Assembly: GCA_963920765.1 (NCBI GenBank)
Contig: OY987244.1
Span: 32,309,678-32,373,677 of the forward strand
DNA: 64,000 nucleotides
Direction of reading: 5' to 3'
From: Ulota crispa
Lineage: Eukaryota > Streptophyta > Bryopsida > Orthotrichales > Orthotrichaceae
Part shown: piece after piece, positions 1-64,000 of the stretch
Layout of the letters: the number at the start of each line of letters is the position of its first letter
Position numbering within the stretch: the stretch's first letter is position 1
The notes under the pieces: generated by a model
The model's database searches: none
Told to the model about the DNA's origin: nothing
The model's input: the letters and a program-made list of their open reading frames with translations, nothing else
Program-made: the position numbers and the translations under genes

Positions 1-1671
1 AAAGCATATATGAAAAAATTTAACCAAAAAATATATTGGATTCATTTTTACAAAAGTTGTAAAGTGAAAGGTATTGATGAATGAAAGATATAACTACAAT
101 GCTAATAAGTTTTGGAAGAATTTGAAAATTGTTAATCCCAACGGTGAGAATGCTCTAACAAACAATTGGTAACTTTAATTTTCATTTTCATTTGAAAATT
201 TTCAAAATTGAGAGTAAAAAATAACTTTATATGTTTTTTCTACCCTCTTCCTACCTTCATTGCTTGCAAAAAGAAAACTCCTTTTAACTCTTACCTCATA
301 ATTTGGAATTGAGAGATTCAATTTTTTTTGAGTAGATATCAATCTATACAATTCTATAAATAAAAAAATAAAAAATTTAGAATATACTTTTTGCTATCTA
401 GTTTGACATTGAAATTGAAAAAACCTTCTAACTTTTGCATTACTTATCCAAATGACATGAAATTAAGTTTTACATGCAGAGTATGATGAGTAACATCCAT
501 CCTAAAAATTTCATGAAAAATTTCCAAATTATGAAGTCAATAAAGCCTGCCCGAGATCTCATGAAGCCCAAAGTGGGTTCCTTGGTCTTTTAGGGGTTAA
601 CCCTTGGTGTTGTATGGAACTAGTTATGTTTGTTGCAAATTCAGTTAATAAACTCAACCAAATTTTGTAACTAAAAAATGTAATCTGTGGGTATAGTGAA
701 TTTATAAATTGAGATGTAGCATTTTTGTATTTTGTTACAATCTTTCACTAGTCCACAATTTCCTTGAACATAGTTCTAAAATCACTTGTAGTTTATATTA
801 GGTAGTTGCAAAAATGTTTGTATTAGTAAAAGACAATGTGGATAAATTTATGAAGTTTATATGAACATTTTTTATAACAACTATCAATCCTTTGGTATTA
901 TTAGTTGTGTTACTAATACACTATGGTGGACTATGGTGGACATGATTGTAGTTTATTGTGAATGTGATAAAGATAGTCATTGACATGTGCCTTTAATTAA
1001 TAGTGGAAATAAAAATAATGAACTTCCTTTGATTAATGCAATGTAGTTGATTCCCTCTAAAATGAAAGACACAAATGACAATCAAGTAGCTTAATACTCT
1101 TTACTAAGATTTACCGAAAACATTTCTATAAAAAAATCATTTATTATTACTTTTTGTTTGTAAGAAATCCTATATACTGGATATACAATATACCTAAAAT
1201 TTAAGTCAATTTGTAGCTCATACCATTGAAATAAAAAGGGAAAATGCAATTTAGCTATATAGCAATACTTGTATTCTAGTGTGATTATTAGTAATGCACA
1301 TTTGATAAGTTTGTTTTATCATGAATTTTTTTTGAAGCATTAATTCCTTAACAACCAATACTGAAACACATTGCATAATTGAAACAACTTCATTGAGGAG
1401 TACTTTGGACACCTAAAAGGCATTGAAGGTTTAGATATTAGTTTGGATTTATTTTTTTGTGTTTTGAATTTTAGGCTAAGTCAAGATGAGATAAACGTGG
1501 TCAAAATTTTATTATGTAGGATAAAACAAAAAACAACTTAATAGCTTGTAACTTTTATGAATTTGGCATCATAGAAAAAAAGGTGACAATTTGGTCATTC
1601 AATTCATATATATGTATGCCATAAATACGACTTATATACAAATGTATGTAATGTATGTGAGTTTCAAAGAA
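1..1671. other. AT-rich intergenic DNA, no gene seen
   Basis: No coding frame, RNA gene or complete element recognised. The segment near 540-605 ending 'ggtcttttaggggttaaccc' is an A-type right terminus with TTAA, so an A-type remnant extends to the left. Confidence 0.5.
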
Positions 1672-1924
1672 AGTTACCTTGTGACTCAGTGCATGGCTAT
1701 TTGAAGGTACATGCAACTCTTTAAGTGATATTTGGATTTCACATGGTTTATGACGCAAACATTGCTAGTTTCTTTTTTCATTGCTTTGTTTTTGCTATCA
1801 CTCCCTTTAAAATTTGTTTATTGTGGTAATTATTGTTGAAAATTACTAAAGTATCAATGAGTTTTCATATAGTGGAAAACAAGAAATTAGTGTGGGACAA
1901 CCTAAAGGGCAATATGTAGTCTAG
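1672..1924 (+). repeat. Family E repeat, degraded copy
   Basis: Carries the central and right portions of family E ('acatgcaactctttaa', 'tggatttcacatggtttatg', 'ttagtgtgggacaacctaaa'). The left terminus is lost. It lies in direct orientation just before the next copy. Confidence 0.6.
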
Positions 1925-1953
1925 TTACTTTACTAGTCACTACAAAGGGACAT

Positions 1954-2252
1954 GTACATTGAATATTGCATTTAGGTTGCCTTGGCAATTGGGTTGCCTT
2001 ATCGAGGAAAATTATCTCATGACTCATCACTTGGCCACTTTGGAGTGCATGCAACTCTCTAAAAACTTGAATTTCACATGGTTTATGACTTGAAAGCCGC
2101 TAGTTTATTGTTCCAGAGTTTTGTTGCTGCTGTTGCTGGTTTTTTAAAAATTGTTTATTGCAGCAGATTAATGTAGCAGTAGTAAATACTTAAAAAGTGT
2201 CAAAGGTCGAGAAAATGGTGTGGGGGCAACCTAAAAGCAGTATTCGGTGTAG
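1954..2252 (+). repeat. Family E repeat, short copy
   Basis: Begins TACATTGAATATTGCATTTA, continues with GGTTGCC, then 'gactcatcacttggccact' and 'catgcaactct', and ends GCAACCTAAAAGCAGTATTC. The ends are inverted relatives. It includes the undisturbed TTAA (2144-2147) used as an empty site for the insertion at 44588. Confidence 0.75.
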
Positions 2253-2439
2253 AGAAGTGGGTTCTGAAGATAGGTACGTTTGGGAATGGACTACGATTTT
2301 GTTTTGTTTGGCAGGGAACCTTGCTGTAGTAATGACAGGTGGATGGGGTTGAGATGAGTTGTTGGTGAAATGCTTTGGATGGGGCTGCTTTGGAAGGGAA
2401 GTCATGGGGTAACTTAGAAGTCAGTTCCGCACGTAAGGT

Positions 2440-3038
2440 ACTAGTAAGTGGCTCCAGTGACTAGTGACGTGAGTGACACAGTGAGAGTCCTGTGACAACG
2501 CGCACCAGCGCGAGCTCGCTCGCGAGCAGCGAGACGACGATCACGTCAGGTACGCACGGATGCATGCCGTGATGCACTTCCTTCCATGCCACAGTAGTAG
2601 CTCCACTTCCATGACTTCCATCTGATCTGCCTGCGCCACTCCGCATCTGGCTCCGGGCGCAGCTCCTCGTCGGCGGTCTGCGACATTAAACTTGCCTCTA
2701 TGTCACGCCATTAATAGATAACTTACCAGCCTACCCGTCACCTGCTTCCCCATGGCCCGCGGCCATGCACTCACTGCGACGCCCACCTTGCCTACCCACC
2801 TCGCCCTTCACACATGCCCCCGCCCCCCAAGCAATCCACCCACTCCGCTTCCTCGGGGCGCCAGCTAGAGCCCTGGCGTGTCTGAGATCTAAGCTTACCT
2901 CGCTCTAGGTCCTCCACCACCACGTCCTCTGCTGCTCGCGCCATCTGCATTGCCATTCACCTCCAGGGTCGGTGCGTCCCTTTCCCCCGTTTGCATCCCC
3001 TCATTCCCATGCGGGAGGGGTGAAATCGAGGCGTGACA
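2440..3038 (+). promoter_or_regulatory. GC-rich 5' flank and leader of the carboxypeptidase gene, with a 4-codon uORF
   Basis: Base composition changes sharply from AT-rich repeat DNA to a GC- and CG-rich stretch ending at the start codon, as expected for a gene's proximal promoter and 5' UTR. I see no convincing TATA box. An upstream ATG at 3009 opens a four-codon frame that stops at 3023, only 15 bases before the main ATG; it matters only if it lies in the transcript. Confidence 0.45.
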
Positions 3039-9567
<6,529 letters not shown>

Positions 9568-9645
9568 AGGCCTTCAGCTGCTGAACTCATGCCTGGACCG
9601 GGGTATGCCTGAAAACTATTTTTTTGAGGTGTTGTGAGAGCTCTC

Positions 9646-9651
9646 AATAAA
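9646..9651 (+). terminator. Canonical AATAAA polyadenylation signal of the carboxypeptidase gene
   Basis: AATAAA followed by a run of A lies 79 bases after the TGA stop, a usual distance for a plant 3' UTR. The true cleavage site is not visible from sequence. Confidence 0.55.
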
Positions 9652-9659
9652 AAAAAGAT

Positions 9660-10536
9660 TTGGATCCAGTCCAGTGCGATTCATGATTCAACTGCCGTGG
9701 CTACGTGGGTTGTTGCTGAAGCTTCTTAGTTTGCTACTGAGAATTGGTAGTTGAAATGAAGTTGTAGCTTCTTCAGTAACCTCAGTTTGATTCAGGTTAT
9801 GGGAATTAGGATGAGCTCTGCTTACATGGACCATTTTCATGGGGGGAGCCTCTTAAGCTGTTGGAGATGAAAAAGAAATATTGCCGTGTTCGAAATGGAA
9901 CATTGGTTTTGGAATGTTAGTTTAGCTTTTTCTAATTTTTTCCTTTTTGTTTTCTCCCCGCCTTCCCCTAACGAAACAAGAGAGATCACTGGTGGTTTTT
10001 GCTACCGATTGATGGCCCTTTTTTCTTTTACTGGAGTGGGTGTATTTGAGCTTTTAATGAGCAGCAATTGATTTGGGTTTGGATTGTGCTTTGTTTAACG
10101 ACGATAACATTTTTTTCAACACACGAGTATTTTTTTGATTGGTTTTGAGGAAGAAGGTTTATCACATTAACGTGTTTTCATTGTGAGTTCTGGTGAGTCG
10201 GGAAGCATGCCTTATGGGCAAGACAATTTTGAAAGTGTGTATGCAAATTTCAGAATTTCTTCGAAATTTGACCAATTGTCCCTTGTTTTCTGACCTCGGA
10301 ATTTCTTATGTAACTGATTTTGATTACTTGTTGACACATGGGTTTTCTGTAATGTTTGTTCTAAAGAAACGAAGATGTATTTGTAAACCCATGAGTGCTG
10401 GATTGTGATGCATTCAGGTATGATTGAATACCATCTGTATTTGTATAGTGTGGCATTTTCCTAGTGTCAGCTAGTTAATATTCTCTGCTGAGGAGCGGCT
10501 TCTACATGCGGCTTTCGTCTAAGAACGGCTTCATAC
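9660..10536 (+). other. Downstream flank of the carboxypeptidase gene
   Basis: Moderate GC, no repeats recognised and no convincing open frame. The first part may belong to a longer 3' UTR. Confidence 0.4.
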
Positions 10537-10538
10537 TA

Positions 10539-11535
10539 AGGTAGGACCATCCATTTCCCAATCATTTAAGCTTGTGGAGGACAGCACGTTAGAACAACAA
10601 TGCGGCAAGTTTTTTTCAGTGGCTTTGTGGCACAAAAACTTTTCAGAAGTTTTCACGCGAAACTAAGTTCTATACAAATCTTGGAGTTCATAAAGTGTTA
10701 GGAACCCATGGACAATCACTACACTAAATATTGTATTTAGGTTGCCTTATCCCAGTAAGTTACCTCATGACTCATCACTTGGCCACTTGGGGGCACATGC
10801 AACTCACTAATTAGGGGGCTTCAAACTTAAACTTTTTCAAGTGACTCACGTCACAATTCACCTCTGTGAATTCACTAGTGCATCGTGACGTGACTCACCT
10901 TTGGACTTCACTCCTAACATGATTCACGTGCGGAGTGAACTTCAGAAATTCACTTTTGTGGCTTCTCGAGGCTCATGTACTTGCGTCAAACCCCAAAATT
11001 TCTTTTGCAAAAACTTCTGCAAACTCATAAGTGCCTCAGACTTTGCGCGTGCAAGGCAACGAAAACAATTCACTAGTGAGCGGAGATCTTGTGAGGTGAG
11101 AAGTTTGAAGGCTAGATTTCATGTTTGAAGCCCCTGATATTTTAGATTTCACATGGTTTGTGACTTGGAAGCCACTAGTTTGTCCTTTTGTTGCTTCATT
11201 GTTGTTGATAGGCTATCTAAAAATGGTTTGTTGTAGTTATTTTTGACGAAAGATATTGTAGCAGTTATAAACTTTTATATAGTGTGAAATGTCAAGAAAT
11301 TAGTGTGAGGCAACCTAAACGCAATATTCAGTGTAGACTCTCCTAATCCTAATCTTAGCTAAACCACTTGCTCACTACTTCCTACTTTCTTTTGGAATAC
11401 ATGTCATGACCTCATTAGTCTTAATCTTGGAAGGGGGAAAAATACACATTCCAAGGCTTGAATATAGGATGGTTGAAAATAGCCTACCTTACAAGTTGGA
11501 TTTGGATCCCTGGTTGGGAATGGGTGGTCCTACCT
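10539..11535. mobile_element. TA-type element (AGGTAGGACCATCC ends) carrying a family E insertion
   Basis: Left end AGGTAGGACCATCCATTTCC and right end its near complement (GGGAATGGGTGGTCCTACCT), between TA at 10537-10538 and 11536-11537. A 618-bp family E repeat occupies 10719-11336, leaving about 380 bp. The right TA is followed at once by another AGGTAGGAGGCTC end. Confidence 0.75.
10719..11336 (+). repeat. Family E repeat, 618-bp copy inside a TA-type element
   Basis: Ends CTACACTAAATATTGTATTT and complement of CTACACTGAATATTGCGTTT, the clearest TIRs of the family. Central blocks match 1954-2252. Flanks show no convincing target duplication. Confidence 0.75.
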
Positions 11536-12294
11536 TAAGGTAGGAGGCTCATGAATTGACCATCTAAGGAAAAGACAATATTTGTAAAAAATTCAAGGCA
11601 GCTTAGCAATTTGGAAATATTTTGGAAGAAAGTCAAAGAAGAAGTGATTCTACGGCCCATTTAAATTGAAATTAAGTAACCAATTATGTTTTAGCCAATC
11701 ACATAGAACCAGTTTTCTAAAAAAATGATTCCCCCTATTATTTGTGGAGATTGTGGTGATGATTTCTAAAAGCAAATGTTTCAACAATAATCTGACAGAG
11801 ATATATAAGTTTTTCAACATTTAAACATATGGATAATCTTAATATTAACTTGTAACATCTTGATTTATGCAAACTTCACAAAATTTACAAAACATGTATT
11901 TGATAGCATGTTTGTGTTTATCCAATAGCCATAGCTGTTTAAAGCTTAAAAAGCTAAGCTTGCTTTCTTTCACTGCTTTTTGTGCAATGTAAAATAGCAT
12001 TCAAATGGGGCCGTATTGCTTTAATGTTTAGAAAGAAGGTTGCCAACATGGTTGTCTCTAGAGTTGGTTGCTATCCATGAGGGATTGAGGTTACCTAACC
12101 TTTAAAGCAAACTGACCTTAGGATTTAAGAACTTTTTGGCAATTGAAATACGTGTGTGTGCAAAGTTTTGTTGATGGCTTCGTACAACAACATTTTGCCT
12201 AATTGCTTCAAAAACCACCTAAGTTGACCAGTCATATGATGGATACTTGAGGTTTGCTTGGTGACCTATTGACTCTAACAACCCATTCTTTGTT

Positions 12295-12606
12295 GGGAAA
12301 ATTTCATGGATACTCCTGAAGTTTGCCATATTTTCACAGATATCCCTCCTTTTTTGGGAATGTCACAAATATCCTTGGACCAAAAAATTTAGTTGTTTGT
12401 TTTGTTGTGCATGTCACTTCCTTTTCCCTTTATGTGCACATCACTTTTTTCTTATTATGTGTGCATTCAAAGGAAGAAGGGAAGTGACATGCACAACAGA
12501 ACAAACACCTAAATTTTTTGGTCCAAAGGTATATGTGAAATTTGTGAAAAAACAAGGGTATCTATCAAAATATGGCAAACTTCAAGGGTATCCATGAAAT
12601 TTTCCC
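12295..12606. mobile_element. Mutator-like foldback with perfect 9-bp TSD
   Basis: The arms start GGGAAAATTTCATGGATAC and pair along most of the 312 bp. TTCTTTGTT flanks both sides exactly (12286-12294, 12607-12615). A related copy without a visible TSD lies at 56960-57288. Confidence 0.87.
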
Positions 12607-13414
12607 TTCTTTGTTATGTCAAAATTTGGTTTAGATGCTAATTAGGCAATTCTAAATACACAATCCACTAAGGCAAACATGTTCTCCCTTAATATTATTG
12701 TATTGTTCAATATTTTGTAGTTGTTTGGAATTGGGTTTTCAAGGAAGAAAGATAAGCCAAGGCAATACATGTGACAAATTTTATAGTTATTTTAAACTAA
12801 AAGAGCTATTGAGACCAATGCAAAGGATCACTTCTTATCCATTGATTTTACCTATAACATTCTTCATACATATATGAACAAGCAGGTGCTCTATTAGAGG
12901 CTTTGTCCTTGTACCAATGGCTTGCATTTCAAATAAGATACTTACTCAAACATTCTCCAAACTTCCTTAGGTAGCTTCTATTGGTGCAAAGCCTCCTCCC
13001 TTGCGGTGTATAGGCAGTAAGTAAGAAACCCTGCCACCATTGCTGAAGGCCAAGCTACATTGGGCTCAAAAACTAACAGACTGTTGCAATAAAAACAGGT
13101 AATCGCAATAAGATATTTTTACAGGAAACAGCTTGGAGTCTTGGACTAGTAATTCACCTTCGGATCTTTAAACTCATATTCTTATTCCAAACAGAAGTCA
13201 ATCATGTTCATCAAACATAAGATAAGGTAGACAGACCCATACCCGAGCGTTTAAGGGTTTGGGTACCGCAAGGTCTCAAAAAATTCAGAAAAAAATCTGT
13301 AGGATTAGCCTTTCAACAAGATATTATGGAATGTTATTTTTGTCAAAAAAAGTATTGTAGAATATTTTATATTAAAGGGAAAAGTTGTAGCTCATAGAAT
13401 CTTAAAAGCAACAA

Positions 13415-14619
13415 ACGCGATATTTGTTAAATCGGGAAAAAGAGTACATTTTGAGACTTTTGAAGATTTTAGGTGATCACCTAAAACTGAGCTTGCGGTG
13501 ATTTTTTGGTACACATGCCCTCACCTGAGAGGAGGAATTTGCAAGGGAAAGAATCTTAGTGGCTCAAATGGAATCTGATACCTTCGAATTTGGTTTAACG
13601 CCTAAAGGACCAAGCTATTTTTTCTGTGAAAAACACATAAAACTGCCACTTTTGGGGAAGCAAGTACAATGGTAAGAAAAAAAAGATTTTTCAAAAATTC
13701 AACCGTAAGATCTTACAGTAAACTACAAGAGGTACACATGGTGAAAAGATCAGCTCAATCTACTCAAAAATGAATGAGATATTTACATCTGAATTGCAAA
13801 AATGAGTTTTTTTTTGCTGCTGCCCAAAAAATTTAGAAGGCTTTGACCACTCTCAGATCAAAAAAATTACTCTACACAAAGTTGAGGTTTATTTTTCCCA
13901 TGTAGGAGACCAAGTTAGGTATGTGTAGGAGAATTTTCAAATCAATTGGAACTATACAACACATGGGAAAAAATAGTAAGTAAAAAGAAGATGAGAATGA
14001 GTCAAAACACTAAATTGTTAAGAATTTAATTATAAAAATGAAAAATGAAAATCTCAATGGTTATAATATTGTGATAAACAATCTACATCCTATGGTTTTG
14101 TTTTTTTTTCAAAATATTGAAAATTGAGTAAAATAAAGGACTTCAAAGTTTGTTTTAGAGTAGAGAATCTAGAACTGCCCGCAAACAAAATCTCCTCACA
14201 ACTTTCATCTCATCTATAAGAATTGAATGATTCAAAGCTCCCCACATCTATGTAAGTCTAAAGAACCTATTTCAGATTTTTATTTGAAAAAAATGAAATT
14301 TTTAAAGGAGTTTTTGGCTGCCCCTCGAATCCCATTTTTCATAAATTCATGCATATATAACTTTTTCATCAAATGTCGGAATGAAGAAAAAATTTGATGC
14401 CCACATAGATCTTTGAATTCCCCACCTTCAATAAAAGTTTTAGAAAATCACAAAAAGTAGATTAGCCATAGGTACATGCCCGAAATCCCATTTGTCCCCC
14501 AAGGGGACTTTGGTCCTTTAGGGGTTAAGGTAACAGTTTGGGTTTAAGGTAACAGTTTGGGTTTAAGGTGGAGTACAAAATGGTACCTCTGTTTTTCCCA
14601 ATTTAATGAATATCGCGTT
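13415..14619. mobile_element. B-type MITE interrupted by an A-type element, 4-bp TSD AACA
   Basis: The outer ends are AACGCGATATTTG and its near complement ATATCGCGTT, flanked by AACA at 13411-13414 and 14620-14623. An A-type element (13599-14524) plus one TTAA copy is inserted; without them the B element is about 275 bp. Next to the insertion point a 19-bp unit starting GGTAACAGTTTGGG is repeated twice (14529-14566), where other copies have it once. Confidence 0.85.
13599..14524 (+). mobile_element. A-type TTAA element (926 bp) inserted in a B-type MITE
   Basis: The left end is CGCCTAAAGGACCAAG and the right end is the complement of CCCCTAAAGGACCAAAG. TTAA lies at 13595-13598 and 14525-14528. 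The undisturbed B copy at 46100 has a single TTAA at the same point (within 'ggtttaaggtaa' near 46281). TTAA duplication plus CCC-initial TIRs is the piggyBac pattern; family assignment is inference, since no transposase is present. Confidence 0.88.
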
Positions 14620-15417
14620 AACATTCTTGACAGTCCCAATCCCAACTTTCCCTGGAAACTAACTTAACAATTAACATGTGACAAAATTTACTTGTGCAAG
14701 TAGTGTTCACTTACTACACTCTGGGTTCAAGAGTGTATGGTGAACACCTCAAATATAGGGTGCAAAATTGAGAGCCGCTCAGGAATGGGTATGTCTACTT
14801 TAGTGCAATTGTGCAACTGAAAAATCATGCAAAAGTTAGTAGAACAAAGTGCTGCAAACATTGTGCGACAGTGTCCAAATAATACATGAAATCTACCTTG
14901 GACAGGTTCACTTGCCAGTCAGGCTTAATGTGGCCATGGCAAGAAAAGTTACTTAGGTTCATGTTATGTAACTTTGGAAAGATGACCGTAGTAGTACGCA
15001 GCCTTCACTGTTGGAAACCCACAAGAGATGCCCACATTGATTAATTGATGAAAGCTTCTTGTCTCTTGTACTTGGATCAGTGCCTCTGTCATCACCGCTG
15101 CTCTTCCTCTTCCAGCCAAATATTGCAGTGTCAAGGGTGATTTTTTTAGAAAGATTGAGGTGATTCACAAGTTGGTGTACCCGTATGTAGTGTCCCACAA
15201 GTACTTACAAAATTATGAAGATGTGAGCAGCACGTCTACAGCTGGACATTTAAGATATTCAACCAAATGAGCAGATATACAGTATTACATTTGGGAAGCA
15301 GGACTTACCCAAAATGTAAATATGTTTATGATTGGGATCCTGTTAGGTTGTAGGTAGGGCCACAATAGAGCTTGGCCATCCATCAGCATTATGGACTGCC
15401 GGGACTGTTGTTATTGT

Positions 15418-15690
15418 AACGCCGTATTCGTTAATTTGGGAAGAAACGGCCATTTTTGGAATAAACTAGGTTTAAGGTTTAGACGTTAGACCAAGCTTTA
15501 GGTTTCAGCATCATTTTTTGGTGCTCGTGTCCTCACCTGAGAGGAGGAATTTGCAAGGGACAAAATCTTAGTGGCTCATATTGAATCTGATATCTTCAAT
15601 CTGGCATTTAAATGGTTTAGAGAGAAATGTTGGGTTTAAGGTGCAGTACAACTTGGGAATCTGGTTTTCCAATTTAATAAATATGGCATT
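15418..15690. mobile_element. B-type MITE, 4-bp TSD TTGT
   Basis: A 273-bp copy with ends AACGCCGTATTCGTTAA and AAATATGGCATT, flanked by TTGT at 15414-15417 and 15691-15694. The interior has the 'cctcacctgagaggaggaat' block common to the family. Confidence 0.82.
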
Positions 15691-15694
15691 TTGT

Positions 15695-18600
15695 GCTCAC
15701 TCTCAAAACTGGTCCTCACCCTCGACTTGGGAATGCTAAATAGCGGGTTCCATGAGCCATGAGCTTGGATTTTTTTGTTAAAATATTAAATTTCACTTAT
15801 AAATGTGTACATAAGACCTTATAATTGTGCATTATAAATGTATATCTCTTGAAAACTTGCTGTTTTTTTAAAAAAGCATTGATTTTGAGCTCAAAATTAG
15901 TTCCTATACACAAAATCTTGGTTTACTGCTCATGGGCTCATTGTTTTACACTCATAAAATAGCGTCGTCCATCACAAAATAGAGTCGTCCCCCTCTCAAG
16001 CTGAGCCCAAAAATCACCTGCATTTTAGATAACAGCAAAACTTAGTGTTCAAAATTTCTTTCCATGTTTGGATTTAAGATATCGACTTGCATTTGTTTGT
16101 TCTTTTTCTTGATGTGATTGTGTTTTGGAGTGCCCCTTGTTCCACATCCTTGGACGCATCGCTATGCAGAGTGAAAAAAAGAAGATGCATGAATTGGGTG
16201 GAGCTGATGTGCGAGGGTGAGGCAAATCCCCAGTCCGCTAGGCCAACCTTGATTGAGGGTCTAGAAAATCCATGGCTTGGGTCAATTTGATAAGGCATGG
16301 CTGGCAAAGTTCTTAGAGCATCTGCACCCTTGCACGCAATCCCTCACAAGTCAATCGTTTCCATCTACTTTTGGAAAACCCTCAAAATGCTTGTCCCCCA
16401 CCCTTGCTCTTTAAGTGTGCTCCACAAATAGTCATTTTGCCTCACAAATATTTACTTGACCAATTATTTAGTGGAGAAGTAGATAGAGCTCATTAAACTT
16501 AGAATGAATTGTGATTTCAAGGACCATTGCTTGACACGCTCAAGTTGAATGTCGAGAGAACATTTTGACGGACCTTGAGCATTTATCATCCAAATATTGC
16601 ACACAAAGGGCCCTGCTTGTGTGTGGATGGGGATGCTCGTAACCCCTCACTGCCTACGGTTTCTTGAAAAACACTAAAATGAGGACGTATTTTGTCTCCT
16701 AGATTGGTGAGAGGTTAACGTGAGATAGCACTTAAACCGTAATAGATTTTTTTATATTGGAGTTAGAGATTGGGAGATGAAACTAGAGTTATATTAATTT
16801 CATCAAAAGGGTGGACCCTACAGTCCTACACTACTCTATCCAAATCTACTAACTCAAGTCTTAGATCACAAATATGTATATATACCTCACTGCTCAATTC
16901 AATCTTGTGCGTAGACTACTTTGTCTACCTACACAACATTACATCAATCTAGTGTATGACCTAAACTCGTGTCAAATTTTCAGATTAATTAGTTAGGTTT
17001 CAAATCACATACATACGTACACACTTGTGGCGATATATTTATGCGCAATAAGCCAATAACCAAGACAATTGAGAGAAGACATCAATTCATTTCAAGCAAC
17101 ATATGATTGCCAACAAACACATTTAATAACTGACAAACACCAACAGCCGTTGGGTTTCATACACTTGTTAGCTTGGCATATTATCTAAATCTGGCTAGTC
17201 TTGTTCTCAACTTCACATGAGTTAGCGAAATACATTTCTTTACAGTTATCAATTTGCAAACCTTGCTCAATGAGGTAGGTTACTTGAATAAAAATTGTTG
17301 CTTGGACCCTTCAGACAGTAAGGCAGCTTGCACAAGAAATTTCTTGTATTCACCTTTACCTTTGTGAGTCTTTATCAGTACAATTCCAAAGAAGGCGGAC
17401 AATTGTTCCACCAAGCTTCAACCACACTGCATACCAGCAGTTATTTTAGCCCAGTCAATGATGCGTGAATTGCACAAAAATGAGTTCACTCCACGACATA
17501 CAAAAGCCATACAAGAGCCAAGGCATTAGACTGCATACATGTGATGCATTCATGCTTCCTGTTCATTCGACAACGACATCCTCGACAGTTCTCTTCTGAT
17601 TACTTAGTGGCTAAGGTAAGTACATACAATCCCAATCATGAACCTAATACCGTCACTATGAACACAAGGTATTTGTTTCAGAATTCAAATCTAGGTATGT
17701 GATAGATAGCTTAGATCCTGTGTGTTCTGTGATAAGCTATCTATGACGTGCCTAAATTTGAGTCGGAATTGGGTGTACCTACCTCACAGAAATTTCACCT
17801 ACACTGTCATGACACAAGGGTAAGTTTGGAAGCTAATCTACACATCATGACTGAAAGCACCTAGAATGACCTTCCAATAAAAGTAAGAGACCTGACATGA
17901 TACTCCCCTTTGACCCACAACACAAATGTCCAAACTTGAAATGAATTTCATATTGATAGCGCATGGAACCTGGATGCGCATTTTATTGTTTTCTAACCAA
18001 AAACTGGTGGCCATCATTATGGCTTGTTATGCATGCTATACCTTAATCTGTGCTGAGACACCATTGTCATATTTTTTTGAGAGTTATCGAACCTCTTAGA
18101 TTTGGGAGGTTATGCAATAAAGAGTACGAGTATAGCTGATGAGGACGATTGAATTGTCCTATATTTTATTATACAGCATGTGTCTATTGGTCTGTGTAAT
18201 ACTGGGGAAGGGTTAACTTAGCGCCTGGCATGTTAACCCTTTAGAGACCACCAAACCAGATTTTGGTTCAGCAGAGTGGTTTTTGGCGCATAGAGTAAAA
18301 TTGTTCAACAATTTGGAAATTGGTTTTGAAGAATGCTTATGATTACAAGAATTTTACATCCAACCAAATAAAAAACAATGGAATTGGGTATGTGAGTTCA
18401 TAAATAATGGTGTTTATATGGCATGACCTCAAAATACATATCCATATTTGGTCAAAGATGGATCAAAGCAACAACACAATACATCAAACATCCAAGAAGA
18501 ATGCCAAATTTCAATTATGCAATACTAAAAAATTTCAAATTACTCAAGAAATATGCTTGTATTGGTTTCTTATACGGTAGTAGTATAATTGTAGTATTTG

Positions 18601-19339
18601 AAAATCTATTGAAATGGTGCTATTGTTTCATCTTAAAATTTTGTTGTCCTACATTTAAGGCCAATTCTTTATTGTTTTCACCAAATGGATTTTCCATATT
18701 ATTTATCAAGTTTCTTGTAAAACTATTTTTGGGTAGCAAAGAAAGTGGGATTTTTGACCCTTTTTGTCCACTTAGCTACACCTTGTGGTTGCTATTTTTA
18801 TCCATTTTTTGTGAAACTAATCTTATTGGAAAGGTGGGAAACCCTACTTTTTACAAATATAAGGCTCTTCTCAAGCAAAGCTTGTATGAAGCAATTAGAT
18901 CCAAAACCACACAAGCATGAAAACTAGAGAATTCCTGCCTACAACTCACTTAATCATTATAATATTTCACTTCCAACCGTATATCTAATTGAGATTTTGA
19001 AGCTTTATAGTAAACAAGGTCTACTTCTCATTTATATGGTTGGATTATTGAAATTGGGTCCATATTTGATTCAAACACACATCCAAATTTACAACCAGTT
19101 TCTAATAGATTTTGTGAAAATGAGTGTGATATTTAAAGGGTTAAGAAGAATTTTGGAGCGGTACAATCCTGTGATGTACAAATGAAATGTACTATACTTC
19201 AAAAAAGCTTCTCAAAGAAAAAAATAATCAATTTAGTGTGACAAACTAAGGCTGATTCATCCTTCAGTTTCTCAATGTTTAGTATGTGCTGTCAATCATG
19301 GCTTTGATTGATGTTGTAGGGTAAGGTATTCCCGAGCGT
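15695..19339. other. Intergenic DNA, mostly unclassified
   Basis: No gene recognised. A weak Harbinger-like pair of ends (GAGCATCTGCACCC near 16317 and GGGGATGCTC near 16638) may mark an old element. TTAA followed by CCCTTTAGAGACC at 18233 resembles an A-type left end without a visible partner. The longest frame (18423-18920) shows no known domain. Confidence 0.4.
17677..17768. repeat. 92-nt hairpin with a short loop
   Basis: Two arms of about 39 bases pair with few mismatches around a loop of about 14 bases; the best-paired core contains ATAGATAGCTTA and its complement. Weaker pairing may extend outward. Either a small MITE remnant or a small-RNA precursor; no known microRNA was recognised. 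Confidence 0.45.
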
Positions 19340-19343
19340 TTAA

Positions 19344-19992
19344 CCCCTCAACGCTCGAGGGGCGTTTATTTCGCCCCTTTAAATTTTGTTCAGGGATACT
19401 GAATTTTTTTTGAAGATTTTTTGTGTGGTTACTATTATATCTAGATTGTTGTTGAAGACTAGTTTCAGCATCAAGAGTCTAATCTTGAAAATAAATTAAC
19501 ATAATTTGTCTATTCAAGATTTTGTGCAAGGGTGTCCATTGCAAATCTTCACTTTCTAGTATTGAAGGCTCTTGGAAACTAGTCTCAAGTACTCTAGAAC
19601 TTGGAGAAAAAATTGCATTAAAAATTCATTTAAAAAAATTGTAGAATAGATTTTGAGAAGCCGTAAATTGATTGGGGTTAGTCATGTTGTACTTTACATA
19701 CTCATATTTTTTTGGTACCCTCAATTTTAGTTTTGAGATGCAAAATGAGGATAGAAAGACTTCAAATCACTTTCACAATTTTAACAACCTCATGATCAAA
19801 CATTATAATCTTTCAATCCATAAGTGGAATAGTTGTGATTTTTTTTGTATGCAATCTACAACATGTCTACTTTGAATTTGTATGGTCACATTTCAAAGAA
19901 AATTGATAAGATTGATCAAAATGCAATGCTAGAATTTTGTTCACTTTCAAGCAAATTCTGAGATACTCCAAAATTCTAGGGGCATTGAGGGG
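19344..19992. mobile_element. A2-type TTAA element, 649 bp
   Basis: Starts CCCCTCAACGCTCGAGGGG and ends GGGGCATTGAGGGG, with TTAA at 19340-19343 and 19993-19996. The outermost 11 bases pair between ends; the body aligns with 22991-23633. Confidence 0.82.
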
Positions 19993-20228
19993 TTAAAAGT
20001 TCAAGACAGGATTTTTTTGGGCAATTAAATGCCCAATTGCCTCTAATAAAAAAGCGAGCTTCAAGCCTATAAGGAAAAAAAGGGGGAAAACACTCAAAAA
20101 ATGGGAATAGTGAAAATTGTATTGCAGCATAGGCTTTCATAAAATTCTTATCAAATTGAAGATTGATGATTGTCATCATTTAAAAAATATTTGAGGTATT
20201 GTCTAATCCAATTCCATGCAATAATTAA

Positions 20229-21182
20229 CCCCTAAAGGCCCAAGCCTTTTTTTTGGGTGAAAGTCACTAAAAACTGCTACTTTTGGGGGAATGAGTAGAA
20301 AAATATGAATTTTTTATTTATTTGGACATCCAAGCGTAGGATCATGTTCTAGACTATGGGAGGTACTTGTGGGAAAAAAATCAGCTCATTCTAGATGTAA
20401 AGGAGTGAGATATTGACATCTAAAGTGCAATTTTTTTTTCCTTGCCGCCAAGAAAGTTTAGGAGCCTTTAAATGCTCCTATATCAAAAAAATTGCTCTAC
20501 CCAAAGTTGAGGTTTATTTTTTTCCATGTAGAAGACCAACTTGGGTAAGTGTGGGAGAATTTTCAAATTAGTTGGAGGTGTGAATCATACTTTGTAAAAT
20601 CTTGCAATGGTGTAAGGCCACAAAATTTGCATAATTATACACTAGGCAAAATTGGAGGATTTATGTAAAATTCAGAAATATGAAATACTTTGATCTGAAT
20701 GGTGGAAACCAAGGAATTTTAGTCTACTACAACTTGGAAAATAAAAAAGTGAAAAAACATAAACACAAAGAGCTCAAAAAAGTAAAGCACTAAATTTTAC
20801 AAGGGGCAAAAGGAATGGAGGTTTGGGGGTCCCATACGTACCCTCAAACTAGAACTTCTCATAACCTCATCTCATCTATCAAAATTGAATAATTAAAAGC
20901 TTCCCACTTATGTGTAAATCTAAAGAACCAATTTCAAATTATTAATATTTTTTAAATGAATTTTTTAAAGAAGTTTTTGGGTTGCTTGCCCTCCCTAGTT
21001 TTTAGAAATTCATGCATAACTTTTTCAATAAACGTTGGAATGAAGAAAAATTAGATGCCCACATAGATCTTTGAATTCCCCACCTTCATTAAAAGTTTCA
21101 AAAAATTACACAAAATAGTTTAACTATAGGTACATGCCCAAAACCCCATTTGTCCCCCAAGGGGACAATAGTCCTTTAGGGG
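20229..21182 (+). mobile_element. A-type TTAA element, 954 bp
   Basis: Begins CCCCTAAAGGCCCAAGCC and ends TCCTTTAGGGG between TTAA at 20225-20228 and 21183-21186. The body shares long blocks with the copies at 13599, 33975 and 44588, such as 'gctctacccaaagttgaggt' and 'ggtacatgccc'. The right TTAA is shared with the next element. Confidence 0.85.
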
Positions 21183-21186
21183 TTAA

Positions 21187-21412
21187 CCCTTGAACAATCA
21201 AAAGGCCCTTTGCAACTAGTACAATATGGGGTATTTTTCTTGTATTTGGAATGGATCCACACCTCTACTACATTTGAGACCAACAAAGATGTTGGAGAAT
21301 AGATCAATGCAGTTCTAGTGAGCTACTTGAGATCCCAAATTAAAATGTCTTATTGATAGCAAATGACAATTACACCTCAACATATATACTTTGCCCTATG
21401 GTCATTTAAGGA
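21187..21412. mobile_element. A3-type short TTAA element, chained to the preceding element
   Basis: A 226-bp copy starting CCCTTGAACAATC and ending GGTCATTTAAGGA, with TTAA at 21183-21186 (shared with the left neighbour) and 21413-21416. The interior ('tgtatttggaatg', 'gatcccaaattaaaa') matches the copies at 22669 and 35427. Confidence 0.8.
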
Positions 21413-21902
21413 TTAATTAGAAGATTGAGGAAAGTAAATTAGTGATTGGGAAAGCCATATTGGAGTGTGATTGTCCTTTCTACAAAATTCAGAAGCCCTA
21501 TCCTCCAATAAGGCACATTTTAAGGTGGAAGCACCCATACATGATAACTTAAGTAATTTTGCAACAAGTTTGTTGCAACAAAAAAAGTTCCCCTCTAAGA
21601 AGATAAGAAATATAGGGATTGCAAATCTTTCATAATCTTATTTGCAAAACTCAAATAATTGTGAATTTTGGGAGTCAAAAAGTGTTTTGAACCCATTAAT
21701 TACCAACCTCTAAACTCATGCAATTCTGATAAAAATCAAACTCCTTTTCACTCATTACTTCCTACTTCACTTTAAGACATGTGGCATTGTGGCATGACTT
21801 TAATGGTCCCAACCTTAAAAAGGAGAGAAGAACACATTTCAAAGCACCTATCCGTGATTGAAAATAGTGCACCCTATTGGTTGGGTATAGGGCATTGTTA
21901 AC

Positions 21903-22140
21903 CCCTAAAGGATGTTGCCTACCAAAAATGTTGTTTGTATATGTACAAGAACCATTTAGTATTTAAAAAAATGATTATATGACAAATGTTAAAAATTCCC
22001 CAAAAAATCCTAATTAACAAGTAGTATGTTTATGACTTGACTTGAAACTTACAACTCCAATGGGGTTCATGTGCTTTCCAAATACCCCATCCGTATACAA
22101 CTTGGGGGTCCGTATACAAAACAGAAACGTCCTTTAGAGG
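21903..22140. mobile_element. A-related short TTAA element, 238 bp
   Basis: Ends CCCCTAAAGGATGTT and complement of CCTCTAAAGGACGTTTC between TTAA at 21899-21902 and 22141-22144. The interior does not match A3, so this is a separate subfamily with the same ends. Confidence 0.72.
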
Positions 22141-22668
22141 TTAATTATGAGGGCTTCCGCCTTTCTTGTGTTATAGAGATTGCTGCGATGACCTTCCATA
22201 TGGAGAGGCCGGCACGTAATCCAAAATATGTGAGGCTGCAAACCATATTTTCCTTCTAACACTTTTGCATATGTTTGTTTTGACATGCCATTCAGCCATG
22301 CGATTGTGTCTATTTCAAAAAATCTAAATGCTGCAGTGCAAAAGCTCTGTTGCCAGGCCAGTGAAATCAATTTCTTGATAGAAACACAGTCCTTGGTAAT
22401 TATGTTGCCAAGCTTGTATTGGTTCAACAACATTGAAACTGAGGAGCAACTACTAAATGGAGTCGTAGCCAAGCATGGATGCCTCTTGGAACGGAGCTGC
22501 TGAAGTGTAAGTTACCAGCCACAAACAAACGTTTGCAACAGAAGTTGTTATGAATTTGGACTTGTGTATTCCTCTACTGTGTACAAGCTGCACCCTTTTG
22601 GCTTTTGTTGTCCTCCTCGGACCTAAAACCATACAGTGTCTAAATCATGTACAGTAGTGCCTCTTTAA

Positions 22669-22900
22669 CCCTTAAAGGACCGAGGAGCCCTTTGCGGTCA
22701 ATACTGTATTTAGTATTTTCTTGTATTTGGAATGCATTCACACCTTTATTACATTTGAGGTCAACAAAGAAGTTAGAATATAGATCAATGCGGTTCTAGT
22801 GAGCTAGTCAAGATCCCAAATTAAAACTTTTTATTGGTAACAAATGCTAGTTATGTAGTAGCGTATTTATTATGTAATATGTAAAGCGGTCCTTTAAGGG
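22669..22900. mobile_element. A3-type short TTAA element, 232 bp
   Basis: Starts CCCTTAAAGGACCGAGG, ends CGGTCCTTTAAGGG, with TTAA at 22665-22668 and 22901-22904. Same interior as 35427 and 21187. Its right TTAA is followed at once by CCCCTGAAGGGCCC, the start of an 82-bp A-like remnant. Confidence 0.82.
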
Positions 22901-22990
22901 TTAACCCCTGAAGGGCCCTTGGGCTCTGGAGATACAGTACCAAATATGGTCGCAACCACTATTCAAAAGTTTGAATCAACTGGAAATTAA

Positions 22991-23633
22991 CCCCTAAATG
23001 TCCAAGGCACCCAATTTGGGTGTTTGCAAAACTTTGAAGACAAATAAAATCTTATCAAATCACTATTTTTGGTATTTTCTTTTGAACATAAGTTTGTTTT
23101 GAAGACTGTTTTCAACATCAAAAATCTGATTTTGAAAATGAATGTTCATGATTTTTCTATTCAAGATTTTGTACAAGGGTGTGCACTGCAATCTTGAGTT
23201 TTTTAGTGTTGGAAGATCTTGAAAATGAGCCTCAAATACACTAGGGCTTGGAGAAAAGTCCACATTAGAAATCCATTAAAAAAAATACAAGAGTAAATTT
23301 TGAAAGCCGTAAATTGGTTGAGGTTAAACATGTAATGACCTTGAACCTCATATTCTTTGATGACCAACTTTTTAGATTTGACATGTGAAATGAGGATTAG
23401 AAAACTTCAAGTCACTTTTGCAATTTTAACACCCTCTTGTTCAAACATTATAATCTTTCAAACTATAAGGGATATTGTTGTGTTTTCTTTTTCCATGTAA
23501 TCTCTAACATGTCAAGTTATAATTTGTATAGTTACAGTTAAAAAAAACTTGATGAGATTTATGAAAAGGTTGGTTGATTGTTCACTTTCCTGAAAATGCC
23601 AAGAAGTTCAGAAAGACCTTGGGCATTTAGGGG
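22991..23633. mobile_element. A2-type TTAA element, 643 bp
   Basis: Starts CCCCTAAATGTCCAAGG and ends CCTTGGGCATTTAGGGG between TTAA at 22987-22990 and 23634-23637. The body ('attcaagattttgtacaagg', 'cttggagaaaa') matches the copy at 19344. Confidence 0.83.
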
Positions 23634-24164
23634 TTAAGTATTACAACCATACATATTGAAGGGTTGTATGATGGTGGGTGCATAATTTTTTTTGGAAAGC
23701 CCTCATAGCAGCTCAAATACGTCTGTACATACGGCCACAAAGGGCGTTTGGGCTGTTCAGGGCAGCGTTGTCTTCTCGGACAAATTTTGGAGTTTGGTCG
23801 TTGTGTTGTTTGTTTGACGTCTAATGTCGCGTATGACAATTGTCAAGTATGAGTGACAATCTTGTCTAATACGGCCCTATTTAACAGCTGAGATAATTTT
23901 AAAATCTATTTTAAATATGACCCAAAATGTTGAATCTAATAAGTGTATATTGATTTGAGATACCTCAATGAAATGAAACGTTAATATGTCAAAATTGGAA
24001 AGAAAAAGTGCTTTATTTAATAGTCAACTTTGAAGTTGATTCTACTAGACAGACGAAGGGGCTCATGTCTGTCTATGACATCAAGTTTGTCGAGTTGTCG
24101 CCGTGTTGGGGAAGACAGCCACGGTTCAGGGGTTAAGATGAACCTTTATAAGAAAAAACGCTTA

Positions 24165-24572
24165 AGATAGCTGCCCCCATAAGCGTGAGTTTAAACACTT
24201 TAGCATGGTTAGGGTAGTTGGACAAGGACAAAAATTATATCGTTAGATTGGAAACAGAGAACAAAAAATATTAGTCTTGTTTGGGAAGTTATCTACATAG
24301 TCATGTGTGCGTGGGTATTTTTCAAAGTGCTAAATCACTAAAATTGAAGGAACCATTGTAAGAGATGCTAAAAACAAGGCTTGTTGGTTCTTAACTAGTG
24401 AGATGGGTACTCAAAACCGTCATACTAGTCACCTACAACCATCACTTTGTCACCCATAACCATCACTTTGTCACCCATAACCATCACTTAGTTCACTCAG
24501 AAGCATTTTCTTTTTTAATTAAAATGTCAATGACACCCATGGGGATGGTCACGCTGATGGGTGCGGCTACCT
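24165..24572. mobile_element. TA-type element, G subfamily
   Basis: Ends AGATAGCTGCCCCCAT and complement of AGGTAGCCGCACCCAT between TA dinucleotides at 24163-24164 and 24573-24574. It contains a 22-bp tandem array ('accatcactttgtcacccat') at about 24435-24490. Related copies: 29403, 42850 and 62328. Confidence 0.72.
24435..24490. repeat. 22-bp tandem repeat inside a G-subfamily element
   Basis: Near-identical units built on 'accatcactttgtcacccat' occur in a row. The related elements at 29403 and 42850 have the same motif in different copy number. Confidence 0.7.
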
Positions 24573-24779
24573 TAGCTAAGATGAAGGAGATGACTATCCT
24601 TGGCAATTGGGGAACTACAAAAAATGTGTTTGGTTACAATGAATGCTTTCCTTACACAAAATGAATATTCTGTCCAAATACCTTCATCTTATTGAGGCAC
24701 CACTGTGCAATACCCTATAGAAAGAGTACATAAGTCCCTCTTATGGGATTCAAAGAAGTTTGTACTATAAATAAATTAG

Positions 24780-25110
24780 TTTTTGGCAAAACAAACATAT
24801 CATCATCTTTAAAGGTACAAACTTAATGACAATGTATGAGTCAAATAACAAAAACTAATTTCTATAAAGAATTATATATTTTACTAAATTTGGTCATAAT
24901 CACCCTAACATTAAAATCTCTATAGAACAGATTTCAATTTTTTTTGTAAATTTTTGTTTGAAACAAAGATGTGCATATGGATGTCTTCTACATATCCATG
25001 CAACCAAATCTCAAAAATTCATCACCATTGTTTTTTAATCTACTTTCTTGTAAAACCATGATTTTGACACAAAATAATTTACCTAAAATAGGATTTTTAT
25101 TTTTAGTAAC
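24780..25110. repeat. Segment related to the foldback at 31483-32340
   Basis: 'acattaaaatctctatagaa', 'atgtgcatatggatgt' and 'ttgtaaaaccatgattttga' follow the same order as at 32000-32165. Partial copy; ends not defined. Confidence 0.5.
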
Positions 25111-26265
25111 TGTAATTTGGTATGCTTGATCATGATTGCACGAGGATCACATACAAAAAATCTAAGAATAAAATGCCAATTATATTCTTTGTCATACCAA
25201 CTTTTATGAATGCCATGAGAGGGACTTATGTGCTCTTTTTTTTTGGGTACTGTACATAAATGGAAGGTCGGATCCCTGAGCAAATTTCAGGTCATAGAGG
25301 TCTGATTAATTAGTCAGATTTGTCGCTTCTGCAATGAAGTGAAGTTCAGAAATCACATTTGAATATTCTATAAAAAACTTATATCAGGTCAAAGTTTAAT
25401 TAGAACATATTCCACATTTTATTTACCTTGTACCGGTATTGAACACTTTGCAGTGAGCTTCTACTTTATTCTGATTGCATTAAGGTAGGGGTCCATAAAT
25501 TGACCATTTAAGTCTACGTAACTCATTGATTGATTGTAATAGATAACTGAAAAAAGATGTGATTCATTCTTAGATAGGGAATGCATTTAGAATATGATTA
25601 CTTTTAGAACCTCTTATCTTATATACGTCTAAAAAAGAAGTGAAACACAAAATTAAGATTGTGCTTGAATGGGTACCACCATTCAATGAAAGTTACTACA
25701 TTTCATACATGTTTTATTATTTGTGGCTCTTAAAAGCAATTGTATTACTTATGATCATTGTTGCATGATATTCTTATACATGAGTTCTTCTACTAATTTT
25801 TTCCTACCATTTCTTGCAAATGATTATGTGTGGCCTAGTGGATTTTCTTGTATGTAAGGAAGGGTGTGATTTGTTTGATTGGTTTGCAACAAATGTTAAA
25901 AAATTTACAAACATTTTTAGTTACCATGTTTTGTAACATTAGAGAAAATCCTTGTAATTTTTATACACAAACATTCCCATCTAGGCTATTTAGCATGTAT
26001 CATGGAGTTAGAGAAAATCCTTGCAATCTTTACACCAATGTACCGGTACATAACTTCTTCTGTTTGATAGGAAAACAAAACAAAAGCAAAAACTACTTAT
26101 AATGCAGGACATTTAATTTCTGAAAAAATTAATTATACAACAAATTTGTAGTTTTTTTCACCCTCTCTCGCTAAATGAGATTAGAGGGGGAAGGACGAAG
26201 GACAAAAGGAGGGAATCTGGGCAATGAAGCAAATATCTTGAATGCCATCAGCCCAAGTGGCTCTA

Positions 26266-26390
26266 AGGTAGGAGGCTCCAATTTTTCTGGAGGTTCTAAT
26301 TGCATTCATGCCTAGGAATGGCTGATAAATTCCTTCAAATATCTATTATTGTTATTAATAAATTAGGTAAACTTAACAAGTTAACTAGCA
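26266..26390. mobile_element. Truncated TA-type element (left half)
   Basis: Starts TA then AGGTAGGAGGCTCC and follows the left arm of 54286-54524 ('aaatatctattattgttatt', 'aggtaaactta') but ends without a right terminus. Confidence 0.6.
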
Positions 26391-27245
26391 AATTTCAAAC
26401 CTCTTACCTCATCTTACCTCCCCTAGCAAGGCTGCAAGAGGTGGTTTTACTTCTAGACCGCTCTGTATTTCTAAAAAATTGGGTTCTGACAGATGTTTGT
26501 TGATTCCTCATTTTATTGTGGTATTGCTTAGGAAGTAAGGGCGAGGGAGGGGGTAGGGGGGTGTGAATGTGTGATCTTTTAAAACTGCATTGATGATTAC
26601 AATATTTTTCTTTTATTGAGACTGATGCCATGAGGCAATGTGACTCCTATCTTTTGAGAGGATAGTAAGTGGATAATCTCACTTACTGCCTCATTTAAAT
26701 GCCATACAGAAAAAATTGATGGGGTACACATGTCATTTAGCCATTGGTGATTAAACTTTCCAAAGAACTGAAAGGGGTACATGTGTCACTTTATCTTCGG
26801 CTCAAAAAATGAGACAAGTGTTTCAAAATAATATCCACCCACCCCATACTTGTAGTTATGTGACATCACTTTAGCTTACAAAGAATATGAGATAATTTAC
26901 ATCTATTTGTTGTCTCCATATTTTTTGTATGTATTTGTTTTTGTACTTTTAATTTGTATTTTATACTTGTATTTTGTATCCATAGTTTATCAGTATCCTG
27001 TATCCCAGAACAATGATTGCCAATATTGTTTCTTGATCACAAGCAACTACAGTGGTTTACTTTTCTAACTAGATGTCAACGGCATTGCAGTTGGTCGTTG
27101 GCCTTTTTTAGTACGGTTTTTTTCTTTCTTTTTTTTTTCTTTTTTTTTTTAAAAAAAAAATACTTACATGTATGAATGGTAATTGAGTAGGGTGATTGGC
27201 CTTTTTCAGGGGATAGTGAGGTGTATTTTCACCTTTATAACAAAA

Positions 27246-28382
27246 CCCCTAAATGCCCATGACTATTTTTCACTAAAAAACACTGAAAATTGGCTATTTT
27301 TTGATAGCAAAAGCAAAATAAATATGGGAACTCAAATCTTGGTGCAATTAACCGAAGGATATGGTATTAGACAACTTCATTAGATATGATAAAAAATATA
27401 AAAGATTACTGCTTCTCAAATTAAGAGATTATGAGATTTGAAGTGAAAAAAAGGTTTTCTTTTTGGACATTTGGATTTAGAGGTAGCTCTAATTTGGGGA
27501 GGTTTTTGCACCAATAGATTTCTCTTATTTTTTATTGTAGTTTATAGATTGGCTTTTGTAATAGAGCTAGTGACACGCCTCAAAATTTTTACAACATTTT
27601 GAATTAGGGAACACATACTAAACATTTAGAATAGAAATCTAGATGCAAGAAAATTCTCATACAAAGCTAGTTTTTTAACAATTTTTGGCTTCCACATAAA
27701 AACTTATATCCAAAATGTGAATGGTGAAGCTTTAGAGTTTAGCTAAGTTCAAAAGTGGAAGAAAAAAATTGGCCAAAAAGTGTGGCTTTGACAAGTTTGA
27801 TTAACATAAGGCCCTCAATAAGGCCACTTCCAATAAAGGTGAAGTAGAGAGCAGTAAGCAAAAAAATTGCCTTCATGAAAATAAGGTTGGGTGAAATTTG
27901 ATAAGGAAATATCTTTACCTCTCTACCTTTGGGCAAGATCCCAAAATTTCAATTTTAGTGTTACACTAGAAGAAAAACAAGGATAAACGACTAGGTCACT
28001 AGAACTGCCTTGCAATTGCACAACAACTTCACAACATTTGCATAACTACAATCTAGTCGTGCAGTTGTTGTGCAGTTGTTTGTATAGTTGCAAGGCAATT
28101 TTGGTGGCCTAGTTGTTGTGATTTGTGGAGTCGTTTATCCTTGTTTTTCTTCTAGAGCTAGAAATTCTACTTGTGTTGCCTCTTACACAAACAAAACTGC
28201 ATATTGCATCATCACTTTTTTTTTACAAATTGAAATGGTTTGAAAATTGTTGCGTGAAAAGCTACTTTGTAGACACAAATCCTCTACAATTTCATGGGAA
28301 TTTCCTTATTATTTTATAAATACTATCCTACCCAAAATCGTTGTGTTGCCAATTTATTTTTTGCAATTTGGACATTTAGGGG
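27246..28382. mobile_element. A-related element with an internal foldback, TSD degraded
   Basis: Starts CCCCTAAATGCCCATGA and ends TTTGGACATTTAGGGG, matching A-type ends, but flanks read AAAA and ATTA, so the TTAA has decayed or was never duplicated. A separate 190-bp foldback lies inside at 27966-28155. Confidence 0.62.
27966..28155. repeat. 190-bp near-perfect palindrome (foldback)
   Basis: The arms begin CTAGAAGAAAAACAAGGATA and end with its exact complement; pairing continues inward with 'aacgac' and 'tgcaattgcac'-like segments. It is probably a small insertion in the surrounding element. I could not identify a target duplication. Confidence 0.7.
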
Positions 28383-29402
28383 ATTAGTTAGGATCAAAAT
28401 CATCAATTTATTGACCTCAACTGCAATTACAATGAAACAGTTCATGTGTAAAATTAGCCGTTTTAGCTTGTCAAGCATTTTAATAAAATGGTCGAATTCT
28501 ACAAATTTTGAGTATATAGTTTTAAGCTTGTACAAGTAATGAGAATAGATTAGTTTTGTAAGATATTGTAAGACAAACTAACTAGTGGGTTTTCATTAGC
28601 CTTAAGTCTCTGTCAATAGATTAAAAAAAAAAAGTTCGATATTTGTATAACTTTTGCCATTAAAATTTCCCGTCTGGGCTTACTAGTGCTTTCAGAATTT
28701 TATTTACAAGTTGAGGTCATGTTTGCATGTAAAATTTGGGCAAAGTATTTAAAAAAAATTCAAACCATAGCTTGGTTGTATTCATTATTATTCCCTAAGC
28801 CTAATGCACTTACTTCACAATTACCTTTGAAATACACTAGCTTACAACAAGAACATATTTATAGCTTCTTTTTTCTATGAATTAAATGCCAATTCCAAGA
28901 AGTTGCCTATTTTTATCTTTCTCCTTTATGGGAAATATTTATATATGCATCCTAAAAGCCGTTTTATACCTTGATTGTGTTAAATCTGCTTTCGTAGTGT
29001 CATTTTGGGATACCTATTTTCAAGTGACATAAGATTTCTTTGAATTGAAATGAATTATAATACATCTTACAACATTAAATTGCATCAGATACAAACAGAA
29101 CTTAATTCTATAAATAGGGAAGATACGTACTTAAGGTTTCAACAACCATATGCTTATTCATTAACCTCACAAAGTACTTATCTGTAATAAATTGTGATTA
29201 GCTTTTCAAAAATTTCCAAAATTCTCACTCATGAATCATGATCCACTAAAAGGAAGAAGCCTACACAATCCCAACAAAATGACAAGATTTTCACCAAAGT
29301 TTCTATGCCGACAGGTGAAAAGCCCACGATTACAATGGTCATCCTCGTACTCAAAACAGTGTGAACCCTTTACGTCCGCGCATAAACGTTGGATCCTCGT
29401 TA

Positions 29403-29774
29403 AAGTAGGCGCACCCATAAGCGTGGAAATAAGGCTTTTGGAGTAGGTAAAAGAATTCATTAACTTCGAAAAAAACACTGTAAGCTAGGAAATGGAAACC
29501 AAAAATATTGACATCAATTTCAAGGTTTCAATTGCAAGAATTTGTTCACAGAGATTTTTCGAAGTCCAAAATCAGTGAAATTGTAGGAACCATGTGTAAG
29601 AGATGCTCAAAACAAGGCTTGTTGGTTCTTAAATAGTGAGATGGGTACTCAAAATCGTCATGGAGTCACTCACAACCATCACTTGTCGCCCATAACTATC
29701 ACTTAAGTACCTATAACCACTTTGACTTTGTCAATGACCCCATGGGGATGTCACGCCTATGGGTGCGGCTACCT
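29403..29774. mobile_element. TA-type element, G subfamily
   Basis: Starts AAGTAGGCGCACCCATAAGC and ends GGGTGCGGCTACCT, flanked by TA (29401-29402, 29775-29776). It shares 'aaaacaaggcttgttggttc' and 'gagatgggtactcaaaa' with 24165-24572, with fewer internal repeat units. Confidence 0.72.
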
Positions 29775-29994
29775 TAGAATTGTTCTCATATATTTCATAG
29801 CTTTACCAAGGTTGACCAGCTGCATTGGTTAACACTTGTGATGAAACTTGCAAATTGTGGTTCTAGTTTGAACTTTAAGGGTGCAAAGGAGGAAGGGCTT
29901 ATTGAGATGGAAATAGTAGTCACGATTTTATTGTGTATACCACGACTTTGTAAACCCATTTAGACTAAATGCCCTGAAGGTTCTATCCGCATGC

Positions 29995-30345
29995 GCCCTA
30001 TGCCCATCACCCCATGCCCATTGCCCCCATTGCTTCATCCCATCATCCCCATCCCATTGCCCCATTACTCCTTTTCATTGCCCCATCACCCCATCCCATT
30101 GCCATCCCATTGCCATCACATTGCTATCCCATTGCTCCCATCCCATTACCGTCCCATCACCATCCCATTGTCTCATTGCCCCTATTCCCCATCCCATTAT
30201 CCCATCCCATCATCCCATCGCCCATCCCATAGTCCCATCACCCGTCTCATTGCCCATCCCCCACCCCATTGCCCCATTGCATTGCCCCATGACCCCATGC
30301 CATGCCCCATCCCACCCCATGTGCCCATGCCCATCAGCCACTTGC
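29995..30345. repeat. CCCAT-rich minisatellite
   Basis: About 350 bases of imperfect repeats built on CCCAT and CCCATTGC. All overlapping open frames are Pro/His/Ile-rich translations of the repeat and are not genes. Confidence 0.85.
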
Positions 30346-31482
30346 CTAACGACCAAACGGATAGGTAAAAACATGAGTTTTTTTTTATAGATTATAGATG
30401 GAGGAATATAATTGTTAAAGGCTCACCTCCTAGTGATATCCCTATCATCATTTTTCACAATTTTTTTGTTATTAAATCGCCTCAATAGAGGAAAATTGAG
30501 CTCAAGAGAAGGTCTTCCAACCTTGATAAACCATCCTATTTACTTAGGTAAGAGAAGCATAGGTAAGGTACCTGCACAAGAGTCTCTACCTTGTGTGAAC
30601 TACTCAAGTGTACCATAGTATATAACAAAAGGAAAACAATATTCTAACATGACAAGGACAAATGCAAGGACCTTTTGTGGGACACAAGAATAAACTAGGA
30701 GTAGAATTCCCAATCAAACAAGGACACTGATCAAACAAAAAGCATATGATATTGTAAAAAAAAATTATTCTCATGAAATACTTGTAAGTGGGTATAGGGG
30801 ATTAATACCTTATTATTTGAAAAAAGACACTACATTTAAATGCTTTTGACCCCTCTAACCACTTCCCAATGGGGCCTTCTCTTAAGCAATAACGTGTCCA
30901 GGGATGTGACCCTAGTACCCTAAAAAGATTTTTCATCTTAGTGATATCCCTTCATGTGTAATTGATTTGTGAACACTAATGTCATATTTTTTCAAGAATT
31001 ATGTAGCCCTTGAGTAATAGTTCACGAGGTTTTGCTTTAACCTCTAAAGACCCAAGGGGTAATTTCACAAAAATTGTCAAAAAACGCATTTTATTATGTT
31101 GATATAAAGTGAAAATTGAAAATCATTTTTGAAACTTCAACCATACAAAATTGTATTGCAATATTAATCTAATGTGTGCAACAAATTCCAACCCATTTGA
31201 CTACACAGATTGAAACATTATAATGTTCAAAGTCTCAAAAAATAATTATTTGTCTTTGCCAAATAGGATCAACAAACTTTGAGCTTCTTTGGAGTAAAAT
31301 CTTTTGATCAGCATGAATTAAAGTTCTTTTTCCATTGACATCTAAATCTTATTAAGTACATTCATGAAAAATCTCAAGGGCAGATTATGAGGATAACTTA
31401 GTCTTAATCGCCTTGCAATATAACTAGGTCTAAAAACTTAGCAACACACTAGGAAGTTTAGAATAATTTCTTGTACAGTCAA
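30346..31482. other. Intergenic DNA with one A-type left end
   Basis: TTAA at 31037-31040 followed by CCTCTAAAGACCCAAGGGG looks like an A-type terminus whose partner I could not find. Nothing else recognised. Confidence 0.35.
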
Positions 31483-32340
31483 GTACATGCAGCTTACAAA
31501 CTGCCAATTTCAGCCTCTCAAAATTTTAAGTGAAATTTAGAGTACAATTTGTATTTTTTTATCAAAAAATTATCATTGCATCCTTATGGAATCCCAAGAA
31601 AGTATACTAAAAATCCGTTTCAAAAGAGCAAAAGTTCATTTGTGATGAATTTTTAAAGTGAAATTTCATGGTTTTACATGGTATTTTATTAGAAACAAGT
31701 GATGAAATTTTTTAACAACTGATTAAGGAGATATACGTGAAGAACGTCCATATGCACATCCTCCCTTCAACAAGCATATACAAAAAAAGTTTCACAATTC
31801 TTTATGTAGATTTTTTGATGATGGACGGACTATGCCTGAATTTTGTAAAAATTGATATTTCTTTATTATAATTAAATTTTTCTATTTGCCCCTCACATGA
31901 TACCTAATTTTGTACATTTGAGCATGATGGTACAATTGCTTTGCCAAATTTGATTAACTTATATAGAGAAATCTATTTTACAAAATTTGGGCATTGCCCC
32001 TCCAACATTAAAATCTTTGTAGAAAGAATTGTGAAACTTTTCTGTGTATGCTTGTTGAAGGGAGGATGTGCATATGGATGTTCTTTTCATATCTCCTTGA
32101 TCAATTGTTAAAAATCATCATCACTTGTTTCTAATAAAATACCATGTAAAACCATGAAATTCCACTTTAAAATTCAAGACTAATGAACTTTTGCTGTTTT
32201 GAAACTAATTTTTGATATACTTGATTGGAATTGCATAAGAATGAAATGATATTTCTTTTGATAAAGAGATGCTACTTTTACCCTAGATTTCACTTAAAAA
32301 GTTGAGAGGCTAAAATTGGCAATTTGTAATCTGCTTGTAC
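31483..32340. repeat. 858-bp long inverted repeat (foldback)
   Basis: The left arm from GTACATGCAGCTTACAAACT pairs with the right arm ending AGTTTGTAAGC-like sequence at 32340, and pairing continues through 'gcctctcaa', 'aaaaccatga', and 'tgtgcatatgga' blocks to the centre near 31900. Part of it also matches 24905-25085. Probably a non-autonomous element; ends not resolved to a TSD. Confidence 0.68.
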
Positions 32341-33448
32341 CCAATTGTGCATGGATTTTTTTTTTTGAAAATCCAACTGGTCAAAAGATAAATCTAACCA
32401 CATTCCAAAACTCCTTGTTTTTCTAAAGTAAAAAAAAAGAATGTCAATGCATATAATTTAAAGTATTTCTCCTTAATGTTTGCAATTTTCATGATTTCTA
32501 CTAAGTGAATGAATGTCACCACTCAAAAATGACTTCCAATTCTAATACACTCATCTCTAGTGAACCACAAAATTATATTCTATGAGTGTGCCCCTTGAGC
32601 TTTTACATGGAAAATATAACTTTGTAGTAATAAAAAGAAATTGAGGTTGTTTGCAAGACTTGAACACACCTTGCTTGTATGTGGGAATTGCATCATGTAA
32701 TTATTATTATTTTTCTGACAACCAGCAGTGGTATTGGGAACATCCAAACTCACAGCCCTTTCTTGGGTCCAAATCCCTAATATTGGGTCTCTTTAATTGT
32801 TTTAATTTGTACTTTGGAGTAAAAAAAATTCCTTACATCCTACTATGCCTTTGACTACAATCATGGCTCACATTGGCATGTCCAATTTTCATTGGGTGTC
32901 ACAATTACATGTATATATTACCATGCTCCTTTCTATCTATATTAAAATCTTTAACCTAGTACTTGTGAGGGTAACATTAGTTATGACTATGTACAATAGT
33001 AGGAGAATAATAAAGAAATTGTGACATTGTACTAGATTGCTATTTTCTATTCATGATTTTTGTGATGTACAATAGGAAAGTCATACAAGGTAGAGGCACT
33101 TCACACACGCTTTTAATGTACCCAATCTAGGCCCAATAAACGTTAAAAGAGACCATTCTTAAGGGCCCTGTGGAGGGTTCATATTTTGTCTAATGATTGA
33201 TTTTGAGCATAAGAATTTTTATGGCTCTATTTGTGACCTTCAACTTGTAGTTCTATAATTTTAGAAAAAGTATTCTGATTTATTGAGAATAATTACATCT
33301 TAATCCAAATCTGCAAAACATTTCTTAAAAATAATCACAAAATATTTAATATTAAATTTTTGGAGCCCCAAGCATGGAATTCTAAATAGGGAGCCACAAG
33401 CACAGGGCTTCAAATAAAGGGCCTTGGGGCTCCAAACAAAGAGCCTTA

Positions 33449-33794
33449 GGGTGGCTTCACACTATGGCCAAAGGTCTAGAGGTTGTTGGTTTCTACCAAT
33501 TAGATTGCAAAAAACCAAGAGTTCAATTTCCCATCCCTTCACACTGGGGCCAAACACCAAAGGCCTTTAGCCTCCAAATGCCTATATAGCATCACTTTAT
33601 TGTCCAAAGTGACAACATCTCAAAGGGAAGTTTGGGTCCAGCAAAAATGGAGACCCAAATTATAGGAGAGAAGTCGTCAGTTTCAACATTTATTGTTTAT
33701 TTTCAGCAGATTTTTTTGGCCTCTCAACAAAGTGTGGCCACTCAATCTAACGGCCTCTTGACTTGGTAGGCCATAGTGTGAAGCTGCTCTCAGG
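33449..33794. mobile_element. TIR element with TTCACACTATGGCC ends
   Basis: Inverted ends GTGGCTTCACACTATGGCC and complement of GCAGCTTCACACTATGGCC, about 340 bp apart, with a further internal 'cacactggggccaaa' echo. No target duplication could be fixed, so the exact boundaries are approximate. Confidence 0.55.
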
Positions 33795-34856
33795 TGAATG
33801 AGACCCTTGGAGGCCTTATAGAACCTTGGCCAATTGGGGAGCCCTGGCCACTTGGACAAATTTGGCCAATTGGGCAATTTTTTTTCCTACCCAATCCAAC
33901 CCGCCTAGATTGCCCAACAATTTTTAGGCAAAACATCCAAAAATCTAGCCATTGGATTTGAGTAATTTCTTTAATCCCTGAAGGCTTAGTCGTCCCCTTG
34001 GGGACAAATGGTTTTGAGCATGTACCTATAGCTAAACTACATTGTGTGATTTTTTGAAACTTTTTGGAAGATGGAGAATTCTAAGACCTACCCAAGCATC
34101 TAATTTTTTCTTCATTCCAATGTTTATTGAAGAAGTTATCAAGTATTTTCTAAACCTAGGCAAGAAGGGGCAATTTGGGTAGGGCCTCTTCTTTGTAAGT
34201 GGGTGTTGACTCCAAAAAGGGTCAGCCCTTATGGTCACAAGGTGTGGACACTTGGGCAACAGGGAGTGGAGTGGAAGGTGCTTAGCTTGGAGGACTGCCA
34301 AACCTCCATTCCTTTTGCCCCTTGTAAATTTTGATGCTTGACTTTTTTGGGTTCTTTGTGTTTATTTATTTTGGCTTTTTTTTTCCAAGTTGTAGTAGAC
34401 TAAGATTCCTTGGTTTCCACCATTCGGATCAAAGTATTTCATATTTTTGAATTTTACATAAATCCTCCAATTTTGCCTAGTGTATATTTATGCAAATTTT
34501 ATGGCCTTACAACATTGCAAGATTTTACAAAGTATGATTCACACCTCCAACTCATTTGAAAATTCTCCCACACTTACGTAATTGGTCTTCTACATGGAAA
34601 AAAACCCCTCAACTTTGGGTAGAGCAATTTTTTTGATATAGGAGCAGTCAAAGGCTTTTGAACTTTCTCAGTAGCGAGGAATTTTTTTTTTTGCACTTCA
34701 GATGTCAATATCTCACTCTTCTACATCTAGAATGAGCTGATTTTTTTCCCACAAGTACCTCCCATAGTCTAGAACATGATCCTACGCTTAGATGTCCAAA
34801 AAATTCCTACATTTCTACTCATTCCCCCAAAAGTGGCAATTTTTAGTGACTTTCAC

Positions 34857-35912
34857 ACCCGGGTGGATCACTTAGCGCATTTTAGAAACGACGTGCGACA
34901 TAATATAGCAATGAGTTTATTAATTGGAGGTAATAATTGTAAAAACTTACAACTAAAGTAGGGTGGATTAAAATTGATGAATGCCTTATAAATAATATAG
35001 GTACATGATAAAGATGGTACATTATTTTTTATTAAAAGCAATGTAGGGTGTAATTTATTGAGGGGTTATTGTGGGGTATCCTATGTCTAGTTGTGCTCCA
35101 GTGGACCAAGGAAGGGTACAGGTATCCGAGGTGTTTGGATGAAAAGTTTTGGCCTTGGAAGTGGATGAATGTTGAATGATTTCTAGGTGTCAATCTAGGG
35201 TTTCATGCAGTTCTTGCATGCTTCATGATGAGGGTCCCAAGGGTACCCTTTTGCAACACGGAAGTTCTTTGCTGGTTTTGCTGAACAAACTTTGCTTTTG
35301 TCTTATCAACAATGCGCTTACCTTTCTTTTGAAGTTGGCTATGCTCATGTTAAGCGGCATCATCTGCCTTTCTATTTATGGAGGGTTTTTTGGTTTAGAT
35401 CAGGCGTGGTGAGCAAAGTTGTTTAACCCTTAAAGGACCATAGGGCACAGTATAAGCGTTGCCGTATAATTGGTATTTGCTACCAATAAGAAGTTTTAAT
35501 TTGGGATCTCAAGTAGCTCATTAGAACCGCTTTAATCTATTCTCCAACTTCTTTGTTGATCTCAAATGCAATAAAGGTGTGAATTCATTCCAAATACAAG
35601 AAAAACACCTTGTACTCTATTGGTCGCAGCAACACGCTATGTCCTTTAGGGGTTAAGCTCCCATGTTAATTTTGCAAAAAAAAATGGCATATTCATTAAC
35701 CATCCCAAACCAAATATAAATAATATAGTGTGATCAAAATAGGGTGGTCTAGGAAATATAAGTAATTATATGGTGCAAAAAATAGGCCATCTTAGCAAAT
35801 TATGTAATTATAGAATCCCTTTTATTCATGCCTAGGAAGTAAATAGCCCCCTAAAAAATACCCCCTGGTCGCACGGGGGGTACCCAAACATACAAAGAGT
35901 GATCTACCCGAG
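34857..35912. mobile_element. hAT-like element inside an A-type element, 7-8 bp TSD CTTTCAC
   Basis: CTTTCAC occurs at 34850-34856 and 35913-35919. The ends are related inverted repeats: CCCGGGTGGATCACTT at the left and the complement of CTCGGGTAGATCACTC at the right. A TSD of this length fits the hAT superfamily, which is inference. An A3 element is nested within it at 35427-35652. Confidence 0.7.
35427..35652. mobile_element. A3-type TTAA element, innermost of a three-level nest
   Basis: A 226-bp copy, starting CCCTTAAAGGACCATAGGGC and ending GTCCTTTAGGGG, between TTAA at 35423-35426 and 35653-35656. It is in reverse orientation relative to the 22669 copy. Confidence 0.84.
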
Positions 35913-36078
35913 CTTTCACAAAAAAAAAGGCTTGGGCCTATAGGGGTTAACATGACTAGATGAAAAATCTACTTCACTAGTTGAAATATTGAAAATATTT
36001 GTTGAAAGTTGAGTTCATACAACCCTACCCAAGTTTACAAGTGTATGTTGAACAAACACTTGGACCTTTAGGATTGAA

Positions 36079-37071
36079 GGAAAATATCAAAAATACCCCT
36101 CAATTTTTCAAAATATCAAATATACCCCTTTATTACTTGAAAGATCAAAACTAGCTCTGACTTTATGTAGAAAATTATCAATTATACCCCTAGGTCTTTG
36201 GGACCCTCAATTATTATGAAATATCAAATATACCCTTGTATTATTTAAAGGGAATTGATACATGTATTACCCCTCCTTGACTATTCTACCACACACTACT
36301 ATATATGGTCAATATTTACAAAATTAGAATAGGTGTGGATCACAAGAAAAACATCACTAATTTGAAAATACAACTTGACATAGAAGTTGCAACTTTACTT
36401 TGTTTTTTAGCTTCAAATCCCGCTCATAGTATCAAGTGAAAAATCTAAATTAGGTTTGATATAATTCATGTTGTTTTAAATTGATACTATGAACGGGGTT
36501 AAGAGCTGAAAAATAAAAATAAAATCCTATCTTCTGTGTCAAGTTGTATTTACAATTTAGCAATTTTTTTCTCATGGTCCACACCTATTTTAGTATTGTA
36601 AATGTTGACCATATATAGTAGGGTGTGGTAGAATAGTCAAAAAGGGGTGGTACATGTATCAATTCCCTTGTTTAAATTGTAAGAAATATCCCTAACTCTC
36701 TTGTGCCTCTTTTTGCAGTTTCTTATAAACAATCAGTTGATAATGGAAAGTAAAAAAACTAGATGTAAATTGAATGCAAGCCAAATCTTGGAAGCATGAT
36801 TTTTAAGCTCCATAAAGGGTGTTTGCATGTAAGTCTATTGTGATCAAAACCATTGTAGTGATTACATAGTAATTTTTGTAGTCATTTGATATTTATTTAT
36901 TTTTGAAATAATAAGGCACAAAAAACTAGAGGTATTAATGAAATTATCAAAGATAATTAGGGGTATAATTGATATTCCTACCTAAAGCCAAGGGTATTTT
37001 TGATATTTCAAATAATACAAGAGTATATTTGATACTTTGAAAAGACTGAGGGGTATTTTTCATTTTTTCCC
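36079..37071. mobile_element. Large foldback element with another foldback nested in it
   Basis: The outer arms read GGAAAATATCAAAAATACCC and near complement, followed by repeated 'atcaaatataccc' units in each arm. The element at 36250-36667 sits in the left part. Flanking 9-mers agree only partly, so no clear TSD. Confidence 0.72.
36250..36667. mobile_element. Mutator-like foldback nested in a larger foldback, 9-bp TSD
   Basis: A 418-bp element with arms GGGAATTGATACATGTA and complement. The flanks TTATTTAAA (36241-36249) and TTGTTTAAA (36668-36676) differ at one base, consistent with a 9-bp duplication. Confidence 0.77.
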
Positions 37072-37151
37072 TCGGGGTTAAAGATCTTGAGAAGTTCCTT
37101 CTAAAGCAGAGAACTACACTAATAATGATATATAGTGTTAGGTTACCAATA

Positions 37152-37371
37152 CAGTAGAACTCCTCTAAACTGATATGGTTGGGACCCCAAGAACAAGATT
37201 AGTTTAAGTAAGTTATTAGTTAGTTACCTTGAGGTTAGTGCCAGGATAGCACCAAGGAGTATTACTACTATTGAATTAATTGCTTTGGTTTATGACTGAC
37301 GTAGGATTTGACATTGAGATTTGTGTTGTATATTAGATTATAGAGGATATTAGTTTAGAGGAGTTCTATTG
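37152..37371. mobile_element. Emigrant/pogo-like MITE, TA target
   Basis: A 220-bp element with ends CAGTAGAACTCCTCTAAACT and complement of CAATAGAACTCCTCTAAACT, then 'gttgggacccc' inside the left end, between TA at 37150-37151 and 37372-37373. End sequence and layout resemble the Emigrant MITEs moved by pogo-like transposases in flowering plants (family knowledge). Confidence 0.78.
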
Positions 37372-37404
37372 TAGTGTTACTTGCACTTTTACTTCACTAC
37401 CTTT

Positions 37405-37661
37405 AACACCATATTCATTAAATTGGGAATTTGGGATTCCCAAACTGAACTTCACCTTAAATCCAAAAGGTTAACTTAAACAAAATTCAAAGCTATCAGA
37501 TTTGGTTTGACCCACTAAGATTTTTTCCCTTGCAAATTCCTCCTCTCAGGTGAGGGCACGTGTACCCAAAAAAATGCAGCAAACATGGTTTTAGGGGATC
37601 AACTAAAACCTTCAAAAGTCCCAAATTGTTTGAAAATTCCCGATTTAATGAATATGGTGTT
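37405..37661. mobile_element. B-type MITE, 4-bp TSD CTTT
   Basis: A 257-bp element with identical outer ends (AACACCATATTCATT and its complement) and CTTT at both 37401-37404 and 37662-37665. This is the best-preserved copy and serves as reference for the family. There is no coding frame. Confidence 0.85.
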
Positions 37662-38369
37662 CTTTAAATCTCAACTAGTTTGCATTTAGAGTTGCTTTTT
37701 TTTTGTGCATAGTACTATTTATTGCCTCCTCTCCTTATCCTAACCCCAAGTAGTCTACTCAACCTCTGTGCTTGCAACCCACATTGTGCCTCTCTCTCCT
37801 TTTGGCTTGATTTGGTTGCGCCGCTCCCCTTATGACTTTGCCTTTGTTGCACTGCTTTAGAAGGTTGACCTTTGTTTTGTCTCTTGCATGCATGTTGTTT
37901 CACGCCACTCCATTTGCATGCTTTGCAATGCTCACATTGCCAGAGAGCCACAACTTTCAATAGGTGATATTTTTCTTGAATTTTTCAATTTTGGTGTGTT
38001 TCTTCCAATTTTCAAGGGTGCAGCCCTTTTGTTTAATCATTTGTAGAAGGTAAATAAAAACCCACGCCTTCCATGGGCCTTGACCCTCCTCATGCAATCA
38101 ATATGGTAAGATATCCATTTCTTCTTCACCAGTTGCTTATTTCTCAAGCAACTTGATTTACCATGAAAAAAGTTGTTGTTTTCTGTCAATGTCAAGTTCA
38201 ATAACTAAGATTTTGGCTACAGATATGGGGATTTGTATTAGGGCCACTTTATACATGGCTTGGGGCTAGATGGAAGGCCGACCTAATTTGAAGACCTTTG
38301 GGCCTTCAATGTGGCTATCCATTCAACCATGTATAAAGCTAGTAAGGCAAAAGACTACAAGTTCCCAAA

Positions 38370-38495
38370 CTATGGGAACCTTGGAAACCTCATTGAAACG
38401 TTGGGAATATCATTGGGAATATTGGGAACATCTTTGGGAACTTTGGGTACATCAATGAGAACTTTGGAAACATTGGGAACTTTGGGAACATCAAA
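38370..38495. repeat. Imperfect TTGGGAAC-type tandem repeat
   Basis: Roughly ten spaced copies of TTGGGAA followed by C or T, with intervening 'atca' and 'cttt' variants. Next to the microsatellite at 38537. Confidence 0.7.
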
Positions 38496-38536
38496 TTATA
38501 ACATTAAATTTTTTTTTTCTCAAATACATATATTAT

Positions 38537-38690
38537 TTTTTGGGATTTTTTTGAGATTTTTTTGAGATTTTTTTGGGATTTTTTTGGGATTTTTTTGGGA
38601 TTTTTTTGGGATTTTTTTGGGATTTTTTTGGACTTTTTTGGACTTTTTTGGACTTTTTTGGATTTTTTGGATTTTTGGATTTTTTAAGTT
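38537..38690. repeat. GGGATTTTTTT microsatellite
   Basis: About a dozen units of (G/T)GGATTTTTTT grading into GGACTTTTTT. The Phe/Gly-rich frame across it is an artefact. Confidence 0.88.
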
Positions 38691-38937
38691 ATTTTTCATT
38701 AATGACCGGTTACAATGATTTTAATCTAAAGAACAAGGTCATCCTGCCCAAGTTTGTAGTTCATGCCAATTAGTTGTCTAGATATTAACTCATAAAATTT
38801 TAATTTATATTTTTTGTTGTAATAAAAATGAAACAATTTCTAACACTAAATGTAAACTTGTAAAAATTTCATACTCCAAAAAATTACAATATTTGACAAA
38901 TAGTGTATATGTTAACATTCAGTGTTGGTAACATTAA

Positions 38938-39868
38938 TCCCTAAAGGACCAACTGTTCCCTTGAAGGACAAATGGACCTCGGGCATGTACCTATGACTAA
39001 ATCAATTTTTAAATTTTTTTTGAAACTTTTGAGGTTGGTTGGGAATTCAAAGATGTATGTGCACAACCAACTTTCTCTTCATTTTGACATTTATTGAAGA
39101 AGTCATGCATGAATTTCTAAAAAAAAGGGGGAGGGTGGGTAATTTGGGCAGCCCAAAAACTTCTTTAAAATTTGCATTTAAAAAAAATAAAAACTTGAAA
39201 TTGATTCTTTAGATTTTTATATAAGTGGAAAGCTTTAAATCATTCAATTTTGATTGATGAGTGAGAAGTTTTAGTTTGCGGGTAGGTATGGGACTCTCAA
39301 ACCTCCAGTCCTTTTGCCCATTGTAAAATTTGGTGCTTTAATGTTTTTTTTTTTTTTTTTTTTCTAAGTTGTAGTAGATAAAGATTTCTTGTTTTTCATT
39401 GTTTGGATCAAAGTATTTCAAATTTCTCAATTTTACATAAATCCTCCAATCTTGCCTAGTGTACATGCAGATTTCAAGGCCTTATGACATTGCAATATTT
39501 TAAAAAGTATGATTCACACCTCCAATTCATTTGAAATTTTTCCCACACTTACCTAATTTGGTCTTCTACATGGAAAAAATAAACCTCAACTTTGTGTAGA
39601 GCAATTTTTTTGATATTGGAGCAAACAAAGGCTTCTAAAATTTTTGGGCAGCAAGGAAAAAAACTTTTTGTTTCACTTCAAATGTAAACACCTCACTCTT
39701 CTACATCTAGAATGAGCTGATTTTTTCCCACAAGTACCTTCCATAGTCTAGGGCAAGATCTTATGGTTGAATTTTCAAACAAGCTTTTTTTCCTACCTTT
39801 GTACTCATTCCTCCAAAAGTGGCAATTTTCAATGATTTTCATAGAAAAATGAGCTTGGTCCTTTAGGG
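38938..39868 (-). mobile_element. A-type TTAA element, first of three chained copies
   Basis: A 931-bp copy from TCCCTAAAGGACCAAC to TTGGTCCTTTAGGG, with TTAA at 38934-38937 and 39869-39872. The second TTAA also begins the next element. Body reversed relative to 20229. Confidence 0.83.
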
Positions 39869-39872
39869 TTAA

Positions 39873-40787
39873 CCCCTAAAAGACCAAGCAGTATTTTCAC
39901 CAAAAACTCTCCAAAACTGCCATTTTTAGAGCATCCACCAAAATTTGAAGATAAAAATGTTTTTTTTGCATATGCCAATGTAGGATCTTATAGTAGGATA
40001 GTTTGGGAAGATTTGGAAAAAAATTCAAAATTTTCTACCGCGTGGATTGGAAGATATTATGGTTTGAATATCCACGCTTGTCTTGTGAAAAATTGAGCAG
40101 CTACCATTCAGAAGGTGAAATTCCTAAGGAAAAAAAGCCATGTGGATGGTGCTTTTTTTGATTCCTTATTCTAGCTAAGTAGGGTACTTGTCAAAAAAGT
40201 TTCATAGCATTTGGAATTATACAACATATGGAAAAAAAGTAGTAAGTGAATAGAAGTAGAGAATGATTCAAAACTCCAAATTTTTGAGAATTTAATTATG
40301 GAAATGAAAAATGCCAATCCAACGGTTTTAATGTTGTAATTAACAATTTACATCCTTTGGTTTTGTTTTTTTTTCCAAGATATTGAAAATTGAGTAAAAT
40401 AAAGGACTCTTCAACTTTATTTTAGAGTAGAGAACTCATAACTATCCGCAAACAAAAACTCCCCTTAACTTTCATTTCATTGATAAAAACATAGTGATTC
40501 AAAGCTTTCCACATTCACATAAATCTCCTAAACCAATTTCAAAATTTTGTTTTCAAAAAAAGCAAAATTTGAAATGTGCTTGGGCTACCTGCCGAGTGAA
40601 AAAATCAACATATTATGCCATATCTTCTTACTCTTACTTTCAAATGTCATGAAATTTAGTGCATATGAAAGATAAACCTTGTTCCCACATTTTATTAAAA
40701 TTTCAGCCTCAAACATGAAGATCTCCAATCATAGGTACCTACCCAAAATTGCTATGTTGCTAAAAAAGGGGCTTGATCTTTTAGGGA
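39873..40787 (+). mobile_element. A-type TTAA element, second of three chained copies
   Basis: A 915-bp diverged copy, CCCCTAAAAGACCAAGC to GATCTTTTAGGGA, between TTAA at 39869-39872 and 40788-40791. Forward orientation. It shares blocks with the A copy in 13599-14524 ('aagatattgaaaattgagta'). Confidence 0.8.
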
Positions 40788-40791
40788 TTAA

Positions 40792-41709
40792 CCCCTAAAG
40801 GACCATTGTCCCTACAGGGGACAAATGGGATTTTGGGCAGGTACCTACAGCCTCAATTTTTGTCCTAATTTTTTGAAACTTTTTTTGAAGATAGAAAAAC
40901 GCATTAGCTTTTGGGGAATCTAAGTCTTATTCCAATTGATGCTAGGGGGCAAAAGTTATGCCCAAATAAGCACAAATTTGGGGACTAGGGGCGGCAAAAA
41001 AAATTCTTATAAAAACTTGAAAAAAAATTTTAATTTTTTTCTTATAGATTATATCTTTGTCTACATCTGAAGCTTTGATTCATTCCATTTGGACTAGTTA
41101 TGAGAAAGTTATGGACAATCTTGTTTTTTGGGCAACTCAAGCATCTTCTTGAAATTATAACTTATAAACTTCATTTTTGAATGCAAGTTTAACATTTTTC
41201 CAAAAATTTTTGTTAGAGAGGGTGAATTTTGCTTTCTAGAACAATCTCACTATTGGGATTATTGCGTTTCAATTCCATTGCAGGGTTATTAGCAATTTAA
41301 GTTTTTGTTCAATCTCATACCTTCTTCTACCTAATGTTTTTTTAAAGAATGAAAATTAAGTATTTAAAAAAAATAAATTCCCAAGATTCCCAACTCAACT
41401 TCCCAACATGCAAAAATAGAATTCCGAACTTTGTGGTGCAAAAATTTTAAGTTAAAAATGTTCAAAGTTAAAAAGTATAGTCAAACAAGGTGCAAAAAAA
41501 GTTTTTTTTTACACTCTAAATGCAAATATCTTCCAATATGTGCGGTCAAAGTCTTTGAGTTTTGTATGACACATTTTTATAGTAGTCTAGCACAAGATCC
41601 TACGGTCAGATATGCAAAATGCTTGATTTTCAAACTTTTTTACGCTTTGCCATAGAGGTGGCAGTTTTGAGTGTCTTTTGACAAAATAAAGACCATGGTC
41701 CCTTAGGGG
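40792..41709 (-). mobile_element. A-type TTAA element, third of three chained copies
   Basis: A 918-bp diverged copy starting CCCCTAAAGGACCATTGTCC and ending ATGGTCCCTTAGGGG, between TTAA at 40788-40791 and 41710-41713. Reverse orientation. Confidence 0.8.
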
Positions 41710-41713
41710 TTAA

Positions 41714-42380
41714 GAGGATAATTGACATTTAGTGTTGAGGTTTGTAATTAGTGCTGCCAACACTATATATATCATTATCAATGGAGTGAAACCATGAGCT
41801 TTAACCGCTGACGTATCCCACTAGATTTTATTTTGTAAACATTATTGTCCGTAATAAAAGTGAGAATAGTGTAAAACGATATGCTTGGTCTGGCACCGGA
41901 AAAGTGTACATATAAAATGCTATCTACTACTCCAATAATTTCGGAAAAGGTATGAGGCAATTCCATTACTCTAAAATTTGGCGAGATCTATGCGGATCCC
42001 CTCTCAAAGTGCTCGGTTGAGTCGTCGGTTCTCAAAGTCACACATTGCACGACGAGTTTTGTACCAAAAGCTCACAACCCATGTGGCAGCACTGGCCAAA
42101 GGCCGTGAGAGGGATTTGAAGTAAGCTTACTCAGTCCATTGCTTAGTTACAACTTAAGCCCGGTTAAGTACTGAAGCGTCTAACCTAGGCCACATCTAGT
42201 AGGCGGTAGCCACTCCTGTGGTGCCACGTTTCCTGCCCCCACGAAAACAGTTATTTTGGGTCTCGGTTCACGGTCACACAAGCGTGACGTGGCTCAAAAT
42301 ATTTCACCAGTACCACTCACCCAATAAACCCCATTCAGAGAGCTATGCTTGCAGTTGTACTATTACGACACGAATTTGTC
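41714..42380. other. Low-repeat intergenic island, no gene recognised
   Basis: Higher GC and none of the repeat families, but open frames are short and without known motifs. Could hold a decayed gene fragment or non-coding transcript. Confidence 0.3.
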
Positions 42381-42816
42381 CTACACCAAATAGTACATTT
42401 AGGTTGCCCCACAATAATTTCTTGACATTTTACACTATATACATACTGATACTATATTGATATTCAACAACAATTATTGTAATGAATAATTTTTAAAAGG
42501 CTTAGTAACCACTTCAAGAAAATCATGGTCAAATTTACAAAAAGTTGACAAAGTTTGTGACCTAATCTACAGTATATTATAGATTAAGTCACAATTTTTG
42601 TTAACTTTTTGTAAATTTAACCCTGGTTTTTCTTGTTGTTAACAACAACAAAGATGTCAAAAATGAAACTAGTGACGTATAGGTAAATCATGTGAAATCC
42701 TATTATCTAAAGAGTTGCATGCATCTTCAAGTGACCAACTAATGAGTCATGAGATAACTTTTTAGGGTAGGGCAACCTACTTGTTAGGGTAACCTAAATA
42801 TAATATTTAGTGTAAC
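42381..42816 (-). repeat. Family E repeat, inverted copy with internal hairpin
   Basis: Reverse orientation: begins CTACACCAAATAGTACATTT and ends AATATAATATTTAGTGTAA. A 122-bp hairpin at 42514-42635 ('caaatttacaaaaagttgac' pairing with its complement) interrupts it. Confidence 0.7.
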
Positions 42817-42849
42817 CAAGAGCTTTCCAAAATACCTATGAAAGGTGTA

Positions 42850-43296
42850 AGGTAGCAACACACATCTCCATCATGTTCCCATGGGCGTCACCTGACACTA
42901 TAAGGAACTAAGAAATATAAAATCAAATAGTTATGGGTGACAAAGTGATGGTTTTGGCCTATGAGTGACGGAGTGATGGTTATGGGTGATGAAGTGATAG
43001 TTATAGGTAACGAAGTGGTGGTTTTAGGTGACTAAAAATAATAAATTTGGAGTGCCCATCTCACTCTTTAAGAACCATTAAGCATTGTTTTTAGGATATG
43101 TTATACACAACTACACAATTTTAATAGTTTTGGATTTTGATTTTTTTTGTGAATAAATGCTTATAATTGAAACTTTGAAATTGATGTCAATATTTTTGGA
43201 TTCCTCTTCCTAATATGATATTATTATTTTTAAAGTTTATCAATTAATTTTCCTAATCCAAAATCCTTAGTTTCACGCTTATGAGTGCTGCTATCT
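42850..43296. mobile_element. TA-type element, G subfamily, inverted copy
   Basis: A 447-bp copy between TA at 42848-42849 and 43297-43298, reverse relative to 24165. The internal array 'gtgatggttatgggtga' repeats about five times at 42930-43035. Confidence 0.72.
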
Positions 43297-43298
43297 TA

Positions 43299-44385
43299 CA
43301 TATTATGAGATTGCCATTAGAAGTTTGATAACATCAAACTCAAGCCCCTTAATATTCAATATACCTTTGAAGAAATTTATTGATTGATGAGTTGACAGCA
43401 TGGTCTCTTGGCATGCCCTACATTCTAGTAATGAAGTCCTTAGTATTCTTGACTTGCTGCCTCGTTTTGGTTTGAAAGCTTTGGAAAGGATTAGATTACA
43501 ATTGCAAGATTGATGGTTGGCGATGGCAAGCATAGAAAACCTAAAAATGCCAGGTATAAATTGAGATATTGGCGTTGCGAAGTGATTGTAAAAATGCAAT
43601 AGATTTCTTGTAAGGCTTACAGAAAGAACATGACGCAAGCCCATCAATCCATAAGTTTCGCAAGGGGCATACTGAACATTTTTGAGGGCCGAATTTGATG
43701 TTTTCAAACCAATGAGGGTAGTCTTGAAAATTGCACATTTTTCAAAAATATTTTGAATTTTTTTCCTTTACCTTTTTCGTAAGAAGCCAAATTAGAGCCA
43801 TGTATCACTACATGGCACAAATTAAAGTAAGACTATACTAATTACTAACATTACTTTTTGGAACTAAAATGGTAAATTTACTAGCAAGGTTAGAATTTTG
43901 TCACAACATTATCTCAGCAACTGTAGGTTTGCAAGGGTTCAAAGAAACATTTTTTTTTTAATATTAAGTCCTAATTTACTTCGAGGACATTAATCAATAC
44001 AGTAAAATACAATAAAAATCACAAATCTACATTAGACATTGAAATGGTCTGTCTTAAAAAAAATCTGTATTGATAAATATTGCAAATGGTGCACTTTCAA
44101 TATCAATGTTTCATGCATTCAAGGACTATCTAATGAAACACTCAATTTACATTCAATTCGTGCAAGATACACACATGTTATTCTTTATTACATTTTTGTT
44201 GTGAATTTATAACTTGCTTCAAGTTCTTTAACAACCTAAAGGATGGAAAGATAAGCCTGTCTTCTAACTCTCCTCCATACTCATTAAAACTAAGAAAACA
44301 AGAAAACAATTTTTACTTTATTTTCATCCATTAATGCAGAGCAATTAGTGTGTCTTGAGTCTCTTGGCTGTCTTCCACTAATAAA
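43299..44385. other. Intergenic DNA, no gene recognised
   Basis: Contains overlapping reverse frames at 43303-43738 with no recognisable domain and no repeats that I could match to the families above. Confidence 0.35.
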
Positions 44386-45351
44386 GTTACATTAAATATT
44401 GCATTTAGGTTGCCTTGACAATTAGGTTGCCTTACCCAAGTACGTTACTACATGACTCATCACTTGGCCACTTGGAGAGGCATGCAACTCTTTAGATATT
44501 TGGATTTTACATAGTTTACGACTTGGTTGCCACCTAGTTTGTTTTTCCACAACTTCATTGTTGTTGCTACGGCCTTTAACTATTTAACCCCTAAAGGACC
44601 AAGCCTTTTCTTGTGTGAAAATCATTGAAAATTGTCACTTTTAGGGGAATGATAAGAAATGTTGGAAAAAGGCTTTTTTTGAAAATCCAACCATAGGATA
44701 TTGGCATCTTGCCCTTAGACTATGCAAGGTACTTTTTGGGAAAAAAATTAGGTCTTTTCAAATTGTGAGGAGTGAAATATCAACATTTGAAGTGAAGAAA
44801 AAAAGTTTTTTCCCAGTTGCCCAAAATTTGAGAAGCCTTTGTGTCTTTGACCACTCTTATAGCAAAAAAATTGCTTTACACAAAGTTGAGGTTTATTTCA
44901 TCCATGTATAAGACCAAGTTAGTTAGTTAGGAATGTGTGGGAGAATTTTCAAATGAATTAGAGGTATAAGACATAATTCAAAAAATCTTTGAATACTAGA
45001 ATTTGGAAGGTTCTGAAATTTGCAAATACACCAGGCAAAATTGGAGGATTTATGTAAAATTTAGAAATTTGAATTAGACTAATCTAAACAGTGAAAAGTA
45101 AGAATTCTCAACCTATGACAACTTGGAAAATAATAATTCAAAAAACAAGTACACAAGCAATTAAAAAAACAAACGTACCAAATTTTAGAAAGGGCAAAAG
45201 GAATGGAGGGTTGGGAGTCCCCTGACAAGATGGGCACCTTCTATTCCACTCCCTTTTGCACAAGTGTCCACACCTTGTGCTCAAAAGGTCTGACTCTCTT
45301 TGGAGTCAACAATCAACACTCACTTACAAAGGAGACTGAGGCCATGCATGA

Positions 45352-45595
45352 ATTGCTCCATTAGCAAAATTTTGAGCCCTCCAGAAGGCCCCTAACTCCA
45401 CTTGAGAGATGTGCATATAGAGAAAAAGGCTGCCATTTCTGACATTTGCAGTGTATCATATGATGTGCCACGGCAGTTTTAGTATTTAATTTAATTTATT
45501 ATTATTATTATTTTATTGTTTTTGTTCACCTTCATTATGTAACGTAGTAGAGTATTTTAGGGGCCCTCTAGAGGGTTCAAAATTTTGCTAATGCT
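45352..45595. mobile_element. Inverted-repeat element nested in an A-type element
   Basis: The arms ATTAGCAAAATTTTGAGCCC and complement of ATTAGCAAAATTTTGAACCC are followed inward by CCAGAAGGCCCCTAA and its partner. GCTCC precedes the left arm and follows the right arm, a likely 5-bp target duplication. The A-type body is interrupted at this point. Confidence 0.7.
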
Positions 45596-45624
45596 CCTCC
45601 CTAGTTTTGATGAATTCTTGCATA

Positions 45625-45982
45625 AGGTAGAAATACCATAAACGGTTAAAATAAGGCAATTTAGCCCAAAGATATGGGGAATTTCTTGAGAAATTAAGTT
45701 CAATACGTGGAGAAACAAGGATAAGGACGAGTGAAAAAAAAAAAAACTCAAAAATGAATATTTTATGCAAAATAAATGTGGATTTAGGGTTTGGACCGTT
45801 TACAATTTCATAGGTGTACCTTAAACGGCTACCTCTAGAACCTTGATCCAAAATAAATTTGAACCAATCAAATGCGAGGAAAGAGCATCTTTCTGAAATC
45901 TCTTTCAAAGCTAGCTCTTGTCGGTTTAAAGACACTCTACTCTACCATTATCAGGCAGTAATCGTTTAAGGTATTTCTACCT
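45625..45982. mobile_element. TA-flanked element with AGGTAGAAATACC ends
   Basis: Ends AGGTAGAAATACC and complement, then AAACGGTT / AAACGATT, with TA at 45623-45624 and 45983-45984. The A-type body ('gcataa' then 'ttcaataaacgttggaatg') is split here. TA duplication suggests the mariner/Tc1 group; not provable without a transposase. Confidence 0.72.
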
Positions 45983-46099
45983 TATCTTCTTCAATGTTGG
46001 AATGAAGAAAATATTAGATGCCCGTGTAAATTTTTGAATTCCCCATCTTCCATAAAAGCTTTAGAAAATCACACAAAGTAGTTTAGCTAGTAGGTACAT

Positions 46100-46357
46100 A
46101 ATACCATATTTGTTAAATTGGGAAAAAGAGTATATTTTGGGACTTTCAAAGGTTTTAGGTGGTCACCTAAAATTGAGCTTGTAGCGTTTTTTTGGGTACA
46201 TGTGCCCGCACTTGAGAGGAGGATTTTTTGAGGGAAAAAATCTTAGTGGTTCAGATTGACTCTGATACCTTCAAATCTGGTTTAAGGTAATTTTTTGGGT
46301 TTAAGGTGGAACACAAAATGGTACCTCTATTTTTCCCAATTTAATGAATATGATGTT
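46100..46357. mobile_element. B-type MITE nested in an A-type element, 4-bp TSD ACAT
   Basis: A 258-bp element with ends AATACCATATTTG and AATATGATGTT. ACAT occurs at 46096-46099 and 46358-46361. It splits the 'ggtacatgccc' segment that is continuous in the A-type copy near 14471, so the pre-insertion site is visible. Confidence 0.87.
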
Positions 46358-46520
46358 ACATGCCCAAAATCCCATTTGTCTCCCAAGGGAACAATGGTCC
46401 TTTAGGGATTAAGAATTGTTTATTGCAGGATGAAAATTACTGTAGCAGCCGTAAGTATTTTAATAGTGTAGAATGTTGAGAAGTTAGTGTGGGGCAACCT
46501 AAACGCAATATTCAGTGTAG

Positions 46521-49127
46521 TTGAGAAATGGTTGAGTTTGCATTTGAAACTTCTTTAGAAAAGTGATAAGAAGATCTCACCTGTCAGAGGGAGAAGTAAA
46601 CAAGAAGGCAAACCGAGGGAGGGCCAGGGGTCTGAACTCTGAAAGGAGCGTGCCATGCCTGTTACAGCCAACGAGCCAACGACGGCTGGCTGGGGCCCGG
46701 GGCCCGGGCTTGGGGGCGTCCCTCTCTCCTTCTTTCTTTTCCATGCTTTCGGAGTGTCTGGCTGTGACGCACCAGTCTCGACACCAGACACACCACCCGC
46801 ACAAAAGCCCGGCGCCAACGCTTCCTCCTCATCTCATCATCCACGCACCATGCTATGCTAACCTGCTAGCGAGGTCTCGCATTCATCACTTCGGTGCTCC
46901 AGCCACTTGCCATGAATGCCATCTCCTCAGGCTCCGGAATTTCACGCTTTTTCTGGAGCATTCATTGGACTCACTCACTGTAGGCAGTGACTCCGTTGTC
47001 CCCATCGTCGTCTGGGACGGAGCGTAGCTTGTTCCAGAAGCCTTGTGACAGATCCGATCATTGATTTCTGATGCTTCTTCAATCTTCGTTGCGGAGTAGA
47101 AGCGATTGAAGCGGGTGACTGTGGCAGTAGTCGGCGTGACTGGACGTGGTGATTATATATATTCTCGGGCAACTCATTGAATTCCCTGCATGATGACTGG
47201 CGGGCGGTACTAGGTAGCTAGCCCGGGGTAACTTGCCCCGTAAGGCAGCTGCGTCAGTCTGAAGCTGTCTGTCACAGAGCTTCTCATTTTCTCACTTGTT
47301 ACCAGGGTCTGTCTGTCTGTGGGATCAAGAGGGGTTTGTGTGCTGGCTGGCTCCAGTAGTGAGATGCGTAATTGCAGGGGCGAATTTGGATCTCGACGGA
47401 GGAGCGGTGCATGCGTATCGTGGGTGGAGCCTGTCATGGGTGTAGTTATATTGGTGATCAAGCGTGTGTGGTGTGCCGTTGCAGTACCGTAATAGCTTTG
47501 TATATATGCCTGAGTGAGAGAGGCAGAGTGACAGACGCTGTTAACTCAAGGGAAGCCAGGTACGTGGTGGCCTCAGGATATCCGTCGATCGACACTTGTT
47601 TTGGTGTGCAAGCCACCGCCAAGTTGCACCAGTAGTGCACGTTTCCTGTGCACCCACCCGCTTGAAAGGTTTGTACACGTGACCTTCCATCGCCATACTT
47701 GCTACTCCAGTTGGTGGGAATTGTCTGGTCAGAGCTGCCTGAAACGCAATGAATTCTGGATCAGGTGACTTTGTTCAAGCCACTGACTGCTGCACTCGCG
47801 GATCTCCACAAGAGTAATTTCCTTTTCTGGTCAACGTCGCTAGAGGGCTAACTTTGCAAAAACAATAACTCGCGCTATTATGCCACCACCTAAATAATAT
47901 CCTGAATTCCCCAACGTAGGTGAGCTCGGCTAGCTTCTGTCGCTTTGCGCTTGGACAAACTCAAGAGTCAAGCGAGCCTGTTAATTGTCTGAAAGCAAAG
48001 CCGTCGCTTCTTTAATAATCCGGGGATGCTTGTCAACCCCGTTACAGAGAGCACGATTTGTAGCGAACTGAAGGTGTCTAGATTCAAACATGGGTGTTAC
48101 AACAGGCAAGGTGAAGTAAATGATTTCATTTCTGCGGTCTGATAATGTATTGCAAACATTAATGCATGATACTGCTAGTTTTGGAACTGAGGAACCCACT
48201 CAGGCTCGTGAGGAAAGAACTCCATGAGAAAAGCCTTGCCAGAAGTCAGAGAAAATCTATTGTAAACATTTTAATTCCAGCTTCAAGCTGTACACTACTG
48301 TGCACATTGTATCTTAGCCTCGATCAGTTTTACTCGGAACAGGTCTTTCTAGTCAACCGGTAAAGTGAGAGATAAAAATTCCCAAGGCTTTTGTGTTAAC
48401 GTGAAGATAACACGACCTCGTGAAGAAAGTAGCTAGTAAACTGTGACATCATATCTTGCCGTCTCAATCTCGTCACTGGCCTCTCCCAGCCTAGCTTGGC
48501 AGATAAATAAATCCTCCTGAGAGTGAGTGAGTTCAGTTTGATGGCTTGTCTACGGGTTATTTTAGTTTAAGAGGGCTGTCTTGACATTGAAGTGGAGTGA
48601 CTATACTCCATGTGTACTGACCATATCAAAGGCTGGTTCTACTGCTCTCGAGTACAGTCTGTAGCAATCTGACTGTATGTATATAGACATAGCCCGACAC
48701 CCAAAAAGTACTCAACGCTTCATGCCTCATCTTATTGCACCATTTTTTGATCTCACGCTCCAACGTACATCATGGGAATGAGAATATGAAGACTACGATG
48801 CATTTGGCAGACTTCCAATCGAAGTTCAAATCTGCCATTCACGTTTGACAAAATAAGCAGTTAGAGATATATCTGATGTAGTGTAACCAAGTATAAATTG
48901 GTGGGGACTTCGATCTACCTTCGATTGACTCACTAGATGTATAGCAATAATCTCACTTCTGCCAATGTTTTGACTCAATGATGCAGAAGTATATGAGAGG
49001 GAAATGAGCAATATTTTGAGACAGAGGCCTTAAAAGTAGTGCTTACTCTTTAATTTCCGAGTTCTAATCACTGTGGTTCTGATCGTGAGTGTCTGCAGGA
49101 GTCTAAGAAGGTACAAGAGGAATTGCA
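46521..49127 (+). promoter_or_regulatory. Repeat-poor 5' flank, promoter or leader of the NAC gene
   Basis: About 2.6 kb without any of the repeat families that fill the surroundings. The part at 46,560-47,640 is GC-rich; overlapping open frames on both strands there look like a by-product of composition. Two TATA-like strings are present: TATATATA near 47153-47161, followed by a CT-rich stretch, and TATATAGA near 48678. Either could mark a promoter, which would imply a long or spliced leader before ATG 49128. I cannot place the start site. Confidence 0.35.
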
Positions 49128-52016
49128 ATGAACAACAACACTAATTACAATGCCCCGATCCCGGTGGGTTTTCGATTTCATCCAACAGACGAGGAGCTAG
49201 TGGGTTATTATTTGTACGGCAAAGTGGGAGGAACGCAGCTAGACCAGCTTATTCAGGAGTTGGACCTGTACAAAATCGAGCCGTGGGATCTCCACGGTAA
49301 GCAGTCCAAACTTTCAATTTTCCCTTGGACCAACTGACAGTCACATTCTAATTGTTCTTTTGAAGAACAACACCACTCTGCAATTCTGCATGAAGAAATC
49401 AGATCCATATAACGCCATATTCATTAAATTGGGAAAACTAAATTCCGAAGTTGTACTTCACCTTAAACCCAGAGTTTCTCTTTAACCTGTTTAAACGCCA
49501 GATTTGAAGGTATCTGAGCCATTGAGATTTTGTCCCTCTCAAATTCCTCTCAGAGTCTCAGGTGAGGGCACTTGTACAAAAATGCTGCTAAAACCTAGAG
49601 CTCGGTTTAGAACTTGATTTAAACTTTAAAGTGCTCACCTTAAACTTAGTTTATTCCCAAAACGGGTGTCTCTTCCAATATTAACGAATATGGCGTTAAT
49701 ATGCTTAATATTTGTGGAGGTGTGTTAATTCAGAGGACCTAAATGTTGGCACTCAAGAGCTTTGAAAACTAGGACTAGTTTAGATAAAAGGTTTCAGTTG
49801 GGCAACTGAATTTCGCCAATGCAAATCTATTACTAAAATCCGTTGCTTAGCGATGTCGAGATTTTATAATGTTGCAAAGAGGGGTCACTCTGCAGTACCT
49901 ATACATTCATGGAAAGTGATTGTAAAGTGGATGATTGGCTGACGGAGCATATTGTTGAAATTTGCTGACGATGATTGATGATGATGCTACCCGCAGAAGC
50001 GTGCAGGATCGGGGATGATGCGACGGAGAACCAGAGCGACTGGTACTTTTTCAGTCACAAGGACAAGAAATACCCGACAGGCAACCGTGCGAACCGCGCC
50101 ACTACGGCGGGATTCTGGAAGGCGACAGGGCGCGACAAGCCCATCCACACACAGCGCCAGGTGATCGGCATGCGCAAGACGCTCGTGTTCTACAAAGGAC
50201 GCGCCCCCCACGGCCAGAAAACCGACTGGATCATGCACGAGTTCCGCCTCGACGACGGCCCCGACGTCGTCCCAAACTACGTACGTATATATCCACTCGA
50301 CTTGAGCTCCACCCCGACAGCTCACAACTGTCACTTAGATGTATTAACAGCCCAATAAACTTGAGGTCCCATGCAACTAATTAACTTCATTGGCTTTACT
50401 TACTGGGAATCATAATCAATGTAACAATTTCGCTGTGAGTATTGTAACAGCTGAACTAAACCTAAAAATTTATATGTCCTAGGGTGTCATTTTAAACATC
50501 TTTACTCAAGTTGATGTGATGCACTTCATGTCAGAAGTCGATTGTTGTGTGAAAAGGGTGCAAATTTGTAGGTCTTGAAATCTTAAATCTAAACAGTTGT
50601 CGAGATGCACTTGTCCATACTTTGTAAAACACATACACTTGTGTAATGTCAACTGAAGTAGTAGTCGCATGACATTTGAATCCTTAAAACCCATTCGTCA
50701 CAAAAAGCAATGACGCCAATTTTGTTAAAATGGAGGTATCATGCCAATACTTTAAATTTCATACAAATAAAACATGAAGTTGATCTTATTTGACACGTAA
50801 ACCTATTGGATATCTTTGATGTTTTATCAAATGATTAGTTGAGCTCAACAACATTGATAAGTCTAGTTATCAATGGAAAATCACCTAAGCATCTCATTTT
50901 TGGTGACAATTTAATTTTACAGTTGATATTAATTCATGTACAATTGGTTGTAGAAAAGTTGGGTAAAAAACATCCTATGAAAGGTTTATTAACTCAATAT
51001 TGTCTTTGGAACTCCCAAATCCATTAGCTGTATACACTTGAGTAGCTTAGTTTATTTGTACTCTAAAAAAACATACATGTCACCTGAAAGAAAAGTTGCA
51101 AATCGGCCTTGCAAGTTGTGCCATTATAAACCGGCAACCTGCCATTTACAGCTTTGAATTAAATCTATTACAGGCCCTGTTCATTTGAGAAGAATGACAT
51201 TCTGAATGTCGCTCTTGGGTTATCACTTATCATTGTGTCTCCATCTTTGTGCTTGTGGGCATCATGGATGGAGTTTCACTAGTACGTGATATGGACGCAC
51301 AGGGAACAAAAGTCATAAATTTTCAATGACCATGTTCTAAAGTGGGGTGGAGGATTGGACGGGCGGCACTAACAGAAATATAATTATAGCTTTCAGAGAA
51401 GTGGCTGACAGGAAGACAACTGGTTTTGCAGGAATCCGATGGGTGGGTAGTGTGTCGCGTTTTCAGGAAAACGAAGAACTTGAAGACCAATAGCCAAGAC
51501 ACGTCGTACTCCTTTGAGGAAGATCAGCACCAGCTGCTCCCCGGCAAGCTCGAGAGACCCGCAGCTTCAGCCATGAAGCTAGTCTACAACGATAACGTCC
51601 ATCTCCAGCAGCAGCACCACAGCTTTACCACCAACAACCCCGATTTCACATGCAAGCAGGAGATTAGCGTGGATGACTACAGTGCCTCCATCCAAGACAC
51701 TCCCAGCTTTCTTCAAGACCCCGCCCTAATGCAGCAGCACCTCCATGACCAAGAGCTCCATATGAGACTACATCCTGCAGCCTCTTTGGCGTCCTGCTCC
51801 TCCTCCCGGTTCCATACACTGCAGCAGGCCTACAGGTCAAGAGCTGACCAGGACGACGAGTACTCCATCGTCCCCTTGATCCCTACTAATTCTTTCAGGG
51901 ACGGATTTGACGACGCTAGATCGACTGGTACGCTCGAAGCAAGCGCCTTTCCTCTGTTGCAACATGAAGAGAATACGTATTGGATGCAGCAGCTGGTCCG
52001 AGGACGTCACCCCTGA
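49128..52016 (+). CDS. NAC-domain transcription factor, VND/NST/SMB (VNS) type, 3 exons, 345 aa
   Basis: A nuclear DNA-binding regulator; in other plants this clade controls secondary wall, water-conducting and root-cap cell fate. Exons are 49128-49296, 49997-50280 and 51432-52016, all GT-AG and in frame. NAC subdomains appear in order: A ([12 protein letters not shown], 14-25), B ([10 protein letters not shown], 46-55), C ([20 protein letters not shown], 72-91, then [13 protein letters not shown]), D ([20 protein letters not shown], 113-132, then DWIMHEFRL) and E (DGWVVCRVF, 154-162). The C and D wording is diagnostic of VNS proteins. Residues 26-45 (LYGKVGGTQ stretch) diverge from the usual LRKKV form. 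The C-terminal region (about 180 residues) is rich in Gln, Ser, Asp and His, as in activation regions. The intron positions match the common NAC pattern. Intron 1 carries a B-type repeat. The C-terminus may extend further if a short intron at 51996 is spliced (see findings). Confidence 0.93.
49411..49697. mobile_element. B-type MITE inside NAC intron 1
   Basis: The ends match the B family: AACGCCATATTCATTAAA at the left and its near complement ending ATGGCGTT at the right. The interior shares the 'cttcacctt aaaccca' and 'ctcaggtgagggcac' segments with the copies at 37405 and 61809. Flanks read ATAT and AATAT, an imperfect 4-bp target duplication. It lies wholly within the intron. Confidence 0.75.
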
Positions 52017-53130
52017 CCTAATTAAGTCCGCAAGGGCTACATAATATGCAGCAGCAGCTGGACGGTAACGTCAAATTTAGGACAGTCACGCCGTGGCCAG
52101 ACGTCAGCAAAAATTATTTACTTCCCATCCCATGTGAACAGCACGACGAGACCAGCCACCGACCACTTGGAGACGTCGATCATTCACCAAAGGAATATGG
52201 TCCATCTGTACAGTAGATCGGATCAGAGACAGGACTTTGAAACAGTTGAACTGGCCATTCTCACCTCCAAGCGATGATTATTCGAACATGGATACCAACT
52301 CGTTCCGTAAGACTGGTTGATTAAAGCTCCAGGACCAGACAGTGGACTCTAGTAAGGTCAAATAAGTGCAAGGCATTCCTGCCGCGAGGAAGCCAGCGCT
52401 CACACTGGAGGGCGATCGCCATGCAGGAGCATCCGACTCTCAAGGATCTAGAAGTTCGCGTCATTCAAGCGTCAACAGCATGCTTAATTATCTTTTGCAA
52501 TTGGGAGCAAACGGAAGCGAAGATTAATGATGCGCAGATGCTGTCTTTACTGCCGAATGGCAAAAATTGGAGGCATCTTGTTGTTACTGTCAGAGTGTCC
52601 GGAAAGTCATTACATCTCTTTAGTTTACTTCTGCATTAAATTCATCAACCGGAGGTGTTTGTCCTGCTATTAGTTGCGATCGTGGGTCCTGGACGGGACT
52701 GCCTGTTAGCTAGCTCGCTAGCAAGCATCCCCTGTTTTATTAGCGCACAAGCATACAATTGGTGGGCCTGCATGAATAGCCCAGTTGTACTAACCACTCT
52801 CGGGCAAGCCGAGTTTAATTCTGTTGAAAGTTGGAATTGGCATCAATAATAATGCGGGCAATTGTACATGAGCAACGCCAGCTAGCTTCACGTCTGTATC
52901 CTCTGTTGCACCTGCTAGAAGAATCAGGAGATTAGCTCTGGGGGGTCCGAGAGTCGGCGCGGGGACTATATGGCTAGCAGCGCAAGTTATTAATTTTGTA
53001 GGAGGCTAATTTAAGGGGAGACTATGAAATAGCTCGTAGACGTAAATTGGATGGGGCAGGGAAAACAGTACTTACAGTCGTACAGATATTCAACTTTATG
53101 GAGGGGACGGAGGGCTATTTGGGCTAGCAA
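52017..53130 (+). other. 3' UTR and low-repeat downstream flank of the NAC gene
   Basis: This stretch has no recognised repeat and higher GC than the repeat blocks, consistent with 3' UTR followed by unique flank. Its first 200 bases include an open frame from ATG 52046 to TAG 52216 that would join exon 3 in frame if a 56-62 base intron were removed. AT-rich strings near 52480-52500 and 52846-52852 could serve polyadenylation, but no single AATAAA stands out. Confidence 0.4.
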
Positions 53131-53155
53131 TTGACGTGAACATCATGTTAGGTAA

Positions 53156-53487
53156 AATGTCATATTCGATAATTTGGGAAAAATCGTACAAAGTGGGAAT
53201 TTTTTTTTTTTTTTCCTTCAGAGAGTGGCATATTCAAAGCCATATTCATTGAATTGGGAGTCTATTGATTGTTTTTCAATGAATTATGATATATATTTAG
53301 AAATATGCTCTTTTTAGACATAAAGTTCATAAATTTTTAAAATTTTGGACAAAAGTTCATTAATTAGGTTTAAGGTGACCTCCTGAATTGAATTAAGGTG
53401 GCTATTTTGAATTAAGGTGGCTATTTTGAATTAAGGTGAGGTACAAAACGGTACCCATCATTTTCCCTAATTAATGAATATGATGTC
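53156..53487. mobile_element. B2-type MITE, 4-bp TSD GTAA, followed by a partial second copy
   Basis: The ends AATGTCATATTCG and AATATGATGTC lie between GTAA copies (53152-53155, 53488-53491). The interior differs from B and matches the 63624 copy in reverse. Directly after it, 53490-53720 looks like a second B-related copy lacking about 12 terminal bases on its left and ending ATATGGTGTT. Confidence 0.72.
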
Positions 53488-54285
53488 GTAAATTGGGAAA
53501 AACAAAGGGACTATTTTGCACTTCACCCTAATTTACATATGCAAGCATTGCTATTGCTCAAAAATTCTAATTATTGAAGATCTTGGAGGTAATCACTGAG
53601 ACTTCACTGTTGTACAAGAAAATGCACGCTTTTTTTTGGTGATATGCTCATATATACATAATGGCAAAAATAGTGAAAATCCCCGTCTTCAAAATGTATT
53701 ATTTTTCCCAATTTGCCTAATATGGTGTTTGTGGTAAATATGGAACTAAATAATGTGGTAAACAACTAGCTACCGTCTACCGCCTACTGCCTACCGCTGC
53801 TCCCTTGAACTCTTCCTAGACTCAAAATGGGCTAATAGCTCGGGGAATGCACTATATGGGTCTTTGTGGGTAATGCGCATGCAAGGTCCTATAAGATGGG
53901 GGCTATGTAGGTAAACTATTTGGATTTTCATAGGGCTATCTTCACCTAAATTTCTAAATTGAAGGCATTTCATATACCTTATACTTCATTCAAAAAGAGT
54001 TATTTTCATCTTTTTTTGTACCCTGTGTTCATTATAAATTCATAATGACATGTGAAGAAATTCATCCACTAGTTGTAGAATCAATGACATTCATTGTTAG
54101 GGTTTAGGCATGCAAAAATTGAACCCTGCACTTAGAGTGCTTTATGGCTTGCACTTGTAAACACAGAGTTCCCTTGATTCATCATGAATTCATTTACAAC
54201 ACTTGTCAATTAGCCATTGAGCAATGTGGCTAAAAAGTAACTTAAACATATTAATTGCGCCCACAGAAAAAGACTATGTCAAATA

Positions 54286-54524
54286 AGGTAGGAGGCTCTA
54301 ATTTGGTCTAGGGCACTAATTTGGTTCAGCTCCAGGAAGGGCTGACATGTTACTTTAAATATCTATTCCTATCATTGATGAGTTAGGTGAGCTTAGCAAA
54401 TTAGGTTAACTTGCTAAGCCCACCTAACTCATTAATGACAGTAATAGATATTTGAAGTAACATGTCAACCCTTTCTAGAGCTAAACCAAATTAGAGCCCT
54501 GGACCAAATTAGAGCCTCCTACCT
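54286..54524. mobile_element. TA-type palindromic element (AGGTAGGAGGCTC ends)
   Basis: A 239-bp element that is an almost complete palindrome around a TTAGGTTAACTTGC-like centre, flanked by TA at 54284-54285 and 54525-54526. A left half-copy occurs at 26266-26390. Confidence 0.82.
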
Positions 54525-55553
54525 TAACCCATGAACAATAAAGCTCGCATCAATTAATTCCCATCTTACCTCAATATTGTATCTCTAAACCGCATGCTTG
54601 AACAACACATGGCATATCTTGATTGCCAATAAATAACCATGAAGAAGCTGCTTAACACAAGGCATTGGATCTTGCTTTAGATACGTGCAAAAGTAACAGC
54701 CATGAATAAAAACCTAAACCTATAACTAAGAAAAGTATTGGTTTTTTAATTTTAACATCCCTATTGTAAAACTAAAAACATGTAATATTGATTAATAAAC
54801 ACTACCCTTCATTACTTATAAAAACCCAAAGCCTATTAAAGAGTAGCTTCTTTATTTTCAAACCATGTCAAAAATTTAGGACCAAGGTAATTAACATAAC
54901 CCTTCATTTGATTGCACGTGTACCAAAAGAGAACGGGGAGTGCACTTCCCGAGGCTAACAGAGGTCTAACCCTACCCTAATATTAGTCCAAGCTGACAAT
55001 CCCAATGGCCCAATTTTCCTAGTAAACTGTGCTTCAACCCCAGGTTACCACGATAAAAAGTGGGTAAATACGGTAGAAAAGTTACCGCTGACCTCTCTGA
55101 ACTTACCTACTGCTAGAGCCTAGAGGGGCCCAATAAGGAGCTGAACCTACTGACTCCGTTCAGCCAGACTTAACACTTGCTATAAATTCCTCGGAAGCTT
55201 GAAATTGAAACTATTCGTTTACTATCTCATCCAGTAGTCATCTAGCTAGCTCAAAAAACCTGCTATTTGTTGTAGTGACGAATCTCATTGAAATGGGCAC
55301 AGAGTCTCAGCCTGCATAAGTATTGACACCCCAGATCCACACTTGTATACAGAGTTGTGGCCTTGTGGACATAACTTTGGCGCTGGGAACACGCCGTCGA
55401 AAAGGATAGATATGAACATTCAAAAGAATTCAAACCTCTGAAAGGGTGTCCAAATGACAACCGAAGCAACGACATTAACAGCGAATGGCACGGCCCTCAC
55501 AGCAAACATGCACCCATGTCCCAACTACCCGTGCTTACTGCAGTGCACCTCAG

Positions 55554-55852
55554 GCCCGGTTCACATTAGCGACAGGCCAAAAAAATTTGAACGTGATTGG
55601 TTGAAATTTGGATTTTGACTGCTGCAGGTTGAAACTGAAGGTTTGTCCTACATTTTTACATCCATTTTCATCAATTAATATAGTCACATTAGCGGCCAAG
55701 ATAGTGAAGTTTTGGGACTTGCTCCAAGAATGGTACCAAATTTGTCTGGCAAAGGCACATTCTTGGATGATAAGGAAAATTTAACAATTGGACAAAACAC
55801 CGGATAGGGTGCCGATTTCAGTGTCTTGACCGGTTGCTAGTTTGAACCGGGC
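55554..55852. mobile_element. Short TIR element with GCCCGGTTCA ends, 5-bp repeat CTCAG on both sides
   Basis: A 299-bp element with ends GCCCGGTTCACATTAGC and complement of GCCCGGTTCAAACTAGC; CTCAG at 55549-55553 and 55853-55857. Superfamily uncertain: the ends look hAT-like but the duplication is shorter than 8 bp. Confidence 0.7.
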
Positions 55853-56239
55853 CTCAGTTCATGGCACTGTGAAAACAACGATGCATTGACACAACGACAG
55901 CTGGCCATGTCGCTCCAAGGATGAGAGGTAGCGTCCATGAGAGCGTGTGACCAGTTGCCTCGGTTGCACAAAACGCAAGTTACCGCGTGGGATTTTGAGG
56001 GAGTAGCCCTTGGCTGCATGCAAGCACTGTAGCCCACACGGGAAAGGGCTACCTATCCGTGCATTTTTTGGTCTTGATCCTATTAACGTCTATGGTGGGA
56101 TTCTTTGTTACTGAGACCGGTGTAGTGTGGAGGACACAATGTCAATTTCAACATTGTATCAGCAAATTTTCTAAAATACTGGCACTGGAACGCTTGACTG
56201 TCACATTGGGCAAATTGCCCATCTGCCATTCTGCCCCCA

Positions 56240-56294
56240 TATGTTAAATTGAGCTCTTGTTTATCTGTAGTCAACTCATAATTGACTTCAAAAA

Positions 56295-56325
<31 letters not shown>

Positions 56326-56420
56326 CTTATTTTGTACATGTTGGTTATACACATGGTTGGTTGTCAACGTGAAGTCAACTAATCAAAACTCGGATTTAAA
56401 ATCATGTCACATAGTACCAA
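56240..56420 (+). repeat. Dispersed repeat (partner at 61632-61805) with a 24-base A run
   Basis: Shares 'gtagtcaactcataattgac', 'cttattttgtacatg' and 'tcggatttaaa' order with 61632-61805. This copy has a long internal A run where the other has mixed A/T/G. Ends and type are unknown. Confidence 0.6.
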
Positions 56421-56959
56421 AAAAATTGATTTTTTTCTAAGTTGAAACTTTGAAACCTTGAAATGCAACATTGGACAGATATGCCTGCCCATGTAGAGTG
56501 TAGACTGAACTGCCCGCCCATCCTTTATCCAAATCTTGCCTGAAGTAACAACCATGTGGAACAGAACATACGTAGTTTTGGGCAGGGGTCATAAGCAACA
56601 CCCACTGTGAGTCTCAGTTTTCCTACCTATCTTCAACACAAAACATCTGCCCAGATTACCTGTTTGAAAGGATGCTCTAAAAGGTGGGAAGTGTTGAGAT
56701 TTTCAGGGAAGCCTTGCAAGGAAAGTCATGTATGTACAAAATTTATACTGGGGATCCAGTGATCCACTATGGGACCCTCGTGTTGGCGCTGTCAATCATT
56801 CCAACATAAAACAAGTGACATAGGTCCGCCCCTACAAACATAGATTTTTATAAGATTTGGAGCCTTATCCAAGATTGTGAAGTACTATATGATTAAAAGA
56901 GTATTGCTTTTAATGTATTTGAAATATTACAGTTAGAATGAAATATCTTCAACGACACT

Positions 56960-57288
56960 GGGAAATTTTTTTGGATACCCTTGAAGTTTGTCATATTTGT
57001 ACTTTTGTATAGATCCCCTGGTTTATTTCAGAAATTGCAAAATGTTCTTGGGTCATAATTTTCAGGCATGTGTTTTGTTATGCACGCTTCTTCCTTCATG
57101 ATCAATGTTAAAGCAAGGAGTCCAATAGAACAAAAAAAAACAGCCTGTGCACAAGGAAGAGAGAAATAACATGCACAATAAATCAAACGTCTGATAATTA
57201 TGGTCCAAGGGTATTTGTCCAATTTCTGAAAAATTAGGATGTGTACAAATATGGAAAACTTTAGGAGTACGTAGCCATAAAATTTCCC
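56960..57288. mobile_element. Mutator-like foldback, same family as 12295-12606
   Basis: Starts GGGAAATTTTTTTGGATACC and ends with the complementary ATAAAATTTCCC; the arms share 'cttgaagtttg' and the 'catgtg...ttatgcac' block with the other copy. The 9-bp flanks do not match, so it is older or rearranged. Confidence 0.7.
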
Positions 57289-57857
57289 TTATCACAAATT
57301 CACAATGGTGCAATCCAAAGCAGTAAATTTGTAACATTGAAGTAAAATGCACAAAGCTCTTAAAAGCAGGACTAATTACATGAATTTAAGATTCAAGATG
57401 CCTTTCTAGAATTGTGCCAATGTAGTTAATTCTCGGCGAGCATATCAGAATTGAAATACTTCAAAACTTTGGGGGTTCATTTTAATTAGGTAAATATGTA
57501 AAAAGCAAGCGAGAATGGTTCGGTATTGCTTGTGCTTTATAGGTTGGAAGCAGATCCGTTTTGAAATTAATCTCAAATATTTCCATGAATTGTGTTTCAT
57601 TTCAAGGTCGATGATGTTACACAAAAGGTAGATGAAATTCATCCGTATGGAATCCCATTTGAAATTACAATCCTAAGGAAATTTAGGAAAATGACCTGCA
57701 GACCCCGAGAGCCCATCCCGGCCTCATTACAAGAACCTGCTTCCTCTGCTCCACAAGGTTGTAATTCGTGAAGGTCTTCAGAAACCAGTCCAAGGTCCGA
57801 AAGGGGTTCTTCAAAGCAAGCATGGGGCATGGAAGAAGAAAACCCTACACGATACTA

Positions 57858-58184
57858 AGGTAGAAGGCTCATGAATGGATTATCTATGGGCTGAAACTGG
57901 ATTTGGGGGAGGTGAAACTTCTTGAAATATTTGTCAGAAATCTTTTCTTCAAAGACAAGAGGAATTGGTATTTGACCCAAGTTGTTTCATTATTTTGGGA
58001 GCCTTCTGGAATTAGTTATGAAATTTTAAAATTGAAATGGCATAAAGCTCTAAAATGGTTCACCTCCTCAAATGTATATTTTTTGTACATTGTTTGAAAC
58101 TTATGAAAAACAACATGTACAAAAATAGTACATTTGAGGAGGTGAACCATTTTAGAGCCTGAACCGAATTAGAGCCTCCTACCT
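57858..58184. mobile_element. TA-type element (AGGTAGAAGGCTC ends)
   Basis: A 327-bp element between TA at 57856-57857 and 58185-58186; the ends read AGGTAGAAGGCTC and complement of AGGTAGGAGGCTC. The interior forms a long hairpin around 58030-58150 ('ggttcacctcctcaaatgta' and complement) and is unrelated to the 54286 copy in its middle part. Confidence 0.77.
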
Positions 58185-58186
58185 TA

Positions 58187-59438
58187 CAGTTACACCGGGT
58201 TGCCCAGTCCGAGCCAGCCTCATAATCAGGTACCAGATCAGAGTGATTTAATTAATTCCTGAAAAGGCTCTGACATACAATGTAGCCCTTTTTCCGTACG
58301 TGGATAGTCCGAGCTGGCCGTGACTGTCGGTGCTGCTGCTGCCCAGAAAGAGGGCGATTTTATGGATAGTTTTCACCGGGCAGCGGAGGACGATCAAAGT
58401 GCATGTGTGATGATGGGATGCGGCCAAAATCTGAGTTATGTTAGCAGGAGCTGCAAATGAAGAAGAGTGTACACCTCACGCAACAAATAGCGTAGGAAAA
58501 GAAGAAACACCTGTCTGGGGCAGCGCTTGTCTGCAAGGCCTCTAGTACCTGAAAATCTCCAGCCCCTCCATTAAAAATCCCATTTTGATGAAACCCGATC
58601 TCCTGTACGTATCTTATTTTGCCCTTTGAGTCTCTCGGACGCCACTCGGGGCAGCTGTATGCTCTGATGTCTCACTGGCTCGTGAACAATCCATTATTTT
58701 TTTTAAAGAATAGTGCCTTTTGCGGCTCTAGTTTTTGCAGCAGAGTGCAGCACGCATGACCAAGATTATGTTCCAATTCGATTCCCGGGTCGATTCTCTG
58801 CCACCTCAGTCGTCAGAGCAGTGACTACGGACGCGATGCTTGTAACTGTATTATAATAATAAGAGCCTAAAGAGTAATAAATGATCATAATTTGGGACTG
58901 AAGTCAAGGCGTGATGTTGCACCGCAAGACACTCTTCAAGGATCAAGAGGCCCGTCTGGACATTTTCGAAAGGACGGTTTTGTTGCTTAGACTTTGAGAT
59001 ATCACGTATGTCAGTAACTACTAATGTGTGCGTATTGTTTGGCTAACAATCTGCTCTTTGAAAGGAATCCATATTTTCAATACATGCAAAAGCCGTAGGA
59101 GGAGCAGAAGGCAGATTAGTTCAGCTGTTCCTTGTGGATTTGGTACATTTGCGAAGAACAGTCTGTGGCGGTCTTGCATGGAGTCTTGGTTTCTATGGCA
59201 ATGCTAATCGCCACAGCAGTTTTGTCCAACGTCCGCCAGGGAGATATGGTGTTCAGTGCACCTGTCCAGTAGCCGGTTGATCTGTGGAAAGAACTGATTC
59301 AGGTGGCTGAGACTAAGAGGAGGAAACAAAACTCGGTTTGTAAACAAAAAGCATCCAAACCCTTAGCATTTTGGAAAATTTTTATGTTTTAAGAAGGGTT
59401 TAAAACTGGATTTTTTGAAGGACATGAAAGATTTTAAT
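58187..59438. other. Low-repeat intergenic island, no gene recognised
   Basis: Mixed-composition sequence similar in character to the flanks of the two genes, but without an open frame of useful length or splice-joined motif. A non-coding transcript is possible; nothing in the sequence proves it. Confidence 0.3.
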
Positions 59439-59560
59439 CTACTTTAAATAGTGCATTTAGGTTGGATTCCGAGGTTGGATTAACAAACTAGGATGCCTCA
59501 CCTTAGAAATTTGCTTCATGACTCATTGCTTGGCCGTATGGAGGCATGGTTATCACATGC
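59439..59560 (+). repeat. Family E repeat, left fragment
   Basis: CTACTTTAAATAGTGCATTTAG, 'gactcattgcttggcc' and 'ggaggcatgg' match the left third of family E; the remainder is absent. Confidence 0.55.
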
Positions 59561-59870
59561 CCATGTCCAACCCTAAACCATGGTTGTTAACCTGGGTAGA
59601 AGAAAACACACGAACTAACATATTTTAATGTTTGTAGATTCAAAAAAGTGAAGTAGTAGTTAAAAAGTGTCATATTAATTAAGTAAATGAAGATTACTCA
59701 TGTGATTTTACACTTTATGTGGAAGGTCTCCCAATTTTGAAGACAGTAAATCTCCCATTGATTTGCACATATCTCCCACAGTTTACACATATCTCAAGAT
59801 TCACAATTAACACTTCATATTGGCAAAATATCAAGAGATCTCTTAAATTAGTTTCTTCTATAACTCTGTA

Positions 59871-60126
59871 TACGCGTTATTCATTAATTTGGGAATTTGC
59901 TTACAAAGTGGGACACTGGGATTTTTGAAGGTTTTAGTTAACTTTTAGGAGTACTCCTAAGATTGGTCCACCTGTCCTCACCTGAGAGGAGGAATTTGTG
60001 AGGGAAAAAATCTTAGTGGCTTAGATGGAATTTGATACCTTTGAATTTGGTTTAAGGTAACTCTTTGGGTTTAAGGTGGGTACAAAGTGGGACCTCCTTT
60101 TTTCCCAATTTAACAAATGACACGTT
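59871..60126. mobile_element. B-type MITE, 4-bp TSD TGTA
   Basis: A 256-bp diverged copy (TACGCGTTATTCATTAAT at the left end). TGTA occurs at 59867-59870 and 60127-60130. It shares the family's central block. Confidence 0.75.
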
Positions 60127-60160
60127 TGTATCTAAAGGAAGATGGTGTCAAGAATCTTAA

Positions 60161-60920
60161 CCCCTAAGCTCCCAACCCATATTCACCAAAATCAGGTTTT
60201 TTGGAGACCTACAACTTTGATGCATCATATCTCAATCAGTTGGATGATCCACAAAAAGTGACCATTGAAAACAGTGGAAATCCTACTCAAAAAATGGCTT
60301 GCAAGTTTGGGAACAATTGGCCGTGGGAGATGGGAGGTTATAACATTTGATCAAACAACACTTGATGGCAAAATCTCAAATTTTGGCAGATAGTTGCTAT
60401 TTATTGATTTTTACAAAACTCTATAAGCCCTCAATTCATCTCAAATTTTGTGGGTAGCAAAATTGAAGTGAATGCACACATACGCAAATTATTAATGATT
60501 GTATTTTTTTGAATACTAAGTTCTAGGGCTTCAAATTGCAATTCCACTGCAAATGATGACCAGCAAAAAAGGTGAGGATTACCTTAAAAATGGTCTAGAA
60601 CATGTTTGAACCCTTGCCAATGAATTCCTTGCTACCACAAAACACATTGTAAGGAAGTTTGCAAGGTATATTGACCAATTGTAATCTCTAAGTACTACTT
60701 GCCACCTAGCTTAGTATTGTGTTCCATGCAATCAAGGCTCTGGAGGTACTTGTACAACAATTGACTTGACTTGTCATTACTCCACTTGCATGAACCACTT
60801 GAGTACCTTGATAATTGTAGTTTATAGCAAAGTCAAAAAATTAGATCCAGACATCCAGTCCTTCAAATAGGCTTGTGAAATCTTGAGAGGCCAGATTTGG
60901 GGCGCTAGGGTGCTCAAGGG
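60161..60920. mobile_element. A-related TTAA element, 760 bp
   Basis: CCCCTAAGCTCCC at the left and complement of CCCTTGAGCACCC at the right, with TTAA at 60157-60160 and 60921-60924. The interior does not resemble the main A body. Confidence 0.62.
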
Positions 60921-60939
60921 TTAATCACAAATGCCATAA

Positions 60940-61441
60940 GAGTATCTCCACCGGTTGGCTCCGGCTTGTCATTTATATTGACCTTAGGATTTTTTCTGAT
61001 TTTAGAGTGTCTAGCGTTGACACAATGATGGCAAATTATTGCTCAACCATGTCAAAGAAGGCTTCGGGAATTCTCAACTACCATGGTAGTTTTCATTTGT
61101 AGCGCGCTTGAATTGCGGCCTTGACACTTTTATTTATTGCCTTGATGGTTTGTGAGGCCCCAATTTATTTGCCATCAGTTCTCTACAGTCTAAACTACTG
61201 ACTTGCCCATGTTGTTGTGGCAAAGATGCCTAGAGCATCCCATGTTGCAATGGCAAAGATGCCTGGAGCATCCATAAATTGCAATTATTTTTGGCATAGT
61301 TTTTAATTCCAAACCTTGTAACACGTTTTCTTAAACTAAATCCAGTGGACACAAGAATTATATAACGAGCCGATTCTCCATGAAGGGGCCGGGTTGAGCC
61401 ATGTGGCCTGTCATTCCACCCGCCAACCGGTGGAGATGCTC
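60940..61441. mobile_element. PIF/Harbinger-like MITE, 3-bp TSD TAA
   Basis: A 502-bp element whose ends GAGTATCTCCACCGGTTGGC and complement of GAGCATCTCCACCGGTTGGC lie between TAA at 60937-60939 and 61442-61444. A 3-bp TWA target and G-rich short TIRs fit PIF/Harbinger. Confidence 0.8.
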
Positions 61442-61631
61442 TAATCACATCAATATATACATATATAAAATTTAACTTGCTCTATCTTAGCCATCATGAC
61501 TCCCATGAGTGATGAGACACATACCTTTTCTAATTGATTTTTTCATGATTACCAATGTTAGTGTAAGGTGGTGCTAAGCATTTTCATTGGGTTGTCACAT
61601 TAGACCACTCCTCCGTGCCAGTACATCCAAA

Positions 61632-61805
61632 GTGTCCAATTGAGCTCATGATTTGATGTAGTCAACTCATAATTGACTTCAAAAAATGATAAAAAATGAA
61701 AAGAAAAACTTACTTTGTACATGCTAGTGACACTCATTGTTGCCAATAAGAAATCAAAATGTGGATTTAAATCCATATCACGTAGTAAACATGAAAAATG
61801 ATAAT
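61632..61805 (+). repeat. Dispersed repeat, partner of 56240-56420
   Basis: Direct-orientation second copy of the same segment, ending just before the B-type MITE at 61809. Confidence 0.6.
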
Positions 61806-61808
61806 TTG

Positions 61809-62066
61809 AACGCCATATTTGTTAAATTGGAAAAAATGGAGGTACCATTTTGTACTCCACCATAAACCCAAAAAGTTACTTTAAACCAGATTTGAAGGTA
61901 TCAGATTCAATCTGAGCCACTAAGATTTTTTCCCTCGCAAATTCCTCCTTTCAGGTGAGTGCACGTGCACCAAAAAAAATGCTGCAAGCTCGGTATTAGG
62001 TGATCACCTAAAACCTTCAGAAGTCCCAAAATGTACTGTTTTTCCCAATTTAACAAATATGGTGTT
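61809..62066. mobile_element. B-type MITE, 4-bp TSD TTTG
   Basis: A 258-bp element whose ends read AACGCCATATTTGTTAAA and its near complement. TTTG flanks both sides (61805-61808, 62067-62070). Same interior as the 37405 copy, same orientation. Confidence 0.85.
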
Positions 62067-62327
62067 TTTGGTTCTTCCTTTTTCAGGTCAAAAACCCTAA
62101 ATATGCCCTTTAAAAACAAGAGATAACAAACACATCCGTTTGAGTAATGTATTTTGTGTATCTGCTTGTGTTGTTCAAGAGCCAAATCTTGCCCAACCAT
62201 ATTTCCAAGTACTCTTTCCAATTGTTTCTAGTATATTTTTTAGTGTGGAAGAATGGATGTGTCTTTGTAAGTTCTGATTTTATCAATGAACAACATGCCT
62301 ACTTCTTTTTAAATGAACAAATAGTTA

Positions 62328-62752
62328 AGGTAGGAGCACCCATGGGTGTCACGTCCCCATGAGCATGACCTGACTAAAAACACATCTCTGCTGGTTTCAT
62401 TCCCAACTCCGCAGCTTGAGTTCCTTGTTTTGTTAGAACAGAAAAGTGATAGTGCTTGGTGGCAGTAGATTGGCCAGGTTGTAAATATCAAGGCTTTGGT
62501 TTTGATAATAATTACAGGTAGTAAGGGACTCCATGATTCATGGTTTAAGCTCCCTCTGTCAACACCCATGGGTAAGAAACTATTTAACACTGTGAATAAA
62601 TCGCACAAATAAATAGCCGTGTAAGCAAGTTTTTTAACAAACCCAATATTTTTTATTTCCTTTCCCTAACCTAAAAATATGAATTTCAACTCTATTTCAT
62701 AAACTTAGATACCCTAAAATAGAAAGTTTCTTGGTTATGGGTGCTCCTACCT
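62328..62752. mobile_element. TA-type element, G-like ends (AGGTAGGAGCACCCAT)
   Basis: Ends are exact complements over 16 bases, flanked by TA at 62326-62327 and 62753-62754. The left arm has the 'gggtgtcacg...ccccatgagc' block of the G subfamily; the middle is different. Confidence 0.75.
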
Positions 62753-63623
62753 TATAACCTTTGTAGTCTTCCAATAGCGCTGACATTGCATAGAATTTTG
62801 TGAATAGGCCAAATTGTGCATAATTGTACTTATTCTTCCGTCTCACAAGTAAGTCCAAGACTCAAGAAACATTAGTATTGATTATTTGCTGAGTTCGTTA
62901 CGTTTCCCGAAGCCTTTAGAGACTTTGCAAACCTACAGACTTGACGGATCTGCACTACTCTGAACTTAGGTGCTGTGATCTCAAGCAGGAAATTTAAGTT
63001 TTTTTGCTTGAACCTCAGGGTCAAAATTCGTGGATAATACTGGATCTGAACAATCTTATAACGATTGAATTCAACCAAGTGAAAGGAGCAACATTGCTAA
63101 AAAAAAAATTTGTTGATCACTTTCCATGTGAGTAGAGAGGCAATAAGCCAATAAGTGATGGGTTTGGGTTTTGTCGGATTGCTTTGTTGTCGGATGAATT
63201 TGAAATGTGTTGATATTCACAACGTGGTGCTAATTTGCTATTGTTTTTTTTCATAGAGTCCCAAAGGTGGAGCTTTTATTGATCTAATTCAGTGCTTGGT
63301 ATGTTGTTGGAAAGCTTTCAAAGCAACAAATTTGAGCCCTTGAAGAGTTCCATAATGTTTGAAAAATCAAGCTATTAATTTGCTAGCTTTGAGTACAAGA
63401 ATAGGGCACTCATATTTATGGTTATTTTGTATGAAGGACCTAAGCCACATGCACAATCCAAAATAATAATAAAAAGACATTGCACTCACCAAATATGTAA
63501 ACCTACTCACTAGTTATTATCCAATTATTTCACTTATCTATTCAAAAACTTAGAGTAACGTTAGATTTATGGTCCTATTGTACAATTGTACCCAAAGTTT
63601 TTGTCCAATTGGGATAACATAAT

Positions 63624-63929
63624 AATGTCATATTCATTAATTTGGGAAAATGATGGGCACCATTTTGTACATCACCTTAATTCAAAATAGCCACCTTAAT
63701 TTAATTAAGGAGGTCACCTTAAACCTAGTTAATGAACTTTTGTCCAAAATTTTAGAAGTTAATGAACTTTCTGTCCGAAAAGAGCGTACTTTTGGAAGAT
63801 GTATATCATTGGAAAACACTCAATGGACTCCCAATTCAATGAATAAGGCATTGAATATGCAGTTCTCTAGAAAAAAAAGCCAAAAGTCCCACTTTGTACG
63901 CTTTTTCCCATATTTACAAATATGATTTT
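63624..63929. mobile_element. B2-type MITE, 4-bp TSD TAAT
   Basis: A 306-bp element, inverted relative to the copy at 53156, with ends AATGTCATATTC and AATATGATTTT and TAAT on both flanks (63620-63623, 63930-63933). The open frame across it is incidental. Confidence 0.75.
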
Positions 63930-64000
63930 TAATAAGATAATTTTCATGATTGCATTGACTTCAAAGGATGAGCAAAAATAGGGGATTACTGATTTTGTTT

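Follow-up and report, generated by a model that had tools for sequence, protein, structure and literature searches.

A probable piggyBac MITE at a duplicated TTAA in a plant genome, and a transposase-bearing relative with the same ends

Which kind of transposase brought a short element into the middle of another repeat and left a TTAA on either side of it? This question is raised by a locus in the window (the whole 64,000-nucleotide stretch of DNA analysed here), at which an A-type element interrupts a B-type element (Table 1). We consider it very likely that the A-type element represents a MITE, a non-autonomous transposon of the piggyBac superfamily, which was moved into a TTAA of the B-type element by a piggyBac-type transposase. 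Longer elements that have the same pair of dissimilar ends would encode a piggyBac-type DDD transposase, this enzyme would recognise the A-type ends and excise the element, the excised element would be joined into a TTAA inside the B-type element, and gap repair would duplicate the TTAA. By analogy with the known superfamily, the A-type element would follow a cut-and-paste chemistry.

The nested element and its empty sites

The A-type element measures 934 bp counting both TTAA copies, has a GC content of 31%, and contains no open reading frame of at least 120 amino acids. Between the TTAA copies, its letters start with CGCCTAAAGGACCAAG and finish with ..TTGGTCCTTTAGGGG. The inverted match spans 19 bp with the TTAA (94.7%), and the TIR 15 bp without it, the left end carrying one change, CGCC instead of CCCC. 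This length falls within the 12-19 bp recorded for piggyBac TIRs, whose tip motif is CC[C/T]T (PMC2872659, in excerpt). The A-type tips read CCCCT, one C beyond this motif, and those of sister families and of several transposase-bearing ends read CCCTT; other piggyBac tips on record are CCCTC, CCCAT and CACTA (PMC10813416, in excerpt). Allowing up to two mismatches, the pattern TTAACCCCTAAAGG occurs 26 times in the window, compared with 0.91 expected from shuffles.

Table 1. Elements and sites in the window, with the evidence for each
Feature	Position	Strand	Evidence or remark
A-type element, very probably a piggyBac MITE	13595..14528	+	ends match piggyBac element C7:11814404-11822436
Left TTAA target-site copy	13595..13598	.	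sequence and related B copies
Right TTAA target-site copy	14525..14528	.	sequence and related B copies
Left TIR CGCCTAAAGGACCAA (X end)	13599..13613	+	~58-base match to right end of transposase-bearing element
Right TIR CCCCTAAAGGACCAA (Y end)	14510..14524	-	~52-base match to left end of transposase-bearing element
B-type host, left part	13414..13594	+	AACA at 13410-13413; limits by eye
B-type host, right part	14529..14619	+	AACA at 14620-14623; limits by eye
Uninterrupted B copy (empty site)	46100..46357	+	TTAA at 46282-46285; limits by eye
Second A-type element, enlarged by insertions	44584..46412	+	TTAA on both sides; host relative 2051-2244 has one TTAA
A-type element, 962 bp	20225..21186	+	TIR pair, end comparison
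A-related element, 923 bp	39869..40791	+	only X end matches; right TTAA common with next element
A-type element, 926 bp, reverse orientation	40788..41713	-	TIR pair, end comparison
MITE with CCCCTAAATG ends	22987..23637	+	first 37 bp 89% like left end of C5:10867266-10873011 (L012)
Short TTAA MITE, 240 bp	22665..22904	+	perfect CCCTTAAAGGACCG ends

The host reads GGTTTAA before the A-type element and TTAAGGTAAC after it, and the uninterrupted B copy reads GGTTTAAGGTAA across the same junction, with a single TTAA. A script joined the flanks of each queried element and sought relatives spanning the junction. Nine related B copies span the junction of the 13595 element. Six of them run gap-free through a single TTAA (46189, 61977-61803, 59963, 37572-37439, L027:1339-1186 and L001:2481-2313), two have the TTAA with small gaps adjoining (15513 and 49582-49410), and one has a deletion at the junction (L008). 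The B host is longer than its relatives there because of a 19-bp tandem repeat to the right of the insertion.

The queries comprised 45 pairs of TIRs, a number of which are overlapping or fortuitous pairings, with L003 and L005 excluded for their overlap with L002 and L004. Adequate flanks were present for 44, of which 11 aligned across the junction, cleanly for the 13595 element. The empty site of the 44584 element is represented by one relative with TTAA and a 6-base gap directly before it, its other relatives being diverged. Two junctions had gap-free relatives with other bases, namely TTGA at L029:5476, whose second relative is too diverged, and CCAA at L004:1501. The other seven alignments were deletions, self-matches or too diverged, and are uninformative on TTAA.

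The original prediction, made from the letters of the window, had read an element from 13595 to 14528, bounded by TTAA on both sides, and had held that its insertion into the B type doubled the TTAA. Coordinates and letters proved correct on re-reading, the B relatives carry one TTAA, and the genome counts given below fix the duplicated length at 4 bp.

B-type ends resemble AACGCGATATT / AACACCATATT (13414-14619, 46100-46357 and 61800-62080). By eye, B-type copies are flanked by differing 4-bp repeats (AACA, ACAT, TTTG), so that the B type looks like a separate family with a free 4-bp target. The nesting is mutual, as the uninterrupted B copy itself sits in the enlarged A-type element, with ACAT on either side (by eye). 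This suggests that the periods in which the two families were active overlapped.

Five TTAA sites double as the right end of one element and the left end of its neighbour (21183, 22901 and 40788, as well as L035:6286 and 6643), compared with 1.31 expected if the elements were independent (P 0.011). New copies may favour TTAA beside old copies. An array of the 11-base unit TTTTTTGGGAT was also observed, at 38514-38666.

Transposase-bearing elements and the A-type ends

At least 120 matches to PF13843, the piggyBac transposase domain, are present in the genome (best E 1.3e-73). This is a lower bound, for which 116 of 527 candidates were scored, and some of the matches are fragments of the same gene. 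The 14 genomes used for comparison gave none, though as a control they are weak, the only one named being a cyanobacterium. Eleven transposase loci were inspected (L009-L018 and L040), and both element ends were found for five of them: L009 (C3:13130262-13135288, 5,027 bp), its 90% relative L018, whose left TTAA reads TTCA, L014 (C2:15046195-15051296, 5,102 bp), L012 (5,746 bp, with identical 15-bp TIRs CCCCTAAATGCCTAA) and L011 (C7:11814404-11822436, 8,033 bp). Unpaired candidate right ends were found for L010, L013, L016, L017 and L040, and no candidate end for L015. In the three bounded families other than L011 (5.0-5.7 kb), the TIRs begin with CCCCT or CCCTT beside TTAA, and one of these families, L012, is resembled by a MITE of the window (Table 1).

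The 4.1 kb taken at each of the first ten transposase loci contained no A-type ends, and longer flanks were required. A tblastn search with transposase pieces gave no match in the other DNA stretches examined. A pattern combining A-type ends with the subterminal GGGACGAA of the L009 family occurs at 13 places, none of which, by eye, has a listed PF13843 match nearer than 20 kb. By eye, motifs like GGGACGAA recur in transposase-bearing elements as well as in MITEs, some 16-30 bases inward from several TTAA ends (L039:3976, L041:1476 and L042:197; ends of L007, L029, L033 and L041). This motif is perhaps a transposase binding site.

The L011 element has TTAA on either side and holds a nested 926-bp A-like MITE. 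It is spanned by four contiguous stretches (L052, L050, L011 and L044), and its PF13843 gene scores 241.6 bits. In BLAST comparisons, its right end matched the X end of seven of eight A-type copies over 57-64 bases (75-85%), and its left end matched the Y end of six of the eight over 52-55 bases (77-85%). Its interior showed no overall match to A-type interiors, only short patches, which lie some 180-255 bases in from X in L029 and L007 (72-73%) and some 125-176 bases in from Y in L035 (75%). Matching ends with only short inner patches are what is usually seen between a MITE and its parent element. One A-type copy also matches the nested MITE.

When ends were scored against ends, eight of nine hand-picked A-type copies reached 24-35 with their own partner end and at most 12 with the wrong end. 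The ninth, the A-related element at 39869, pairs with the L011 element at the X end only. Five other TTAA MITE families scored at most 18 in 20 comparisons. Left out of the nine were L002, L004 and L006, which have the same TIR and a similar length; their subterminal letters differ, indicating that the A-type TIR is common to more than one end family. X and Y cannot be exchanged for one another, in keeping with the dissimilar left and right termini described for piggyBac and piggyBat (PMC11707139, in excerpt).

Could the A-type ends at this locus come from independent MITEs that landed next to a transposase gene of other origin? MITEs are dense here, and the L011 locus carries several short ones immediately beyond its left end, in addition to the nested A-like MITE. 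We nevertheless regard this as improbable. Inside the right end the homology stops after those 57-64 bases, short patches aside, and a scan tolerating up to two mismatches detected no second end some 930 bases further in. Furthermore, the left end, 8 kb away, is of the complementary type, Y, and correctly oriented, and other transposase loci have the same arrangement with their own ends.

With two in-frame stops (TGA) in its transposase gene, the L011 copy is a degenerate relative of the A-type elements, not a proven source. The A-type interiors have a median identity of 57% (one alignment of 11 copies, some in uncertain orientation), and this divergence makes more than one parent likely. We infer that an L011-type transposase, or a close relative, moved the 13595 copy.

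At the protein level, a piece of L012 (P0002) matched piggyBat (9c0f) at 1.7e-16 and Trichoplusia ni piggyBac (6x67) at 3e-13; a piece of L011 (P0004) matched them at 1.2e-11 and 1.8e-17, respectively. The alignment of P0004 with 6x67 covers each of the three Asp motifs, TIDE, LTLDN and GVDVADQ, whose Asp residues are catalytic in piggyBac. A motif scan recovered all three Asp in four of ten loci (L011, L012, L013 and L014). The motif missing from L009 is present in P0003, and in the other five loci at least one Asp motif was not found by the scan, L017 having N at the third. Cys-rich tails, candidates for the C-terminal Cys-rich domain of piggyBac, were seen by eye in P0001 and P0004. Many transposase copies are decayed, and the ten domains, with stops read as X, have a median identity of 37%, which suggests that several old lineages coexist. 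Stop-free PF13843 matches lie at C4:3591922-3593028, C2:34594948-34595949, C6:21758576-21759502, C2:36765124-36766008, C8:19570986-19572215 and C1:1180709-1181995 (L040). From their open frames, these are possible active or domesticated piggyBac genes.

Target site and superfamily

The A-type element might belong to Kolobok or Sola3, its likeness to piggyBac ends being a convergence, but we hold this to be very unlikely. Sola3 also targets TTAA. So does Kolobok (PMC6004289, in excerpt), and the caution of the original prediction in naming both superfamilies was apt in principle. Kolobok is disfavoured by its ends, which start with AG/RR according to the same source, whereas the A-type ends start with CCCC/CCCT. 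Either assignment is also opposed by the PF13843-bearing element, which has both A-type ends. The Kolobok T2-MITE of Xenopus resembles the A type in being a MITE family with a TTAA target, and differs in its AG/AGGRR ends and its THAP + H2CH transposase (PMC6004289, in excerpt).

The length of the target had to be settled by genome counts, because a lone empty site with a palindromic TTAA fits a duplication of TTAA as well as one of TA beside A..T ends. The inner end CCCCTAAAGGACCA was counted genome-wide (275 Mb) without requiring a TTAA. Exact copies numbered 4,405 forward and 4,471 reverse, 8,876 together, and the reversed control gave 0. TTAA precedes 7,555 of these ends (85.1%; 3,781 forward and 3,774 reverse), 305 (3.4%; 145 and 160) keep TAA but lack the initial T, and the remaining 1,016 fail at another position or at several. 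Failures of the first T thus make up 23% of the 1,321, compared with 25% under equal decay of the four positions (binomial P 0.11). The first T is required as strictly as the other three bases, which indicates that the target is TTAA, not TA with a flanking preference. A duplication of TA (Tc1/mariner, Stowaway-like) or of TTA/TAA (PIF/Harbinger, Tourist-like), with the extra bases supplied by the element ends, was rejected on these counts and is hardly credible, since the outer bases are not free, the loss of the first T alone is no more frequent than its share, and the A-type ends match a piggyBac element.

The TTAA duplication of piggyBac is therefore found both in the empty sites and in the genome counts. 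The original prediction had taken TTAA together with CCC-initial TIRs as the piggyBac signature, and the counts and the shared ends of the PF13843 element support it. It had also proposed a genome-wide search for such ends bounded by TTAA, and for a full-length copy encoding a DDE transposase. The former returned the 85% reported above, and the latter a TTAA-flanked element, L011, in which a PF13843 gene lies between both A-type ends, in a degenerate copy.

Abundance, host and known relatives

The exact pattern TTAACCCCTAAAGG occurs 15,411 times in the 274.8-Mb genome, compared with once for the reversed pattern. A repeat library of 13 elements (ten from the window and three from the sample) covers 5.6% of a 200-kb sample made of twenty 10-kb stretches from contigs C1-C3, and the A type alone 3.9%, rough figures from three contigs. 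In this land plant, which is probably a moss, piggyBac-type MITEs appear to have amplified into the many thousands. Stowaway and Tourist are likewise high-copy plant MITEs, and differ from the A type in their targets (TA and TTA/TAA), TIRs and transposases.

The window contains a NAC-domain (NAM) stretch, a domain of land plants or close algae. The plastid genes psaA and psaB lie on one 112.5-kb contig, and 500 PsaA residues had as best chains 6l35/7ksq/7xqp and 8htu (1,146.3 bits; next 1,116.4), which we take to be those of Physcomitrium patens. The NAC stretch marks the host as a land plant, and the PsaA match makes a moss probable. Outside the plastid contig (C157) lie 46 of the 48 psaA/psaB matches, all below full gene length; their location in nuclear contigs points to many plastid DNA insertions.

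The piggyBac superfamily is best known from animals. The elements described here have in common with Trichoplusia ni piggyBac and Myotis piggyBat the TTAA duplication, short CCC-initial TIRs, a PF13843-type DDD transposase and, by eye, what look like Cys-rich tails. They differ in their host, a land plant and probably a moss, and their transposases resemble the animal enzymes of solved structure only distantly (E 1e-11 to 1e-17). The bounded elements are also longer, 5.0-8.0 kb (the longest with a nested MITE) compared with a typical ~2.5 kb (PMC10813416, in excerpt). The piggyBac MITEs of corals, CMITEs, likewise have TTAA and CC[C/T]T-type ends, and one CMITE family has, as here, the ends and mostly not the interior of a piggyBac-like transposon (PMC2872659, in excerpt). 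CMITEs differ in their animal host, and in having an identical TIR with weak internal similarity (same excerpt), whereas about 52-64 bases per end are shared here.

That piggyBac-like elements occur in plants is stated in passing in excerpts of PMC8086355 and PMC10813416, and 1,230 piggyBac copies (0.00%) appear in a table of fern repeats (PMC6890710, in excerpt). Among the titles and abstract openings listed from an open-licence library, which leaves most subscription papers and all preprints outside, none dealt with piggyBac MITEs in mosses, and we do not claim a first report. The kind of element is known, namely piggyBac MITEs. What is unusual is their abundance, and that in a land plant the series leading from MITE to a relative with a transposase gene is complete.

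A broader reading, to which we give an even chance, is that piggyBac is a leading DNA-transposon superfamily of this genome, more than a trace, with many transposase lineages, MITE families of their own and tens of thousands of copies. Some of the open frames could then be active or domesticated, and the superfamily possibly entered horizontally from another kingdom. Transposase genes, bounded elements and thousands of MITEs together make the origin, spread and host control of piggyBac testable in plants. A native plant piggyBac tool may follow, and knowledge of these families would aid the repeat annotation of such genomes.
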